Below are positions 1 through 64,000 of a stretch of 64,000 bases of DNA, one piece after another (the stretch's first letter is position 1; each line of letters begins with the position of its first letter). The DNA is from Temperatibacter marinus (lineage in GTDB: Bacteria; Pseudomonadota; Alphaproteobacteria; Sphingomonadales; Kordiimonadaceae): NCBI RefSeq assembly GCF_031598375.1, contig NZ_CP123872.1, forward strand, positions 620,001 to 684,000. Reading direction: 5' to 3'. The notes beneath the pieces were generated by a model. That model was not told the origin of the DNA and did not search any database. It saw only the letters and a program-made list of their open reading frames with translations. Made by a program: the position numbers and the translations under genes.

Positions 1-538
1 TGAAATTGCCGTAACTCGCTTCAACAGAACCACCAAACTCATCCTCTGGGCCTTTTGTAACGATACTAATCGCCCCAGCAGATACGTTCTTTCCAAAGAG
101 TGTCGACTGCGGGCCGCGCAAAATCTCAACACGCTCTAGAACTGGTAAGTCCAAGATGGCCGCAGCAGACCGAGATCGGTATACTCCGTCGATGAAAACA
201 CCAACAGCGCTCTCAATTCCTGGGTTGTTTGCACCATTACCAAATCCGCGGACAATAAAGTTAACCTGCGATGATTTTTGTAATTGGCTCATGCGGAATG
301 AAGGCACCATAGACTGTAAGTCTATAAGATCATTCACGCTCATTTTTTCGATTTCTTCAGCGCCAACCACAGAAACCGCAACAGGTACTTCTTGTAAGGT
401 TTGTGGACGCTTAGTTGCTGTCACTGTAATCACATCAACAACTTCTTGTTCCTGATCCTGTGCAAAGACTGCTGGGTTTGAACCCGCAACAAGCATAATG
501 GCAGCACTACTTAGTAGTGCCTTTTTCATTGATCTCAT
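1..538 (-). CDS. TonB-dependent outer-membrane receptor, N-terminal part (runs off the window)
   Basis: Reading the minus strand from 538 gives a signal peptide (MRSMKKALLSSAAIMLVAG, cleavage expected after AVFA) and then the start of a plug domain. The TonB-box-like stretch VDVITVTATKRPQ is followed by LQEVPVAVSVV, the plug motif FIVRGFGNG, and VLRGPQSTLFGK-type residues (VEILRGPQSTLFGKN). These are hallmarks of TonB-dependent receptors, which import iron chelates, cobalamin or carbohydrates across the outer membrane using energy from TonB-ExbBD. The start at 538 is supported by an AAGGAGGG ribosome site just upstream; ATG 529 is a weaker alternative. The beta-barrel lies beyond the left edge, so the substrate cannot be told. 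It is divergent from the DUF2807 genes across a 475-base AT-rich gap. Confidence 0.9.
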   Translation of the reverse strand, partial: MRSMKKALLSSAAIMLVAGSNPAVFAQDQEQEVVDVITVTATKRPQTLQEVPVAVSVVGAEEIEKMSVNDLIDLQSMVPSFRMSQLQKSSQVNFIVRGFGNGANNPGIESAVGVFIDGVYRSRSAAAILDLPVLERVEILRGPQSTLFGKNVSAGAISIVTKGPEDEFGGSVEASYGNF

Positions 539-762
539 ACCGCTCCCTCCTTGGTATTTAGTCGGTCAATCGTCTATCAGGGCTTTTGAATACCCCTTAT
601 TGTATTTTCAAGGTAACATGATTTCTTATGAAGAAAAGATCAAAAATATTGTATATCAGGTACTTATGTGAATATTGCGCTGCAATGTTCATCCATAAGA
701 CTATCCAATGAGAAGCTGTTAACACTATGAAATTTATGTTTTTTTTATATTTTGCGCCCGGT

Positions 763-777
763 TTTCGCACTGCGAAA
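763..777. promoter_or_regulatory. Perfect 15-base palindrome in the divergent intergenic region (candidate operator)
   Basis: Two 7-base arms, TTTCGCA and TGCGAAA, flank a single C. The site sits in the 475-base gap (539-1013) between the divergent TonB-dependent receptor and the first DUF2807 gene. The gap is otherwise AT-rich with several T/A runs and no gene. A short perfect dyad in such a place is typical of a transcription factor site, but the factor is not recognised, and a chance palindrome is possible. Confidence 0.35.
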
Positions 778-1013
778 TGGAAGCCAAAAAAGCTTTCTCA
801 AAATGGATTTTTTTTGTAAAAATATAGTATTATGATCACACTTGTTGGAAAAATATCCTAACAAGCCGATCCCGAGGAGCTCAATTGATCGCAAAAAATA
901 AACCCTTTATCGATTCAATATAGGAATATTATTTAGACATGCTACTAACTTGGATGCCTGAAAAAACAAAAATAATAAGTGCAATTCGGGATATACTTAC
1001 AGAGGAACGCAAC

Positions 1014-1694
1014 ATGAAAACGATACCAACAATAATCAATAAAAAAACACTGTTAACAGCCGTAACCGGCCTTGCCCTCATGGGTGCTTCTTTCAGTGGC
1101 TCGGCCCTTGTCGATGATAGCGAAAATCGAGATTTAGATACATTTCACTCCCTTATGATAAAGGGTGGTATTGAGCTTGATGTCAAAATTGGCTCTTCCC
1201 AAAAAGTTAAAATTGCTGTTGATGATGATCTGGATCTATCAGAAGTCATTACTAAAGTTGAAAATGGCTTTCTCATCATCGATGTGAAAAGGAAGAAAAA
1301 CTTTTGGGGCGGAAAAAAACAATCCGGCGAAGTCTCTGTGACTTTGACTATGACTGATTTTCAGAAAGTTCATGTTAAGGGCGCCGTTGATGGTGATATT
1401 GAGGGGATTGATAGCGAGAACGTTAGCCTTGAAGTCTACGGCGCAGCAGATTTAGACATCACAGGAAAATGCGGTAAGCTTAGCGTGAATGTACGTGGAG
1501 CAGGAGATTTGGACGCAGATAACCTTCGCTGTAAAGAAGCTGATATCAACATTTCTGGAGCCGGAAATGCAAAAGTTTATAGTTCAGAAAAAGTCAAAGC
1601 GATCGTGAGTGGTGTTGGCAGTGTTACCATTGAAGGCAACCCAAAAGACATCACAAAAAAAATCCGAGGTCTTGGAAACATAAGAATTAAGTAA
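1014..1694 (+). CDS. Exported DUF2807 (GIN-domain) beta-solenoid protein, first copy
   Basis: A 226-residue protein with a signal peptide (positive residues, then LLTAVTGLALMGASFSGSA) and a repetitive beta-rich body typical of DUF2807, the putative auto-transporter adhesin head GIN domain. Short repeats with G-A-x-D/N cores recur (VKGAVDGD, VYGAADLD, VRGAGDLD, ISGAGNAK), as expected for a right-handed beta-solenoid. An in-frame ATG at 939 would give a longer protein. ATG 1014 is preferred because AGAGGAA lies 7 bases upstream and the signal peptide then starts the protein. The family is usually periplasmic or surface associated and has no established biochemical role. It is followed after 61 bases by a paralogue. 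Confidence 0.8.
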   Translation: MKTIPTIINKKTLLTAVTGLALMGASFSGSALVDDSENRDLDTFHSLMIKGGIELDVKIGSSQKVKIAVDDDLDLSEVITKVENGFLIIDVKRKKNFWGGKKQSGEVSVTLTMTDFQKVHVKGAVDGDIEGIDSENVSLEVYGAADLDITGKCGKLSVNVRGAGDLDADNLRCKEADINISGAGNAKVYSSEKVKAIVSGVGSVTIEGNPKDITKKIRGLGNIRIK

Positions 1695-1755
1695 AGAGTA
1701 AACAATAATAAATCCGTATGCACGGAAAAATGACAGCAACTCTATGGAGGATCCA

Positions 1756-2499
1756 ATGAAAACAACATTTAAAAAAGCTCTTCTCTCATCTAGCGCGGCC
1801 TCAATGATGGCTTTTGCTCTATCCTGCGGGGCAACTAATGCACTTACAGTCGGTCCTGACATGGTCGAAGAGAAACGAAAGGCCTCTGATTTTTCAGAAG
1901 TGCAACTGAAAGGCCCTGTAGATGGGTATATAAAAATCGGTAAGAAATTTTCTGTTACTGTAAAAGCCCCTGAGGATATGCAGGATAAAATTATTACCGA
2001 AGTCAAGGGCGATAAACTCATCATCAAAATGAAAAAAGGCCGCTATAATTGGAAAGAATATAAAGACGTTGCAGTCTATGTCACAATGCCGAGCATTGAT
2101 GAATATACAGCCAGTGGCAGTGGTGACAGTCACCTTTCAGGCAAAATCAAAGGCAAAGAGTTCGAAGTGAATTTGAATGGTTCTGGTGATATTACTGTAG
2201 AGACTTCAAGTGCCACAGAATTAGATGTTGATTTAACTGGATCAGGCGATCTTGAAATTAAAGGCGGTAAGTGCACAACTATCTCTGCATCTCTAAAAGG
2301 ATCTGGTGACATTTCGACCAAAGGGGTGAAATGCACAAAAGGCAGTTTCAGCATTATGGGGTCAGGTGATATCGATGCTTATGCATCTAATTCCGCCAAA
2401 TCTAATATTATGGGATCCGGCGATGTAACTATTTATGGCAGTCCAAAAGAGATTAGCAGCAGAACCTTTGGTTCGGGTGAAGTTAAAACACGCAAGTAA
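1756..2499 (+). CDS. Exported DUF2807 (GIN-domain) beta-solenoid protein, second copy
   Basis: A 247-residue paralogue of the preceding gene with a signal peptide (KKALLSSSAASMMAFALSCGATNA). The body carries at least seven GSGD/GSGE turns (GSGDSHLSG, GSGDITVE, GSGDLEIKG, GSGDISTKG, GSGDIDAY, GSGDVTIYG, GSGEVKTRK), spaced roughly 18-20 residues apart. This is a very regular solenoid. The start at 1756 is chosen because GGAGG precedes it; an in-frame ATG at 1744 lies inside that ribosome site. Like its neighbour it ends in a short basic tail after a final solenoid turn. Function is unknown; a surface or periplasmic scaffold is the family expectation. Confidence 0.8.
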   Translation: MKTTFKKALLSSSAASMMAFALSCGATNALTVGPDMVEEKRKASDFSEVQLKGPVDGYIKIGKKFSVTVKAPEDMQDKIITEVKGDKLIIKMKKGRYNWKEYKDVAVYVTMPSIDEYTASGSGDSHLSGKIKGKEFEVNLNGSGDITVETSSATELDVDLTGSGDLEIKGGKCTTISASLKGSGDISTKGVKCTKGSFSIMGSGDIDAYASNSAKSNIMGSGDVTIYGSPKEISSRTFGSGEVKTRK

Positions 2500-2521
2500 G
2501 CTCACAACTACTCTAGAATTC

Positions 2522-2552
2522 AAGCCGATCTTTTTAAGGTCGGCTTATTTTA
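2522..2552 (+). terminator. Rho-independent terminator after the DUF2807 pair
   Basis: Stem AAGCCGAT/GTCGGCTT (one G-U pair) with a short T-containing loop, followed by ATTTTATT. It begins about 22 bases after the stop of the second DUF2807 gene and is the likely end of that operon. Confidence 0.75.
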
Positions 2553-2666
2553 TTGCGTCCCCTCTATATCTTCCGTTTATCATTTTTACCCCCTTGCCCC
2601 CAAATTGTCTTAATTAAGCCCTGATCATGCCTCAGTGAAACGCCACATTATCTGTGTTGGCCTCTG

Positions 2667-2740
2667 CTGACCTTGCTTGATTATAAGAGTTAACCTAGCC
2701 CCCCTCAGGTTTTTAGTCGAGCAAGGTCAGTTTTTTCTTT
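2667..2740 (+). other. Long-armed inverted repeat ending in a T-run (terminator-like or small RNA candidate)
   Basis: CTGACCTTGCT (2667-2677) is exactly complementary to AGCAAGGTCAG (2720-2730), which is followed directly by TTTTTTCTTTT. The 42-base interior can itself fold, since AACCT pairs with AGGTT around a C-rich loop. It lies in the 464-base gap between the DUF2807 operon (already terminated at about 2550) and the ABC transporter operon, so a second terminator would have no known transcript to end unless a small RNA is made here. The rest of the gap is AT-rich and probably contains the ABC operon promoter. Confidence 0.4.
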
Positions 2741-2963
2741 TCCTTCCCGCTAATCCAGTCATCTTTAGCCATGAAAAATATAATACCATCAATGATTTTA
2801 TCTATACAGCCTTGAATTTTATCCCTGCCAAAGATAAATGGTCTTAAAATTGCATATTTTTTCTATAATTCTTATCCTGAATGGAATAGAATATTGTATC
2901 ATTAATGTAATACTGTAATATTATTGATGCATTGATTGAATAGAAAGGTTCGGAGTCTCATTA

Positions 2964-3986
2964 ATGGAAAAAGCGCCAATCATGCTGCAGGCAGAAAATT
3001 TGGTTAAAAATTTTGGCCCCTTTAAAGCAGTAAAAGACATTTCTCTTCACGTTAGAAAAGGTGAAATCCTTGGCCTTCTGGGTCCAAACGGTGCAGGCAA
3101 GACGACCACGATGCAAATGCTCACAGGCTTTTTGCGCTCAGATGGTGGTCAAGTCTATCTCTGCGGTGAACGCATGACGGAAGGGCGCGCTGGACTGAGG
3201 ACCCGCATCGGCTACTTACCTGAAGGCGCGCCTCTTTATCCCGATATGACTGTCAAAGAATATCTAGACTTTATAGCCGAAATTCACGGGCTTGAGGGAG
3301 AAAAGGCCCAACAAATGATCATGAGTGCAGCAACAGCTGTTCACTTGATCGGCGTGTTTGATCAAATCATTGATACACTTTCAAAGGGATATAAGAGAAG
3401 AGTTGGATTGGCTGGTGCTATTCTTCATGCTCCCGATGTTCTTATTTTAGATGAGCCAACAGATGGTTTAGACCCTAATCAAAAATATGAAGTAAGACGC
3501 CTCATTGATACTATGGCTGTAGACAGGGCCATTATAATCTCGACACATATCCTCGAAGAAGTTGAGGCTCTCTGTACACGGACTGTCATGATTAATAAAG
3601 GACAAGTCATCGCCGACAGCACCCCTTCAGAATTAAAATCCATGTCACAGTATAACAATGCCGTGACGATGCTTGTTGAGAAAGAGCAGGCCGAACATAT
3701 TGCAGCCCGACTTAATCAAATGCGGGTTGTTTCCCACATCGAAGCCATTCGAGAAGGAAATGACATGCGGTTGACTGTCGTGCCAGTAGATCAGCAAGAA
3801 ATAGGCAGTCGCATCGAAGATATGGCTAGCATAACCGGGTGGCCCGTCTCTGAACTTACCGTAGAAAATGGTCGCCTGGATGATGTCTTTCGTACCCTCA
3901 CAACTCGGGATCCCGAAATAATTAAAAAATTAATGGCCGAATTCCAGAAAAAAAATAGACAGGACCGACCGTATGAATATCAGTAG
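2964..3986 (+). CDS. ABC transporter ATP-binding protein, Gld-type export system
   Basis: A 340-residue ATPase of the ABC-2 exporter class. Walker A is GPNGAGKTTT (about residues 40-49), the signature is LSKGYKRRVGLA in place of the usual LSGGQ-type motif, Walker B is VLILDEPTDGLDP, and the switch histidine is in IISTHIL. The C-terminal 100 residues form the extra domain found in GldA/CcmA-like proteins. It is the first gene of a four-gene operon: the permease starts inside its 3' end (14-base overlap), then come a GldG-like protein and a DUF4340 protein. This set is annotated as a gliding-motility-type or auxiliary transport ABC system in many non-gliding bacteria; its substrate is unknown. 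A GGAG sequence precedes the ATG. Confidence 0.9.
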   Translation: MEKAPIMLQAENLVKNFGPFKAVKDISLHVRKGEILGLLGPNGAGKTTTMQMLTGFLRSDGGQVYLCGERMTEGRAGLRTRIGYLPEGAPLYPDMTVKEYLDFIAEIHGLEGEKAQQMIMSAATAVHLIGVFDQIIDTLSKGYKRRVGLAGAILHAPDVLILDEPTDGLDPNQKYEVRRLIDTMAVDRAIIISTHILEEVEALCTRTVMINKGQVIADSTPSELKSMSQYNNAVTMLVEKEQAEHIAARLNQMRVVSHIEAIREGNDMRLTVVPVDQQEIGSRIEDMASITGWPVSELTVENGRLDDVFRTLTTRDPEIIKKLMAEFQKKNRQDRPYEYQ

Positions 3987-4728
3987 AACATTCCGGGGCT
4001 GGCATCCAATATATAAGCGAGAATTGCGGTCTTATTTCACCACGCCTCTCGCTTATATCTTTCTTATCATTTTCCTACTACTTCAAGGGATTTTCACCTT
4101 TTATCTTGGCGGTTTCTTTGAGCGAGGTCAGGCAGACTTATCCTCTTTCTTTAGTTTTCAACCTTGGCTTTTCATCTTCCTTATTCCAGCCCTTTCCATG
4201 CGTCTTTGGGCAGAAGAAAGGCGGTTGGGCACGATTGAATTACTCTTGACCTTGCCGATTACAGCCCACGGGGTTATTGCTGGCAAATATCTGGCGACCC
4301 TTACTTTTATTATTTTTGGCTTAGTCCTCACCCTGCCTATGTGGCTGACCGTTAATTATCTAGGCTCACCAGATAATGGGCTTATTTTCATGGGCTATAT
4401 TGGTTCGATCTTGCTCGCGGCCAGCTATCTCTCAATAGGCATGACCATCTCTTGCATGACGCGCAATCAGGTTGTCGCATTTGTCCTCTCCATTGGCGTG
4501 TGCTTCTTTTTTGCCGTTTTAGGTTTGCCCGTTGCCCTTGATTTGGTAGATTTTTTCTTGGGTGAAAAAGGCAGTCTCGTCGTCGCAAATCTATCTCTCC
4601 TTACGCACTTCAATGAAGTCCAACGCGGCGTTCTTACCGGCCCAAGTATCATATATTTTCTAACATTGAATATCTTTTGGTATTGGCTTTGCCGATTAAT
4701 GCTTCAGCGCAGTAGGGAGGCCGGATAA
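3973..4728 (+). CDS. ABC-2 type transporter permease, GldF-like
   Basis: A 251-residue integral membrane protein with about six hydrophobic segments, beginning with a cytoplasmic YKRELRSYFTTPLAYIFL motif characteristic of GldF/ABC-2 permeases. The segment SMRLWAEERRLGTIELLLTLPIT is the conserved cytoplasmic coupling region of this family. It overlaps the ATPase gene by 14 bases, and its stop overlaps the next start by one base (TAATG), so translation is coupled across the operon. It should form the membrane channel used with the ATPase and the GldG-like subunit. Confidence 0.88.
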   Translation: MNISRTFRGWHPIYKRELRSYFTTPLAYIFLIIFLLLQGIFTFYLGGFFERGQADLSSFFSFQPWLFIFLIPALSMRLWAEERRLGTIELLLTLPITAHGVIAGKYLATLTFIIFGLVLTLPMWLTVNYLGSPDNGLIFMGYIGSILLAASYLSIGMTISCMTRNQVVAFVLSIGVCFFFAVLGLPVALDLVDFFLGEKGSLVVANLSLLTHFNEVQRGVLTGPSIIYFLTLNIFWYWLCRLMLQRSREAG

Positions 4729-6539
4729 TGTTTTCTAAACTTAAAAGCTATCGCCTACTTTTTGTCATGGGTATTATCATGCTTGTGTCATGGAATATTA
4801 TCGCTGATCGACTGCTTGGTCCTTATCAAATTGACCTTACTGAAGACAGGCTTTACACCCTCGCTAAGGGCTCAGATAGGCTCTTGCGTGACTTAGAAGG
4901 GGAAGTCACTATTGAATTCTTCTTTTCTAAAAAACTGGCGGCTCCCTATGCTGACCTTCTTTCTTATGGTAAGCGCATAGAAAATATGCTGCGGACGTTT
5001 AAGGCTTGCAATCCAGACAAAGTCACCGTCATTTTCCGAGACCCAGACCCTTTTTCAGAAGCCGAGGATAAGGCTGTTGCTCATGGCATTCAGGGCATCC
5101 CAATGCAGAGCAGTGAAAATCTATACATGGGCATTCGAATAACCAACGATGTAGACGGGGAAAAAATCCTGCCTTTCCTTTCTTCTGACCGAGAGAAATT
5201 CCTTGAATATGACTTGATCAAAGCAGTGACAAGCCTCGATGCTGTCGATGACAAGCCTCAGGTTGCCCTCCTCACGACATTGCCAATGCAATTTGGGGCT
5301 GGCGGGCCGCAGATGGCCATGCAAGGTCGGTCACAACCCTATGTCATTTATACCCAGATGCGAGAGGCGTTTAGACTTGTTGACCTCAATAAAGATTTTA
5401 AAACTCTTCCCGAAGACTTAGATATCTTGATGTTGGTTCAACCGCCTCAACTTACGTCCGAGCAAGAGGCTCTTATTCATGACTATATTCAAAAAGGGGG
5501 CAAAACCTTAATATTTGCCGACCCGCATGCTGAAGCTGTCAATCCAAGAGCCACAACACCGACTGCGGCCTCTCTCAAAACACTACTACTGCCCTACGGC
5601 CTTCAAATCCAAGACAAAAAAATCATTGGAGACCTTGGCCTTGCTCAAAAGGTGTCAATGGGTGGTTATGGCCCTGATAACATCAAAGATTACCTTTTTT
5701 GGCTCAATGTGACCGATGCTCATTTGGATAAGCAAGATATTGTTACCAGCAGTATTGACAACATAGCGCTTGCTTCATCTGGGGCCCTAGAACTTCTCCC
5801 TGAAAGAACTACGGACATTACTCCCCTTATCTGGTCAAGTGAAAATGCCATGCTTTATGACAGTTCTAAAGCAGTCGGCATGCCAGATCCAGACAGCCTA
5901 TTAAGGGAATTATCACCAAGCGATGAATCTTATGTCATAGCCGCTCGGATCAGCAATAAATCTGAAGACTCTGAATCAGCGCTGCAACTCTTCGTCATGG
6001 CCGATAGTGATCTCTTTGATGACCGTTTTTGGGTGCAAGTACAAAACCTTATGGGACAACAAATCATTGTTCCTTCTGCCGGTAATGGTAGTTTCATTAT
6101 AGGCCTGCTTGACCATATGACAGGCAATGACGCCCTCTTAAGCTTAAGAGCACGAGGCATCTCTCAAAGGCCTTTCTCTAAAGTTGATGAAATTCGCCGA
6201 AAAGCAGAGGCGCGCTATCAACAACAAGAACAACTTCTTGAAGCGAAAATGCAAGAAACCGAAGCTCGTATACAACAGCTGGAAGCCATAAAACCTAAAG
6301 CTGGATCCTTGGTGATGAACGATGCGCAGCAACAAGAGCTTGCTCAATTTAAAACAGAGCTTTTGGAAATTCGTAAAGAGCTTAGAACTGTGAAGCGCAA
6401 TCTAAGGCGGGAAATAGAAACCTTGAAATTTTGGCTTATGGGTATAAATATTTTCCTCATCCCTTTCCTTTTAGCTGGGATTGGACTAATAGTCCTCATG
6501 CGCCGCAGAGGACAATCTAATCGACGCGGCCGCGCATAG
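4728..6539 (+). CDS. GldG-like ABC transporter auxiliary membrane protein
   Basis: A 603-residue protein with one membrane segment near the N terminus (LLFVMGIIMLVSWNIIADRLLG), a large periplasmic part and a second membrane segment close to the C terminus (FWLMGINIFLIPFLLAGIGLIVLM). The order DLTEDRLYTLAKGSDRLL, then VTIEFFFSKKL, then a DPDPFSEAED region matches GldG (DUF7088 plus ABC-type uncharacterised transport domain). A charged, coiled-coil-like helix (about residues 495-560) lies before the last membrane segment. It is translationally coupled to the permease. The family works as a partner of ABC-2 permeases, but its exact role is unsettled. Confidence 0.85.
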   Translation: MFSKLKSYRLLFVMGIIMLVSWNIIADRLLGPYQIDLTEDRLYTLAKGSDRLLRDLEGEVTIEFFFSKKLAAPYADLLSYGKRIENMLRTFKACNPDKVTVIFRDPDPFSEAEDKAVAHGIQGIPMQSSENLYMGIRITNDVDGEKILPFLSSDREKFLEYDLIKAVTSLDAVDDKPQVALLTTLPMQFGAGGPQMAMQGRSQPYVIYTQMREAFRLVDLNKDFKTLPEDLDILMLVQPPQLTSEQEALIHDYIQKGGKTLIFADPHAEAVNPRATTPTAASLKTLLLPYGLQIQDKKIIGDLGLAQKVSMGGYGPDNIKDYLFWLNVTDAHLDKQDIVTSSIDNIALASSGALELLPERTTDITPLIWSSENAMLYDSSKAVGMPDPDSLLRELSPSDESYVIAARISNKSEDSESALQLFVMADSDLFDDRFWVQVQNLMGQQIIVPSAGNGSFIIGLLDHMTGNDALLSLRARGISQRPFSKVDEIRRKAEARYQQQEQLLEAKMQETEARIQQLEAIKPKAGSLVMNDAQQQELAQFKTELLEIRKELRTVKRNLRREIETLKFWLMGINIFLIPFLLAGIGLIVLMRRRGQSNRRGRA

Positions 6540-6567
6540 AACGAGTAATGGAAATAAGGAAACTGAC

Positions 6568-7518
6568 ATGTCAATGCGTATGACAGACTTTTTAGGCTAC
6601 CTGACTCTTTTTGTCTTATTGTGGGCCATTTGGATTTTGTTTGGCGAAGACCCTAACAAACACCAAGGTGGGCGCGGTGAGATTTTCTTGGAAGGTCTTT
6701 CTGAAAAAGCCAATGACATTTCGTCCTTCTCCCTGACAAAAGACGGTGAGAGCCTTCACATTACCAAACAGATCACAGGATGGTCCGTCTCTAAGCCTGG
6801 AGCGTTTACAAATTTCCCCGTTAAAGAGGGAGCGGTGTCATCTTTCGTATCTTCTCTTATGGTTTCTGAACGTGCAGAACCTAAGACCACTGATGAAAAC
6901 CGATTTCCCAAATTAGACTTAGGGCACAAAGCCACAGAAATTAAAATTTTGGGTACAGCTGGTCAGGAGATCAAAACATTCCAACTTGGTCGACACCGTG
7001 AAATACAAGGCAAGAGCATCTCATATGTATATCAACCGTCTGACACAAGAGCCTGGATGGTCCGCGGCATGCCCACTGCATCGGTGAAGGTTTCAGCATG
7101 GGTCTCTAATCCTGTGATCTCCATTCAACGCAATCAAATTCAGTCGATGACATTAAAAGATGGAACCGAAATCACGCATCATGAGGGGACATTGTCGCTT
7201 CGCTCTTTAACAGAGAAAGAAACTTTAGTAGAAGCTTTTGAAATTGGCCTTATACTAAACTCTCTAGCGCAGATGACTGTCACTGATATTTTGGATGCAT
7301 CAGATAAAGAATATCAGCGCTTAGAAACTGTTCACCTTACCCTTACTGACGGGCAAGTGATTACTGCTGAGACGGTGGCCATTAAAAATGAAATATGGAT
7401 CAAGATTTCTGGAGAGGCTGACCTTGCTCCTTGGTTATTCAAATTGTCTAATGATAATCTTGCGCGATTGATGTCTCAGAGATCAGACCTAGTGATAATA
7501 GCCGCCCCTGCTTCGTAA
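6568..7518 (+). CDS. DUF4340 domain membrane-anchored protein of the Gld-type ABC operon
   Basis: A 316-residue protein with one N-terminal membrane anchor (LGYLTLFVLLWAIWILFG) and a periplasmic beta-rich body. The repeated pattern SFSLTKDGESLHITKQITGWSVSKPG is the DUF4340 signature, a domain often found next to or fused with GldG. It starts 28 bases after the GldG-like gene behind AAGGAAA. It probably completes the four-component system as an extracytoplasmic accessory; no enzymatic residues are evident. Confidence 0.8.
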   Translation: MSMRMTDFLGYLTLFVLLWAIWILFGEDPNKHQGGRGEIFLEGLSEKANDISSFSLTKDGESLHITKQITGWSVSKPGAFTNFPVKEGAVSSFVSSLMVSERAEPKTTDENRFPKLDLGHKATEIKILGTAGQEIKTFQLGRHREIQGKSISYVYQPSDTRAWMVRGMPTASVKVSAWVSNPVISIQRNQIQSMTLKDGTEITHHEGTLSLRSLTEKETLVEAFEIGLILNSLAQMTVTDILDASDKEYQRLETVHLTLTDGQVITAETVAIKNEIWIKISGEADLAPWLFKLSNDNLARLMSQRSDLVIIAAPAS

Positions 7519-7573
7519 TAACTCAGAAAACCACATAAATATCCAAAAAATCGATAGAAGACTGTCTTGCCCT

Positions 7574-7604
7574 CTTGAACTGAGGGCGGCAGACCTTATC
7601 TGTG
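7574..7604 (+). promoter_or_regulatory. Heat-shock (RpoH-type) promoter of htpG
   Basis: CTTG at 7574-7577, a spacer of exactly 17 bases, then CTTATCT at 7595-7601 with G two bases later. This matches the alphaproteobacterial RpoH consensus CTTG-N17/18-CYTATnTnnG at every specified position. It lies 53 bases before the htpG start, as expected for a chaperone under sigma-32 control. Confidence 0.75.
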
Positions 7605-7656
7605 GTGTAAATATCATTCATAGTAATAAATTTTAGTAACGTTAAGGACCCCTTTC

Positions 7657-9579
7657 ATGGCTGATCAAGATCTGAATAATGGTGAGAAATTAGGATTTGA
7701 GGCAGAGGTTTCTCGCCTCTTGCATATGATGGTGCATAGTGTCTACTCAGATAGAGAGATTTTTCTGCGAGAATTAATTTCCAATGCCTCAGACGCCTGT
7801 GATAAATTGCGGTATGAAGCCCAGTCTGATGCGGCTCTGATGAGCGGTGGGGATTTTTCCATTGATCTCACAGCTGACAAAAATGAAAAGCGTTTAATCA
7901 TTGCTGATAATGGCATTGGCATGAACCGTGATGACTTGATCGCTAATTTAGGCACCATTGCTCGATCTGGTACAGCCGGTTTTATGGATAAATTGACCGG
8001 AGACAGCAAGCAAGACGTACAGCTCATCGGTCAATTCGGCGTTGGTTTTTATTCCGTCTTCATGGTGGCCGATCATGTGACGGTTACCTCAAGAAAAGCC
8101 GGAGATACGGCAGCATGGACATGGGAGAGCACTGGCGAAGGCAGCTACACTGTTAAGGAAGCAGAAAAGACAGAAGCGGGCACTGAAATCACCCTCACCC
8201 TTAAAGAGGATGCTGTTGAATTTCTTGACAAATATCGCCTCAATCAAGTGATCAAAACATACAGCGATCACATTGCTATCCCCATTAATTTGACCACCGA
8301 AGAAACGACCCCAGGGGCAGAGGGAGAAGACGATAAGGTTGAGCTGGTCACAGAAACCGTCAATGAAGGCCAAGCCATCTGGACACGCAGTAAAGGCGAT
8401 GTCACGGACGAGCAACATGAAGAATTTTATCGTCATGTGAGCCATGCTTTTGATAGTCCAGCCCATACGATGCATTACAGAGTTGAAGGCATGCAGGCAT
8501 ACAGCGTTTTAATGTACATCCCGACAAATCAGCCCCAAGACCTGTTCGATCCTGCGCGAAAAAATCGTGTTAAACTTTATGTTAAACGCGTTTATATTAC
8601 GGATGATAGCCAAGATATACTGCCAAGTTATCTCCGTTTCATGCGCGGTGTTGTAGATAGTGAAGACTTACCTCTCAATGTTTCTCGTGAAATGCTACAA
8701 AATAATCCGACGCTGAAGCGTATGTCTGGTGCGATCACCAAAAAGGTTCTTGGTGAACTTGATAAAATGTCAGAAAAGGATGCTGAGAAATTTGAAACCA
8801 TCTGGTCAGCATTTGGCGCTGTTATTAAAGAAGGGATCTATGAAGACTTTGAACGTCGAGATCAAATCATCAAGATGGCTCGGTTTAAGTCCACTCATTC
8901 AGAAAGCCTAACATCCCTCGATGCTTACATAGACCGCATGAAAGAAGGGCAGGAATCTCTTTATTATATTTCCGGTGCAGACGTGAATGCTTTAAAGAAA
9001 AGTCCTCAACTCGAAGGCTTTAAAAAGAAAGGTGTCGAAGTTCTTCTTCTTGAAGATGCAGTAGATGATTTCTGGCTTCAAATGATGCCTCAATATGAAG
9101 GCAAAACCTTTAAATCCATTACCAAAGGTGGGTCCGATCTTGCTGATATTAAGTCAGATTCAACTGATGACGAGACATCAGAGGACAAAGTGCCGGAAGG
9201 CGATCTTACAACCTTGATCACCTGTATAAAAGAAGTGCTTGGCGATAAGGTCGGGGATGTCAAAACTACCGACCGCCTTGTTGGAACAGCAGCCTGTTTA
9301 GTTGCAGATGAAAATGCGATGGATATGCATATGGAACGACTCTTGAAGGCCCATAATCAGCTCGAAGACTCTCAAAAGAAAAACCTAGAGATTAACCCCT
9401 CCCATGATCTCATCAAAAAACTTGCTGATAAAGCCAAAGAGTCTGGTGCTCTGGAAACGCTGGCCGATCCCATTTTACTTCTCCTGGATCAAGCAACAAT
9501 TCTTGAAGGGGATCCCCTTGATGACCCTTCTGCCTTTGCAAAACGATTATCAACGTCAATGGCTAACGGATTGGTTTAA
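7657..9579 (+). CDS. htpG: Chaperone HtpG (Hsp90 family)
   Basis: A 640-residue Hsp90. The N-terminal GHKL ATPase shows REIFLRELISNASDACDKLRY, DNGIGM and LIGQFGVGFYSVFMV motifs. The middle domain carries the LPLNVSREMLQ arginine segment that contacts ATP, and the dimerisation domain is C-terminal. Length is close to the bacterial norm (about 620-640). It remodels client proteins in the cytoplasm together with DnaK. AAGGA precedes the start. It is monocistronic: a heat-shock promoter lies upstream and a strong bidirectional terminator downstream. Confidence 0.97.
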   Translation: MADQDLNNGEKLGFEAEVSRLLHMMVHSVYSDREIFLRELISNASDACDKLRYEAQSDAALMSGGDFSIDLTADKNEKRLIIADNGIGMNRDDLIANLGTIARSGTAGFMDKLTGDSKQDVQLIGQFGVGFYSVFMVADHVTVTSRKAGDTAAWTWESTGEGSYTVKEAEKTEAGTEITLTLKEDAVEFLDKYRLNQVIKTYSDHIAIPINLTTEETTPGAEGEDDKVELVTETVNEGQAIWTRSKGDVTDEQHEEFYRHVSHAFDSPAHTMHYRVEGMQAYSVLMYIPTNQPQDLFDPARKNRVKLYVKRVYITDDSQDILPSYLRFMRGVVDSEDLPLNVSREMLQNNPTLKRMSGAITKKVLGELDKMSEKDAEKFETIWSAFGAVIKEGIYEDFERRDQIIKMARFKSTHSESLTSLDAYIDRMKEGQESLYYISGADVNALKKSPQLEGFKKKGVEVLLLEDAVDDFWLQMMPQYEGKTFKSITKGGSDLADIKSDSTDDETSEDKVPEGDLTTLITCIKEVLGDKVGDVKTTDRLVGTAACLVADENAMDMHMERLLKAHNQLEDSQKKNLEINPSHDLIKKLADKAKESGALETLADPILLLLDQATILEGDPLDDPSAFAKRLSTSMANGLV

Positions 9580-9590
9580 GTCAGGTAGAA

Positions 9591-9617
9591 AAAAGGAGCC
9601 TCTGGCTCCTTTTTTTA
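9591..9617. terminator. Bidirectional terminator between htpG and the cytochrome c gene
   Basis: A-run, GGAGCC, loop TCT, GGCTCC, T-run. The A-run and T-run make it usable on both strands, serving the convergent genes. The T-run overlaps the last bases of the cytochrome gene on the minus strand. Confidence 0.85.
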
Positions 9618-10760
9618 TCGAACAACCGCACCGCGCATTACAGGCAGTCCTTTTTGCATCCAACCGAATATTCCTTCGTATAAGACCGCAGTTCTTGAGT
9701 ATCCCATGTCATTCAATTGCTTGACCAGATAATCTGCCGCTGCTCTCGGACACGAGCAATAGGCGACAATTTGAACGCCCTTAGGAATATCTTCCATCAA
9801 TTTATCAACATCCGTATAATAAGGGACCGGCACAGAGCCTTCAATATGTGACCGCTGCCAAACACTTGGCACCCGTGTATCCAACAGGACCATTCGGCGT
9901 CCTTCTTTTAGAGCGGCATATAATGTTTCTGACGAAATATATTTGCCGTCCCTCAGCTCGAAATCTGGGTCCGATTGATTAGGATTAATGATATAATCTT
10001 TTGGTTCAGGCTCGGCTCTTAAGATTGGCTTTCCGAGCGGCTGAACGCCGGTCTCAAAACTCCGGACATATGCCGTTAGATTATCAAGATCTTCTTCTGA
10101 TACCAAAGGCCTGAAAGATTGCATTGCCGTCCCTTCGCGGCCCCATTCAATCGCATAGCGAATAAATTCATCTTTGTTATAAGCTAGAAAAGAAGGATTA
10201 GAAAGAACTGGTGCTATCATATGGCCGTCTTGTTCAACGCCTTTCCCATCTTCTCCGTGACATGTGGCGCAATGTTGCTGAAAGAGGCCTTTGCCCTTCT
10301 CCCTATCCCCTTGAACTGGATTCTCGGTTAACCTTATACGATCATGGCCAGACTGCCAAAAAAGCCAGTAGGTTAAATCCCAGGTTTCATCTAAGCTTAG
10401 TGGTCCGCCCACTTCGTCAAGATAGCCGCCCATAGCAGTCCCATCGCGTCCATAGGATAAAGTGCGCAAAATTCCATGAGGTACCCCACTTTCAATCAAG
10501 CTCCTCGATGTTAGACTTGGTGCATTATCATTGGCATAGCCTTCACGGTTCTCGCCGTGGCATAAAGAACAATATTTTTGATAATTTTGCGCTGCTCTTT
10601 TTTCCTGAGCCTGCGTCAGTGTTCTTGGCGGTGACTGCTTTGAATAGCCATCTCTGTCATCAGCACTAACACTCTTCAACATGCCTGCAGACACGATGAG
10701 TAAAAAACTGACGATGGCGACCCCCGCCCCACTCTTTTGAAAATTTCTTTTATATGGCAT
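9615..10760 (-). CDS. Exported dihaem cytochrome c fused to a rhodanese-like domain
   Basis: A 381-residue protein with an N-terminal signal/anchor (AGVAIVSFLLIVSAGMLKS). There are two cytochrome c modules: CSLCH at residues 64-68 and CATCH at 164-168, each with a downstream methionine-containing TAM segment (GTAMGGY, GTAMQSF) likely giving the sixth ligand. The C-terminal third (about 275-378) is a rhodanese fold: VLLDTRVPSVWQRSHIEGSV and then YCSCPRAAADYL, where C335 or C337 occupies the active-loop position. The unusual CSCPRA loop and export imply a periplasmic sulfur or redox role, but the substrate is unknown. GGAGGG precedes the start. Confidence 0.85.
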   Translation of the reverse strand: MPYKRNFQKSGAGVAIVSFLLIVSAGMLKSVSADDRDGYSKQSPPRTLTQAQEKRAAQNYQKYCSLCHGENREGYANDNAPSLTSRSLIESGVPHGILRTLSYGRDGTAMGGYLDEVGGPLSLDETWDLTYWLFWQSGHDRIRLTENPVQGDREKGKGLFQQHCATCHGEDGKGVEQDGHMIAPVLSNPSFLAYNKDEFIRYAIEWGREGTAMQSFRPLVSEEDLDNLTAYVRSFETGVQPLGKPILRAEPEPKDYIINPNQSDPDFELRDGKYISSETLYAALKEGRRMVLLDTRVPSVWQRSHIEGSVPVPYYTDVDKLMEDIPKGVQIVAYCSCPRAAADYLVKQLNDMGYSRTAVLYEGIFGWMQKGLPVMRGAVVR

Positions 10761-10850
10761 TTTGCCCTCCTAGAGCACCCCTCGCTTGCAAGACTATCAT
10801 GTCAAAAAAATAATGCGAACTGAAAATATACTCATAAACTATTATACTAA

Positions 10851-10880
10851 AAAGCCCGACAGAGATATCTATCGGGCTTT
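10851..10880 (-). terminator. Terminator of the small lipoprotein gene
   Basis: Perfect 9-base arms AAAGCCCGA and TCGGGCTTT around a 12-base loop. On the minus strand the stem is followed by TTAGTATAAT, downstream of the lipoprotein stop. Confidence 0.75.
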
Positions 10881-10906
10881 CATAGATCTAATTGAGAGGC
10901 TCAGGA

Positions 10907-11152
10907 CTACTTAGTGTCGCCCTCAGCCCTATCTGCTTTACATCCATATTCTAACAACTCACCGTTCTCGTCACGCTTTACATAACTTGATGTGCCTTTG
11001 GGACATGAAAGATGGGCCCGCTTGCCATCTTTCAATTCAATAGATACATGATCATAACCCCGCTTATATTCACCGCGTGCGTCAACATCAATTGAACAAG
11101 CGCTGATTCCAATGGCAAGGGTAGATACGGCGAAAATTTTAATCGCTTTCAT
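10907..11152 (-). CDS. Small putative lipoprotein, unknown function
   Basis: About 81 residues starting MKAIKIFAVSTLAIGISACS. The ISAC segment is a lipobox, so the mature protein would start at the cysteine and be lipid anchored. The mature part is small and charged, with DGKRAHLSCPKGTSSY and a final YGCKADRAEG; two cysteines could form a disulfide. The start at 11152 is preferred over one five codons upstream because GAGGAGA precedes it at a good distance. No family is recognised. Confidence 0.7.
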   Translation of the reverse strand: MKAIKIFAVSTLAIGISACSIDVDARGEYKRGYDHVSIELKDGKRAHLSCPKGTSSYVKRDENGELLEYGCKADRAEGDTK

Positions 11153-11473
11153 AGAAAGTCTCCTCATATGTCGTTTTGTTTTTTGTTATAAGGCCGTCTT
11201 TAGTGCGGCTAATGAAGATGCTTTTACTGAGAATTCTTACCCTTGTCGAGAAAATTGTCAGGGATTTGCTCTTTTTTTCCTCTACCTTCCTAAGGAAATG
11301 GATTTGATGATGAGCTGGGAATTTTTACCCATAAACCAGATCTAGTGTTGGATGATTGTCCAAAGCTGGACATAGGAGAGTCACAAAAACGAAACCATGT
11401 CACGAATCACTTATTTTCTGCCCTATTCAGGCCTGTTCATGACCCACGACCTCTGATACTCACCTATTAATTT

Positions 11474-11521
11474 ACACAACATCTTGTATGATTTTCAACA
11501 TCTTCACACTTCATGTTGACG
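11474..11521 (+). promoter_or_regulatory. Pair of NrdR boxes upstream of nrdA
   Basis: Box 1 is ACACAACATCTTGTAT (11474-11489); box 2 is ACACTTCATGTTGACG (11506-11521). Both resemble the NrdR consensus ACACwATATATwGTGT. They are spaced 32 bases start to start, three helical turns, which is the spacing typical of NrdR targets. Box 2 overlaps the likely -35 element, fitting repression of ribonucleotide reductase when dATP is high. Confidence 0.7.
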
Positions 11522-11545
11522 CGCAGGTCATTTTAGACTTATATT
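11516..11545 (+). promoter_or_regulatory. nrdA: Probable sigma-70 promoter of nrdAB
   Basis: TTGACG (11516-11521), a 17-base spacer, and TTATAT (11539-11544; TATATT one base later) form a near-consensus promoter. The -35 lies inside the second NrdR box. It would give a leader of roughly 410 bases before the nrdA start. Confidence 0.6.
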
Positions 11546-11964
11546 CTTTTTGGGCATTGGGTTGGTCGACTCGCAGACGGGGATACTTGCGAAGAAGCAC
11601 CTCAAATCCATATAATGAAACAGAAAATCACTTCTGTTCGACTTTTGTTCTTTAGTAGCATATACTGTTTTGGTTTTGACGCCGAACTCTAGAAGTAGCC
11701 ATTAAGGCCTAGATTTTCGACTCGAGACACAAAAAATGAGTCTTTGATTCGGTTGTTATAAAAAAAATAACGACACCCGGACCAATGCAAACCAAAACAC
11801 ATAAAATGCTGCACTGTCTTATGATCTTATTAAAGATTATAGGGCCATAGTTAGATCGGGCTGGTCTTGACGAGAGCAATTGAGAATAGAAACTGGGCAA
11901 CACAAGTGATTTCACCGCGCTGATAGAGGCAAAGGCGCATAGGGTGAAAAGGGAGAAGAGATAA
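11546..11964 (+). other. Long untranslated leader of nrdA, no gene recognised
   Basis: About 420 bases between the inferred promoter and the nrdA ATG with no convincing reading frame. Small hairpins are visible, for example AACAG/CTGTT near 11620 and GTTGTTAT with ATAACGAC around an A-run near 11752-11775. No cobalamin or other riboswitch signature was recognised. A GGGAGAAG ribosome site lies just before the ATG. The gap from 11168 to 11460 also shows no gene. Confidence 0.4.
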
Positions 11965-13815
11965 ATGTTTGAGGTGACGCATTTTGAGCACGGCGGCGCT
12001 GTTGAAGTAGATCGCACACGTGATGAACTTCTAACAGAATTTGGTAAAGCAACATTAAAAGATCGATATTTGATGCCTGGGGAGAGCTATCAAGATCTAT
12101 TCGCACGTGTTGCAAGTTTTTATGGAGACAACCAAGCACACTCACAGCGTCTATACGACTATATCTCAAAACTATGGTTTATGCCTGCAACCCCTGTTCT
12201 ATCGAACGGTGGGACTAATCGCGGGCTTCCTATTTCATGCTTTTTGAATGAGGCTCAAGATAGTCTTGAATCGATCGTTGGTCTCTGGACTGAGAATGTC
12301 TGGTTAGCTGCGCGCGGTGGAGGCATTGGCTCTTACTGGGGGAACCTAAGATCAATCGGTGAAAAAATTGGCCGCGTTGGTGAAACCAGCGGTATCATTC
12401 CTTTTGTACGCGTGATGGACAGTTTAACCCTCGCGATCTCTCAAGGATCTCTTCGCCGTGGTTCTGCCGCTGTTTACCTACCGATCAACCATCCTGAGAT
12501 CGAGGAATTTGCAGAAATTCGTCGCCCGACTGGTGGTGACCCAAACCGTAAAGCGCCAAATTTGCACCACGGTGTTCTTGTGACAGATGCCTTTATGCGT
12601 GCTGTTGAAAATGACGAAGAGTGGGCACTTCATTCGCCGAAAGACAATCACGTTGTTCGCACAGTGAATGCGCGAAATCTTTGGATAAGACTTCTTACCG
12701 CGCGTGTAGAAACAGGTGAACCCTATATTATTTATTCTGACACAGTGAATAACAGCATGCCAGAGCATCATAAACTTGCTGGCCTGACTGTAAAAACATC
12801 AAACCTCTGTGCAGAAATTACCCTACCGACTGGCCTAGACCACCTCGGCAATGAAAGAACTGCCGTTTGCTGTCTGTCTTCTCTCAATCTCGAGCATTTT
12901 AATGCATGGAAAGATAACAAGGATTTCATCCCTGACGTGATGCGTTTCCTAGACAATGTTCTACAGGACTTTATTGACCGTGCGCCTGATGAAATGGCGA
13001 AAGCCCGATATGCGGCTATGCGAGAACGCTCTGTTGGTCTTGGGGTCATGGGCTTCCATAGCTTCCTTCAGCAAAATATGATTCCTTTTGAAAGCAGCAT
13101 GGCAAAAGCTTGGAACAATAATATTTTCAAGCATATTCACACAGAAACCGATCGCGCTTCCTATGAACTTGCCCTTGAGCGTGGCCCTTGTCCAGATGCC
13201 GCAGATTATGGCATGATGGAACGTTTCTCTAACAAGACAGCTATTGCGCCAACGGCCTCTATCTCTACAATTTGTGGCGGAGCTTCACCTGGAATTGAGC
13301 CAATTAATGGGAACTCATATAACCAAAAAACACTCTCTGGTAACTTCATCGTTCACAACCAAGCCCTTACAAAGCTTTTAGAGGACAAAGGCCGGAATAC
13401 AGAAGATGTATGGACATCTATCACAGTGAATGAGGGTTCTGTTCAGCATTTGGATTTCCTTGATCAAGATGAAAAAGATGTTTTCAAAACTGCGTTTGAA
13501 TTGGATCAGCGTTGGGTTGTTGAATTGGCTGCAGACCGTGCGAAATATATTTCACAGGCACAATCGGTTAATATTTTCTTACCGGCGGATGTTCACAAAC
13601 GGGATCTTCATCAAATTCACTTCCAAGCTTGGAAGAAGGGCCTGAAAAGTCTTTACTATTGTCGCTCTAAATCTATTCAACGGGCTGAAGTTGTTTCCAA
13701 TACGGCAACAAGCGGTAAAGTGAAAAAAGAGAAAGAGCTTTCAATCGAAGAACAGCAAATGCAAGCGCAATTTGCCGATCAGACTGATTACGAAGAATGT
13801 CTCGCTTGTCAGTAA
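11965..13815 (+). CDS. nrdA: Ribonucleoside-diphosphate reductase, alpha subunit (class I), no ATP-cone
   Basis: A 616-residue catalytic subunit that reduces ribonucleotides for DNA synthesis with NrdB. Visible active-site elements are ISCFLNEA (C92), the N280-L-C282-A-E284 triad holding the thiyl cysteine, C302/C303 as the second redox cysteine, the YY pair in SLYYCRS, and a C-terminal CLACQ tail for re-reduction. The protein begins almost directly with the reductase core, so the roughly 90-residue N-terminal ATP-cone of E. coli NrdA (761 residues) is missing. Overall inhibition by dATP through that domain is therefore not expected. It is linked to nrdB and preceded by NrdR boxes. Confidence 0.95.
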   Translation: MFEVTHFEHGGAVEVDRTRDELLTEFGKATLKDRYLMPGESYQDLFARVASFYGDNQAHSQRLYDYISKLWFMPATPVLSNGGTNRGLPISCFLNEAQDSLESIVGLWTENVWLAARGGGIGSYWGNLRSIGEKIGRVGETSGIIPFVRVMDSLTLAISQGSLRRGSAAVYLPINHPEIEEFAEIRRPTGGDPNRKAPNLHHGVLVTDAFMRAVENDEEWALHSPKDNHVVRTVNARNLWIRLLTARVETGEPYIIYSDTVNNSMPEHHKLAGLTVKTSNLCAEITLPTGLDHLGNERTAVCCLSSLNLEHFNAWKDNKDFIPDVMRFLDNVLQDFIDRAPDEMAKARYAAMRERSVGLGVMGFHSFLQQNMIPFESSMAKAWNNNIFKHIHTETDRASYELALERGPCPDAADYGMMERFSNKTAIAPTASISTICGGASPGIEPINGNSYNQKTLSGNFIVHNQALTKLLEDKGRNTEDVWTSITVNEGSVQHLDFLDQDEKDVFKTAFELDQRWVVELAADRAKYISQAQSVNIFLPADVHKRDLHQIHFQAWKKGLKSLYYCRSKSIQRAEVVSNTATSGKVKKEKELSIEEQQMQAQFADQTDYEECLACQ

Positions 13816-13827
13816 TCTGAATTAGGT

Positions 13828-13849
13828 ACCCTGGGCCTTGGTCCAGGGT
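13828..13849 (+). other. Hairpin between nrdA and nrdB
   Basis: Perfect 7-base arms ACCCTGG and CCAGGGT around an 8-base loop, 13 bases after the nrdA stop and not followed by a clean T-run. It could attenuate transcription or protect the upstream transcript, setting the nrdA to nrdB ratio. Confidence 0.5.
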
Positions 13850-13903
13850 CTGTTAACCTCTGCCTATATTGGCATAACTATTTATAAGTATTGAGAGAAA
13901 ACC

Positions 13904-14860
13904 ATGTCACTCCTAGAAGATCGTGCCGTATATAAACCTTTCCGTTACCCATGGGCTTATGAAGCTTGGCTTTTGCAACAACAGGTGCATTGGCTGCCAG
14001 AAGAGGTGCCGCTCGCTGAAGATGTAAAAGATTGGCAGTATAAACTATCTCCAGGTGAAACCCACTTGCTTACTCAGATTTTCCGCTTCTTTACACAATC
14101 TGATATTGAAGTGAATAACTGCTATATGAAGCATTACACCAAAATCTTTAAGCCTACTGAAGTTCAAATGATGTTGGGTGCATTTTCTAATATGGAAACC
14201 ATTCATATTGCGGCTTACTCCCACCTTCTTGATACCATCGGCATGCCAGAGACTGAGTATAGCGCCTTCCTCGAATATAAAGAGATGAAGGATAAATACG
14301 ACTATATGCAGCAATTTGGCTCTGACGATATTCGCGATGTAGCTATCACGCTTGCAACATTTGGGGCCTTTACAGAAGGTCTTCAACTTTTCGCGTCATT
14401 TGCCATGCTGATGAACTTCCCTCGTTTCAATAAAATGAAGGGGATGGGACAGATTGTAACATGGTCAGTCCGCGACGAAACGCTGCACTGTGAAAATATT
14501 ATCAAATTATTCCATACGCTTTGCGAAGAAGAAAACTTATGGGATGACGAAATGGAAAAATCACTGGCTAAAATCTGTCAGGATATCGTTCACCACGAGG
14601 ATGCTTTCATTGATCTTGCTTTCTCACAAGGGGAAGTTGAGGGGTTGACTGCCGAAGATATTAAACAATATATCAGGTATATCGCTGACCGTCGCCTTAT
14701 CCAACTGGGTATGGACGCCATCTACCAAATTGAAAAGAACCCACTGCCTTGGTTAGACTCGATGTTAAATGCTGTCGAGCATACAAACTTCTTTGAAAAT
14801 CGCGCGACAGAATATTCAAAAGCAGCGACACAAGGAAGCTGGGAAGAAGCCTTCGCTTAA
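13904..14860 (+). CDS. nrdB: Ribonucleoside-diphosphate reductase, beta subunit (class I)
   Basis: A 318-residue radical-generating subunit. Metal ligands are visible as D67 (QSDIE), E98 and H101 in METIHIAAY, and E/H in the later DETLHCENI segment. Y105 sits four residues after H101, as Tyr122 does in E. coli, so a tyrosyl radical with a di-metal centre is likely. The protein ends shortly after EYSKAATQGSWEEAFA. No ATP-cone is present here either, so the usual domain is missing from both subunits. It follows nrdA after 88 bases and ends at a terminator. Confidence 0.95.
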   Translation: MSLLEDRAVYKPFRYPWAYEAWLLQQQVHWLPEEVPLAEDVKDWQYKLSPGETHLLTQIFRFFTQSDIEVNNCYMKHYTKIFKPTEVQMMLGAFSNMETIHIAAYSHLLDTIGMPETEYSAFLEYKEMKDKYDYMQQFGSDDIRDVAITLATFGAFTEGLQLFASFAMLMNFPRFNKMKGMGQIVTWSVRDETLHCENIIKLFHTLCEEENLWDDEMEKSLAKICQDIVHHEDAFIDLAFSQGEVEGLTAEDIKQYIRYIADRRLIQLGMDAIYQIEKNPLPWLDSMLNAVEHTNFFENRATEYSKAATQGSWEEAFA

Positions 14861-14885
14861 TAATATATAATAATTTCAATTATTT

Positions 14886-14918
14886 ATGCCACTCATTACC
14901 TTGGGTGGCATTTTTTTT
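14886..14918 (+). terminator. Terminator of nrdAB
   Basis: Seven-base arms ATGCCAC and GTGGCAT with a 12-base loop, followed by TTTTTTT, 26 bases after the nrdB stop. Confidence 0.85.
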
Positions 14919-14979
14919 GTAATAAATCTTGATCCTGTACACTAACCTATATGAACACGGATTAGTGAGGATACATTCG

Positions 14980-15471
14980 GTGACTGGTAAAGAATTTTAT
15001 AACAGCTCTATTCTACCCTATGCAGGCATTATCATTAAGATCTGTCGTGCCTATACAAATAATAAGGAAGAATTTGAGGATTATTATCAAGAGGTTTGCC
15101 TGCAAATCTGGAGAAGCCGCGAAAAATTTCTAGGTTTATCAGAATGGTCAACCTGGGTTTATCGGATCAGCTTGAATGTCTGTCTAACCAATATAAAAAA
15201 GAAACCTACGAAGGAAACTATTGAAGATGAAAATCTAATATGCGACCGGATCAATGCTGATGAAACTATGGAAAACGAGCAAGACCTATCTAGGCTCTAT
15301 GCCGCTATCAGACAGCTTAAGGAAATGGATCGCGCTATCATTCTTCTGTATCTCGAGGAAAAAAGCTACCAACAAATAGCGGAAATTCTTGGCCTGAGTG
15401 CGACAAATATCGGTGTTCGTATCAATAGAATAAAAGAAAAGCTAACAAAAATAATAAGCGATCAAGGATAG
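14980..15471 (+). CDS. ECF-type RNA polymerase sigma factor
   Basis: About 164 residues with the two ECF regions. Region 2 is DYYQEVCLQIWRSREKF followed by STWVYRISLNVCLTNIKKK; region 4 is LKEMDRAIILLYLEEKSYQQIAEILGLSATNIGVRINRIKEKL, a helix-turn-helix that binds the -35 element. The chosen GTG at 14980 has GTGAGGA 8-9 bases upstream. A longer in-frame TTG start at 14929 lacks a ribosome site and sits right behind the nrdB terminator. It is followed after 4 bases by a four-helix membrane protein that is a plausible anti-sigma partner. The target regulon is unknown. Confidence 0.85.
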   Translation: MTGKEFYNSSILPYAGIIIKICRAYTNNKEEFEDYYQEVCLQIWRSREKFLGLSEWSTWVYRISLNVCLTNIKKKPTKETIEDENLICDRINADETMENEQDLSRLYAAIRQLKEMDRAIILLYLEEKSYQQIAEILGLSATNIGVRINRIKEKLTKIISDQG

Positions 15472-15475
15472 AAAG

Positions 15476-16123
15476 ATGACAAAATCAATCGAAGAAATAT
15501 GGCAAAAAGGGTTTGATGGCAATGTGGGCAATCTTGCGCCAAAAGTGAATACACTTTACCGGAAGAAAACTCATAACATCATCGAACGTCTCACAAGAAT
15601 GTATGACTATAATGTCAAAGGCCTAGTCATTGCGGCTATCTTAATAGCCATTGTCTTTCCTTTTGTGAAAATGCCAATTCTCGGTTTTGGGATAGCGATA
15701 TTAATGTTGTGGCTTGTTTACGAGGCCCGGGAACCACTGGCTGAAATCAAAGCTCTTGAGGTCGATGATAACTGCTATCGCTATATCCTGAGCTTTCGCA
15801 ACTGGCATGATAAAGTTGAGGCACGGTTTGCAAAAATATATACGCTTTTCTACCCCATTCTCTATCTCCTAATCCTCACCCAATTCAATTATTCTGAAGT
15901 CGGTGAGAAGGTATTGAATGGCCTCTCAAGAGACGCAACCATGATAGGATCTTACCCTCTCTCAGCTTATGTTGTTCTTGTCGTTGGAACAGGCCTTGCT
16001 TGGATTTTTGGGGCGCCCTTATATAAGCTTGATATTAAAATCATGTATGGACGCACTCTCTCAAAGATTGATGACCTCATCGAAGATATGGAAAGTCTTC
16101 AAGAAGAAGCTAAGACAGAATAA
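15476..16123 (+). CDS. Four-helix membrane protein, probable partner of the ECF sigma factor
   Basis: A 215-residue protein with a short cytoplasmic N-terminal segment (MTKSIEEIWQKGFDGNVGNL), a paired hydrophobic region near residues 50-80, two further membrane helices (FYPILYLLILTQF; YVVLVVGTGLAWIFGAPL), and an acidic C-terminal helix (SKIDDLIEDMESLQEEAK). It begins 4 bases after the sigma gene stop, so the two are co-transcribed. No known domain was recognised and there is no zinc-binding HxxxCxxC motif. The anti-sigma role is inferred from position only. Confidence 0.6.
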   Translation: MTKSIEEIWQKGFDGNVGNLAPKVNTLYRKKTHNIIERLTRMYDYNVKGLVIAAILIAIVFPFVKMPILGFGIAILMLWLVYEAREPLAEIKALEVDDNCYRYILSFRNWHDKVEARFAKIYTLFYPILYLLILTQFNYSEVGEKVLNGLSRDATMIGSYPLSAYVVLVVGTGLAWIFGAPLYKLDIKIMYGRTLSKIDDLIEDMESLQEEAKTE

Positions 16124-16138
16124 TTAGCTAAGGCAGAG

Positions 16139-16170
16139 CAATAAGCTGCGCTTTGATGCGGGGCTTATTG
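16139..16170 (+). terminator. Terminator-like hairpin after the ECF operon
   Basis: CAATAAGC and GCTTATTG arms with a 16-base interior, starting 16 bases after the stop. The following bases (TCTCATTTAA) are only weakly T-rich, so it may be a poor terminator. Confidence 0.45.
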
Positions 16171-16298
16171 TCTCATTTAAAGGATATTTTTAACTCATTT
16201 TTACACAGATTCACTCTAAGATTTAATCGATTTATCTCTATCTCTTTTCTCATCGGATCCGACTCATTATCCTGCTTCTTCCAAATGAGGAGAAGATC

Positions 16299-17060
16299 AT
16301 GCAAATTGTAACCATAGCCTCTCAGAAAGGGGGGTCCGGAAAAACAACCCTTGTTGGACATCTCGCTGTTGCAGCCGTCAAAGCAGGGGAAGAGTCTGTC
16401 GCTATTATTGATACAGACCCCCAAGGCAGTCTCACAGACTGGTGGAACGAGCGAGAAGACAGCACCCCCCTTCTCGTCAATAGCAGTGTATCTTATCTGG
16501 CCGATGACATTGAAAAACTAAGAGTAAAAGGCGTTAAACTCCTCATCATTGATACGCCTCCTGCCATAACGACCAGTATTCAATCAGTGATACAGCAATC
16601 AGACCTAGTCCTAATCCCAACACGTCCGAGCCCTCATGATCTGAGAGCTGTTGGTGCGACGGTAGACATGACAGAAAGAGCTGAAAAGCCCCTCATTTTC
16701 ATCATTAATGCTGCTGTCGCCCGCGCAAAATTAACTGTTGAAGCTGCAATCGCACTGTCTCATCACGGTGCTGTTGCGCCGACTATTGTTCATAATAGAC
16801 AAGATTTTGCTGCGAGTATGATCAATGGGAAAACGGCTCTCGAAATCAATAAATCCTCTCGATCAAAAACCGAGATTGAAGCCCTATGGCATTTCATTGA
16901 TGAACGGCTGAAAACAATGACTGTTAAGCCTCTTTTCAGAATTCAAACAAATCGCGCCCTCTTTGGCAAACGGCCTTCTAAATTTAGAGCCGGTCTTTCT
17001 CGGCAATCACCAACGCAAGCAAATGGCGTAAAACCATTGCTGGTCGAAGGGATGAGCTGA
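16299..17060 (+). CDS. ParA/MinD-family ATPase, orphan
   Basis: A 253-residue P-loop ATPase. The deviant Walker A is QKGGSGKTTL, with the signature lysine in KGG, followed by DTDPQGSLTDW (switch I) and LLIIDTPP (Walker B). The family moves plasmids, chromosomes, chemoreceptor arrays or other cargo on the nucleoid or membrane. Its stop overlaps by one base the start of a ribbon-helix-helix gene, so the two are coupled, as ParA is with small DNA-binding partners. No ParB or parS site is nearby and no plasmid genes are seen. The C-terminal 50 residues are basic and not obviously ParA-like. Confidence 0.85.
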   Translation: MQIVTIASQKGGSGKTTLVGHLAVAAVKAGEESVAIIDTDPQGSLTDWWNEREDSTPLLVNSSVSYLADDIEKLRVKGVKLLIIDTPPAITTSIQSVIQQSDLVLIPTRPSPHDLRAVGATVDMTERAEKPLIFIINAAVARAKLTVEAAIALSHHGAVAPTIVHNRQDFAASMINGKTALEINKSSRSKTEIEALWHFIDERLKTMTVKPLFRIQTNRALFGKRPSKFRAGLSRQSPTQANGVKPLLVEGMS

Positions 17061-17353
17061 TGGGTTTTGCGTCCTTGAATAGCACTCTTATTTCTAGATG
17101 CTCACGCACCGCTCACCATCCCTCTGATCCAAGAGAGACGGTCAAAGCTCCCCAGTCTGTAGCTGAGGCTGTAACAGATCTTTTTGCACTGCCCTACACA
17201 CAGAAAGACATGAAAAAGGTCACAGTCCGCATAGATGAACGGTTATTAGCGGCCTTCAAGATACAAGCGATCCTGAGAGGGCAGTCCCAACAAAGCCTTT
17301 TCAGAGAGGCAATAGAGCGACAACTTCTTTCTACGGATTGGCTTAAAAAATAA
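17060..17353 (+). CDS. Ribbon-helix-helix DNA-binding protein coupled to ParA
   Basis: A 97-residue protein with a disordered N-terminal half. Its C-terminal half is MKKVTVRIDERLLAAFKIQA followed by GQSQQSLFREAIERQLL, a beta strand plus two helices as in Arc/MetJ/CopG-like repressors. The start overlaps the ParA stop (TGATG). Such partners often dimerise, bind repeats near their own promoter and stimulate the ATPase. The role here is inferred from coupling. It ends before a terminator shared with secA. Confidence 0.7.
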   Translation: MGFASLNSTLISRCSRTAHHPSDPRETVKAPQSVAEAVTDLFALPYTQKDMKKVTVRIDERLLAAFKIQAILRGQSQQSLFREAIERQLLSTDWLKK

Positions 17354-17376
17354 GACCCTATCGTTGATATAGGGTC
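17354..17376 (-). terminator. Terminator between the RHH gene and secA
   Basis: GACCCTAT/ATAGGGTC arms with a 7-base loop. On the minus strand the stem runs into TTATTTTTTAAG, so it is best suited to end the secA transcript; on the plus strand the following bases are only moderately T-rich. Confidence 0.7.
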
Positions 17377-17387
17377 TCATTCTCTCT

Positions 17388-20198
17388 TTATGATACTTGT
17401 CCGTGGCAATGTTTAAACTTCTTGCCTGATCCACAGGGGCAGGGAGAATTCCGAGGGACCCGTCCCCATGTTTCTGGATCAAGAGGATCCAGCGCTGTTG
17501 CAGAGCGAGAGGCAACGGGGCCTGTCTGAGCAATACTACCGTGACAATGTTTAAACTTCTCACCAGAACCACAGGGGCACGGAGCATTGCGCGGCACATT
17601 TTGGAAAGCTGAACTATCTAAAGCTTCAGGAGCATCGCTGCCGCCTGAAAATAAACTTTCTGCCTCTTCATGAATTTCGTGCGTTTCTCTCTCTTGAGGT
17701 TGGAACATATTCTCTTGAGGCATCCCTTCAAACTGGATGTTTGATAAGACAGAGGTCAATGTTTCCCGTGTATGATTGAGCATGCCCTCAAAAAGTTGAA
17801 AAGCTTCAGATTTATACTCATTCAAAGGATCTTTTTGGGCATAGCCACGCAAGCTTACATTTTGACGGGAGTGATCAAGATTTAGCAAATGCTCCTGCCA
17901 CTCTTGATCCACGATTTGCAGAAGAATGCTCTTTTCAATATTCTGCCACATCTCTTCACCCAAAGCATCTTTCTTCGCTGCCACATGGATATCTGAGGCC
18001 TCAAGCAAGCGTTCTATGAGAACTTCTTCGTCAGCCCCTTCTTCCCTCGCCCAATCGATCACAGGAACAGAAAGTCCTAGTTTCGTTTCAACGTCTACCG
18101 CGAGGCCATCAATATCCCATTGTTCGAAATAGGCTTTTGGTGGAATATGGCGAATAACGACATCTTCGATCACTTCGTGACGCATGTCAGTGACCTCTTC
18201 TGAAACTTGTTCTGATTCCATGATCTCAGCACGCTGTTCATAAATGGCCTTTCGCTGGTCATTCATCACATTGTCGTATTTCACAATATTCTTACGAATA
18301 TCATAATTTCGGGCTTCAACTTTTTGCTGGCTATTTTCAATAGCCTTGTCGATCCAGCGGTGACGGATGGCTTCACCTTCTTCAATACCCAGCGAAACAA
18401 GCATTTTATCAAGTCGCTCTGGGCCAAAGATCCGCATCAGATCATCTTCAAGAGAAAGATAGAATTTAGAGAAGCCAGGATCACCTTGACGCCCACCCCG
18501 ACCGCGTAACTGATTATCGATACGGCGGCTTTCATGACGTTCAGTCCCCATAATGCAGAGGCCACCAGCATCTAATACTTTTTGCTTGTTGGCAGCAATT
18601 TCCTCACGCACTTCTTGGGTAATTTTTGCGATTTTCGCTTCATCTGTCACATCTTTTGTGCGTTCAGCAATTTCCATATCCGCATTACCACCAAGCTGAA
18701 TATCTGTACCTCGGCCAGCCATATTTGTAGCAATCGTAATGGCGCCAGGTCGGCCTGCTTGTGCAACAATATAGGCCTCTTGCTCGTGATAGCGTGCGTT
18801 TAACACTTGGTGCTTAATTTTGCGCGCCTTCAATAAACCTGAAAGCATTTCGGACTTTTCAATAGAGGCCGTCCCCACAAGAATTGGCTGGCCTTTTTCT
18901 TGTACTTCAATGATGTCATTAATGATGGCGTTATGCTTTTCATTCGCTGTTCTATAGAACTCATCATTTTCATCAAGACGCTTCACAGGTAAATTAGTCG
19001 GGATTTCAATGACACCAAGACCATAAATATCGCCGAACTCTTCTGCCTCCGTTGCCGCTGTACCGGTCATACCGGATAATTTTGGATACATCCGAAAATA
19101 ATTCTGGAATGTTATACTCGCAAGCGTTTGGTTTTCAGGTTGAATTTCAACGCCTTCTTTTGCTTCTAATGCCTGGTGTAAACCACCCGAATAGCGACGG
19201 CCAGGCATCATACGTCCTGTATGATCGTCAATGATAACAACCTGACCATTTTGAACAATGTAATCCACATTGTTTTCAAACATCATACGGGATTTTAGAG
19301 CTTGATCCACATGATGGACGATCGCTGTATTTTCGTAATCGTAGAGATTGTCACCTTGAAGCATGCCTGCATCGCGGAGCAATTCCTCTACACGCTCTGT
19401 GCCTTCTTCAGTCAGGCTGATAGACTTGGACTTCTCGTCTTTTTCGTAATGTGCTTCTTCCAGTTTAAGAACGATTGCATCTACGGACTGGTATAGATCG
19501 GTTTTATCTTCCGTTGGTCCAGAAATAATCAGAGGGGTCCGCGCTTCATCCACAAGAATACTATCTACCTCATCAACGATGGAGAAGTTAAAGGCTCTTT
19601 GAACCTGCTCTTCACGGCTAGAGGCCATATTATCCCGCAAATAATCAAAACCAAATTCGTTATTGGTACCATAAGTGATATCTGCAGCGTAAGCATCACG
19701 GCGTTCCTGATGGGTAATTTCGTTTGTAACAACACCTGTCGTTAAGCCAAGCTGACCGTATACTTTGCCCATCCACTCTGCATCACGCTTTGCGAGATAG
19801 TCATTCACTGTCACAACGTGAACACCGTCACCAGATAATGCATTCAAGTAGGCAGCGAGTGTCGCCACAAGGGTTTTCCCCTCGCCTGTACGCATTTCAG
19901 CGATATTGCCTTCATGGAGTGTTATACCGCCAATTAACTGAACATCGTAGTGGCGTTGACCAAGGGCACGCTTTCCAGCCTCTCGAACCGCTGCAAAAGC
20001 CTCTACCAAAAGGTCATCTAATGATTCGCCTTGCTCAATACGGCCACGGAATTCCTGCGACTTGCCTTTCAGCGCTTCATCATCCAGTGCCTCATAATCA
20101 GGCTCTAACGAATTGATGGCATCAATTTTAGGCTGTAATGTACGCAGGTATCGGTCATTGGCTGATCCAAAAAGTCTTTTGACAAGTTTACCCAACAT
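17388..20198 (-). CDS. secA: Preprotein translocase ATPase SecA with two C-terminal SEC-C motifs
   Basis: About 936 residues. The start [12 protein letters not shown] at 20198 matches SecA N termini and has AGGAAT upstream; a longer frame to 20279 exists but lacks support. Walker A is MRTGEGKTL, Walker B is [15 protein letters not shown], and motif VI-type [10 protein letters not shown] is present. SecA drives preproteins through SecYEG and binds SecB and lipids through its zinc-binding tail. That tail is duplicated: [15 protein letters not shown] (C874, C876, C885, H886) and, 46 residues later, [15 protein letters not shown] (C920, C922, C931, H932). Most SecA proteins have one. The promoter lies in the 277-base gap shared with argJ. 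Confidence 0.97.
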
Positions 20199-20475
20199 AA
20201 TGGCATTCCTAGTATTTTTTGTCAGTCTACATTCATGATTTGAATGGGCGCACCGAGAGCGGCTACTCACAACAGACATGTCTTTATTAATAATATTTGT
20301 TACAGGGACAGATAAGTGTCTAACCCGCCCATGTCAACGCTTTGGCACCAGTTTATTTATCTTTTATTTGAAACATCGCCCTAAAAGTGGTTATTTAGCC
20401 TTAAAATAACCGTTTGACGCACTTTATAAGCGAGTATATCGCAAAATTGTGACCATAAAATTATAGAGAAAAATC

Positions 20476-21735
20476 ATGAGTACAGACTCGCAAACAGCCT
20501 CCCCAATTTCACCGCTCGCTCCAAAAGAGATGCCAATCCTCCATTCTGTTTCTGGCCTCAAAGTCGGCACAACAGAAACGGGAATGAAATATAAAAACCG
20601 AGATGATTTATTGTTTGTTGAGTTTGATGAAGGAACACAAGTCGCGGGTGTATTTACCCAATCAAAAACACCTGGTGCGCCTGTAGATTGGACCATTAAT
20701 GCCTTAAAGGCGTCTAAGGGACAAGCACGAGCTCTTATTGTAAACGCTGGCAATGCCAATGCTTTCACAGGCAAAGCAGGCCTTCAGACCACTCAAGATA
20801 TTGCAACATCACTCAGCAGAAAAATAAACTGTTCTCGGACGGAAATCTTACAAGCATCCACCGGCGTTATTGGCGAGCCATTAGACCCGCAACCTCTTGT
20901 AACCGGCGTTGAAGACCTCATGGCTAAAGAAGAACAAGGGTTTGAAGCGGCCGCAAAAGCAATTCTGACAACAGACACCTTTCCAAAGGCAGCCTCAGCA
21001 CACCTCTCTATCCATGGATGCCAAACAACAATAACAGGAATTGCAAAAGGATCTGGCATGATCGCGCCAGACATGGCGACAATGCTGGGTTTTATTTTTA
21101 CAGATGCTCGTATTGCGCCTCATGTCCTGCACCAACTATTGCAAGATTATACGGACAAGAGCTTTAACGCCATCACCGTGGACAGTGATACATCTACAAG
21201 TGACATGGTTCTTCTCTTTGCAACAGGTGCATCGGCTGACTACCCAATGATAGCAGACTGCGATGATCCAGCTCTGGATGAGTTTAAGGGGGGTCTACAG
21301 TCTATCATGATTGATCTGGCTCATCAAATTGTGAGAGACGGCGAAGGGGCAACAAAATTTGTCGAAATCGAAGTGACGGGCGCTGAGGACAACCGTGCAG
21401 CAAAAACACTTGCGCTTGCTATGGCGAATAGTCCTCTTGTAAAAACAGCCATTGCTGGAGAAGATCCCAATTGGGGCCGTCTTATTATGGCTGCGGGGAA
21501 ATCCGGTGAACGAGTTGATCGGGATAAAATGAAATTATGGATTGGCGATCAAATGGTTGCCAATGAAGGCGCACGGGTGGCTGGCTATAGTGAAGAGCAG
21601 GCTACCACGCATATGAAAGGCGAGGTAATCCGACTTAAATTAGATGGAGGCACTACCGGCACAGGCACAGCAACAGTCTGGACGTGTGACCTCACCCATG
21701 GCTATATAACAATTAATGCCGACTACCGCTCATAA
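20476..21735 (+). CDS. argJ: Bifunctional glutamate N-acetyltransferase / amino-acid acetyltransferase ArgJ
   Basis: A 419-residue arginine biosynthesis enzyme that moves acetyl from N-acetylornithine to glutamate and may also use acetyl-CoA. The conserved VNAGNANAFTG and KGSGMIAPDMATMLGF segments are present. The chain is expected to cut itself before T202 (in PDMATMLGF), which becomes the catalytic nucleophile. C-terminal EDPNWGRLIMAAGKSG is also typical. It is divergent from secA with a 277-base gap and is followed by a terminator that overlaps its stop codon. Confidence 0.96.
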   Translation: MSTDSQTASPISPLAPKEMPILHSVSGLKVGTTETGMKYKNRDDLLFVEFDEGTQVAGVFTQSKTPGAPVDWTINALKASKGQARALIVNAGNANAFTGKAGLQTTQDIATSLSRKINCSRTEILQASTGVIGEPLDPQPLVTGVEDLMAKEEQGFEAAAKAILTTDTFPKAASAHLSIHGCQTTITGIAKGSGMIAPDMATMLGFIFTDARIAPHVLHQLLQDYTDKSFNAITVDSDTSTSDMVLLFATGASADYPMIADCDDPALDEFKGGLQSIMIDLAHQIVRDGEGATKFVEIEVTGAEDNRAAKTLALAMANSPLVKTAIAGEDPNWGRLIMAAGKSGERVDRDKMKLWIGDQMVANEGARVAGYSEEQATTHMKGEVIRLKLDGGTTGTGTATVWTCDLTHGYITINADYRS

Positions 21736-21760
21736 GGACAGGGTCCTCATGAGCTTTTCT
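21728..21760 (+). terminator. Terminator overlapping the argJ stop codon
   Basis: GCTCAT-AAGGAC / GTCCTC-ATGAGC arms followed by TTTTCTT. The argJ TAA lies inside the left arm. Confidence 0.8.
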
Positions 21761-21874
21761 TGCCTAGCTCGGCATAACCTATTGTAATGTTTAAATTATT
21801 TATTTGGCATGACTTTTGAATATATAGAGTCGTCCTGTTCTTTCAGGAGAGTTAAATTATGCCGGAGAAACATT

Positions 21875-22120
21875 ATGTCTGCAGTCGATTTAAACTTGCA
21901 GTTAAAATTTCTAAATGAACTTGAGGATGCTCTTGCCGATGCTTTAAAGCGTTATAGTGAAGAGACTCCTGAAAAAGTTGCTGAACTGAAATATATGAAA
22001 GGCGAAGTCGATCGGGCGCGCCGCATTGTCTCAGAAAGAATGGTTGAAGAGAGCGTTGATCGCTCACCGTCACGTCGTTCTGCAACTGAACAAGTTCTGC
22101 AAGAAGCTGCTTACAGTTAA
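21875..22120 (+). CDS. Small helical protein of unknown function
   Basis: About 81 residues, almost entirely predicted helix (VDLNLQLKFLNELEDALADALK; TPEKVAELKYMKGEVDRARRIV) and rich in E, R and K, with a serine/arginine stretch near the end. CGGAGA precedes ATG 21875, favouring it over an in-frame ATG at 21809. No family is recognised. Its only notable neighbours are argJ (terminated before it) and the convergent Flp pilin. Confidence 0.6.
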   Translation: MSAVDLNLQLKFLNELEDALADALKRYSEETPEKVAELKYMKGEVDRARRIVSERMVEESVDRSPSRRSATEQVLQEAAYS

Positions 22121-22188
22121 CAACGATCTTTTGACTAAAATGCTCGACTGAAATGAATATTTTGGTCTGTGTCTTTTGGGATATAGGA

Positions 22189-22416
22189 TTATGAACCAGA
22201 CTGATCTGTCGGCCCATTGAGGGTTGTCTCTGTTTGAGTCGCGAGAGAATCAAACATCGCGTTAATCACTTCGGATAGTTTTCCGGATCCTGCCGCTATG
22301 CCCACGGCCATCAAGCCAATTAATATAGCATATTCTATGGACGTCACGCCTTGCATAGACGCCTTCCACTTCATCCATAATCTGAAACTGATTTCCTGCA
22401 TGATTTCTTCTTTCAT
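22189..22416 (-). CDS. Flp-family type IVb pilin
   Basis: A 75-residue protein with a basic leader ending in MQG, then VTSIEYAILIGLMAVGIAA, the hydrophobic helix with glutamate at position 5 typical of Flp/Fap pilins. A prepilin peptidase would cut after the glycine. Flp pilins build tight-adherence (Tad) pili. No tad/cpa assembly genes are in the window, so it may be a distant orphan. There is no strong ribosome site; an in-frame ATG at 22401 is an alternative start. Confidence 0.82.
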   Translation of the reverse strand: MKEEIMQEISFRLWMKWKASMQGVTSIEYAILIGLMAVGIAAGSGKLSEVINAMFDSLATQTETTLNGPTDQSGS

Positions 22417-22506
22417 CTTGTTCGCAGCATAATGTTGGAATGAAAGCTTGTCATGGGATGCGTAAAATCTTATTTATTTTGTATTCTAACAGACAGTGAG
22501 GTCCCC

Positions 22507-22953
22507 ATGACAGATTTGGATTGCCCAGAAGGCTATGTCACCCTTGGTAAACAGTTGCCGACTATTCTAGTCGCAGCGATTGCTTTAATAGATGTGGACG
22601 GGCGTGTGCTCATTGCTCAGCGTCCAGAGGGAAAATCCATGGCAGGTTTATGGGAATTCCCAGGGGGTAAAATAGAAGAAGGTGAATTGCCTGAGGAAGC
22701 CCTAATTCGTGAAGCTAAAGAAGAATTAAATATCGACATAACTGCGTCATGCCTTTCGCCCTTTGCTTTTGCCTCCCATTCCTACGAGAAATTTCACCTC
22801 TTGATGCCTCTTTATCTCTGCCGTAAATGGGATGGCCTTGTTCAGGGTATGGAAGGGCAAGCGACAAAATGGGTGAAAATTTCAGAATTGAACACATATC
22901 CTATGCCCCCCGCAGATGATCCTTTGGTTGCTATGCTCAGAGACTTTTTCTAA
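22507..22953 (+). CDS. mutT: MutT-type Nudix hydrolase (8-oxo-dGTP diphosphatase)
   Basis: About 148 residues. The Nudix box is complete: GGKIEEGELPEEALIREAKEELNI fits GX5EX7REUXEEXGU except for N in place of the last G. Upstream QRPEGKSMAGLWEFPGGKIE matches MutT, which removes 8-oxo-dGTP from the nucleotide pool. ATG 22507 follows GTGAGG; a longer in-frame ATG at 22453 is less likely. The 3' end touches the convergent small membrane protein gene by 4 bases. Confidence 0.85.
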   Translation: MTDLDCPEGYVTLGKQLPTILVAAIALIDVDGRVLIAQRPEGKSMAGLWEFPGGKIEEGELPEEALIREAKEELNIDITASCLSPFAFASHSYEKFHLLMPLYLCRKWDGLVQGMEGQATKWVKISELNTYPMPPADDPLVAMLRDFF

Positions 22954-23174
22954 CGAGAAAAAGGGGACGTCCATGTGGCCCCTGTGGTCACGACAATTAA
23001 GTTGCTCACCAGAACCAGAAAAACGATCAAACACGTGATTTGCACATAGGTTGGATTTATGAGAGGCAATTTCCCCGGTTCATAATTTTTTTGCTGATAA
23101 AGACTGCGCACAAAAAGTAGAATGCAGAGCACCATAATGGGCACCGTTATATATAAGATGCTATAGTCCTGCAT
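22950..23174 (-). CDS. Small two-helix membrane protein
   Basis: About 74 residues with two hydrophobic helices (ILYITVPIMVLCILLFVRSLY; YVQITCLIVFLVLVSNLIVVTTG) joined by a polar loop with KLPLINPTY. ATG 23174 is preferred; a TTG at 23195 would overlap the pheA stop. It lies directly downstream of pheA on the same strand and may be co-transcribed. Function unknown. Confidence 0.65.
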   Translation of the reverse strand: MQDYSILYITVPIMVLCILLFVRSLYQQKNYEPGKLPLINPTYVQITCLIVFLVLVSNLIVVTTGATWTSPFSR

Positions 23175-23191
23175 ATACTCTACTCTCTCAC

Positions 23192-24043
23192 TCAAGCTCT
23201 GGCTTGAGCCTGGGGATAGGTTCCTAAAATAGTCAGCCGACGAGAGAAGATTTGAAGCTCTTCGAATGCACGTGCAACATTATCGTCCGTTGGTGTTCCA
23301 ACGATCTCAGCATAAAATTCTGTAGCCGTGAAACTATCGCTTTCATAATAGCTTTCCAGTTTCGTCATATTCACACCATTGGTTGCAAAGCCACCCAAGG
23401 CCTTATAAAGCGCAGCCGGTAAGTTTTTCACTTCAAAAGTAAAGCTGGTCATCGCTGCGCCGTCAAGCGCACTGACTTCAGAGGGGGTCAGCGCATTTTT
23501 GGATAAAACAACAAACCGCGTTGTATTATTCTCCATATCCTGAATATCAGCCTCTAAGATCTGAAGGTCATAGACATCAGCCGCTAATCGACTAGCGACG
23601 GCACCAAGCGTTGGATCCCCTCTACGGCTCACTTCATGGGCTGAACCTGCCGTATCAGCAAAAGGAACGGGAGTGATGTCGTGGGCACGTAAATACTTGC
23701 GTGTTTGACCTAAGGCCTGAACATGGCTGATGACAGATTTTAAATTTTCTGCCGCTGTATTTTTCCCAGCTAGAAGACAATGACGGATCGATTCGAAATG
23801 TTCATCGATAATTTTCAATTCAGATCCTGGTAAAAGGATATGGATATCTGCGACTCTGCCAGCCGTTGAATTTTCAATGGGGATCATGGCAAGTCTAGCT
23901 TCGCCTTCTCGCACGGCAGCCAATGCGTCTTCAAAACTGGGGCAGGGCATCACATCCATTGTTGGAAGCTTTGCTCTACACGCCATATGTGAATAGGCTC
24001 CTAGCTCTCCTTGAAAGGATACGACATTATTTGGATCCGACAT
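23192..24043 (-). CDS. pheA: Prephenate dehydratase with ACT regulatory domain
   Basis: A 283-residue enzyme that converts prephenate to phenylpyruvate for phenylalanine synthesis. The catalytic part shows VSFQGELGAYSH, the IPIENSTAGRV segment and NTTRFVVLS. An ACT domain follows (TSFTFEVKNLPAALYKALGGFATNGVNMTKLESY) for feedback by phenylalanine. The usual ESRP motif of the ACT domain reads ESYY here, as in some alphaproteobacterial forms. It lacks a chorismate mutase domain, so that activity must be encoded elsewhere. Confidence 0.94.
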   Translation of the reverse strand: MSDPNNVVSFQGELGAYSHMACRAKLPTMDVMPCPSFEDALAAVREGEARLAMIPIENSTAGRVADIHILLPGSELKIIDEHFESIRHCLLAGKNTAAENLKSVISHVQALGQTRKYLRAHDITPVPFADTAGSAHEVSRRGDPTLGAVASRLAADVYDLQILEADIQDMENNTTRFVVLSKNALTPSEVSALDGAAMTSFTFEVKNLPAALYKALGGFATNGVNMTKLESYYESDSFTATEFYAEIVGTPTDDNVARAFEELQIFSRRLTILGTYPQAQARA

Positions 24044-24341
24044 TTTGACACCGACTCTTTCTACATCTTTGTATTTCTTCTTTTAACTGTGTGATTTGTG
24101 ACAGTCTTTGATACTAAGTCAACGCATTTAAGTGAATTAAAGATCGATTTCTGATGATTTTTTACCCTGATTAAGAAAAATTCCATAAAAAAATGCACTT
24201 TAAGGGCATTCATCGTTAAAATCGCCTTGAAAAGACTACCCGACCTCGGCTACATTCCGCCCGTGTTGAAGGCGTGCTTCAAAAGCAGGCTTGTTGAGTT
24301 GGGACAAACAAATAGACCCAACAGTGTAAGGAGACTAACTC

Positions 24342-24923
24342 GTGGATTCTTTTGAGTTTAATAAAATTTCTGCAGCCGTCCTTTCTGGGATTCTGCTGAT
24401 CATGGTTCTTTCAATGGCGTCTGATGTGATTTATTCAAAGCCGACTTCAGATAAACTTGCCTATTCAGTTGAAGTGCCAGAAACAACAGCGGCAGCTGGC
24501 GCAGAAGCAGTGAAAGCCCCTTCACTTGCAGAACTGCTGCAAAATGCGGACATTGGTCGCGGTGAAAAAGAATTTAAAAAATGTGTTGCTTGTCACACAT
24601 CTGCCAAAGGCGAAGCCCACCGCATGGGTCCAAACCTATTTGACATCCTTGGCCGCAAAATGGCCTCAGCTGATGGCTTTGGCGGCTATTCTACCGCACT
24701 TAAGGGCGAAGACCGTGAATGGTCTTACGACTTAATGGATCAGTGGCTGAAAGCACCTAAGTCTGTTGTGAGTGGTACTTCAATGGCTTTTGCAGGTATT
24801 CGCAAGCCTCAGAGTCGTGCAAACCTTATTGCATACTTAAGAACACAAGCAGACACGCCTAAAGATTTACCGGCTGTTGAGGCAGCTGCTGAAGAAGTGG
24901 AAGAAGCCCCTGCTACAGAGTAA
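24342..24923 (+). CDS. Membrane-anchored class I cytochrome c (CycM-like)
   Basis: A 193-residue protein with an uncleaved N-terminal helix (ISAAVLSGILLIMVLSMASDVIY), an alanine/glutamate-rich linker, and one haem domain: CVACH at residues 81-85, HRMGPNLFDILGRK, and SMAFAGI supplying the axial methionine. This layout matches CycM/cytochrome c552 proteins that pass electrons from the bc1 complex to the terminal oxidase. The C terminus is acidic (AAAEEVEEAPATE). It starts with GTG behind AAGGAGA and has its own terminator. Confidence 0.92.
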   Translation: MDSFEFNKISAAVLSGILLIMVLSMASDVIYSKPTSDKLAYSVEVPETTAAAGAEAVKAPSLAELLQNADIGRGEKEFKKCVACHTSAKGEAHRMGPNLFDILGRKMASADGFGGYSTALKGEDREWSYDLMDQWLKAPKSVVSGTSMAFAGIRKPQSRANLIAYLRTQADTPKDLPAVEAAAEEVEEAPATE

Positions 24924-24952
24924 CGCAGCAGAATTTTCTGAGACTAATACTA

Positions 24953-24984
24953 AAAAGACAGTCAACGATGACTGTCTTTTTTTA
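24953..24984 (+). terminator. Terminator of the cytochrome c gene
   Basis: AAAGACAGTC and GACTGTCTTT arms, 6-base loop, then a T-run. It is also usable on the minus strand for the convergent NlpC/P60 gene. Confidence 0.88.
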
Positions 24985-25009
24985 CATGACGACGGTATTT
25001 AGAATTATG

Positions 25010-25825
25010 CTAGATTCGTTTAAAGCCGTGGAAAGGGGTGCCATGCCCTTCACGCCGAACCCAGTCAATGACACTTTCTAAGGGATCAACTGTCACTTTC
25101 ATATGGGTTGCGTTCGCATGTAGCATCAGTTTTTCATCCAACATCATCCCTACATGGCCTGGAAAAAAGGCTAAATCACCTCTTGCTGCATGCTCAACAG
25201 AATGACCCGACCACTCACCCTGCAAATCACTATCTCTATGCAGCTTCACACCACATGCTGCAAAAGACAATTGAATCAGTGCAGAGCAATCTAAACCACT
25301 GCTTGTCTTGCCGCCCCACAAATATGGAGCATGCAGAAATTCTAGTGCAACCGAGACTGGATCTGCCCGCCAGTGCCCTATAGGTCTAACATGTTTGGCA
25401 TAAATATAGGCACCCTCTTCTGTCTGCAAAAACCCATTGACCATTGCATGATCGTTCAGGGTGACGAGACTACCCATGCTAAGATGTTGTGGGTCTGCTG
25501 TCTTTAAATCAGGGGCGCCGTAGAGATGCGCTAAAGGTACAGAGACAAAAAAATTAGGGACCTGCTGATCACAAAGAAAAGCCGTTTCGGTCCACCCTTT
25601 ATACCCATCTGTAAGAGATATGACTTTTGTATACTGACCGTGCACTTCTACTGGAGCAACCGTTTCACCGTAGAGAAGTTGCGTCTCTATTCGCTCTCTA
25701 GCTTGCGGACTTTCATATAGATTAGCAGCAAAAACATTTACAGTCGCTCGCCGTTCATCAGAGGGACATGCCAAACGAGAATCTATGAAGGTGCCAGAAT
25801 TTTCAAAGTAGAGATCAGATGTCAT
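25010..25825 (-). CDS. NlpC/P60-family cell-wall hydrolase (C40 peptidase)
   Basis: About 271 residues. Two SH3-like bacterial domains occupy roughly residues 28-150 (NVFAANLYESP...; VPLAHLYGAPD...). The C-terminal NlpC/P60 domain follows, with nucleophile C180 in GLDCSALIQ, H224 in FPGHVGMML, and H236 in LMLHANATH. Such enzymes cut peptidoglycan stem peptides (gamma-D-Glu to diamino acid). No signal peptide is seen, so it may act on recycled muropeptides in the cytoplasm. The start is uncertain (25825 or ATGs at 25831 and 25834) and overlaps the marR end, so translation is coupled. Confidence 0.87.
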   Translation of the reverse strand: MTSDLYFENSGTFIDSRLACPSDERRATVNVFAANLYESPQARERIETQLLYGETVAPVEVHGQYTKVISLTDGYKGWTETAFLCDQQVPNFFVSVPLAHLYGAPDLKTADPQHLSMGSLVTLNDHAMVNGFLQTEEGAYIYAKHVRPIGHWRADPVSVALEFLHAPYLWGGKTSSGLDCSALIQLSFAACGVKLHRDSDLQGEWSGHSVEHAARGDLAFFPGHVGMMLDEKLMLHANATHMKVTVDPLESVIDWVRREGHGTPFHGFKRI

Positions 25826-26168
25826 CGACATCATCAGCAGCGTCAAAAATCCGGTCCGATAATTCTGAAAGATACACAGAGCCCTTCACGGTCCGCTGAA
25901 CCAAGACATTTCGTTTATCCCGCTCATCTCTTTTACGCTTCAACAAACCCATTTGCCCTAAACTGTCCAGTGCCCGCGTAATCACAGGCTTTGCAACGCC
26001 AAGTTCTTTAGCCAAACCTCGGACAGTATGATCTTCTTCTGGTTTTAAATATACGGAGAGGATGACACAAATTTGACGCATGGTCAGATCAGGTTCATCT
26101 GCACGCACCCCTGCGATCATAGCACGATGCCACATATGAAGTAATTGCTGACTAGTTTTATGTGTCAT
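25815..26168 (-). CDS. MarR-family transcriptional regulator
   Basis: About 117 residues. The winged helix-turn-helix reads HTVRGLAKELGVAKPVITRALDSLGQMGLLKRKRDERDKRNVLVQRT, with the DxRD-type wing loop of the MarR family. ATG 26168 has AGGAG eight bases upstream and is preferred over a longer frame to 26231. It is overlapped by the NlpC/P60 gene downstream, which suggests it controls that gene or senses a cell-wall-related ligand; this is inference. Confidence 0.85.
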   Translation of the reverse strand: MTHKTSQQLLHMWHRAMIAGVRADEPDLTMRQICVILSVYLKPEEDHTVRGLAKELGVAKPVITRALDSLGQMGLLKRKRDERDKRNVLVQRTVKGSVYLSELSDRIFDAADDVDDI

Positions 26169-26290
26169 TTCTAAACTCCTGCCTACCAGATTTCCGTTAA
26201 AATCAAGACGGTAGCGAAACAAGATTAACAAAGGATATCAAAATTGCCAAGATATAGCCTCTGAATTGATAGCGAATTGCCTAGATTTTC

Positions 26291-27712
26291 TTAATCTGCG
26301 GCAATCAGGTCAATTATTAGTTGGAAAGAGGCCCTCAGTCCTAAAGCTTCTCCCCCTTTTGGGCGCCCCGCTTTGGCGACAGGATTCCAAGCAAATGTAT
26401 CGAAATGAACCCATTTAATGCCTTCACCGACAAAGCGTTGAAGATAGAGGCCTGCTGTGATTGAACCAGCAAAAGGGCCACCGCTGATATTATTCATATC
26501 TGCATTTGGGCTATTCAACAGCTCATCATATGGCGCCCATAATGGTAAGCGCCATAAAGGGTCTCCCACAGCATGACTTGCCGTATTTAGGCGATCAAAA
26601 AGGGCATCATCATTACAAAATGTTGCTGGCAGATCAGGGCCAAGTGCAACTCTTGCTGCTCCTGTTAAAGTGGCGAAATCCAGCATCACATCCGGCGATG
26701 TCTCACTGGCATAAGTGAGAGCATCACATAAAATCAAACGACCCTCAGCATCCGTATTGCCAATTTCAACGGTTTTGCCGAGCCGCGTATCGATAATATC
26801 ACCGGGGCGAAAAGCATTCCCTGCAACAGCATTCTCCACAGCTGGGACAAGAAGTTGCATTTTCAATGGAAGCTCTTCCGCCATAATCAGACTAGCGAGT
26901 GCAATCGCATGTGCTGCCCCGCCCATGTCCTTCTTCATCAATTCCATGGATCCGCCTGGCTTTAGATTTAAACCCCCTGTATCGAAACACACTCCTTTAC
27001 CAACAATTGCAAGCGTCAAACTGTCACTAGATGCTTTATCACTTTGCCAATTTAGCTCTAACAATCGTGGCTCGCGTCCTTCAGCAGCTGCACGCCCAAC
27101 GGCATGGATTGCTGGAAATTCATCCTTTAAAACTTGACCAGAAACTGAGGATGCTATCGCCCCATGTTCTTCTGCTAAAGCTTCAATAATCGCTTGAATA
27201 TGCGCTGGACCCATATCTTCTGTGGGGGTATTCACCATATCACGAACAAGCGCTACAGCGTTTGTTATATGTGTGATCAGGCGAAGATTGCCAACGCCAC
27301 CAAGACAAAGTACACGATCTTTTCTATCACTCTGCTCTTTATAAATTGCAAAATCATACTGTGCCAAAACCCAGCCTAGTGCTGCAGCTTTAATGGCCGC
27401 CTCGTCTACCGTCTCTTCAGCAATCGCGAAGCGTCCGGCGGGCAAACTCGCAGCAATTGACGCTAACCACCATAAATCTGAAGCTTTAGGATTTTCATCT
27501 CCTACCCCGACAAAAGCACAAGCAAGGTCACCCTTTTTTCCCGCGATAAAGCAAAAACTACCTTGTTTAGCCGTAAACCCATGAACATCCATCCATTGTC
27601 TTTCACTGGGGGTGATCTTTGCAGGATCATCAAGGTCTGTCACTGTTACAGGAATAAGGGTAATTTCACTGCCATCAAGTTGGTCAGATAAATAGGGGCT
27701 GAAGTCAGTCAT
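26291..27712 (-). CDS. Leucyl aminopeptidase-type M17 metallopeptidase
   Basis: A 473-residue cytosolic aminopeptidase. The metal and catalytic segments are VGKGVCFDTGGLNLKPGGSM (lysine and aspartate ligands) and the family signature NTDAEGRLILCDAL (aspartate, glutamate ligands and catalytic arginine). The N-terminal macro-like domain is divergent, as is usual. It releases N-terminal residues from peptides during protein turnover. The gene sits just downstream of the ferredoxin gene on the same strand. Confidence 0.93.
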   Translation of the reverse strand: MTDFSPYLSDQLDGSEITLIPVTVTDLDDPAKITPSERQWMDVHGFTAKQGSFCFIAGKKGDLACAFVGVGDENPKASDLWWLASIAASLPAGRFAIAEETVDEAAIKAAALGWVLAQYDFAIYKEQSDRKDRVLCLGGVGNLRLITHITNAVALVRDMVNTPTEDMGPAHIQAIIEALAEEHGAIASSVSGQVLKDEFPAIHAVGRAAAEGREPRLLELNWQSDKASSDSLTLAIVGKGVCFDTGGLNLKPGGSMELMKKDMGGAAHAIALASLIMAEELPLKMQLLVPAVENAVAGNAFRPGDIIDTRLGKTVEIGNTDAEGRLILCDALTYASETSPDVMLDFATLTGAARVALGPDLPATFCNDDALFDRLNTASHAVGDPLWRLPLWAPYDELLNSPNADMNNISGGPFAGSITAGLYLQRFVGEGIKWVHFDTFAWNPVAKAGRPKGGEALGLRASFQLIIDLIAAD

Positions 27713-27719
27713 AATAATC

Positions 27720-28040
27720 TTAATCTTCCGGAGCTATGGTCACTTTAAGACCATCCATTGTGTCATTTATTTCAATTTGACATGACAATCGAGACTCACC
27801 GCCTTTGAAATGCGGGCTATCTTCTAAGAGATAACTTTCATCATCTTCCATTGTCGGCATTTTCTCTGCCCAACTTGTTTCAACATAAACATGGCATGTA
27901 CAACAAGAACAACACCCGCCACATAATGCTGGCAGATCATCAAAATCATTCTCACGAATGCTTTCCATTAAAGAAATGCCTTCTTCCGCTTCGATTGTTC
28001 TTTCTTCACCAGCTGTATCTGTTACGACAACTTTTACCAT
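27720..28040 (-). CDS. [2Fe-2S] ferredoxin, adrenodoxin type, with extra cysteines
   Basis: A 106-residue ferredoxin. Canonical ligands are C40, C46, C49 and C87 (C-x5-C-x2-C-x37-C), with CHVYVETSWAEKMP and RLSCQI around them, typical of proteobacterial class I ferredoxins used in iron-sulfur assembly or cytochrome P450 and Rieske oxygenase systems. The binding loop reads CGGCCSCCTC, with three additional cysteines (C43, C44, C47). A cysteine at the C44 position is common in relatives, but three extras are unusual. No hsc or isc genes adjoin it; its partner is not known. Confidence 0.92.
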   Translation of the reverse strand: MVKVVVTDTAGEERTIEAEEGISLMESIRENDFDDLPALCGGCCSCCTCHVYVETSWAEKMPTMEDDESYLLEDSPHFKGGESRLSCQIEINDTMDGLKVTIAPED

Positions 28041-28204
28041 TATAAGCTCCCCAATTAAGAATCATTTCGTCTGAATGTGTGCCGACTGTTGTTTGAAATC
28101 AAGGGTAGATGTTGCATTATTAGAGAAAATGTCTATAGAAAAGGAAAATACACGACATAAACAGAGGTCCCATCTGCTTTTGTGTCCTGATAAGAGGTAG
28201 TCCT

Positions 28205-29599
28205 ATGATTTCTGTATTTGATCTCTTTAATATCGGCATTGGCCCGAGTAGCTCCCATACTGTTGGCCCGATGAGAGCCGCGCGCTCCTTTGTCCAGAGT
28301 TTGGACGAAGAAAGATTATTGCCCCAGGTGAAGCGTCTTGTGGTCAGTTTATATGGATCACTGGCTGCTACAGGGCATGGTCATGGATCCAATAAAGCTA
28401 TCATGTTAGGCCTGAGCGGAGAGCGCCCGAGCCAGGTGGATATCAATGCGATCCCAGACATGCTCGAGCACATCAAGTCCAGTCAAACATTGATGCTGAA
28501 CACGACCCATAAAATTATGTTCAAACAAGACACTGACCTTCTTCTCCTTTCAAGAGAAGTTCTTCCTTTCCATCCGAATGGCATGCGGTTTCAAGCTTTT
28601 GATCAGGACGGCACGCTTCTTTTAGAACAAATTCGTTATAGTATTGGTGGCGGATTTGTGGTGAGCGAAGAAGAAGCTGATGAAGACAAATTAGACTTGC
28701 CCGCAAAAGTTAATTTTCCCTATCCTTTTAAAAAGGCGGAAACACTCTTAAAACTCTGTGAAGAACATCACAAAACAATTCCAGAAATTATGATGGCCAA
28801 CGAGATGATTCATCGCTCTGAATCAGAAATTAAAACAAAACTGATGCAAATTTGGCATGTCATGCAAGCCTGCGTTCAACGAGGCTGCAGTGAAAAAGGC
28901 GAAATGCCTGGTTTAAAAATTAAAAGACGCGCCGCCTGCATGAAGGAGGATTTACTCAGGCATCCCGAAGCAGGTCTGACAGACCCTTTGACAGTGATTG
29001 ATTGGGTCAACCTCTATGCCCTTGCTGTCAATGAAGAGAATGCTGCAGGAGGCCGTGTCGTGACCGCCCCAACTAATGGGGCTGCGGGCATTATTCCTGC
29101 TGTTCTTCATTATGCTGTGAACTTTAGCGGCCGCGCTTCAGAACAAGATATTGTCGATTTTCTACTTACAGCAGCTGCGATCGGCATTTTATTCAAATTG
29201 AATGCCTCTATCTCAGGAGCAGAAGTTGGATGTCAGGGCGAAGTGGGCTCGGCCTGCGCCATGGCAGCAGGAGGACTGGCTCAAATTTTAGGCGGGTCGC
29301 CAGAACAGGTTGAAAATGCGGCAGAGATCGGGATGGAACATAATTTAGGTCTTACCTGTGATCCTGTTGGAGGCCTCGTGCAGGTTCCCTGTATCGAAAG
29401 AAATGCCATGGCTTCTGTAAAAGCAATCAACGCAGCGCGGCTTTCTTTACGCGGTGATGGCAACCATTTTGTCTCTCTAGATAAAGTCATTCGGACCATG
29501 CGGATCACTGGCCGTGATATGCAATCCAAATATAAAGAAACAGCTGAGGGCGGCCTTGCCCACGTCATCCCTATCGCAACCAATGTAGTGGACTGTTAA
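28205..29599 (+). CDS. sdaA: L-serine ammonia-lyase (iron-sulfur dependent, single chain)
   Basis: A 464-residue enzyme that converts L-serine to pyruvate and ammonia. [14 protein letters not shown] opens the beta domain, and the catalytic alpha domain shows [13 protein letters not shown]. The three cluster cysteines are visible in [12 protein letters not shown] and [19 protein letters not shown], which bind an oxygen-sensitive [4Fe-4S] centre. GAGGTAG precedes the start. It overlaps the next gene by one base (TAATG), beginning a four-gene same-strand run. Confidence 0.95.
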
Positions 29600-29973
29600 T
29601 GACGACCAGCACCTACCAAGAACAAGTTTATACCCTTGTAAAGATGATCCCACGGGGCGAAGTTGCCAGTTACGGCATGATTGCCAGTCTTTTACCTGGT
29701 GTGACAGCACGCATGGTGGGATATGCTATGGCAGCATCTGTAAATGAGCCAGATCTTCCATGGCACCGTGTCATCAACTCTCAAGGTAAGATGTCAATTC
29801 CTGGTGGAACAGAAAGACAAGTTGCGAAGCTTCTTGACGACGGCGTTTCACTCACTAAATCTAACAGAGTGAGTTTCAAAATTTATCGATGGAACGGCCC
29901 TTCTCAAGATTGGCTAGAACAAAACTCTGTGGAAATCGCTGACTTTATGACTATTAAAGCAGGATGGCCGTAA
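29599..29973 (+). CDS. atl: Alkyltransferase-like (ATL) DNA damage-binding protein
   Basis: A 124-residue protein of the MGMT fold with a helix-turn-helix (GEVASYGMIASLLPG) and the segment PWHRVINSQG. The alkyl-accepting cysteine of PCHRV is replaced by W55, so it cannot repair alkyl-guanine itself. ATL proteins bind such lesions and hand them to nucleotide excision repair. It is translationally coupled to sdaA and followed by a sodium channel gene; no functional link is apparent. Confidence 0.92.
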   Translation: MTTSTYQEQVYTLVKMIPRGEVASYGMIASLLPGVTARMVGYAMAASVNEPDLPWHRVINSQGKMSIPGGTERQVAKLLDDGVSLTKSNRVSFKIYRWNGPSQDWLEQNSVEIADFMTIKAGWP

Positions 29974-30000
29974 ATAAGAAGACTATAGGGAACCCAATTT

Positions 30001-30891
30001 ATGCTCATAATGCGAGGCGGCGGACAGTCTTCAGGCGACCAAAAGCCTGAAGAGGACAGCACGTTAAAAACCGTCAAAACAATCGTTGATGGAAAATATT
30101 TTCAAGGGACCATTATTGGTGTCATCTTGATCAATGCAATCATTCTTGGGCTGCAAACAGTCCGTGGTTTTAGCGCAGAAACACAAGAAACTCTTCATAT
30201 TCTAGATCAAATATGCCTATGGATTTTTGTTCTTGAGCTGATCATAAAATTATGGGTCTTTCGCTTAAGCTTCTTTAAGACTGGCGGCAATATTTTTGAT
30301 GCTCTCATCGTTGGAATCTCCTTCCTGCCCGCGCAGGGAGGGCTAACCATTTTGCGGACTTTCCGAATTTTCCGAGTATTACGCCTGGTCACTGCCATTC
30401 GATCAATGAGAATTGTGGTGACTGGTTTATTGGCTGCCATTCCAGGGGCTGCCAGTGTTGGCGGCTTGTTATTGATCCTTTTCTATATTGCTTCCGTCAT
30501 GGCAACAACTTTATTTGGCGATAGATTTGTCGATTGGTTCGGCTCCATTGGCGCCAGTATGTATACACTTTTTCAAATTATGACCCTTGAAAGCTGGTCT
30601 ATGGGGATAGCGCGTCCTGTCATTTCTGAGTATCCCTATGCTTGGGCTTTCTTTATTCCTTTCATTATTCTTTCAACTTTTACTGTTCTAAACCTTTTCA
30701 TTGGTATCATGGTCGATGCCATTGGTGTTGCGAAAGAAGAAGATAGTCATCACCAAGAAAAAGAGGATATCATCAGGCATGAAACCCATGATATTATCTT
30801 AGAAATGAGTGAGCGCCTGAAATCAATGGAAGGCGAGTTAAAAGCCTTGAAAGAAGTGAATCAGCCTTTGCTTGATGAGCAGAAAGACTAA
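30001..30891 (+). CDS. Bacterial voltage-gated sodium channel (NaChBac type)
   Basis: A 296-residue six-helix channel subunit. The S4 voltage sensor shows regularly spaced arginines ([13 protein letters not shown]). The pore helix and filter read MTLESWSMG (L196-E197-S198-W199-S200), the LESWS filter of homotetrameric bacterial Nav channels. S6 ([13 protein letters not shown]) is followed by a long charged helix likely to form the C-terminal coiled coil. Such channels occur in marine and alkaliphilic bacteria and affect motility and pH homeostasis. It lies between atl and purT. Confidence 0.93.
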
Positions 30892-30895
30892 AATT

Positions 30896-32092
30896 ATGAA
30901 ACTTGGAACTCCCCTGACAGCCTCCGCTACAAAAGTTATGCTCCTTGGTGCTGGCGAGCTCGGCAAAGAAGTGATCATCGCCTTACAACGATACGGCGTC
31001 GAAGTAACTGCTGTTGATCGCTATGAGAATGCGCCTGGTCATCAGGTCGCCCATAAAGCCATTACAATAGACATGTCTAATCCTGTGGAATTATTACGCG
31101 TTATCAAGGAAGAACAACCCCACTATATCGTTCCCGAGATTGAAGCCATTGCAACAGAAGTTTTAGCTGAAATTGAAGACCAAGCACTCGCTACTGTCAT
31201 CCCAACTGCAAAAGCTGTGCGCTTGACCATGAACAGAGAGGGCATCCGCACATTAGCTGCTGAAGACTTAAGCTTACCTACAAGCGCTTATGCCTTTGCG
31301 AGCTCTGCTGCAGAAATCCGCGCCGCGATAGAGGATGGCATTGGTTTTCCTTGTTTCGTAAAGCCCGTTATGAGCTCTTCAGGCAAAGGCCAGTCTCTTC
31401 TAAAGACGGAAGAAGACATTGATTTAGCCTGGCGCTATAGCCAAGAGGGGGGACGTGTTGCAGATGGCCGTGTCATTGTGGAAGGCATGGTCAACTTTGA
31501 CTATGAAATAACCTTGCTGACAGTCCGATCAAAGTCACTGGATGGTTCTATTCAAACTAGTTATTGCGCCCCGATTGGGCACAAACAGAAAGATGGGGAC
31601 TATATTGAAAGCTGGCAACCTCAACCCATGTCTGAACTTGCCTTGAAAAATGCGCAGAAGATTGCATGCGACATCACAGAAGCACTTGGTGGACAAGGAT
31701 TATTCGGCGTCGAACTTTTTGTCAAGGGGGATGATGTCTGGTTCTCTGAAGTCTCACCGCGCCCTCACGATACTGGCTTGGTAACCCTTGTAAGTCAGTC
31801 TCAAAATGAATTTGAACTCCATGCTCGAGCTCTATTGGGACTTCCAACGGACACAAAGATGCTCAGTCCTGCAGCCAGTGCTGTTATTTACGGGGGCATG
31901 GATGCCAAAGGCATATCCTTTGAAGGATTAGACCGAGCCCTAAATATCCCTCAGACAGAGGTCCGGTTATTTGGGAAGCCTGAAAGCTTCGAAAAGAGAA
32001 GAATGGGTGTAGCAGTCTCAACGGCAGAACAAGTAGATATGGCACGCGCTCGTGCCTTAGATGCCGCTGAAAAAGTTAAACCCTGCACATAG
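30896..32092 (+). CDS. purT: Formate-dependent phosphoribosylglycinamide formyltransferase
   Basis: About 398 residues, ATP-grasp family. It makes formyl-GAR from GAR, formate and ATP in purine synthesis. Alignment of [26 protein letters not shown] with known PurT N termini places the start at 30896, four bases after the channel stop; an ATG at 30875 is possible. [27 protein letters not shown] and [14 protein letters not shown] are the usual signatures. Being folate independent, it is notable in a genome that also carries a formyltransferase fusion in the glycan island. Confidence 0.95.
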
Positions 32093-32109
32093 GCCTATAA
32101 AACAATCAA

Positions 32110-32144
32110 AAAAAACCCCGCTCTTTGAGGGGGCTTTTTCTTTT
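32110..32144 (+). terminator. Terminator of the sdaA-purT run
   Basis: A-run, CCCC-G-CTC, loop TTT, GAG-G-GGG and a T-rich tail, 18 bases after the purT stop. The A-rich left side also serves the convergent MAPEG gene. Confidence 0.75.
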
Positions 32145-32164
32145 AATTCAGATGAGTGGCCGCC

Positions 32165-32557
32165 CTAAATCAAGAGGCCAACCATATTCACCAGTGACCA
32201 AATAATCATCACCATTAATGCTAAAAAGCTGATAAGAAAGCCACGGGCCCTTTTCGATGCTTCTTTACAATAGGCAAAGAAATAAAGCACCCGACCAAGG
32301 ATCCAAATGATCCCTAATATACCTGCATAAAGGTCATTCACTAGGCTTGAAAAAACCCAAAGAGTTGGCAAGAAAACCACCATCATTTCAACGGTATTTT
32401 GATGGGCACGATAAACACGATTAAATTCATCTGGGCCAGACACGCTCGGGGCTTTAATTTCATGTTTTCCCCGTGCACCGCCAACTTTTAAGGCAAACCA
32501 AATCAGCATTAAGGCTGATAATATTGTAACTAATTTTGTATATAATAACGCGTCCAT
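32165..32557 (-). CDS. MAPEG-family membrane protein
   Basis: A 130-residue four-helix protein with the MAPEG signature FNRVYRAHQNTVEMMVVFLPTLW and GRVLYFFAYCKEASKRARGFLISF. Eukaryotic members are microsomal glutathione transferases or eicosanoid enzymes; bacterial members bind glutathione, but most have no known substrate. GGGAGAG precedes the start. It is separated from the MFS gene upstream by 79 bases. Confidence 0.85.
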   Translation of the reverse strand: MDALLYTKLVTILSALMLIWFALKVGGARGKHEIKAPSVSGPDEFNRVYRAHQNTVEMMVVFLPTLWVFSSLVNDLYAGILGIIWILGRVLYFFAYCKEASKRARGFLISFLALMVMIIWSLVNMVGLLI

Positions 32558-32636
32558 GTGACTCTCCCTAAGTGTTTGAACTCAAAGACGCTAACAGAAT
32601 TAAACACAGCTGACAATTGACTTATCGCTACCTAGG

Positions 32637-33968
32637 TTATGCTTGATCGTTTTGAGATTGAATAAATTGGGATCTTCCTTTGAGCAATACCCAGATAGCA
32701 AAGGCTGTTGTTACAAGGGAAACCCACATAAAAGAGGAGCCAAGATTTACAGCAATACCACCGTAATATTCATCATTGATATAGCCAACTACCACGGGCC
32801 CCATAGCTGCGCCCGCTAAGCCAACAACCATCACAAAAAGGGCCGTAAATTGGCCTCTCATCTCATTGGGCGTGAGCATGTTAATTGCAGCATATCCCAC
32901 CCCAGTCGAACAATTGATAAAAAGAGTGTGAACTGCAATCATCACCCACATAAACTGAGTATTATCTGTATAGGCAAACATCTGAGACGGAAGCAGATAT
33001 CCAAGTGGAGCCAAAAGCATTCCAAGGATTGGAGCATCCTTACGGCCTAGAGACTGAAGCTTATCACAGATAAAGCCCCCAATTAATAAGCCCGCAGTCC
33101 CAAAAATCATGACGATAAGTCCATATGTTTGGCCCATCTGAGCAGGAGCAATACCATGCTTAGCTTGTAGGAATTTTGTCAGGAAAGCAATAATTCCAAA
33201 ACTTAGAAGAGCTGCCATAGTGAGGCCGAGTATCACCCCTATATAAGCCCATTTATATTTGTAGAATTGGACTTTGAGTTCAGCAAAAGATACTGATATC
33301 CCCGCCTTGTGCGCCAGACCTTTGCGGATAGGCTCATCGATCAGCATGATGAGGAAAGCAAGTAGAAATCCTGGCAAGCCAACCAGTAAGAACACCTTCT
33401 GCCAATTCGCCATCATTTCCCCACCAAAAGATGGAATATCGGGTAGGAGCTGTGACCAACCAATGACATAGCCGCCAAACAGATAGGCAAAACCCATACC
33501 CAGGGTTACACCCGTTGTATAGATCGAAAGCGCCAGCCCTAGCTTTGCCTTTGGAAAGCTATCTGCAATCATACTACTGGCTGCTGGTGCAAGAGCAGCT
33601 TCGCCTACTCCAACGCCCATTCGCATAAGAAAGAGTTGGGAAAAATTCCGAGCAAAGGCGCTAAAGGCAGTTGCTAATGACCATAGAACTAAGCCGATCG
33701 CAATAATTCCCTTTCGACTTTTTGTATCTGCAAACCGAGAAAAAACAAGGCCGAAAATGGCATAACATAAACCAAAGGCTATCCCCGTCAGCATTCCAAA
33801 CTCTTTATCATTCAGCTGGAAGTCAGCTTGAATATCATTGATGAGTAAATTTAAAATGGTGCGGTCCACAAAAGAGCACGTATAAATGATCAAGAGTAGA
33901 AAAACCAATAACCAAGCCTTTACAGGTGAGGGATAGTTTTGGCTCTTATCCTGAATATCAGTTGACAT
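32637..33968 (-). CDS. Major facilitator superfamily transporter (Spinster-like)
   Basis: A 443-residue protein with about 12 membrane helices and the loop 2-3 motif GLVFSRFADTKSRKG typical of MFS carriers. The opening CSFVDRTILNLLINDIQADFQLNDKEFGMLTG resembles the Spinster subfamily common in Sphingomonadales and marine alphaproteobacteria. The substrate is unknown; related proteins are sometimes annotated for sugar, lipid or aromatic acid transport. GGGGAAGG precedes the start. Confidence 0.85.
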   Translation of the reverse strand: MSTDIQDKSQNYPSPVKAWLLVFLLLIIYTCSFVDRTILNLLINDIQADFQLNDKEFGMLTGIAFGLCYAIFGLVFSRFADTKSRKGIIAIGLVLWSLATAFSAFARNFSQLFLMRMGVGVGEAALAPAASSMIADSFPKAKLGLALSIYTTGVTLGMGFAYLFGGYVIGWSQLLPDIPSFGGEMMANWQKVFLLVGLPGFLLAFLIMLIDEPIRKGLAHKAGISVSFAELKVQFYKYKWAYIGVILGLTMAALLSFGIIAFLTKFLQAKHGIAPAQMGQTYGLIVMIFGTAGLLIGGFICDKLQSLGRKDAPILGMLLAPLGYLLPSQMFAYTDNTQFMWVMIAVHTLFINCSTGVGYAAINMLTPNEMRGQFTALFVMVVGLAGAAMGPVVVGYINDEYYGGIAVNLGSSFMWVSLVTTAFAIWVLLKGRSQFIQSQNDQA

Positions 33969-34085
33969 TTTATGACCTTCCCCTTGAATATCTCATCAAA
34001 TTACAGTAGATGCTGCCCATAGTGTGCGTCCCACAAGGGCACGTCAAGAAAAATTTGAACGCTTGTTGAAAAATGGATTATACCT

Positions 34086-34514
34086 ATGACCAATCTTGGA
34101 ACATCAATCGAAGATATTTTAGAGACTTTTGAGTTTATAGAAGATTGGGAAGAACGTTATGGCGTCATCATTGACCTTGGCAAGAAATTACCAGCGCTTG
34201 ACGATATTTATAAAATCGAAGACTACCGCGTGAGAGGCTGTCAAAGCCAAGTCTGGCTTGTGCCGCAAGTCACAAAGACAGACACTGGGAAAGTCATCTC
34301 ATTCAAGGGCGATAGTGACGCAGTCATCGTGAGAGGTCTCGTAGGCCTTATGCTCGTCATCTTTAACGATAAAAGCCCTGATGAAATCATTTCAACTGAC
34401 GCCAAAGCCATCTTAAAAAAAATGGATTTGAAAGAGCATTTATCACCGCTGAGGGCCAATGGTCTTTTCTCGATGATGGAACGTATCAAACAAATCGCCC
34501 AAAGCGAACGCTAG
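34086..34514 (+). CDS. sufE: Cysteine desulfuration protein SufE
   Basis: A 142-residue sulfur acceptor that takes persulfide from SufS and passes it on for iron-sulfur cluster assembly. The sulfur-carrying cysteine is C52 in VRGCQSQVWL, and FEFIEDWEERYGVIIDLGKKLP is the family opening. It is not next to other suf genes here. Confidence 0.93.
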   Translation: MTNLGTSIEDILETFEFIEDWEERYGVIIDLGKKLPALDDIYKIEDYRVRGCQSQVWLVPQVTKTDTGKVISFKGDSDAVIVRGLVGLMLVIFNDKSPDEIISTDAKAILKKMDLKEHLSPLRANGLFSMMERIKQIAQSER

Positions 34515-34523
34515 TCCCAAAAT

Positions 34524-34557
34524 AAAAAGCCTGCCCCCATAAGAGGAGCAGACTTTT
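34524..34557. terminator. Bidirectional terminator between sufE and the NtrC-like gene
   Basis: AAAAG-CTGC-type left arm and GCAG-CTTTT right arm with one mismatch, in the 71-base convergent gap. Confidence 0.65.
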
Positions 34558-34585
34558 ACCTCGATCAGGAAATATCAAGGGTGTG

Positions 34586-36001
34586 TTAGCTAACGGCCAT
34601 GCCGATGTCTTTGCACCAGCTTTCCCGTTTCCGGTAAATCGTCGATGGGCTAATGCCTAGAGATTCAGCAGCCTTAGGAATCGAGCCGCCTTTCGCTCTA
34701 ATCCGACTTTCAATAATCCAGCGCTCAAACTCTTCAAGTTTACACGTATGTGCAGAAAATTCCTCTGCATTTGCTGCTTGCTGCAAATGTATTGAGACAA
34801 CATTTGTCCCTAAGAAATCATCATCTTTCATAGTTGTAAAAGGCGGTATGAAATTTTTGCCATATTCTTTACGCTGGCTTACTAATGTCGAAAGCCATCG
34901 CTTCAATTCATGAACATTTCCGGGCCAGTTATGATCTTTCAATTTCTTAATTAAAGCCGGCGCTAAATTAACGGGGGCAGTATTTTCTTCTTCTGCAATC
35001 TCTCGTAAAAAATGATTAGCCAGAGCTAATACGTCACTGCCTCTATCTCTAAGAGGAGGCATCACAACAGGTAGCAAAGACAAGTAACTATAGAGGCTTT
35101 CCATGAAATTGCCTCTCCAAACCTGAGATTTCAAATTCATCACAGATCCCGTAATGATCCGCACATCCATATTCTCTTCACTTGAAGATAAACCATGGCC
35201 TTCTAATTTTCCTGTCTGAATGAAATCCATAAGCTGTTCCTGAACGTCCATCGGTAACTTATCAACTTCATTCAAGAATAATGTACCGCCGTTGGCTTTT
35301 CGGAGCACTGACTTTTCACCATCAAGATGGTTTCCATCGACAGTGTTATCACCAAAGAGGGTAACTTCTAAAAGACCCTTCTGAGCCAGAGAGGCACAGT
35401 CAACGGCAATGAAAGGCTTACTGGCGCGCGGACTAGCAGCATGCACTGCAGTAGCACACCTCAACTTCCCTGTTCCTCTTTCACCTGTAATATAGATAGG
35501 GCTTTCACCGCTCGCGACGTGGCGGATGGTCTTGTAAACTGTTTGCATCGCAACCGAACTGCCAATCAAACCATGAAACCCTGTCAAATCACTCTCTTCG
35601 CTGTATCTTTTGATCACAGCCTTCATCGAAACCCTTTCCAGAACATTGTGGACGGTGGTGAGCAGACGGAGATCACTGACAGGTTTTATCAAGTAATCCG
35701 AGGCCCCTTTTTTCATAATTTGAGTGATCAATTTTTGCTCTTGCTGACTTGCCAGCATGAGTAAACTAATATGGAATTGTGAATCGTTGCAGGCTGCTAA
35801 TAAAGAGGTCAATCCTGCTTGCCCAATATGGCTATCAGCAACGACAAGGCTAAAATCATGATTAGAGAGAAGATCAAGAGCATCTGGAGCACTGCGACTG
35901 AGTGTGACTTTATAGCCGTCAGATTCAAGGTGTCCCTTATACAATTGTGCCAGAGCTGCGATCGGTTCAATTATCAAAATTTTACGCGCTTGTTCTAACA
36001 T
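34586..36001 (-). CDS. NtrC-like response regulator with degenerate AAA+ domain
   Basis: A 471-residue protein: receiver (1-120, phosphoacceptor D56 in VVADSHI, K106 in LIKPV, but E12 replaces the usual first acidic pair member), AAA+ (about 145-375), and a C-terminal Fis-type helix-turn-helix (GSIPKAAESLGISPSTIYRKRE). The sigma-54 contact motif GAFTGA is absent; its place reads FGDNTVDGN. Walker A is GERGTGKL and Walker B is LFLNEVD with N244 for the catalytic-site aspartate. It therefore probably does not remodel sigma-54 polymerase and may act as a classical DNA-binding regulator. No histidine kinase gene adjoins it. Confidence 0.85.
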   Translation of the reverse strand: MLEQARKILIIEPIAALAQLYKGHLESDGYKVTLSRSAPDALDLLSNHDFSLVVADSHIGQAGLTSLLAACNDSQFHISLLMLASQQEQKLITQIMKKGASDYLIKPVSDLRLLTTVHNVLERVSMKAVIKRYSEESDLTGFHGLIGSSVAMQTVYKTIRHVASGESPIYITGERGTGKLRCATAVHAASPRASKPFIAVDCASLAQKGLLEVTLFGDNTVDGNHLDGEKSVLRKANGGTLFLNEVDKLPMDVQEQLMDFIQTGKLEGHGLSSSEENMDVRIITGSVMNLKSQVWRGNFMESLYSYLSLLPVVMPPLRDRGSDVLALANHFLREIAEEENTAPVNLAPALIKKLKDHNWPGNVHELKRWLSTLVSQRKEYGKNFIPPFTTMKDDDFLGTNVVSIHLQQAANAEEFSAHTCKLEEFERWIIESRIRAKGGSIPKAAESLGISPSTIYRKRESWCKDIGMAVS

Positions 36002-36319
36002 ATGACATCTCCCTCAATGGTCTACAATGATACAGATTGCTCAAAGCAATCCCCCATATTGATTTCCCCATGTGAATACAGATATTCTAGAAGCAACTGT
36101 ATACGATTTTCATCGATAGTTTAATAATATTACATTTTTATTAACTATAGCAATCATAAATTACTCATTTTTACTTAATTTTGAATAATTATACCCCAAA
36201 CAAAGGAATACAGCCATTTAGAGTAAAGTGATCTTTTCTCGGGAGTCTCCAAAATTGGCCTGATCCTAACACTGACAAGGTCCATACTAGGCCGAATCGG
36301 GTACGTAATAAGTTTTTTG
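36002..36319. other. AT-rich intergenic region, no gene seen
   Basis: The 318 bases between the NtrC-like gene and pyrF (both on the minus strand) contain a very AT-rich block around 36115-36200, consistent with promoter DNA for the regulator. No reading frame, repeat or RNA gene was recognised. Confidence 0.5.
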
Positions 36320-37054
36320 CTAGTCGCTGACTAAGGACGCTGCAATGGCTTTCGCTGCTGCCACAGGATCTTTAGCTTGAGTGATTGGACGTCCAATTAC
36401 AAGGATATTTGCACCTGCCTCTACAGCCTCGGCAGGAGTCATAACACGTTTTTGATCCCCCTTAGCGCTGCCCATAGGTCGGATGCCTGGCACAACAAGC
36501 TGGAACTCATTGTCCGTGGCTTGTCTAGCGATAGTAATTTCCATAGGACTGCAAACCATGCCGTCCAGTCCATTTCCATGCGCAAGGGTAGCGAGACGTT
36601 TCACTTGATCTGAAACACGATCTTGAACACCAATCGACAGCATATCAGCATGATCTAAACTGGTTAAAATGGTCACACCAGCGATAAGAGGTTTTGTTAG
36701 CCCGTATTTTTCAGCTTGCTCTGCAGCGGTTTCACTGGCCCGGCGCATCATTTCGGGACCACCTTGAGTATGAATGGTCAATATTTTTGGGCCCAGCGGC
36801 GCAACAGCACGTATGGCGCCTGCGACAGTATTGGGAATATCATGGAATTTGAGATCAAGGAAAATAGGCATACCTGTCGCAGCGACATGCTTATAACCTT
36901 CTGCGCCGTTTGCGCAATAAAACTCCAACCCGAGTTTTATCCCCCCCACATGACCTTTCAATCGGGTGGCTAGAGAAACAACGTCATCCACATTAACACT
37001 ATCCAGGGCACAATAAATACGGTCTTTAGGGGCCATGATTAGATCTGATGTCAT
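36320..37054 (-). CDS. pyrF: Orotidine 5'-phosphate decarboxylase
   Basis: A 244-residue TIM-barrel enzyme making UMP from OMP. The catalytic Asp/Lys network is visible in IFLDLKFHDIPNT, with CALDSVNVDDV early and the phosphate-binding VVPGIRPMG and ILVIGRPIT late. AAGGAGAG precedes ATG 37054. It lies downstream of the lapA-like gene in the order ihfB, lapA-like, pyrF that is common in alphaproteobacteria. Confidence 0.96.
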   Translation of the reverse strand: MTSDLIMAPKDRIYCALDSVNVDDVVSLATRLKGHVGGIKLGLEFYCANGAEGYKHVAATGMPIFLDLKFHDIPNTVAGAIRAVAPLGPKILTIHTQGGPEMMRRASETAAEQAEKYGLTKPLIAGVTILTSLDHADMLSIGVQDRVSDQVKRLATLAHGNGLDGMVCSPMEITIARQATDNEFQLVVPGIRPMGSAKGDQKRVMTPAEAVEAGANILVIGRPITQAKDPVAAAKAIAASLVSD

Positions 37055-37120
37055 TGCGATCTCTCCTTGTTTACTCTGTTGGCTCGGTGATACCCATCCT
37101 CATACAAGAAGACAAGGGAT

Positions 37121-37459
37121 TTATTCTTTCGCAGCCTCAGAGACTGCTTTGTAACTCTTTTCTGCTGACTGGACAGTCTCTTCTTCCTCTTGAACTTTCA
37201 AGCGTGTTTTTAAAAGGTCTGCTTCGCGTTCTGCTTTGCGTCGAGTGGTAAAGCTTTTTAAGCGAGTCCAAGAAAGGGCCATACCTGTCAGCAACACCCC
37301 TGTAAAAATACCTGAGAAGAAAACAATGTAAACGGCGCTTTCAATAGAAAGATCCGTAAAAGGCACAGCGATAAAGACACTATCACGATTAAACAGGGAA
37401 ACTGTGACGAGAAGAGCCGCAAAAAGAACCCAGAAGAGACGGTAGAGAAATTTTATCAT
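37121..37459 (-). CDS. LapA-domain inner-membrane protein
   Basis: A 112-residue protein with two membrane helices (LFWVLFAALLVTVSLFN; AVYIVFFSGIFTGVLLTGMAL) and a cytoplasmic charged coiled coil (KSFTTRRKAEREADLLKTRLK). This is the lipopolysaccharide assembly protein A (DUF1049) layout, where E. coli LapA works with LapB to control LpxC. No lapB-like TPR gene is adjacent. Its place between ihfB and pyrF is typical. Confidence 0.85.
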   Translation of the reverse strand: MIKFLYRLFWVLFAALLVTVSLFNRDSVFIAVPFTDLSIESAVYIVFFSGIFTGVLLTGMALSWTRLKSFTTRRKAEREADLLKTRLKVQEEEETVQSAEKSYKAVSEAAKE

Positions 37460-37513
37460 GATGATCTATACAGGCTACGGTTGGTTTGCATCCTTCTTTA
37501 GAAGGACTTAGAT

Positions 37514-37538
37514 AACAAAAAGGCACCAATCCGGTGCC
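37514..37538 (-). terminator. Terminator of ihfB
   Basis: GGCACC/GGTGCC arms with a 5-base loop; on the minus strand followed by TTTTTGTTATC. Confidence 0.82.
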
Positions 37539-37559
37539 CTTCCTCAGACGCGATGTCTA

Positions 37560-37838
37560 TTATTTATTCAAACGTTCGCGTAAATCTTTTCCAGTTTTGA
37601 AATAAGGAACATGCTTCGCTTCGACTTGAACTTGCTCCCCTGTGCGAGGGTTTCTGCCAACACGGGCTTCCCGTTTTTTAACTGAAAAGGCACCAAAACC
37701 GCGCAATTCAACTCTATCCCCATTTGATAGAGCTTCTGTGATTTCATCAAAAATTGATGAGACCAACTGCTCGACATCTCTATGATAAAGATGAGGATTT
37801 TCATCTGCGATTTTATTTATTAGCTCGGACTTAATCAT
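37560..37838 (-). CDS. ihfB: Integration host factor subunit beta
   Basis: A 92-residue HU/IHF-family DNA-bending protein. Start [19 protein letters not shown] at 37838 follows GGAGGG; a frame five codons longer is less likely. [22 protein letters not shown] is the DNA-wrapping arm region, with the proline that inserts into DNA. It pairs with IHF-alpha, encoded elsewhere. It sits next to rpsA, as in most proteobacteria. Confidence 0.95.
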
Positions 37839-38083
37839 TCCGTATCCCTCCACTGACTCAGTTATAATATGTCTGAAATCTTGCGGTGATCGTGCCAGAT
37901 TTATTTATTGTCGTCAAGAAAGTCGCTTAAAATCAATGACTTTTGCGCTTTTATGGAGGCTGAAGCATAAAAATCTCATAGAAATGGACTGAAAAAGCTA
38001 CTTCTATGGGTTCCCAAATAAGGCGAATCGCCTATTTCTCTATACCTGCTAACCCATTAATTTCAGGGAAAATCACTAGAAAG

Positions 38084-38113
38084 ACAAAAAGGGCCGCCCC
38101 AAAAGGCGACCCA
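38084..38113 (-). terminator. Terminator of rpsA
   Basis: On the minus strand GGGTCGCC pairs with GGCGGCCC (one G-U) around a short T-containing loop, then CTTTTTGTC. Confidence 0.8.
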
Positions 38114-38142
38114 ATTATTTTTTCAAAATTAAGCTTTAAAGC

Positions 38143-39843
38143 TTATTCGTCGCCTTTAAGCGCTGCGCCGAGGATGTCACCAAGTGACGCACCACTATCG
38201 GCAGAACCGAACTGAGCAACAGCTTCTTTTTCGTCAGCAATTTCAAGAGCTTTGATAGATAGATTTACACGACGACCATTACGATCAACATTTGTAACCA
38301 TCGCATCTACTTTATCACCCACAGAGAAACGCTCTGGACGCTGGTCATCACGGTCTTTCGCAAGATCACCACGACGGATGAAGGCTTGTGAACCACTATC
38401 GCCAATAACAACTTCAAGGCCGTTCTCTGTCACTTCAGTAACAGATGCTGTTACTGAAGCACCTTTCTTAAGATTTGCAATCTCAGCAAACGGATCGCCT
38501 GCAAGTTGCTTAATACCAAGAGAGATACGCTCTTTTTCCATATCAACGTCAAGAATAACAGCTTTAACTGTTTCGCCTTTTGTGAATTCTTTAATAGCTT
38601 CTTCGCCGCTCTGATCCCATGAAAGGTCAGATAGGTGAACCATGCCATCAAGATCGCCGTCAAGACCAATGAAGAGGCCGAATTCAGTGATATTCTTAAT
38701 TTCACCTTCGATCTCTGTTCCAACAGGGCATTTCTCAGCGAATGATTCCCAAGGATTAGACTGACACTGCTTAAGACCAAGGCTGATGCGACGCTTAGAA
38801 GCATCAACGTCAAGAACCATAACTTCAACTTCCTGAGAAGTAGAAACGATCTTACCTGGGTGTACATTCTTCTTAACCCATGACATTTCAGAAACGTGTA
38901 CAAGACCTTCTACGCCAGCTTCCATTTCAACGAAAGCACCATAGTCAGTGATGTTTGTAACAACGCCTGTGAATTTAGAACCGATTGGGTAACGGCTGTC
39001 GATGCCTTCCCAAGGATCAGACTCAAGCTGTTTCATGCCAAGGCTAATACGCTGTGTTTCAGGGTTGATACGAACAACCTGAACTTTAACAGTCTCACCA
39101 AGTGTAAGAACTTCACCAGGGTGGTTAACACGACGCCAAGAGATGTCCGTAACGTGAAGAAGACCATCAATACCACCAAGATCAACGAATGCACCGTAAT
39201 CAGTGATATTCTTAACAACACCTTCAACTGTATCGCCTTCAACAACTTTACCCATAAGGTCAGCACGCTGTTCAGCACGTGCCTCTTCCATAACAGCACG
39301 GCGCGAAACAACGATGTTACCACGACGACGATCCATTTTAAGGATTTGGAAAGGTTGTTTAAGATTCATAAGAGGGGCAACGTCACGGATTGGACGAATA
39401 TCAACCTGAGAACCAGGTAGGAACGCAACCGCACCGTTAAGGTCAACTGTAAAGCCGCCTTTAACGCGACCAAAGATCACACCATCAACACGCTGGTCAG
39501 CTTCGAAGGCTTTTTCAAGCTCAGTCCAAGCTTCTTCGCGACGCGCTTTATCCCGTGACAGGATAGCTTCGCCCATAGCGTTTTCAACGCGATCTACAAA
39601 AACTTCAATATTATCGCCAATATTTACATTTGGCTCCTGACCTGCCATGGCGAACTCTTTAAGAGCCACACGACCTTCGGCTTTTAGCCCAACGTCAACA
39701 ATAGCGAAATCAGATTCTACAGAGATTACTGTGCCAGTAACAACCTGGCCTTCAAAAGAGGCTTCTGGTGCAAATGATTCATTCAGAAGCGCTTCAAACT
39801 CATCACGAGTAGGGTTTGTCATACTAATCGTACTTTCAATCAT
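38143..39843 (-). CDS. rpsA: 30S ribosomal protein S1
   Basis: About 566 residues with six S1 RNA-binding repeats; the recurring core ITDYGAFVDLGGIDGLLHVTDISW and related segments are clear in repeats 3-5. S1 brings mRNA to the 30S subunit. The start is uncertain: ATG 39843 (MIESTISMTNP) is chosen, but ATG 39822 (MTNPTRDEFEALLNESF) matches relatives well. Neither has a strong Shine-Dalgarno, which is usual for S1 messages because of autoregulation. Codon use looks optimised, as expected for a highly expressed gene. Confidence 0.95.
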   Translation of the reverse strand: MIESTISMTNPTRDEFEALLNESFAPEASFEGQVVTGTVISVESDFAIVDVGLKAEGRVALKEFAMAGQEPNVNIGDNIEVFVDRVENAMGEAILSRDKARREEAWTELEKAFEADQRVDGVIFGRVKGGFTVDLNGAVAFLPGSQVDIRPIRDVAPLMNLKQPFQILKMDRRRGNIVVSRRAVMEEARAEQRADLMGKVVEGDTVEGVVKNITDYGAFVDLGGIDGLLHVTDISWRRVNHPGEVLTLGETVKVQVVRINPETQRISLGMKQLESDPWEGIDSRYPIGSKFTGVVTNITDYGAFVEMEAGVEGLVHVSEMSWVKKNVHPGKIVSTSQEVEVMVLDVDASKRRISLGLKQCQSNPWESFAEKCPVGTEIEGEIKNITEFGLFIGLDGDLDGMVHLSDLSWDQSGEEAIKEFTKGETVKAVILDVDMEKERISLGIKQLAGDPFAEIANLKKGASVTASVTEVTENGLEVVIGDSGSQAFIRRGDLAKDRDDQRPERFSVGDKVDAMVTNVDRNGRRVNLSIKALEIADEKEAVAQFGSADSGASLGDILGAALKGDE

Positions 39844-39971
39844 GACCAAATAACCGACGGATCAAGTTATTCAGAAATGTTCATGCCGACTAGGGTTTTG
39901 AAAGAGCACTATGCCCTTTCTATCTAGCGGACTTCCCCTTTCCATTATTGGAACTTTGGGGCGTTAAAAAA

Positions 39972-40012
39972 TAATAAAAACCCAGCCGAAAAAGAGACCC
40001 TTTTCAGCTAAG
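39972..40012 (-). terminator. Probable terminator of cmk
   Basis: On the minus strand AGCTGAAAAG pairs imperfectly with CTTTTTCGGCT and is followed by GGGTTTTTATTATTTTT, 27 bases after the cmk stop and before rpsA. Confidence 0.65.
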
Positions 40013-40038
40013 CCCATATGTCTTGTTTTCTGCGGTAT

Positions 40039-40671
40039 TTACTGTGCTGATTGCACAAGCTTCACAGCCACATCAAACACGGCGTCTATATCTAATTTTG
40101 TGGTATCTAGCAAGTGCGCATTTTCTGCAGGTTTCAGCGGTGCATCACTTCGGTTCATATCACGGTCATCTCGGGACACGACATCTGCTAAAATTTCATC
40201 ATAGTCTGCATGCCCAACTCTTTCTTTTTGCTCATGAAATCGCCTTTTAGCACGTTCTTCTGCTGACGCTGTAACAAATATTTTTACAGCCGCCGTCGGA
40301 CAGACAACTGTACCGATATCGCGCCCATCAAGAACAGCCCCAGCCTTATCTTCTGGGGGCCGACTCGCAAACTGGCGTTGGAAATTGAGCAAATTCGCAC
40401 GCACTTCAGGAATGGCCGCCACTTGGGAAGCCGCTTGACCCGTTTCTTCACGGCGCAGGTCTGGATCACTTAAAATGTCCAGATCTAGATGCGCAGAAAC
40501 CTGCGCAGCAAGGGCGATGTCAGAAGGATTGTGCTTCGCGCGCAGCATCGTCAATGCGACAGCCCTATATAAAGCGCCCGTATCTAAATAAGAGAAATTA
40601 AAATGTTTTGCCAGACGCTTTGCAAGCGTCCCTTTTCCTGCAGCCGCGGGGCCATCGATTGCTATAATCAT
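40039..40671 (-). CDS. cmk: Cytidylate kinase
   Basis: A 210-residue kinase that phosphorylates CMP and dCMP. The P-loop is IDGPAAAGKGTLAKRLA, with YLDTGALYRAVAL next and DGRDIGTVVCP for substrate binding. It lies upstream of rpsA in the conserved order cmk, rpsA, ihfB. The usual upstream neighbour aroA is missing; the glycan island begins 77 bases away on the opposite strand. CMP recycling may matter for the neighbouring CMP-sugar pathway, but this kinase is a housekeeping gene. Confidence 0.96.
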   Translation of the reverse strand: MIIAIDGPAAAGKGTLAKRLAKHFNFSYLDTGALYRAVALTMLRAKHNPSDIALAAQVSAHLDLDILSDPDLRREETGQAASQVAAIPEVRANLLNFQRQFASRPPEDKAGAVLDGRDIGTVVCPTAAVKIFVTASAEERAKRRFHEQKERVGHADYDEILADVVSRDDRDMNRSDAPLKPAENAHLLDTTKLDIDAVFDVAVKLVQSAQ

Positions 40672-40748
40672 AAATTTACCTTATGAATTTGACCTCTTTG
40701 ATCTCACCAGTATAGTAGACTGACTAACAGGGAAGATGCGAGCGTAAA

Positions 40749-41648
40749 ATGAAAAAATTAATCATCTGGGGTACAGGCTTACTTTCGCGCTCTATCACCC
40801 AGTCTTTTGATCTAAACGCAGATTGTTATGTTGATAATAATGCCTCAAATTGGAATCAGACACGACACTCTGTGCCTATTCAAGACCCTGCGTCTTGTGC
40901 CTGCGCAGAGAACCAGCTCATCATTGCAAGCATCCATTTCTATGAAATCTATCAACAAGCATTAGAGTTAGGATACCAGAAAGAGAACATTTCCATTGCA
41001 ACAGAGACCAAGCTCTTATCGCATCAAGAGAGCATCACTCTGATCAGCCACCATGAAAAACATCAGGAGTGGATAGCCACGGAAATAGCAAAATTTCCCA
41101 ACGAGGTCGTCGACCATACTTCGGATAGAATGAACCATCTTAAATTGGCATGCCAGGCGGCAAAAGTGGATGGCCTTGTCTTAGAATTTGGTGTCTACAA
41201 AGGGGCCTCTATCACCCACCTTGCCAAGGAAACTGCCCAGCATGTCTATGGGTTTGATAGCTTTAGTGGTCTACCCGAAGATTGGACTCTCTTTCACAAA
41301 AAAGATTTTTTTGATTTACACGGTATAGAACCTGAGGTGTCTGACACTGTCGATCTTGTGAAAGGATATTTTCAAGATACACTACCTGACTTTTTGACAA
41401 GACATACCGAGGCCATTCGACTGATCCATTTAGACGCTGATTTATATTCATCGACTAGCTATGTTTTGGAGGCTGTTAAGGATCGTCTTCAAGAAGGAAG
41501 TATTCTTATCTTTGATGATTATTTTTATGAGTTAGATTATGATCAGTGCGATTATAGAGCCTTTAATAATTTCCAAACTAAATATAAAATCAAAGTGATC
41601 CCTATCTCTATCAGCAAAGGAGGGTCGATCGCTTTTCAGGTTCTCTAG
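40749..41648 (+). CDS. TylF/MycF-like O-methyltransferase with N-terminal nucleotide-binding-like domain
   Basis: A 299-residue protein. Residues 1-95 resemble the PglD-like nucleotide-binding domain that opens many sugar-modifying proteins (MKKLIIWGTGLLSRSI, CYVDNN, LIIASIHFYEIYQQALELGY). Residues 120-299 match macrocin O-methyltransferase-type enzymes: LVLEFGVYKGASI (SAM motif I), YGFDSFSGLPEDW, and LIHLDADLYSSTSYVLEAV with metal-binding aspartates. It probably methylates a sugar of the island's glycan. It is the first gene of the island, divergent from cmk. Confidence 0.75.
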   Translation: MKKLIIWGTGLLSRSITQSFDLNADCYVDNNASNWNQTRHSVPIQDPASCACAENQLIIASIHFYEIYQQALELGYQKENISIATETKLLSHQESITLISHHEKHQEWIATEIAKFPNEVVDHTSDRMNHLKLACQAAKVDGLVLEFGVYKGASITHLAKETAQHVYGFDSFSGLPEDWTLFHKKDFFDLHGIEPEVSDTVDLVKGYFQDTLPDFLTRHTEAIRLIHLDADLYSSTSYVLEAVKDRLQEGSILIFDDYFYELDYDQCDYRAFNNFQTKYKIKVIPISISKGGSIAFQVL

Positions 41649-41734
41649 TTCTCCTGGAAATACTTGCATGTTAAGACTATCTGCAATAGCTTGGCTTAAT
41701 CTTCATTTAACTTTGCTCATAATTAGGATATTAA

Positions 41735-42373
41735 ATGCAAGAATTTATCGTCGCATCATTTGGTGGTTCCGGTTCAAAATTTTTAGTGAAGCAAATTCTC
41801 CCATTTTATAATCATTTGGGTTCCAAAGATCCTGATCATTTTCATAAGCATATACGAAATCCAACTATGCATTTCTCAAAACATGCTGTTAAAAAAATTT
41901 TATTCATCCACTCAAAACCGAGTGATGCGCTTCAATCTTTCTTCTCCAGACGGGAAAATATCACGCGACAACATGGATTTACACCTCAAAACATCAAAGG
42001 CAATCCCAAATGGGTAAAAATTCATTGCCATAATTTATATGGCAGATCTGACAAGATCGATGAGACATGGGACCTAGAGAAATTCATTGCCAATGGGGAA
42101 GATTATTTAGATCTAGAGGACTATGTTCAAAACTGGTTAGATTTTAAGAAACAGTCCGTTCTGTTTATTCGTTATGAAAAAATGTGGGATAACATAGATA
42201 CAATTCAGAAATATTTAGGATTAGATGATAGCTTCAAAGAGCAATTTGCTCCGCAGCTGCCAAGAACATCAATGTCAAATACTCTGAGCTTAAGTCTGAT
42301 AAATTCTATAGAAAAAATATATAGCCCTGTTACAAAACTCCTTGAGACTTTAGACGATGTAATCATTCGCTAA
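41735..42373 (+). CDS. Sulfotransferase-like protein, divergent
   Basis: A 212-residue protein opening with FIVASFGGSGSKFLVKQIL, which fits the 5'-phosphosulfate loop, and then KILFIHSKPSDALQSFFSR, which fits the 3'-phosphate-binding strand and helix of PAPS-dependent sulfotransferases. A C-terminal LFIRYEKMWDNIDTIQKYLG segment also matches the family. The catalytic residues are less standard than in the other island sulfotransferases, so activity is uncertain. Confidence 0.6.
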   Translation: MQEFIVASFGGSGSKFLVKQILPFYNHLGSKDPDHFHKHIRNPTMHFSKHAVKKILFIHSKPSDALQSFFSRRENITRQHGFTPQNIKGNPKWVKIHCHNLYGRSDKIDETWDLEKFIANGEDYLDLEDYVQNWLDFKKQSVLFIRYEKMWDNIDTIQKYLGLDDSFKEQFAPQLPRTSMSNTLSLSLINSIEKIYSPVTKLLETLDDVIIR

Positions 42374-42392
42374 AATTGAATTTTGATCACTT

Positions 42393-44042
42393 TCATTGCA
42401 TTTTTTCCTCAGGGCATGACCACCCTAAGATATCCGCAACCATTGCTCTATCTTCATGGTTTTCACAATTCTTATAAAGATAATGTCTCAAATCCTGAAC
42501 TGCTTGACCCTCAATATCTTCAGGGCTTAGATTGAGATACTCCGTGCCTTCAGGACTATAAAAAAATGCTGGAGACCTTAATCTTCCATCTTCATGATAA
42601 AAAAGTGCCGCTGCCAAAGAATAGATATGTTGCTTATCGTAGTTGATCAATGATCGATCATTCATAAAGCTCTTTTGGGCTGAGATAACCTTCTTTAAAT
42701 CATCACGACATTCTATTACGTAATGACTATCTAAATAGTCAGCATACAGAGCTAAAGCAGAACAAATAATTGGAATATTCAAATGGATGCATTCTAATCC
42801 TATGGTCCCCCAGCGCGTGACGACAGAAATAGAATACTCTTTAGCTAATTCTTGCATACGGCTCTCACAAGAGGAGATAATGATATTCTTATAGTTTTGA
42901 TAAAGATATTGAAAGAGTTGCCGTTGAAGAAGGCAGTCTTTGTCATGTACTGCATGCTTTATACCTTTAGCATTGGGATGAAATCGGACTGCAATAATAG
43001 CATCTGGATGTTCTACTGAAATTGCTTGTACAATTGATTGATAATAATCAAACATATGGATAAAATCATCAATACCATACACAGTGGCTTCATCCGCAAA
43101 TGAATGCAGAGCTAACACATAAATTTGATCCTCCTTACTCAGTTGCCTTTGCCCCAAAGTTCCCAAAAAGCGCCCCTCTTTATCAAGACTTTTCAACTGG
43201 ATCAATCCCGTTAACTCTTCATATTTTGCTTCTTTATGCGCCGTATGTTTCGGATCAATACGCATATAATTTAATTGATTATAGTCTTTAGTAACCAGCT
43301 CAAGCTTTTGATATGCAGCCTTTGCATGAGTATCCCATATAGAACTGTGATGATTTTTTTTCATGGCTGTAAAGCGACGCGAATGGTGAATTCTGGTAGA
43401 TTTATTATAATTGAGTTCAGCCCCCCTATAGATTGGGTTGTACATATATTTGTATAATGTCAAAGAGGGGACTTTAGCCTGAATAAAAATATTCTTCAGA
43501 GTTGCATGTTCATAACAGTCATGACCATTAAAATAAAAGTGAGGAAAAATATATTTTATAACATCCGTGACAAAATCTACCAACGCCTTATGATAGCAAA
43601 TAACGCTTGCTAAGGTTTTTATTACCTCATGGGAAACAGGCATTTCGAATGCATTCTCATAGCGCCTTAGGACTTGTTCCCACGCATGAAGGCCGACAGG
43701 CAGATTGTTATAGGAATAATTGATTAGGTTTTTGATATTATTTGAGTCTATTGCTTTTTTTTGCATCGTTCTAAATGAGTTCGAACTGCAATATGAATAC
43801 CCTATGCGAAAGGTACGACTAGATTTTTGATGTCCTTCATACTTAGAAATTGTGAAGAAACTATCGACTTTATTTCCTTCATTTTTAAAATGACATCGAA
43901 CGAAGAAAAAGTCATTCAAGGTCGTCTTAGTGTTCAAGAAAAGCCTGTCAAATCGTTCTTCATTGTAAAGAACAACTTTTTTATCTTTTAAAAAGACCGC
44001 CAATTCTTCAAGTGTTGAATAGTCAATCACTGATCTAACCAT
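42393..44042 (-). CDS. Capsule/surface polysaccharide biosynthesis-like protein (GT-B type)
   Basis: A 549-residue protein. The C-terminal half contains IIAVRFHPNAKGIKHAVHDK, IIISSCESRMQELAKEYSISVVTRWGTIGLECIHLNIPIIC, which resembles the acceptor/donor region of capsule polysaccharide (KpsS/LipB-like) and related GT-B proteins that add sugars or Kdo. The N-terminal half is not recognised. Its start overlaps the aminotransferase end by 16 bases, making it the third gene of a minus-strand operon (SDR, aminotransferase, this). Confidence 0.55.
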   Translation of the reverse strand: MVRSVIDYSTLEELAVFLKDKKVVLYNEERFDRLFLNTKTTLNDFFFVRCHFKNEGNKVDSFFTISKYEGHQKSSRTFRIGYSYCSSNSFRTMQKKAIDSNNIKNLINYSYNNLPVGLHAWEQVLRRYENAFEMPVSHEVIKTLASVICYHKALVDFVTDVIKYIFPHFYFNGHDCYEHATLKNIFIQAKVPSLTLYKYMYNPIYRGAELNYNKSTRIHHSRRFTAMKKNHHSSIWDTHAKAAYQKLELVTKDYNQLNYMRIDPKHTAHKEAKYEELTGLIQLKSLDKEGRFLGTLGQRQLSKEDQIYVLALHSFADEATVYGIDDFIHMFDYYQSIVQAISVEHPDAIIAVRFHPNAKGIKHAVHDKDCLLQRQLFQYLYQNYKNIIISSCESRMQELAKEYSISVVTRWGTIGLECIHLNIPIICSALALYADYLDSHYVIECRDDLKKVISAQKSFMNDRSLINYDKQHIYSLAAALFYHEDGRLRSPAFFYSPEGTEYLNLSPEDIEGQAVQDLRHYLYKNCENHEDRAMVADILGWSCPEEKMQ

Positions 44043-45151
44043 TTTTTAATTGTATCAACAATATATTCTATGTGCTCTTTATCTAAGCTTGGATGCAAAG
44101 GTAAAGTTAACGCTGTCTTATTGTATTCTAAAGCATTGCTAAAATCATTGCCAAACCGACATTTTTTTTGATCCTTATAAACTGTAAGCTCGCTCAACAA
44201 AGGATAATGGTAATAAGCCCCAACTCCTTCATTATTAAGCCATACGAGCAAGTCATCTCTATTTTTTTTGACTGTAATAATACAAAGATTAAAGGCCGAG
44301 CTTTGCGGATGAGGAATTAAATTTATGTTTGGAATTCCATCTAATAAACCTGCATATGTCTCCCATAGCATCTGACGCTTTGAAACAAACTCATCAAGAC
44401 GTTTAAGTTGACAAATACCAAGAGATGCAGCAAGACCATTTAAATGATAATTACTGGCAATTTCGGTACAATCATACATTGCCTTTCCAATTCCATTATT
44501 TGCATTCCGAATAACACCATTACTTCTGATTTTGGCCAGTTTTTGAGCAAGGTTTTTATCCCTAGTCGTTATCATACCTCCCTCACCCGTCGTCATATTT
44601 TTCGCAGGATGGAAACTAAAACTTGCAGCGATAGAAAGCGGGCTAGATCCAATTTTTGTACCATCCTCATAATGACCTCCAACAGCATGTGCTGCGTCTT
44701 CAATGAGATGAAGCCCATATCTCTGACATAGTTGATGATAAGCCTCCATATCAATGGAAATCCCTGCAAAATGAACAGGAATAATAGCTTTTGTTCGAGG
44801 GGTGATACAGGTTTCAACCTCATGAATACATAAGTTGGGCAGATGGGAGCTTATGTCACAAAGTACAGGCACTGCACCCGTTAGATTGACTGCGGAGGCC
44901 GTAGAAACCCACGTGACATTCGGTACGATAACTTCATCTCCATCGCCAATCCCTAAAGCTCTTAAAATGATTTCTAAGCTTGCACTTCCGTTGACACAGG
45001 AGATTGAATGCGAGCATCCAATATATTTTGTGAATGCATCTTCAAACTGATCTAGTATGGGACCTCTTGCTAGCCATCCATCTTTTAGTAACTCAAAAAC
45101 TGCTTCAATTTCCTCATCATCTATGAAATGTTGAGCATAATTTATATTCAT
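44027..45151 (-). CDS. DegT/DnrJ/EryC1-family sugar aminotransferase
   Basis: A 374-residue PLP enzyme. CVNGSASLEIILRALGIGDGDEVIVPNVTWVSTA is the PLP-phosphate region, LIEDAAHAVGGHY holds the ring-binding aspartate, and K184 in SFHPAKNMTTGEGG forms the internal aldimine. Family members (PseC, LegC, ArnB, SpsC) aminate 4-keto sugar nucleotides. It overlaps the SDR gene by 4 bases (ATGA), so the two likely act in sequence: dehydratase or oxidase, then amination. The product amine could be the target of the formyltransferase domain encoded at 48178-49638. Confidence 0.9.
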   Translation of the reverse strand: MNINYAQHFIDDEEIEAVFELLKDGWLARGPILDQFEDAFTKYIGCSHSISCVNGSASLEIILRALGIGDGDEVIVPNVTWVSTASAVNLTGAVPVLCDISSHLPNLCIHEVETCITPRTKAIIPVHFAGISIDMEAYHQLCQRYGLHLIEDAAHAVGGHYEDGTKIGSSPLSIAASFSFHPAKNMTTGEGGMITTRDKNLAQKLAKIRSNGVIRNANNGIGKAMYDCTEIASNYHLNGLAASLGICQLKRLDEFVSKRQMLWETYAGLLDGIPNINLIPHPQSSAFNLCIITVKKNRDDLLVWLNNEGVGAYYHYPLLSELTVYKDQKKCRFGNDFSNALEYNKTALTLPLHPSLDKEHIEYIVDTIKKWLDQ

Positions 45152-46107
45152 GAATTATTTCCAAAAGTGTTATTGTATTCGATCATTTTTGATATACCCT
45201 CTTGCAGTGAAACTGTAGGAGACCAATTAATTGCTTTGGAAATCTTATCAATACTCGGGACCCGACGATCAAGGTCTTGATAGCTTGGACCATAAGCAGC
45301 ACGGTCTACATGAGTAATTGGGTAATTCTCTTGATTTAGCTGTTCGCTCACCACCTGTGCTAGCTGCTTGACAGAATATTCTTCTTTGGGGTTGCCTATA
45401 TTATAAAATGAGCCGTGAGAGGACTTAGTTTCAATAAGGGAAATAATCCCATTCACAAGATCAGAAACATAGGTAAAGCATCTCTGCTGAGCCCCCTCAC
45501 CGTGTATAACAATAGGCTTGCCGGATTGGACTTGGTCTATAAATTTTGAAACGACCCGGCCCTTTAAGCGCGGCCCGTAGCAATTAAAAATCCTTATACC
45601 GACAAATTCAAGAAGTTGCTCTTGGTGAAGCGCATTGATATAGTGCTCTACCATTGCCTTAGCGCTTGAATAGCACCATCTATTAATGTCCGTTGACCCT
45701 AGAATTCGATCACTATCTTCTCTAAAGGGTTGGACTGTGTTTTTACCGTAAATTTCTGATGTTGAAGAGAAAAAGAATAGTTTATTTGTCGCAGTTACTT
45801 CTTCTAAAATAGCTAAAGAAGCTTTTAAATTCACCTCAATTGTTTTTCTTGGCAATTGAACATATTGCTGCGGCTCTGCTATGGCGGCTAAATGGATGAC
45901 AGCATCAGCACTCCTTACAAGCTGCGTAACGAGAGGCTTATTCAGAATAGTATCAATCACTAGTCTGTAGGTCTCCCAATCTCTAAAATGCGTACACCTT
46001 TTTTCTTCAAAAAGATCTAGACATGTAACCTCATTGCCTCTTTTGAGAAGTTCTTCAGCCAGATGAGAACCAAGAAAGCCCATACCACCTGTAATCAAAT
46101 ATTTCAT
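45148..46107 (-). CDS. NAD-dependent sugar-nucleotide SDR (epimerase/dehydratase/decarboxylase family)
   Basis: About 319 residues from MKYLITGGMGFLGSHLAEEL (Rossmann GxxGxxG). ATG 46107 follows AGAGG; a longer frame to 46161 exists. The active site is FFSSTSEIYG and YSSAK. The C-terminal GPSYQDLDRRVPSIDKISKAINWSP resembles the UDP-glucuronate decarboxylase half of ArnA as well as 4,6-dehydratases, so the reaction cannot be fixed. It probably prepares the 4-keto sugar for the overlapping aminotransferase. Confidence 0.8.
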   Translation of the reverse strand: MKYLITGGMGFLGSHLAEELLKRGNEVTCLDLFEEKRCTHFRDWETYRLVIDTILNKPLVTQLVRSADAVIHLAAIAEPQQYVQLPRKTIEVNLKASLAILEEVTATNKLFFFSSTSEIYGKNTVQPFREDSDRILGSTDINRWCYSSAKAMVEHYINALHQEQLLEFVGIRIFNCYGPRLKGRVVSKFIDQVQSGKPIVIHGEGAQQRCFTYVSDLVNGIISLIETKSSHGSFYNIGNPKEEYSVKQLAQVVSEQLNQENYPITHVDRAAYGPSYQDLDRRVPSIDKISKAINWSPTVSLQEGISKMIEYNNTFGNNS

Positions 46108-46352
46108 CTCTAAACCTCTTGTTGAATACTGATGAACCATCAGCTTAATAATTACGTTCAAAATATATATATATTTTCATGATTGGCTAGAAAATAGATG
46201 AATTCTATTGTTAATAGTAAGTTTTTTATAGCTTTTTTCAGTGCTATCATACTTTGATATAGTCTGGACAGGATATGGTTTCGTTGTTAAGTTTTTATCC
46301 AAATCAATAATAGTCAGTCCTTTCTGACACGAACAGAAAGATATTTTTACAA

Positions 46353-47153
46353 ATGAAAACGTTACTCATTGCTGAAATAGGAATAAATCATAATGGATCA
46401 TTTGATATGGGCCGGCGTATCATTGATTCTGCCTATGACTGCGGCGTACAAGCGGTTAAATTCCAAACCTATCGTCCTGAACTCAGATTTAACTCCGACA
46501 ATCCATTCATTGAGACCTTTGAAAAATATCACCTTCCCTTCGACCAGGAATTGAACTTGTGGCGTCATGCTCAAGATAAAGGTTTAAAAGTGATGACGAC
46601 ACCTTTTGACCTGCCTTCTGTTGAAGATTGTCGATCAGAACATTTAAACGGTGTAAAAATTGCCTCCTTCGAAACCACAAATCTTGAGTTGGTTCGCGGG
46701 GTTGCTAGTTTACAACTGCCAACCTACTTTTCTACAGGTCAAAATACACTCAATGAAGTGAAAACTGTGATCGCAACAATACAGTCCTATCATAACGATA
46801 TTATACCAATGCACTGTATTTCGTCCTACCCTATGGCAAATAAAGATGCGAATTTAGCCGTCATCAAAAAACTACAAACAGAACTCAAAAGAGACATTGG
46901 CTATTCAGATCATTCAGTAGGCTATAAAGTGAGCGGTCTAGCTGTCGCGATGGGAGCAACCTGTATTGAAAAGCACTTCACTATTGATAATAGCTTAGAG
47001 GGACCTGATCACTCTTTCTCCATGAACCCAGACAGCATGAGGGAATTAGTAGATCATATTACTCTAACAGAAGAAATTATTGGGGACCATTGGATGGGCG
47101 TACGCCACTGTGAACAACAAATTCATGATATTGCTCGACGCGTTTCTATTTAG
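46353..47153 (+). CDS. NeuB/SpsE-type nonulosonic acid synthase lacking the SAF domain
   Basis: A 266-residue TIM-barrel enzyme. IAEIGINHNGSFDMGRRIIDSAYDCGVQAVKFQTYRPE, the MTTPFD segment, MHCISSYPM, GYSDHSVGYKV and EKHFTIDNSLEGPDHSFSM match sialic/pseudaminic/legionaminic acid synthases, which condense PEP with a 2,4-diamino or N-acetyl hexose. Family members are usually about 335-350 residues, with a C-terminal SAF (antifreeze-like) domain that covers the active site of the partner chain. This protein stops at IARRVSI, exactly where that domain would begin, and the next gene starts 13 bases later. It heads a plus-strand operon. Confidence 0.88.
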   Translation: MKTLLIAEIGINHNGSFDMGRRIIDSAYDCGVQAVKFQTYRPELRFNSDNPFIETFEKYHLPFDQELNLWRHAQDKGLKVMTTPFDLPSVEDCRSEHLNGVKIASFETTNLELVRGVASLQLPTYFSTGQNTLNEVKTVIATIQSYHNDIIPMHCISSYPMANKDANLAVIKKLQTELKRDIGYSDHSVGYKVSGLAVAMGATCIEKHFTIDNSLEGPDHSFSMNPDSMRELVDHITLTEEIIGDHWMGVRHCEQQIHDIARRVSI

Positions 47154-47165
47154 AATAGTTGATTT

Positions 47166-48185
47166 ATGACTTCTCCTTATCTAACAGCCAACATTATTGT
47201 CCGCGGATCTATTGCCGAAGGGTGGGGGCATGTGATGCGGGGTGTTACTATTCGTGATTTTCTGAACCATAGGAATATAAAAAATCGCCTCATATTAAGG
47301 TTAGATACTCCCCTAGCTCAAGCCTTTAGGGCAATTGATCAAGGTCCTTTTATAATAGAGGATAGTGACAAGAATAATGATGACATTCCATCATGCGATC
47401 TCTGTTTCTTAGATCAATATACATATACATCAGTTGAAATTGAGAAACTTCAAAAAAAATCCATGCAACTTATAGTTTTTGATGAGCTTGCAAAAATAAA
47501 CTTTACAGAACTATTTAGAACCCAGGATCGAATTGTGAGAGCTCAGCTCCTCAAACAACCCAGACACTCAGATAAAGGAAAGTGCAAAATCTACAGTGGC
47601 CTTCCATATTTTGTTATCAAAAGAGACTACCCTGATGATATCGTTCATCCTCCCGAGAAGCTATGGGATGTATTGATCGTCCTTGGAGGCGGAGCTGGAC
47701 ATGAAACCATCTATGAAAATTTAGCTAAACAATTCAAAAAGACAGACCCTAAAGGCAACCTAAGAATTAGTATAGTTTTAGGCGCCAATTCTACGCCCAC
47801 TTTCAGTAACATGATTTCAAAGATTATCCCTAATGCAACTATTCATGGCTATGTGGGCGATTTAATTTCATTAATGAGACAATCAACTGTAGCAATTATG
47901 AGTGGGGGCTATTCTAAATATGAAGCCGCCTATGTAGGTTTACCCAGTATTGTATTTGCTGTTCAAGATCATCAAGTAGAAATTGCGAAAGAATTTTGTA
48001 GTGCTGGAGGGGGTATTTATGCTGGAGAATGGCATAACCCAGACTCTATAGAAAAGGCTGTAACCCTAGTTGAGCAACTCTTAAGGTCACGGCAAGAGTT
48101 GGAGAGAATTTCTACTGCCGCGAAAAAACTTATAGATGGAAATGGATTAGATAGAATTTTAGATAAAAGTTTAAATCATGACTAA
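47166..48185 (+). CDS. PseG/SpsG-like UDP-sugar hydrolase
   Basis: A 339-residue GT-B fold protein. IIVRGSIAEGWGHVMRGVTI matches the PseG opening, with the catalytic-type histidine H22 in GHVMR. WDVLIVLGGGAGHETIYENLAK and VAIMSGGYSKYEAAYVGLPSIVFAVQDHQ match the nucleotide-binding half. PseG and SpsG remove UDP from a diacyl-amino trideoxyhexose before condensation by the synthase encoded just upstream. It overlaps the next gene by 8 bases. Confidence 0.82.
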   Translation: MTSPYLTANIIVRGSIAEGWGHVMRGVTIRDFLNHRNIKNRLILRLDTPLAQAFRAIDQGPFIIEDSDKNNDDIPSCDLCFLDQYTYTSVEIEKLQKKSMQLIVFDELAKINFTELFRTQDRIVRAQLLKQPRHSDKGKCKIYSGLPYFVIKRDYPDDIVHPPEKLWDVLIVLGGGAGHETIYENLAKQFKKTDPKGNLRISIVLGANSTPTFSNMISKIIPNATIHGYVGDLISLMRQSTVAIMSGGYSKYEAAYVGLPSIVFAVQDHQVEIAKEFCSAGGGIYAGEWHNPDSIEKAVTLVEQLLRSRQELERISTAAKKLIDGNGLDRILDKSLNHD

Positions 48186-49638
48186 CGGAAAGACGATACT
48201 AATCATTCAGTGTAGGGTGCGATCTACTCGTTTACCTGGAAAAGCGCTTATGCCTTTTCTAGGGAATATGACCATGCTCGATTTCTTACTTACGCGCCTA
48301 TCAAAACTTGCAAATGTCCAAGAAGTTGTTCTAACGACGGGGAAAGACCCAGCAAATGACCCTATAGAAAAAATTTCTAATAATCATACCATCCAATGCT
48401 TCCGCGGCGATGAAGAGGATGTTTTGTCTAGATTTCTAAAGGCCGCAATTGCCACAGACGCTGAGACTATTGTAAGAGTTTGTGCTGATAATCCTCTTAC
48501 AGACCCGAGGCTCATTGATGAGCTCATTACTTTTTATCATTCTAGGAATGATATTGACCATCTGGCCACCTTTGATCAACCATCCCTGCCTTACGGCGTT
48601 GGATGCGCTATCTTCTCACTAGAAGCTCTTAAATTAACGGATAAATCTTGCGGTTTGAACGACCCCTCCCGAGAGCATATTGAGCCATTTATGTTACAGT
48701 CGATGGCCATAAAAACATTTCATTACATAGCAAAAACTCAATGCCACTTTCCCGCCCTAAGAGTAACTGTAGACGAAAAAAGAGATTTCGACTTTGTACA
48801 GCCCCTCGCAGACGCTTTAGTCCGGCGATTTGGCTTAGATTTTATCACAGAAGAGTTAGTCAATTTAGTTTCAGCCCCTAAAATTGCTTTATTTGCTAAT
48901 GGTACTTTAGGTCTAAAAGGGGCCCAGTTTTTAAAATCAATCCAGGCAAATATTGCTGTTCTGGTTTTACATCCAAAATCAACTGCTACTGATAGAGAAG
49001 AAATAATTGAAACACTAAATTTATCGCCTAGCTCAGTTATAGATTATTCGGAAATTAAAGAGAAAGGCATAGAGTTTTTTGAAGATAACGGTTGCGATAT
49101 CGCTCTCTCTCTTTGGTCATCCTATATTTTTAAATCAGATCTGATTAAAAAATTTCCCTTGGGGGTCTATAATTTGCATAATTCTCTTCTACCCGCTCTT
49201 GGAGGCTCAGGCGCAAATATTTGGACGTTCCTGTTAAATTTGAAAGAAAGTGGTGCATCTTTGCACAGAGTAACAGCTCAAATTGATCAAGGTCCCATCA
49301 TTGATCAACGTGCTTTTCCAGTCTTAAAGGATGATACGGGAGGGTCATTGTATGACAAACAACAGGCCATGATGCTTGCCCTCCTGAAAGAGAACTGGAA
49401 AGATTTATGTATAGGTAATTACAGCTATAAAATTTCTACTGAAGAAGTATCCTACTTTAAAAAGTCAGAGAGAGATGAACAGAAATGCATAGACTTAGCT
49501 CAAAATCTTTCAGTAAATGAAATTTTGAATATCATTAGAGGGTATCAGTTCAATGATACAGATTCTGCTTATTTTGTAGATGAGAATGGTCAAAAGTGGA
49601 ATGTACGTCTTGCCATAACACCACGTGAAGAAAAGTAA
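48178..49638 (+). CDS. Fusion: SpsF-type CMP-sugar cytidylyltransferase plus N-formyltransferase
   Basis: A 486-residue two-domain protein. Residues 1-235 are an SpsF/KdsB-like cytidylyltransferase (IIQCRVRSTRLPGKALMPF; CADNPLTDPRLIDE; LRVTVDEKRDFDFV), which would activate the nonulosonate with CTP. Residues 237-410 are a formyl-tetrahydrofolate-dependent formyltransferase: N332 and H334 in NLHNSLLPALGGSG and D370 in AQIDQGPIIDQ, with H to D spacing of 36 as in ArnA (H104-D140). The C-terminal 70 residues resemble the formyltransferase C-terminal subdomain. The operon otherwise has no acetyltransferase of the PseH/SpsD type, so the formyl domain may take its place. Confidence 0.85.
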   Translation: MTNGKTILIIQCRVRSTRLPGKALMPFLGNMTMLDFLLTRLSKLANVQEVVLTTGKDPANDPIEKISNNHTIQCFRGDEEDVLSRFLKAAIATDAETIVRVCADNPLTDPRLIDELITFYHSRNDIDHLATFDQPSLPYGVGCAIFSLEALKLTDKSCGLNDPSREHIEPFMLQSMAIKTFHYIAKTQCHFPALRVTVDEKRDFDFVQPLADALVRRFGLDFITEELVNLVSAPKIALFANGTLGLKGAQFLKSIQANIAVLVLHPKSTATDREEIIETLNLSPSSVIDYSEIKEKGIEFFEDNGCDIALSLWSSYIFKSDLIKKFPLGVYNLHNSLLPALGGSGANIWTFLLNLKESGASLHRVTAQIDQGPIIDQRAFPVLKDDTGGSLYDKQQAMMLALLKENWKDLCIGNYSYKISTEEVSYFKKSERDEQKCIDLAQNLSVNEILNIIRGYQFNDTDSAYFVDENGQKWNVRLAITPREEK

Positions 49639-49648
49639 GAGAAAAATT

Positions 49649-50365
49649 ATGTTTCCTTCAAATTTCATAAAAATTCTCTCTGATTACAAAAAAGCATTCA
49701 TTCGTGATTCAAAAGAAAAAAATCATCTTTACAACAATAACTATTCACAAAGAATGGGAGATTTTTCTCAAAAATCTCTATGGAAAGAAGAAGCAAGCAA
49801 AGCTTTTGAGGACATCCAAATTTCTTCAAATTTCAGGGCGCTGGACATTGGCTGTAATGATGGTAGTGGTACCGAAATACTGTCGTCTCTGCTAGATGTT
49901 TCTTTTGAGGGCATAGATATTTCCACGGCTGCTATCGATTCTGCTCATAAAAACTTTCCAAACAAAAAGGATAAATTTCAGACCTATGACGGCGAAAACA
50001 TACCTTTTTTAGAGAATAGTTTTGATGTCATATGCTGCATGCATGTCATTGGCCATGTCAAAAACGTCAAAACATTCCTTTCCGAAATCAGGAGAGTCAT
50101 GAAGCCAAATGGAACAGTTGTGATCATTACACCCAACGCTCAATATAAAATATTTTCGATCGTCGATAGCTTGATGAATAATTACAATCCCGATCCAACT
50201 GTCAGAAATTATTTTTTCCCTAAAGACTTTAAAGACATCGCTCAGTCCGCCGGGTTCAATAGTGTCTCGACTCAACGATTTGGAGAGAAACCCCTCCTTC
50301 TTTCTTGGCTACCATCAGAGTCTGACTATGGACGGATCAGAGTTATCCTCACAGCTACGAAATAA
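49649..50365 (+). CDS. Class I SAM-dependent methyltransferase
   Basis: About 238 residues. FRALDIGCNDGSGTEILSS is SAM motif I, FEGIDISTAAIDSA motif II, and NSFDVICCMHVIGHV, IRRVMKPNGTVVIITPN complete a methyltransferase-11 type fold. ATG 49649 is chosen 10 bases after the fusion-gene stop; a GTG at 49625 inside that gene is possible. It is the last gene of the nonulosonate operon and may methylate the sugar or glycan. GHV in place of the common L/F residues near the active site gives no specificity clue. Confidence 0.8.
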   Translation: MFPSNFIKILSDYKKAFIRDSKEKNHLYNNNYSQRMGDFSQKSLWKEEASKAFEDIQISSNFRALDIGCNDGSGTEILSSLLDVSFEGIDISTAAIDSAHKNFPNKKDKFQTYDGENIPFLENSFDVICCMHVIGHVKNVKTFLSEIRRVMKPNGTVVIITPNAQYKIFSIVDSLMNNYNPDPTVRNYFFPKDFKDIAQSAGFNSVSTQRFGEKPLLLSWLPSESDYGRIRVILTATK

Positions 50366-50507
50366 TTCTCTGGAAACTCATCCAATCCGTTGAAGCTCTG
50401 TCAAAGTCATATCTAGAGGAAGATGCATTTGGCATTATTTTTGAATAAAAACTTCTCTAGACCATTGAAATAAAATAGAGTTATTAAAAGACACTTTGGG
50501 GATTCTC

Positions 50508-52787
50508 ATGACATCGATTGATTATTATGTATTTTATCATAATGAAGAAAAAAAGGAGGAGGCTCTTTATGGTCAATCATGTCCTGAAATAGATTTCATT
50601 AATCTAAACGAACTCCCCTTACCTAAAGAGTTTAAAATCCGTGGTCTCGACACCATTGTAAATAAAGCAATATTTTCAGAATATCTAGGCCTGCTCTCTA
50701 TAGAGCCTCAAGCTGACTTTATATTCTGCGCAACCTATTCTATTCCCATAAAATTCTCTGCCAAATGGCGTCAAGAAAGCGACACGAAGATTTTTCTGCC
50801 TGCTGTCCGTTTTGAAGATATTACCTCTTTAGACATTGATCCTGCTTGCATCTATAGTGTTGAAGTTGGTAATATAACGCTTATAGAGTCAGAGGAAATG
50901 CTTGATATCATCAATCAATTTAGCATGTCTGAAAAGATACCTCGTGGCCCATTCAAAGGCACTTTTATCGTGCCAAAAGCTATTTTCTTCGAGTTACAAA
51001 ACTGGTTGAAGGAAGTCACTCTCTATTTGCTCAAGACTTACCCTCTTGAAAGTCTTAAATCACAATCTAGTAAGTTCGATGAAAGCTCTATCGCAAACCG
51101 ATCTAACCAGCAAAAAGAAATTGATGCACTCAGACATAAATATGGATTCCTCTTAGAGCGGGCCGTTGCATATTTTTTAGGCGCCTATTCAGAAAATAAT
51201 TCTATCCCTATCAAGTTGCTAGGAGAGGAAATCATAAAACAGAAAGGGAAAATGGATCTGCTTACTAAAATTGACCGCTTTGCTATCAATAACACGATAG
51301 CTCTTTCCTTTGGTGATAGTAATTATGCTGATGTATCAGAAAAATGGATACAAACTGTAATCAATTCCGGTGTGAAAAATTACATTTTTATCGCTTTAGA
51401 TGCTGAGCTATACGAATCCTTCATTCACAAAGGTTATAATGTTGCTCTTCATCCCTTTTCAGGGGGCCTGGGTGACCTCTGGGTATTCCGTCTGGAAACA
51501 ATACAAATAATATTAGAAGCAGGCTTTAACACACTTCATTCAGATGCTGATGCATTCTGGGTTAAAAACCCTATGTCGCTCATAGATGATTTGGAATTTG
51601 ACATCATCGCTTCGCAAGGAACGATTTTCCCAAGGGATGTACTAGCAGATTGGGGCCATGTAATCTGTTGTGGGTTTTTATATTTTAAAGCTTCCCTTAA
51701 AACACTCTGTTTTTTCCAAGACCTTTTACCACTTTCTAGAAAAGTTAAAGACGATCAAATTGCTGTTAATAGACTGCTACGAGAGATGTCAACCTCTTGG
51801 GACAGACAGAATAACAGCAACTACTCATTATCCATTAAAGACACAATTTTTGATTGTTATCACAACCCTTTAAAGGGCGAGACTAAATGCGGCCTTAAAG
51901 TTAAGCTTATACCTCACAAACAGGTACAAAGGTTATATGAAGAAAGACGAGAAGAAGCCTATGTTTATCATTTGCTCTCAGAAAAAAATGAGCAGTCAAA
52001 AATAGAAGTGTTTGAGCAAATAGAAAACCAGCTCCAATCTAGTCCCAATAAACAAATCAATTATGACTCTAATGTTATCTGGCTTGCTTCTTTCCCAAGG
52101 TCTGGAAACACTTTGATGCGCACAATCTTTAAGCATAATTTTGGCTTAGATAATTACTCATTGTACAATGATCGCCTTGATATTGGTAAGTATGAGAGTC
52201 TTAGAGAGTTTGTAGGACATAAAGACGGGGAATGGGAGTGCATTAACGAGGAATATTATCAATATCCAAAATATCCAGAGGCCATGGAAAATTTACCCTC
52301 TTCTCATCCTACAATTATCAAAACACACTCTCAATTTGGGCCCTTCTATACACATGCTAAAGTTATTTATGTTGTGAGAGATCCTAGAGCAGCTATTAGC
52401 TCAGCTGTTTCTTATAGAAAACAATTTACGCACCCCCATAAATCTAGAGATGAGCTACTAGAAGAATTCTTAAAGAGGGGAGACCTTCAATCTGGTCATT
52501 GGGATGATCATTATACGAGCTGGATAGAAAATTCAAAAAATATTCTAATCATAAAATTTGAAGACATTTTGGAAGAGTTTGATCAAGTCCTTGCAAGAAT
52601 TAGTGAATTCATAGAGATTTCCCCTAAAAGGATGACTCTCACAGACTTCAACCAGTATAAAAAAGTCAATCCACATTTCTTTAGAAAAGGAAAAAAGAAC
52701 AGTTGGCAGGAAACATTCACAAAAGACCAAATTTCTAAAATAAATAAAAAAAGCGAAAAAGTAATGAAAAAACTCGGCTATTCATAA
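50508..52787 (+). CDS. Fusion: GT77-like glycosyltransferase domain plus sulfotransferase domain
   Basis: A 759-residue protein. The first 230 residues are not recognised. Residues about 255-480 match nucleotide-diphospho-sugar transferases (GT77/DUF271 type): PFSGGLGDLWVFRLETIQIILEAGFNTLHSDADAFW, with the metal-binding DAD near 346-348, and GFLYFKASLKT. Residues about 520-759 are a sulfotransferase: ASFPRSGNTLMR (PAPS 5'-loop, about 527-538), IIKTHSQFG, and VVRDPRAAISSAVSY (3'-phosphate loop, about 622-636). It could add and then sulfate a sugar. The upstream TTG at 50496 is rejected as start in favour of ATG 50508. Confidence 0.8.
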   Translation: MTSIDYYVFYHNEEKKEEALYGQSCPEIDFINLNELPLPKEFKIRGLDTIVNKAIFSEYLGLLSIEPQADFIFCATYSIPIKFSAKWRQESDTKIFLPAVRFEDITSLDIDPACIYSVEVGNITLIESEEMLDIINQFSMSEKIPRGPFKGTFIVPKAIFFELQNWLKEVTLYLLKTYPLESLKSQSSKFDESSIANRSNQQKEIDALRHKYGFLLERAVAYFLGAYSENNSIPIKLLGEEIIKQKGKMDLLTKIDRFAINNTIALSFGDSNYADVSEKWIQTVINSGVKNYIFIALDAELYESFIHKGYNVALHPFSGGLGDLWVFRLETIQIILEAGFNTLHSDADAFWVKNPMSLIDDLEFDIIASQGTIFPRDVLADWGHVICCGFLYFKASLKTLCFFQDLLPLSRKVKDDQIAVNRLLREMSTSWDRQNNSNYSLSIKDTIFDCYHNPLKGETKCGLKVKLIPHKQVQRLYEERREEAYVYHLLSEKNEQSKIEVFEQIENQLQSSPNKQINYDSNVIWLASFPRSGNTLMRTIFKHNFGLDNYSLYNDRLDIGKYESLREFVGHKDGEWECINEEYYQYPKYPEAMENLPSSHPTIIKTHSQFGPFYTHAKVIYVVRDPRAAISSAVSYRKQFTHPHKSRDELLEEFLKRGDLQSGHWDDHYTSWIENSKNILIIKFEDILEEFDQVLARISEFIEISPKRMTLTDFNQYKKVNPHFFRKGKKNSWQETFTKDQISKINKKSEKVMKKLGYS

Positions 52788-52839
52788 ACTATAGGTGTCT
52801 ACAGCAAACATCGTCATTATTCAATTTAGGTAAGTTTCA

Positions 52840-53571
52840 ATGAAAATAAGTATAGAAACAATTTTCCCACATGGATCACCGAAAGATCATTACGATTTTG
52901 TTTTTCATTGGTCTAAAAAGCTAAAAATCATCTATCTAGCGTTACCTAAAGTCGCAAGCTCCTCAATCATTCGTTTTCTTCAATTAAATGAAACCAATGG
53001 GGATGGAAGTGTTTTTAATTTTAAACCCCATGATAAAATTAATTCCCCCTTACTTTCCCCGAGCGATAACTTTGACGGTTTTAAAAGTTTAGTTGCTGAT
53101 CCAGATTGCTTTCTTTTTACCTTTGTAAGAAACCCTTACGATAGAGTTCTATCTGGGTACCTAGAAAAAATTGCTAAAGCTTCTAATCGCCATGACCCTC
53201 GAGTTCTAAAGCTTGGTCTTGATGGTGTTGATATACCATCCTTTCACGATTTTCTGCTGGCTTTAGAAAAACAAGGATTTCCTACCATGGATAGACATTG
53301 GAAACCACAACACTTAATCGCGCGACCTCAAGCTATTCGATATGATCTTATAGGAAAGTTAGAAAGTTATGAAAATGATATGGCCACACTTTTAAAAAGA
53401 ACAGGGTTAACACAATTCATAAGTGCTGAAAAGGAAGGGGTAGAGCATGCAACTTCAGCTCGAACATTGAAAGAAAAATATTATGGTGCAAAAGAGATCG
53501 CTTTAGTGAATAAGCTATATGAGCAAGATTTTAAACTCTTTGATTATTCCATGCTCACTGAATCATTTTGA
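52840..53571 (+). CDS. Sulfotransferase family 2 (carbohydrate sulfotransferase-like)
   Basis: A 243-residue protein with IIYLALPKVASSSIIRFLQ (PAPS 5'-loop of the PKxASSS type) and FLFTFVRNPYDRVLSGYLEKI (3'-phosphate loop RNPYDRVLSGY), which are the hallmarks of heparan/chondroitin-type sulfotransferase family 2. RHWKPQHLI and YDLIGKLESYENDM follow as usual. It probably moves sulfate from PAPS to a sugar hydroxyl of the island's polysaccharide. AGGTAAG precedes the start. Confidence 0.88.
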   Translation: MKISIETIFPHGSPKDHYDFVFHWSKKLKIIYLALPKVASSSIIRFLQLNETNGDGSVFNFKPHDKINSPLLSPSDNFDGFKSLVADPDCFLFTFVRNPYDRVLSGYLEKIAKASNRHDPRVLKLGLDGVDIPSFHDFLLALEKQGFPTMDRHWKPQHLIARPQAIRYDLIGKLESYENDMATLLKRTGLTQFISAEKEGVEHATSARTLKEKYYGAKEIALVNKLYEQDFKLFDYSMLTESF

Positions 53572-53587
53572 AGGCGTCTTCAAATTT

Positions 53588-54274
53588 TCAACTCCACTTT
53601 TCAATAAATGCCTGCCTCTCTATATCATTATAAAAATACTGCATAGAGGTACAGTGATAGACTAAATCCAATATCTCTTCTGTTGGTTTAAACTTTTCTA
53701 AAAATTCCTTGTAATGAGAAGCATACCATTTTTGTGACGACATGTTAATGTGCGGTAATTCAAAATCAGGGATTTTTAGAAATCTCCTTATAGCCATATC
53801 AATATTAGAGATATCTTCAAACCGATAACAGAATAGATTTATATTTCCTTTGTGAAGGGTTAGATGTCCTTTTTGATGAGGAAAGACATGGTCAAAAAGG
53901 TCTAGATCAACTATATTATTAAATCGAGTGAACCAAGGTAGGACAGTATTTTTCAAATTAAAGACATATTTACTTTCAAAAAAACTAACGAATTCATCTA
54001 CAGATTTATTCTTTAAGTGCTCTTGTTCTCCCATGTAATAATATTTACCGGCTTTATCACAATTTTGAAAAAAGGCACTGATTGTCTTTCTCAATAAATC
54101 ACGGATTCCAGTAATAATATAGACTTCTTCATCAGTTTCAGCGTAGTCTTTTAAAATAGATTCAGCAATCCCATGTGAATGAACATGCGATTTATAGACA
54201 GGGGTATGTGTTGTTAATTGTCGACTGATTGAAAGAGATCCAACTTTTCCCATCTGATAGACTAAAATTTTCAT
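53588..54274 (-). CDS. Putative capsular polysaccharide synthesis protein, sulfotransferase-like
   Basis: About 228 residues starting MKILVYQMGKVGSLSISRQL, with MGKVGS in the PAPS 5'-loop position, and VYIITGIRDLLRKTISAFFQN in the 3'-phosphate position. This is the layout of the putative capsular polysaccharide synthesis family (related to sulfotransferases). ATG 54274 has AGGAAG upstream and is preferred to 54301. The gene is convergent with the preceding sulfotransferase with only 16 bases between stops. Confidence 0.75.
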   Translation of the reverse strand: MKILVYQMGKVGSLSISRQLTTHTPVYKSHVHSHGIAESILKDYAETDEEVYIITGIRDLLRKTISAFFQNCDKAGKYYYMGEQEHLKNKSVDEFVSFFESKYVFNLKNTVLPWFTRFNNIVDLDLFDHVFPHQKGHLTLHKGNINLFCYRFEDISNIDMAIRRFLKIPDFELPHINMSSQKWYASHYKEFLEKFKPTEEILDLVYHCTSMQYFYNDIERQAFIEKWS

Positions 54275-54468
54275 CGCATACTTCCTGATTTTTTGCCTCA
54301 TAGTCTCTTAAAGCAAATATTAAGCCATGTCACTGAAATCATATTTCATTATCGGCCTAAGGCCTATAAAAGACCCTCAATGCCCTCTTAATAAATTGGG
54401 TAAGAATTGAAGTTAGGCATGATACTTGCTAAGTCTATTCAATATAAATTCCATGGGAAAGGTATAGT

Positions 54469-55437
54469 ATGAGAAAAGCATTAGTTCTGGGTGCAGGTGG
54501 ATTTATCGGATCACATCTTGTTAATCGATTAAAGTCTGAAGGCTTTTGGGTAAGAGGTGTTGATTTAAAATTCCCTGAGTATGCTGATACACAAGCTGAT
54601 GATTTTGTTATTGCTGATCTAAGAGATCAACAGATATGCCGAGCAGTGATCGATCAAAAGTTTGATGAAATTTATCAACTAGCTGCTGATATGGGAGGAG
54701 CCGGATATATTTTCACTGGTGAAAATGATGCTGATATTATGCATAACTCAGCAACAATAAATTTAAACATTCTTGAAACAGCTAGAAAAAGAAACTGTCA
54801 AAGGATATTTTATTCTTCATCTGCATGTATTTATCCTTCGCATAATCAAGAAGACCCAGATAATCCAAATTGCGCAGAAGATAGCGCTTATCCAGCAAAC
54901 CCAGATAGTGAATATGGGTGGGAAAAATTATTTTCTGAACGCTTATACCTTTCTTACGCTCGCAATTATAATATGGAATGCCGTGTCGCAAGATACCATA
55001 ATATTTTTGGTCCAGAGGGAACGTGGACAGGCGGAAAAGAAAAAGCTCCGGCCGCGTTATGTCGTAAAATTGCGGAAGTTCCTGATGGTGGTGAAATTGA
55101 AGTCTGGGGACCTGGTACCCAGACTCGTTCATTCTTATATATAGATGAATGCTTAGACGGCACCATTAAACTGTTACGTTCAGATAAACTAGGGCCGTAT
55201 AATATTGGTTCAGAAGAAATGATATCGATTAATAACCTGGCTAAATTGATTGCAGAACTCTCTGGTAAATCTATCACTATAAATAATATTCCAGGACCAG
55301 TTGGTGTGAATGGTAGAAATTCAGATAATAAATTAATTCAGGCTGAATTAGAATGGGCACCAAGTAAAACTCTTAAAGAAGGGCTCTCAAAAACCTACCA
55401 ATGGATTAACAACCAAGTTCACAAGAGCAATCAATAA
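54469..55437 (+). CDS. GDP-mannose 3,5-epimerase-like SDR
   Basis: A 322-residue SDR with a Rossmann opening (ALVLGAGGFIGSHLVNRL). The segments QLAADMGGAGYIFTG, FYSSSACIYPSHNQ, EYGWEKLFSERLY, ARYHNIFGPEGTWTGGKEKAPAALCRK and WGPGTQTRSFLYIDECLDGT match GDP-mannose 3,5-epimerase, best known from plant ascorbate synthesis, very closely. It would supply GDP-L-galactose or a related sugar to the glycan. Catalytic S/Y/K and cysteine-type residues (SSACIY) are present. Exact substrate is inferred from motif similarity. Confidence 0.85.
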   Translation: MRKALVLGAGGFIGSHLVNRLKSEGFWVRGVDLKFPEYADTQADDFVIADLRDQQICRAVIDQKFDEIYQLAADMGGAGYIFTGENDADIMHNSATINLNILETARKRNCQRIFYSSSACIYPSHNQEDPDNPNCAEDSAYPANPDSEYGWEKLFSERLYLSYARNYNMECRVARYHNIFGPEGTWTGGKEKAPAALCRKIAEVPDGGEIEVWGPGTQTRSFLYIDECLDGTIKLLRSDKLGPYNIGSEEMISINNLAKLIAELSGKSITINNIPGPVGVNGRNSDNKLIQAELEWAPSKTLKEGLSKTYQWINNQVHKSNQ

Positions 55438-55447
55438 GAGTACCCTT

Positions 55448-57094
55448 TTAACCGATCATATGAGGCTTTAAAATATCCTCCAAGGCCTCATAGGAATTTT
55501 CCGAGAGACTCATATTCAAAAAATCTACAGGTGTTCCAAAAATGGCATAATTATCAGTCTCTTTATGATATTGCATAATCCACGACTTTGCATTGGTAAC
55601 AACGACCATAGGGCACCCAACGGCATAAGCTAACATTTGTGATGTTGTTACTGGGCCAATACTCGCATCCATCAAAGAAAGTAATGCAAGGTTTGCATCA
55701 ATATTATTTTTGAAATCAATATCGTTCATAAAATGTACATTTGAGAGGGAATTAAGATTATTTTTTTCTTCTTCTGAATAGACATATTGAATGACATAAA
55801 AATCAGCCTCTATTTTACTGAGCGCCTTTTTCAATAACTCTGTATCAAGATATAACCCTTTTCGGGCACCTTTAATGTTTTGACTTTTCCAAGATAAAGC
55901 AAAACGTGGGCGGCTTTTAGATCCTAGACGACTTCTGAACTCCGCCTGTAGTTTGGAATCAATTTTTAAGTACGCGCCTTTAAACTCCATAAAGTCGTCG
56001 AATTTCTTGACAAAATACCTCATAAGTGACCCAAGATAGATAGAGTTGTCTATTTCAGCTTTAACAGAATCAAGTGACGGAATCTTTCGTTTTTTATAGC
56101 CAGATCGATCATCATCAACATAGGATAAAATTTCCACCTCCGGAAATGATCGTGCATAGGCATCTTCAAGTCTTGGGTCACATAATAAAAATACTTTTTT
56201 AGCTTCTTTAAGGAGCTTAGGTAAAAAAGAAGCAAATAAAAGTTCGTCGCCAATACCTTGCTCACTTAAAATCAAAATTGTTTTGTCCGTGATAGGATTG
56301 TCTTCTATGGCAGGGATAGAATGCTCATAAGTAAGAAATTTGACTGAACCCAATTGAGCTGCATGACGGGATTCATAATAATCCATCATATTAATAAATA
56401 ATTTGGGACCAATAAATTTACATTTCGGCAATAGGTATAAAGCAAATGATACTGCCACCTGTGGGTTTTCAGGAGTCAATTTTATTGCCTTCTGATAATA
56501 AGCTTTAGCCTCAGCCAACCCATGATATGAAAGAGCCAAATTATGGCAAATATCAGCATTTTCAGAATCAAGTTCATGCGCCTGTTTTAAAAACACTCTA
56601 CCATTCTCAGTATCGCCTCGATATTCTAGTAAATAAGTCCCTAATAAATCCCACATCTTTGCATATTCCGGAAAATGCTGAAGAGTGGAAGTGAGTAATT
56701 CAATAGCCTGATCAACATCACCTTTTTCAGCTTGAGCGATTGCTAAATGAAGGTAATTTGTTTGCTCTGAAGGATTTATCATGCATGCTTTCGAAAATGC
56801 TTTCTCCGCCATTTCCGGCATATTAAGTTGAAGAGCGGCTTTTCCAGACAATTGATAAATTAATTCAGTTTCACCCATGACCTGAGCAGCATCTTGAATA
56901 ATATCGATAACTTGCTGACTCTCATTCATATCTAATAAAGCGAACCCTACAACAACAAGGATGTCTTCTGTTTTAGAACTGGTAAGCCAGAGCTGTTTAA
57001 TTTGATCGACGATCACGCATTGATTTACCTTGCCCGATCGATGCCTATCAATAAGATCTGTAAGTTTCTTTAATGTCTTTCTCTTATTCATCAT
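55448..57094 (-). CDS. TPR protein with GT9/41-like glycosyltransferase domain
   Basis: About 548 residues. Residues 40-240 are a chain of tetratricopeptide repeats (AEKAFSKACMINPSEQTNYLHLAIAQAEKGDVDQAI; GRVFLKQAHELDSENADICHNLALSYHGLAEAKAYYQKAIKLTPENPQV). The C-terminal part has LILSEQGIGDELLFASFLPKLL, LSWKSQNIKGARKG and DASIGPVTTSQMLAYAVGCPMVVVTN, as in heptosyltransferase/OGT-like GT-B enzymes. Starts at ATG 57094 or 57091; a TTG at 57130 overlaps the neighbour's stop. It is last in a minus-strand operon of three. Confidence 0.78.
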   Translation of the reverse strand: MMNKRKTLKKLTDLIDRHRSGKVNQCVIVDQIKQLWLTSSKTEDILVVVGFALLDMNESQQVIDIIQDAAQVMGETELIYQLSGKAALQLNMPEMAEKAFSKACMINPSEQTNYLHLAIAQAEKGDVDQAIELLTSTLQHFPEYAKMWDLLGTYLLEYRGDTENGRVFLKQAHELDSENADICHNLALSYHGLAEAKAYYQKAIKLTPENPQVAVSFALYLLPKCKFIGPKLFINMMDYYESRHAAQLGSVKFLTYEHSIPAIEDNPITDKTILILSEQGIGDELLFASFLPKLLKEAKKVFLLCDPRLEDAYARSFPEVEILSYVDDDRSGYKKRKIPSLDSVKAEIDNSIYLGSLMRYFVKKFDDFMEFKGAYLKIDSKLQAEFRSRLGSKSRPRFALSWKSQNIKGARKGLYLDTELLKKALSKIEADFYVIQYVYSEEEKNNLNSLSNVHFMNDIDFKNNIDANLALLSLMDASIGPVTTSQMLAYAVGCPMVVVTNAKSWIMQYHKETDNYAIFGTPVDFLNMSLSENSYEALEDILKPHMIG

Positions 57095-57130
57095 ACGGCA
57101 CTCTATTAGTCTCTCTTGCCAAAACAGCAA

Positions 57131-58435
57131 CTATAATAGCTTTAAATTAGATATAGCTTTCAGGGCGCTTTTAAGGACATAAGAATATTTATGCTTGGGA
57201 TTATGTCTTTTATGAAAGTGCCATGCAGGTGCAATAGCTCCTAAGCTTTTGATATTTGTTAAATAATCCCAAACACTGGATAAAGATTGTTTATGATCGA
57301 AAAACACATGATGGCTACCCGTAGTTTCTTCAGTATGTTCCACAGAAAAATATATCTTTGCAGTGACTTTAAGAGCATAGCCTTGGTTTTTTATTCTAAG
57401 TGAAAAGTCTGAATCCCCCCAATATTGGGGAAATAAATCTGTATCGATGCGGGGGACACTAGATAAGATTTCTGAACTGAACAAGGTACACCTTCCAAAC
57501 AATGTTTCTACAGTGATTGTCCTTCCTTCTTTTCTAAATAAACTTTCTGCTTGTTCAAACCGATATAAAGTATGGCCTAATTCTCCAGAAGCAATTGCTT
57601 CTGTTCCAGAAATTGACATAGGCGCCCAGCATGTACCTCTATCTTTTAAAGCTTGTAGTAATATTTGCTCTAAGGTGTTGGGCTCCAAGAATACATCATT
57701 ATTCATAAACAGAAAAAAATCTTCAGAATTTATCGTTTCTCGAATAAAATCGAGGCCTTTATTAATAGCACCTCCCCACCAAAGGCTGCCATCGCCTGTC
57801 AACAAAGTGCACTCCGGATAATGGTCAGCTATTGCTTTGTCTAAGTGGTCCGTGCTGCCATCATCAACCACAATAATATTTAAAGAATGGAAGATCGTTT
57901 GTTTATACAAGAGGTCTAAACATTTACACGTTAATTGACAGCGATTATGAACAGGGATGATAACATGAATAAGCCCTTGAAAATCAGAACTAGAAATTTT
58001 CTTTCTATAAAATCCATATCCAAAATATTCAAAATCTTGTTCAAGGTCAGGATGAGTCACTTTAACATCCAAAGGGACGCGAACTATCCCCCCTGGATTT
58101 AAACAATCTATAAGATCTTGATCAATTACTTCAGCAATTATGATATCATAATTAGAAGTCTGTTTTTGAACTAAAGATTTAGATCTTTTTTTTAGGAAAT
58201 TTTCAAGATTTGAATATAGGCCACTCTCCGCGCCTCCCCAGCTGATCGATGGATAGGGTTGAACACTACCCCCAATTGAAAGAAGCATCCTTATTTGCAA
58301 AAGATCAGACTCTGATAGAGTTTGCTTACTTTCGTGTTGATGAATATAGGTTAAGTAATCTTCCAGGAATGAAGAGTGAACAGAAGTATCGTTGATTTTT
58401 TTAGCCGAATTAATATGTGCAATCATGACGGTCAT
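57131..58435 (-). CDS. Family 2 glycosyltransferase
   Basis: A 434-residue protein. Residues about 170-390 are a GT2 domain: IHVIIPVHNRCQLTCKCLDLL, NIIVVDDGSTDHL, GDGSLWWGGAINKGLDF and FFLFMNNDVFLEPN (DxD-type metal site), then QYWGDSDFSLRIKNQGY. The N-terminal 160 residues include YDIIIAEVIDQDLIDCLNPGGIVRVP, which looks like the end of a methyltransferase-type fold. It is the middle gene of the operon 58445-59482, this gene, 55448-57094. It likely adds a sugar to the surface glycan. Confidence 0.85.
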   Translation of the reverse strand: MTVMIAHINSAKKINDTSVHSSFLEDYLTYIHQHESKQTLSESDLLQIRMLLSIGGSVQPYPSISWGGAESGLYSNLENFLKKRSKSLVQKQTSNYDIIIAEVIDQDLIDCLNPGGIVRVPLDVKVTHPDLEQDFEYFGYGFYRKKISSSDFQGLIHVIIPVHNRCQLTCKCLDLLYKQTIFHSLNIIVVDDGSTDHLDKAIADHYPECTLLTGDGSLWWGGAINKGLDFIRETINSEDFFLFMNNDVFLEPNTLEQILLQALKDRGTCWAPMSISGTEAIASGELGHTLYRFEQAESLFRKEGRTITVETLFGRCTLFSSEILSSVPRIDTDLFPQYWGDSDFSLRIKNQGYALKVTAKIYFSVEHTEETTGSHHVFFDHKQSLSSVWDYLTNIKSLGAIAPAWHFHKRHNPKHKYSYVLKSALKAISNLKLL

Positions 58436-58444
58436 TTTAACCCG

Positions 58445-59482
58445 TTATTTATTTGGAAATACTATTTTTTTGAGAATTCTCATAAAATCTTCCCAAGATT
58501 CATCACTATATTTATACACAATTTCACAACCTTGCCCATACCATAATCTATCACACTGCCTGCTTCTACTATTCCCTGCCTTGTATTGAGTATCTAAGGT
58601 GTGAATTCTATAGGTATAAATTCCTAAAGCATTTGATAGGTCTGCTACTAACGTTGATGTAGATATAACTTTATCTAACTGTGATATTACAAAGGCTAAA
58701 GTATTAATATCATTAAAAAAATCGTAACTGGGAAAATGAATTAGAGAGTCCGAAAATGTAGATTCTGCCTCTCTTATCTCGTCCAAATCATGACTATATT
58801 GTAAAGACACGCAAGTAAATTCTATCTCTTGGAAGAGGTACCCATAATCGACAAGGGTCGTGTAATTGAGAGCCCTTACAGGATCAACCTTAGTAGATGT
58901 CGTGCAAACACCAATCGCTTTATGCAATTTATTGGGATAAAGCGATATTTCTTCAGCCTTTAGATACCCAGAACCCTGAGCTCCATCCTGTTTATCCCAA
59001 AATAATCCTTCTAAAGAACCTGAGGCTAAGATTATATCATAAACTACATCTGGTATCTCGCTTACAACATTGCATTGATGAAAATTATACTGAACCAAGG
59101 GCTTGATTTTTGGAGGCACCAGCAATGAAACTTTGCATCCTAACTCTATAATTTTATTAACATAAAACAAATGACGAATAAAATCGCCTAACCCTTCTTC
59201 AGCACATATTAAGATATGTTGATTTTCATTTATATTACTTAAGTCTAATGATAGTTTAGGGTTACTATATGTCTGACGAAGTCCCAAGCTCAAGCCAGTA
59301 TCATAATCTTTCTGCCAGAGAGACCTATCTTTACACTCATGACGGTTTACTAAAGCAGTAAGATATCTTAAATAGTCACTATTCATAAAACCTGAAGGTG
59401 CCGACGTCAGGAGTTTTTTAAACGATCGTAAGTCACCGGAAAAATATATTTTTTTCAATTGATTGAATAATTCTTTATACAT
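58445..59482 (-). CDS. GT9/41-like protein without TPRs, related to the 55448-57094 product
   Basis: A 345-residue protein. ILICAEEGLGDFIRHLFYVNKIIELGCKVSLLVPP parallels the ILSEQGIGDELLFASF segment of the TPR-glycosyltransferase encoded downstream, and LAFVISQLDKVISTSTLVADLSNALGIYTYRI parallels its nucleotide-sugar site. It lacks an extended TPR array. It is first in the operon, 9 bases before the GT2 gene. It is probably a glycosyltransferase; the substrate is unknown. Confidence 0.65.
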   Translation of the reverse strand: MYKELFNQLKKIYFSGDLRSFKKLLTSAPSGFMNSDYLRYLTALVNRHECKDRSLWQKDYDTGLSLGLRQTYSNPKLSLDLSNINENQHILICAEEGLGDFIRHLFYVNKIIELGCKVSLLVPPKIKPLVQYNFHQCNVVSEIPDVVYDIILASGSLEGLFWDKQDGAQGSGYLKAEEISLYPNKLHKAIGVCTTSTKVDPVRALNYTTLVDYGYLFQEIEFTCVSLQYSHDLDEIREAESTFSDSLIHFPSYDFFNDINTLAFVISQLDKVISTSTLVADLSNALGIYTYRIHTLDTQYKAGNSRSRQCDRLWYGQGCEIVYKYSDESWEDFMRILKKIVFPNK

Positions 59483-59651
59483 AATCCAAATAACTTTAAC
59501 TTTCAGAAAACATTCATCACATTCAGCTAATCATTTTATTTGCATTTAAAGTGAAAAAATGAGTGAGTAAGTGAATAATAATTGTAATAATGACTTTGTC
59601 AAAATCTAAAGAATAAACTAGTTCCTGCGAAACAGAAAAAAGATTCAGACA

Positions 59652-60434
59652 ATGACACAAGATACCGACCTTTTAGACCTTACAGACGATCAACTGGATC
59701 GATATAGCCGGCATTTGGTTTTACGTGAACTGGGTGGAGCAGGACAGCTTAAGCTTCTTAAGGCTAAAGTCCTTGTCATCGGAGCGGGCGGTCTTGGCTC
59801 CCCCCTTCTTCATTACCTTGCGGCCGCTGGTATAGGAACTCTTGGCATCATAGATCACGACAGTGTAGATCTTTCAAACCTTCAAAGACAAACCATTCAC
59901 AAGACAGAAAACATTGGCACCTCAAAGACAGAGAGCGCCAGACAGGCCATACACTCGCTTAACCCGGATGTTTGCGTCCAGACTTACCCATATAAAATCA
60001 CTGCAAACAATGCAAAAGCACTTATCGGGGAATATGATATCGTTGCAGATGGATGTGATAATTTTGAAACACGGCTCCTCGTCTCAGATATGTGCGTTGC
60101 ACTCAAAAAGCCTCTCGTTTCAGCTGCCTTGGGACCATTTGATGGACAGTTGGCCGTTTTCAAACCACACGCGGGAGAAGCTCTCCCTTGCTATCGTTGC
60201 TTCGTTCCCTCTGCGCCGCCAAGATCTGAAGCACGAAGCTGTTCTGATGTGGGTATTATCGGTGCTCTTGCAGGCGTCATGGGGAGCATGCAAGCCCTAG
60301 AAGTTATTCGGGAAATCAGTGACTTCGGCCCCTCAACAGCCGGTCAAATTACTTTCTTTGACGCGATGACGTTAAAAAGCCGCATGGTCAAATTACCAAA
60401 AGATCCTGCCTGCTCTGCATGTGGAGACAGCTAA
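59652..60434 (+). CDS. moeB: MoeB/ThiF/HesA-type adenylyltransferase
   Basis: A 260-residue E1-like enzyme. VLVIGAGGLGSPLLHYLAAAGIG is the ATP site, DLSNLQRQTIH carries the catalytic arginine, and zinc ligands lie in CYRCFVP and CSACG. LSDLCVALKKPL-type and GPFDGQLAVF segments also fit. It adenylates the C-terminal glycine of a MoaD- or ThiS-like sulfur carrier. No rhodanese domain is fused, unlike many MoeB forms. It is coupled by a one-base overlap to a DsrE-like gene. This is a return to housekeeping genes after the glycan island. Confidence 0.88.
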   Translation: MTQDTDLLDLTDDQLDRYSRHLVLRELGGAGQLKLLKAKVLVIGAGGLGSPLLHYLAAAGIGTLGIIDHDSVDLSNLQRQTIHKTENIGTSKTESARQAIHSLNPDVCVQTYPYKITANNAKALIGEYDIVADGCDNFETRLLVSDMCVALKKPLVSAALGPFDGQLAVFKPHAGEALPCYRCFVPSAPPRSEARSCSDVGIIGALAGVMGSMQALEVIREISDFGPSTAGQITFFDAMTLKSRMVKLPKDPACSACGDS

Positions 60435-60841
60435 TGGCGACAAGGCCAATGACAATCATGGTGATTACCCCCAGCGCTGAAACAATTCATCAGGCGTTGC
60501 TCACTGCAACCAGTGCCTGTTCAATGGGTCAAAAAACCTATCTTTACTTTGGGAAAGAAGCAGCCAAAGCACTTGTTCAAGATCAATGGGTCATGTTTAA
60601 AACCCATAACGGTGAAAGCGCTATGACAATGGATAAACGCCTCGAAGAACAAGGTTTAGCGGATTTTCAACTACTTCTAAGTGGCTTAGCTGGTATGAAT
60701 GCCTCTCTCTATATCTGTGAGCAGGCCATGAAAGAATATGCCATTGATCCTCTATCGCTTCTCCTTTCGCCGCAGCCAAAACCTATTGCCCTTTCTGACT
60801 TAATTGTCAAAGGCAGTGGAGGGGACTGGTTAACTTTTTAA
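60434..60841 (+). CDS. DsrE/DsrF-like protein coupled to MoeB
   Basis: A 135-residue protein: ITPSAETIHQALLTATSACSMGQKTYLYFG and GMNASLYICEQAMKEYAIDP, with a conserved-position cysteine in YICEQAMKEY, as in DsrE/TusD-like sulfur relay proteins (YACExxMK). The start shares a base with the MoeB stop (TAATG). The pairing with a sulfur-carrier activating enzyme suggests it passes or stores persulfide; this is inference. Its stop lies in a perfect 9-base-arm AT-rich palindrome shared with the convergent EAL gene. Confidence 0.7.
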   Translation: MATRPMTIMVITPSAETIHQALLTATSACSMGQKTYLYFGKEAAKALVQDQWVMFKTHNGESAMTMDKRLEEQGLADFQLLLSGLAGMNASLYICEQAMKEYAIDPLSLLLSPQPKPIALSDLIVKGSGGDWLTF

Positions 60842-60844
60842 AAG

Positions 60845-62449
60845 TTAAGGAACCAGAGGAGAGGGCAAGGGTTTAGAATAGTAATAGCCCTGGGCATAAT
60901 CTACCCCAAGGGCTTCCAGAATGTCTGCTTGAAACCGTTCTTCAACATGTTCGGCAATCGTTTTAACTTCCAGATCTTTACACAACCTTATGATGGTCAA
61001 CAACATCCCAGGACGCAATTCTTCACGGGTAAGGTCACGAATAAAAGCCCCGTCAATTTTCACATAATCAACATCAAAGGCTCTTAAATAATTGAGGCCT
61101 GCTGCACCCTTTCCAAAATCATCGATGCTCAAGGCAAAACCAATTTTCTTGATTCTGTTAAAAATGCGCCCGGCACGCTCGACATCTGATACCGCACTGG
61201 ATTCAGTCAACTCAATCATAATTTGGCCGCAAAGATGCTTGTTTTCTTCAAGAAGTTTGAGCAATTTTTCCATATGATTTTCACTGGATAATGTTCGGCC
61301 AGATAAATTTACTGCAAGGCGCAGTTTTGTGTCTAACCGTCGATAGCTCTCAATGCTTTCAATGGCTTTCGTAAAGACAGCCAAATCGAAATTTTCAATC
61401 AGACCAATATCTTCTGCAAATTGTATCAGTTCAAAAGGCGTGTCACCTTGAATAACATCATCAAAGCGAGACAGAATTTCATGGTGACTTATCTCACCAG
61501 TTTTCAAATCATAGATGGGCTGATAGTTTAGCTTGAAAGACCTGTTTTCAATCACATGATCAATGGCTGTCATTCTGGTTTTTGCTTTCACAGCCACATC
61601 TTCATAAATTTCCGTTATGCTCTCAAAATTAAGCTTTGATGGATCTTTAGAAAATTGAGTAAAAACATATGACAAGGTTCTGATAACCTGCTGTTCAGTC
61701 ATTTCAGCATCATCGCTGGTTTTCACAGTACTCACTGAAGTTTTAAGCAAACCCGCTTTGTCGACTTTAGCCACAGCTGTTTGAATTTCCTGCTCAGAGG
61801 TTTGGCCGTGATGCAAAATAGCAAAATCAGTTTCATTAATTTGACCTGCCATGGTGCCGTCAACAGAAAGTGATCGGAAGTGAGCTGCAATATTATTGAT
61901 TAGGCTGCGAACCTCTTTCGTGCCCAATTTTTTTCGTGTTTCTTCTAACCCTTCAATATGCGCCATCGTTAATTTCACATCACCACCGCTCAGGGTGGTG
62001 CCACGCATTGTCCGGCCTGCAAGCTCAAGAAAACCAGTCCGATTAATCAGACCCGTATTTGGGTCAAAATGATCTTGCATCATACCATAATCATTCGCGA
62101 GAGGAGCTGAGCGCAGTGCAATATAGATCGCTTCATCCGTCATGTGCAGGGCAAAAACTCGAAGATTGATTTGACCCCCCACTGTATTTTTGAAACGAAC
62201 AGGCAGAGGTCCAAGACGTTTTTTCTCTGCAATTCGGGGGAAGAAGGCATCAATGAAAGGCATATCTTCATCCACAACTAAATCATGGATTCTCTTGCCA
62301 ATTAATGTCGTTTCCTCAGAGGGTGTAATGCGAGAACAGGCACCGCCTTCATAATGAATTTTCCCACTCACATTAACTTCTAGAAATATCTCCGCAGAAG
62401 CGAAAGCAAAAGCAACAAATCGTTCTCTGTCCTTTTTGATATCCTGCAT
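60845..62449 (-). CDS. PAS-like, degenerate GGDEF and EAL domain protein (c-di-GMP phosphodiesterase type)
   Basis: A 534-residue cytoplasmic protein. An N-terminal PAS-like domain (1-115) precedes a GGDEF domain without the GGDEF/GGEEF site, then an EAL domain from about 285: YQPIYDLKTGEISHHEILSRF (E-I-L instead of E-A-L), IMIELTESS, IDDFGKGAAGLNYLRAFDVDYVKID, TIAEHVEERFQAD, and GYYYSKP. The metal and base residues of active EAL enzymes (E, N-type, E, DD, K, E) appear present, so c-di-GMP breakdown to pGpG is likely. AAGGTTAAAG precedes the start. Confidence 0.85.
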   Translation of the reverse strand: MQDIKKDRERFVAFAFASAEIFLEVNVSGKIHYEGGACSRITPSEETTLIGKRIHDLVVDEDMPFIDAFFPRIAEKKRLGPLPVRFKNTVGGQINLRVFALHMTDEAIYIALRSAPLANDYGMMQDHFDPNTGLINRTGFLELAGRTMRGTTLSGGDVKLTMAHIEGLEETRKKLGTKEVRSLINNIAAHFRSLSVDGTMAGQINETDFAILHHGQTSEQEIQTAVAKVDKAGLLKTSVSTVKTSDDAEMTEQQVIRTLSYVFTQFSKDPSKLNFESITEIYEDVAVKAKTRMTAIDHVIENRSFKLNYQPIYDLKTGEISHHEILSRFDDVIQGDTPFELIQFAEDIGLIENFDLAVFTKAIESIESYRRLDTKLRLAVNLSGRTLSSENHMEKLLKLLEENKHLCGQIMIELTESSAVSDVERAGRIFNRIKKIGFALSIDDFGKGAAGLNYLRAFDVDYVKIDGAFIRDLTREELRPGMLLTIIRLCKDLEVKTIAEHVEERFQADILEALGVDYAQGYYYSKPLPSPLVP

Positions 62450-62582
62450 TCTTTAACCTTCACCCAATACAATCGCATTCCCTAACGAATATTCATACCC
62501 TGACAGTCAAGACCGCTCTAGTCAACATTGAATTATTCTGTTAGCGTGCTGATCTCGTTGAAATCCAATAGGGGGATATCAA

Positions 62583-64000
62583 ATGACTCTTGATAATCTT
62601 AAAAAAACCTTCTCTGTAATAGCACTTGCCTTACTCTGCTATCTACCTGCTTATGCTGCAGAGGATAAGCTTTCTTATAAAGATGTTTTTGCCATAGAAT
62701 ATGCTGCTAATCCTGTAATGATGCCTGATGGTAAGACTGTTCTCTATGAACGGCGCTCCATGGATATGATGACTGATAGCATGAGAATAAATCTATGGAC
62801 CGTGAACCTAGATGGCACAGATCATTTGCCTTTACTCTCCGGAAAGGCAAGTCACCGAGCTGCCAGCTTCAGTCAGAACGGCAAAAAAATGGCTTATCTT
62901 TCCAGCAAGGAAGGGAAAACCCAAATCTACGTCCGGCATATGGAAAGCGGTAAAACGGCACGAGTGACCGATGTACAAATGGGACCATCAGGCTTGTCTT
63001 TTTCTCCTGATGGTAAATGGATCGCTTTTTCCATGTTCACCCCGACAGCGTCTAAAAAATTATTCTCAATTCCTTTCCGCCCAAAGGGTGCTGAATGGGC
63101 GAAAGAGGCTACTTATATCGACAGCACTCTTTTCCAACGTGACGGGTCAGGCATGCGCCGCCCTGGAAATATGCAAATATATATCGTTCCTGCAGACGGC
63201 GGTACGCCTCGTCAGATTACCAAAGGGGCTTTTGATCATGGCGGTCGCATGGCATGGAGCCCAGAAGGCGATAGTCTCTTCATCTCGGCCAATCGTCGCC
63301 CTGACAATGATATGGATATATTCAACAGCGACATTTATCGTCTATCCATCATCGATGGATCGCTCACGCAACTCACAAGCACATCAGGCCCTGAAGGCAG
63401 TCCTACACTGAGCCCTGACGGTACAATGATTGCTTTCACTGGATTTATCGATAACGGAAAATCAAACCAAAATTCCACCCTCTATGTGATGAGTGTTGAC
63501 GGCAGCGATGTTCGTGAACTCACCCCTGAAGTTGACCGTGCTATTGGCGATATCCAATGGGCAGCCAATGGCGCTGGACTGTATTTCTCCTATGATACAT
63601 ATGGGAAAAAGAATGTTGGCTATGTGACCCTTCAAGGTGTGAGCTCAGTAAAAACAGATGCACTCGGGGGCCAAAGTATTGGGCGTCCCTATACGTCAGG
63701 CCAATATGATGCCACTGATGACGGCCGAATTATTTTCACTCAGTCAACAGGAGATCGCCCTGCAGATCTCGCCATCGTTGATCGGTTAGGCCGCGTAACA
63801 CAGCTCACAGATTTAAACAGCGATGTTTTCGCGCATAAAAAGATCAATAAGCCAGAAATTATGCCAATCACAAGCAGCCATGATGGGCGCGATCTTCTAG
63901 CTTGGATTGTCAAACCTGCGAACTTTGATCCCAGCAAGAAATATCCTCTGATCTTAGAAATTCACGGGGGTCCTCATACAGCTTACGGCCCTGAATTTTC
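62583..64000 (+). CDS. Exported S9-family peptidase (acylaminoacyl-peptidase type), C terminus cut by the window
   Basis: The first 472 residues are visible. A signal peptide (LKKTFSVIALALLCYLPAYAA) is followed by a TolB-like beta-propeller with repeated SPDGKWIAFS-type blades (FSQNGKKMAYLSS, FSPDGKWIAFS, WSPEGDSLFISA, LSPDGTMIAFTG). The hydrolase domain then starts with ILEIHGGPHTAYG, the HGGPH oxyanion motif of S9C peptidases. The catalytic serine, aspartate and histidine lie beyond the right edge. Such periplasmic oligopeptidases are common in protein-degrading marine alphaproteobacteria. GGGGG precedes the ATG. Confidence 0.9.
   Translation, partial: MTLDNLKKTFSVIALALLCYLPAYAAEDKLSYKDVFAIEYAANPVMMPDGKTVLYERRSMDMMTDSMRINLWTVNLDGTDHLPLLSGKASHRAASFSQNGKKMAYLSSKEGKTQIYVRHMESGKTARVTDVQMGPSGLSFSPDGKWIAFSMFTPTASKKLFSIPFRPKGAEWAKEATYIDSTLFQRDGSGMRRPGNMQIYIVPADGGTPRQITKGAFDHGGRMAWSPEGDSLFISANRRPDNDMDIFNSDIYRLSIIDGSLTQLTSTSGPEGSPTLSPDGTMIAFTGFIDNGKSNQNSTLYVMSVDGSDVRELTPEVDRAIGDIQWAANGAGLYFSYDTYGKKNVGYVTLQGVSSVKTDALGGQSIGRPYTSGQYDATDDGRIIFTQSTGDRPADLAIVDRLGRVTQLTDLNSDVFAHKKINKPEIMPITSSHDGRDLLAWIVKPANFDPSKKYPLILEIHGGPHTAYGPEF

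Follow-up and report, generated by a model that had tools for sequence, protein, structure and literature searches.

We identified, in a 64,000-nt stretch of the Temperatibacter marinus genome (hereafter the window), a single gene that joins an SpsF-type cytidylyltransferase to a sugar N-formyltransferase (FMT). The fusion is real, and we consider it probable, at roughly 60%, that its product is a bifunctional enzyme of a nonulosonate operon in which the FMT half formylates a UDP-linked 4-amino sugar and the SpsF half makes a CMP-N-formyl-nonulosonate, a reading that draws on sequence comparison, a structure model and analogy with known pathways. The gene and its neighbours are as follows (positions in the window):

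48178-49638, + strand: fusion gene, 486 aa in a single frame uninterrupted by stops
48178..48873, + strand: SpsF-type cytidylyltransferase half, residues 1-232, with the RxxSTRLPGK motif
48874..49635, + strand: FMT half, residues 233-486, with Formyl_trans_N and N_formyltrans_C
49171..49287, + strand: codons of the FMT catalytic triad, N332 (49171-49173), H334 (49177-49179) and D370 (49285-49287)
46353..47153, + strand: SAF-less NeuB-type synthase of 266 aa (PF03102, 219 bits against a cut-off of 22.1)
47166..48185, + strand: PseG/SpsG-like nucleotide-sugar hydrolase, overlapping the fusion start by 8 bases
49625..50365, + strand: class I methyltransferase (PF13489, PF08241) with no assigned role, overlapping the fusion end by 14 bases
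45148..46161, - strand: NAD-dependent sugar-nucleotide enzyme (SDR) of UXS/ArnA type, in a divergent operon; the ATG at 46107 is the likely start
44027..45151, - strand: DegT-type sugar aminotransferase, leaning to PseC by TIGR03588 and ArnB model scores and by tree
42393..44042, - strand: 549-aa protein with no domain basis, overlapping the end of the aminotransferase gene

The original prediction that one frame holds an SpsF-type cytidylyltransferase and a complete formyltransferase was borne out by Pfam, in which CTP_transf_3 (PF02348) matched residues 7-207 at 77.9 bits (cut-off 22.6), Formyl_trans_N (PF00551) residues 314-396 at 51.3 bits (cut-off 26.1) and the dimerisation domain N_formyltrans_C (PF18216) residues 437-481 at 34.1 bits (cut-off 25.8). 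The RxxSTRLPGK motif was conserved in an alignment with five homologues, being common to all six rows, and a PDB sequence search gave 6oew as the nearest solved chain to the SpsF half (E 2.5e-26). Aligned with E. coli K-12 ArnA, the triad N332/H334/D370 fell on N102/H104/D140 with the identical spacing that had been predicted; the second half is thus of the FMT family with its triad in register, and not of another family with the triad out of position. It reached no named NCBIfam equivalog cut-off (best PRK07579, 69.5 of 238 bits; fmt 68.3 of 201.5; PurN 42.3 of 150.1; ArnA 62.4 of 777), and on these scores an assignment as Fmt, PurN, PurU or ArnA was rejected. The structure model was confident in both cores, with ten-residue blocks scoring 84-98 over residues 1-130 and 80-92, except one block at 67, over residues 231-420, and had low confidence (41-59) in the FMT dimerisation region, residues 421-486. 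Foldseek matched the modelled SpsF half to 6oew (3.4e-17) and the FMT half to the sugar N-formyltransferases Rv3404c (4.2e-14), ArnA and WbkC. Because the alignment behind the model was imperfect, with 33 to 70 residues of ten FMT rows placed on the first half, low confidence at the junction is uninformative on the linker.

A frameshift joining two separate genes, named beforehand as a possible refutation, left no sign at the junction. The other two reading frames hold many stops there, no in-frame start codon occurs from 48790 to 48960, and the first FMT strand follows immediately where four of five SpsF homologues carry a C-terminal tail. A junction this seamless makes a sequencing error unlikely, and a frameshift or assembly join was rejected on this evidence. 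Among the genomes searched the fusion occurs only in this one, as an artefact would; the genome is, against this, a single contig of 3.18 Mb, and we regard an assembly or sequencing artefact as extremely improbable.

The full fusion was found neither in 146 other relatives nor in 397 other genomes of the phylum (overlapping samples), nor in 72,556 plasmid or 50,697 phage records, nor among 240 fetched SpsF/NeuB loci. Scans with the single fusion protein gave no relative among genome or viral contigs, and a two-row alignment gave none among the viral contigs. The same genes do occur unfused elsewhere. The closest FMTs to the FMT half, at loci L208 and L274 (34% and 28%), are separate genes inside nonulosonate operons of the order AT-SpsF-SpsG-FMT-...-NeuB, and in L274 PseB and PseC were also over their cut-offs. 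In both operons, and in L217 and L276, the FMT comes directly after SpsG with no acetyltransferase near it. The viral contig L308 holds a PseB-type gene (PF02719), an aminotransferase, SpsF, FMT and NeuB together, and its SpsF and FMT genes overlap in the order of the fusion. That the nearest split relatives lie in operons with SpsF, SpsG and NeuB fits an N-formyl nonulosonate. In the FMT tree the fusion fell, on a long branch (1.67), in a 13-row fork whose support (93/95) was just below the program's mark, alongside nine FMTs of nonulosonate loci and three rows, L038, L039 and L409, that represent loci of other kinds. NeuB was present in 60 of the 80 genome loci fetched by SpsF, FMT-like genes in only 14 of these 60, and NeuB in only five of the 80 viral loci fetched by FMT.

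On the + strand the NeuB-type synthase is followed by the PseG/SpsG-like gene and then by the fusion, as originally described. No domain besides NeuB was found in the synthase, whose profile matches stop at positions 277-278 of 327-329 and whose nearest solved chain is 6ncs (290 aa). In NeuB-type synthases the SAF domain is in contact with the N-acetyl group that the usual substrate bears. By profile score the hydrolase is PseG-like only, short of the PseG cut-off (TIGR03590, 75.1 bits against 153.55; PF04101, 29.5 bits, over its cut-off of 22), and it had no PDB match at 0.001. The SDR, the aminotransferase and the 549-aa protein form their own divergent gene run; the last, for which Pfam, NCBIfam and PDB gave no match, may, as a guess, be a glycosyltransferase. 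The SAF-less synthase, the UDP-GlcA decarboxylase/ArnA-like dehydratase and a second NulO locus did not figure in the original prediction.

Sequence comparison assigns the island dehydratase to the UDP-glucuronate decarboxylase/ArnA type, not to PseB or LegB. Its nearest solved chains were 4lk3, of the UDP-glucuronate decarboxylase type (E 4.1e-49), and ArnA (4.6e-40), and in the tree it lay on the UDP-GlcA decarboxylase/ArnA side, with support of 92/94 with ArnA and 70/57 at a deeper fork. It scored 121.7 of 475 bits with the NCBIfam LegB model, under the cut-off, and a grouping with two LegB rows was rejected (p-AU 0.0004). The island contains no PseB; the sole strong PF02719 match in the genome (332 bits, the second-best being 55.5) lies outside the window, at G000:C1:1853567. 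Elsewhere in the same genome, PseB-, PseC- and PseI-type genes form a second locus, which could supply or use intermediates. The aminotransferase leans to PseC rather than ArnB in score (TIGR03588, 316.5 of 423.5; ArnB model, 259.1 of 631 bits) and in the best tree, though with weak support (63/70); grouping with ArnB was not rejected (p-AU 0.375), an earlier PseC-side test run without the L308 row, which belongs to that side, gave p-AU 0.072, and its two best PDB matches are ArnB-type. No PseH acetyltransferase had been noted in the island, and no gene in the whole genome reaches the PseH cut-off (best 29.8 against 93.1 bits). The lack of PseH is weak evidence, since a related cluster has a PseH-like gene that is likewise under this cut-off, at 47.6 bits.

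At 28 of 320 loci examined (80 fetched by NeuB, 160 by SpsF and 80 by FMT), NeuB was accompanied by an FMT within 6 kb, which was of type 1 in 17. An acetyltransferase was near in 4 of the 17 type-1 loci and 7 of the 11 others (Fisher p 0.053). The value is 0.043 if L149 and L150, whose FMTs are identical, are counted as one locus, and likewise L338 and L360, whose FMTs share 174/193 residues. The two FMT types were defined only once the data had been seen, and some of the co-occurrence follows from how the loci were chosen. The type-1 rate is fairly near the baseline of NeuB loci without FMT, 55/147 of which have an acetyltransferase. FMT and acetyltransferase are not mutually exclusive, and the apparent use of an FMT in place of the acetyltransferase is only a trend across these loci.

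The following scheme, with its two activities, its substrate and its sequence of steps, is inferred. The aminotransferase would make a 4-amine on a nucleotide-linked sugar, to which the FMT half would transfer the formyl group of formyl-tetrahydrofolate; in standard pathways this step belongs to the acetyltransferase PseH/SpsD. The PseG/SpsG-like hydrolase would then release the formylated sugar, the NeuB-type synthase would condense it with phosphoenolpyruvate, and the SpsF half would use CTP to give the CMP-N-formyl-nonulosonate, probably a 7-N-formyl product if the substrate is a hexosamine. Since the two halves would act at non-adjacent steps, direct passage of product is a less likely role for the fusion than holding together an enzyme complex or keeping the amounts equal. 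Among the window genes the FMT lies within the pathway operon and no PseH is found there, as for a PseJ-like enzyme, and the FMT half is a putative enzyme of this kind, which would act on the PseC product.

An N-formyl nonulosonate is favoured by the domains, the triad, the structure matches, the split operons, L308, the NeuB genes at most genome loci fetched by SpsF, the lack of PseH, the PseC-leaning aminotransferase and the precedents from Pseudoalteromonas and Halorubrum described below. Against it stand the lack of PseB or LegB in the island, the UXS/ArnA-like SDR, the ArnB placement that was not rejected, the mixed FMT fork with its long branch, the low co-occurrence of NeuB and FMT, the second NulO locus of the genome, the poorly modelled dimerisation region and the acetyltransferase at 4/17 type-1 loci. 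The predicted CMP-nonulosonate with an N-formyl group is supported by the nature of the halves and by the nonulosonate operons that hold the nearest separate relatives of the FMT half; the amino sugar that is formylated may be a hexosamine or, less probably, a pentose.

In a rival reading, the dehydratase might decarboxylate UDP-glucuronate (or UDP-GlcNAc-uronate) to a UDP-4-keto-pentose, which the aminotransferase would convert to a UDP-4-amino-pentose and the FMT half would formylate as ArnA does; the SpsG-like enzyme would free the product, the SAF-less synthase would condense it with phosphoenolpyruvate to the eight-carbon 7-formamido-3,7-dideoxy-oct-2-ulosonic acid, and the SpsF half would activate it. 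This agrees with the placement of the SDR, the rejected LegB grouping, the ArnB-type PDB matches of the aminotransferase, the missing SAF domain and one genome gene over the UDP-sugar dehydrogenase cut-off, and four of the five plasmid relatives fetched (L025, L026, L027, L289) adjoin a nucleotide-sugar dehydrogenase. The fifth, L290, does not; the split relatives L274 and L308 have PseB-type genes, that is, a hexosamine; the aminotransferase is nearer PseC in score and tree; and short NeuBs occur elsewhere without this SDR, no match over 105 bits being found in the short flanks of 44 loci whose NeuB frames, some of them partial, are no longer than 300 aa. We regard this pentose route as unlikely, and as improbable the larger proposal that the island joins an ArnA/ArnB-type amino-pentose route to the nonulosonate route, a UDP-4-formamido-pentose being freed, condensed by the SAF-less NeuB and CMP-activated to give N-formylated ulosonic acids of a new, eight-carbon class; we know of no such sugar.

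It is likewise doubtful that the FMT half serves another sugar, such as a UDP-4-amino-pentose or some other amino sugar that the divergent operon makes for the same surface glycan, its fusion to the CMP-sugar synthetase serving joint expression alone. The separate divergent run would suit this, as would five of seven further FMT loci examined, whose stretches include a DegT aminotransferase and, in two cases, also an ArnA-type SDR; yet the two nearest FMTs lie in nonulosonate operons and another overlaps SpsF. If the FMT half acted late, on the ulosonate in its free or its CMP-linked form, the fusion would couple two consecutive steps and its joining to the last enzyme would be accounted for. 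However, by the titles of 5vyq, 4yfy and 5vyu, the crystals of several sugar N-formyltransferases listed by Foldseek contained nucleotide-linked amino sugars, and the FMT directly follows SpsG in the four split operons, which makes this quite improbable. We favour formylation of the UDP-linked sugar within the nonulosonate pathway.

To our knowledge, few formylating enzymes of N-formyl nonulosonates have been assigned. A single gene predicted to hold the formylating and CMP-activating steps, with unfused counterparts elsewhere, offers a handle for assigning such pathways in bacteria and phages, and its island poses a sharp question, namely whether a synthase of the NeuB type can accept a substrate made from a pentose. 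The parts are known singly, and both N-formyl nonulosonates and formyltransferase genes next to the pathways that make them are already in print; within the collections searched, the joined SpsF-FMT form is the new element. In line with the statement that this fusion was not known as described, no title or abstract in the literature searched, where subscription journals are thinly covered, names such a joined enzyme.

The N-terminal formyltransferase domain of E. coli K-12 ArnA shares the triad and spacing and is also half of a two-enzyme fusion, and its partner domain works at a non-adjacent step; this partner is, however, annotated as a UDP-glucuronate dehydrogenase, not a cytidylyltransferase, and the ArnA model (PRK08125) scores low, as given above. 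PseJ (PDB 6ci2, 6ci4) is likewise a folate-type formyltransferase tied by name to the pseudaminic acid pathway, and 6ci2 matches fusion residues 304-432 (phmmer, E 5.6e-11), but its solved chains of 192 and 217 aa are too short for an added cytidylyltransferase. The sps legionaminic acid pathway of Bacillus subtilis shares the aminotransferase, NeuB-type, SpsG and SpsF set with UDP-linked precursors, has SpsD and the dehydratase SpsM and yields Leg5Ac7Ac, and 'formyl' occurs 0 times in the accessible part of that paper (PMC7439481). A 7-formamido nonulosonate is reported from Pseudoalteromonas distincta (PMC3210612) and 5-N-formyl-legionaminic acid from Halorubrum sp. PV6, whose CMP-nonulosonate cluster also holds a candidate formyltransferase, although as a separate gene, with NeuA/NeuC-type enzymes and in an archaeon (PMC6137143). 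Type III flagellin glycosylation islands of Geobacillus have PseC, PseF, PseG and PseI orthologues without PseH, together with a formyltransferase gene, fmt2; the accessible part of the paper mentions no fusion and leaves the formylation target open (PMC5109656). SpsF is also joined to a second enzyme in other nonulosonate clusters, to an aldo-keto reductase in one report (PMC7371886) and to a class-III aminotransferase at loci L215 and L128, but there the partner differs from the FMT found here.

The gene that the original prediction described as a single-frame fusion is open over 486 codons (48178-49638, + strand), joining an SpsF-type cytidylyltransferase (residues 1-232) to a sugar N-formyltransferase (FMT; residues 233-486). 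The following Pfam families scored above their cut-offs:

CTP_transf_3, fusion residues 7-207
Formyl_trans_N, fusion residues 314-396
N_formyltrans_C, fusion residues 437-481

No NCBIfam equivalog was reached by the fusion, its top score being that for dTDP-4-amino-4,6-dideoxyglucose formyltransferase (69.5 of 238 bits), with the NCBIfam Fmt model at 68.3 of 201.5 bits. Among solved chains, the first half lies nearest to the cytidylyltransferase 6oew and the second to sugar N-formyltransferases, including PseJ (6ci2); in the second half, comparison with the E. coli K-12 sequence bore out the predicted spacing of N332, H334 and D370 as N102, H104 and D140 of ArnA. A structure model of the fusion (mean pLDDT 76.4, pTM 0.51), confident in both cores and poor over residues 421-486, matched 6oew (3.4e-17) and the sugar N-formyltransferases Rv3404c (4.2e-14), ArnA and WbkC; its junction is uninformative because of poor alignment at that place.

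Had a frameshift joined two ordinary genes, an SpsF-like tail and an intervening stretch would probably remain. The genome is a single 3.18-Mb contig, both other frames carry many stops at the junction, and no in-frame start codon was found in 48790-48960. A further C-terminal tail of about 15-20 residues is present in four of the five aligned SpsF homologues; it is missing from the fusion, as it is from the shortest homologue (comparison locus L020), and the first FMT strand begins directly where this tail would stand. With the other frames closed and neither a start remnant nor an SpsF tail, a frameshift is not indicated.

Searching with the whole fusion at 1e-30 gave matches in 5 of 147 genomes, including its own, and the remaining four matched just the first half; at 1e-35, 2 of 398 genomes of the phylum matched, again including its own, the match in the second genome being confined to the first half (the two samples overlap). 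Of 72,556 plasmid records 140 gave a match, and of 50,697 phage records 14, but in neither set was 80% of the query covered at any place. Genome contigs were scanned with an SpsF alignment for the best 80 of 479 relatives, and none of the 240 loci fetched, of which 80 are genome and 160 viral loci, has a frame of at least 80 aa matching both halves. This rarity holds within the patterns and thresholds used, and absence elsewhere does not follow. An SpsF-formyltransferase fusion is named in none of the titles and abstracts found, a coverage that leaves out most subscription journals.

The neighbouring genes of the island are:

42393-44042 (-), 549-aa protein
44027-45151 (-), DegT aminotransferase
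45148-46161 (-), NAD-dependent SDR
46353-47153 (+), NeuB-type, 266 aa
47166-48185 (+), PseG/SpsG-like

The operon arrangement proposed originally was recovered: 12 bases separate the NeuB-type and PseG/SpsG-like genes, the latter overlaps the fusion by 8 bases, and a methyltransferase gene overlaps the 3′ end of the fusion by 14 bases. The 549-aa protein adjoining the aminotransferase gene had no Pfam, NCBIfam or PDB match. The measured cluster genes have 36-42% G+C, as in many surface-sugar islands, versus 48-49% in two genes at 40.0-40.7 and 59.7-60.4 kb. Further along, a 763-aa protein (50496-52787) combines nucleotide-diphospho-sugar transferase and sulfotransferase domains and is followed by a further sulfotransferase (52840-53571).

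The strongest functional evidence comes from unfused FMTs within nonulosonate operons. Of the FMTs in the fetched loci, those closest to the fusion's are the separate genes of L208 (34%) and L274 (28%), whose operons also carry an aminotransferase, SpsF, SpsG and NeuB, preceded in L274 by PseB (489.9 over 407.75) and PseC (468.9 over 423.5); L217 and L276 have the same gene set, with FMTs at 24-25%. On the viral contig L308, an SpsF frame (5096-5854) overlaps an FMT frame (5848-6522), accompanied by a PseB-type gene, an aminotransferase, a second FMT, an HD protein, a PIG-L deacetylase and NeuB. The fusion's FMT half sits on a long branch of a 25-row FMT tree, in a 13-row fork (93/95) that also holds nine FMTs of nonulosonate loci and three others; nearest to it are L208 and L274, then L038 and L308. 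Counting against this evidence, only 14 of 60 NeuB-bearing genome loci (from the best 80 of 479 SpsF relatives) contain an FMT-like gene, and only 5 of the 80 viral loci that were fetched by FMT contain NeuB. Five of seven further FMT loci (L037-L041) contain a DegT aminotransferase and two (L023, L409) contain none, as would be expected if most of these relatives use nucleotide-linked amino sugars.

The operon of L208 also contains a 528-aa frame (2875-4461) with two different FMTs in tandem, type 1 and type 2, the latter having C-x-H in place of N-x-H. Type-2 FMTs share nonulosonate clusters with PIG-L-type deacetylases in L012 (11845-13226), L208 and L274 (4994-6372), and likewise in L229, L242, L247, L256 and L308; the pairing suggests that a deacetylation step precedes formylation of the other amine.

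Several island features are less easily placed in a nonulosonate pathway. PseB and LegB are both absent from the island, and its SDR best matches, among solved chains, UDP-glucuronate decarboxylases (4e-49) and ArnA (5e-40), beside which it also lies in the tree (92/94 with ArnA, but only 70/57 at the deeper fork); four of five fetched plasmid relatives, L290 being the exception, adjoin nucleotide-sugar dehydrogenases. Grouping this SDR with two rows above the LegB cut-off was rejected (p-AU 0.0004). The SAF domain and roughly 10-14 residues of a loop are missing from the NeuB, and the aminotransferase is compatible with placement beside ArnB (p-AU 0.375). Together these SDR, aminotransferase and NeuB features allow a pentose-derived, eight-carbon ulosonate as the product, which we consider unlikely; against it, the PseC model outscores the ArnB model on the aminotransferase, which joins PseC in the best tree (63/70). 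NeuB-matching frames of at most 300 aa, some partial, occur in 44 other loci; viral-contig loci (e.g., L153, L162 and L126) and genome locus L283 hold short frames similar to the island's. The closest NeuB domains in 349 genomes of the phylum (L042 and L043, 39%) form the last part of proteins about 800 aa long, following an oxidoreductase-like part, and have a SAF-like end recognized by eye.

A second nonulosonate locus lies elsewhere in the genome, outside the island:

PseB-type gene (PF02719, 332 bits)
PseC (432.3 over 423.5)
PseI (426.9 over 340.25), joined to a carbamoyl-phosphate-synthase-like (ATP-grasp) region
short PseG-like frame, recognized by eye only
a further SpsF

The PseI/ATP-grasp join (L019 8108-10144; G000:C1, about 1.85 Mb) is a candidate alternative acylating enzyme. 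The originally noted lack of PseH in the island stood insofar as no gene of the genome reaches the PseH cut-off, but it is weak as evidence, since only 1 of 14 control genomes reaches that cut-off and, in a related Synechococcus cluster, the PseH-like gene has a score of 47.6 of 93.1.

Sugar N-formyltransferases use nucleotide-linked amino sugars as substrates, and CMP-ulosonate synthetases work at the end of their pathway. For a formylated nonulosonate, the likely order would be amination of the sugar, formylation by the second half of the fusion, sugar release by the SpsG-like enzyme, PEP condensation by NeuB and CMP transfer by the first half. This order would place two steps between the reactions of the halves; in ArnA, likewise, the steps of the two domains are separated, by that of ArnB. 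A scaffold or a fixed enzyme ratio seems more plausible than direct channelling.

Related systems are described in earlier reports. A 7-formamido nonulosonate is reported from Pseudoalteromonas distincta (PMC3210612). Halorubrum sp. PV6 has a 5-N-formyl-legionaminic acid cluster with a candidate formyltransferase gene (PMC6137143), and Geobacillus type III flagellin glycosylation islands combine Pse genes, without PseH, with a formyltransferase gene (PMC5109656); the sps pathway is described as a relative without formylation (PMC7439481). SpsF fusions differ in the partner, which is an aldo-keto reductase in the reported case (PMC7371886), a class-III aminotransferase in two fetched loci (L215 8986-11025 and L128 4998-7013) and a formyltransferase in the window.
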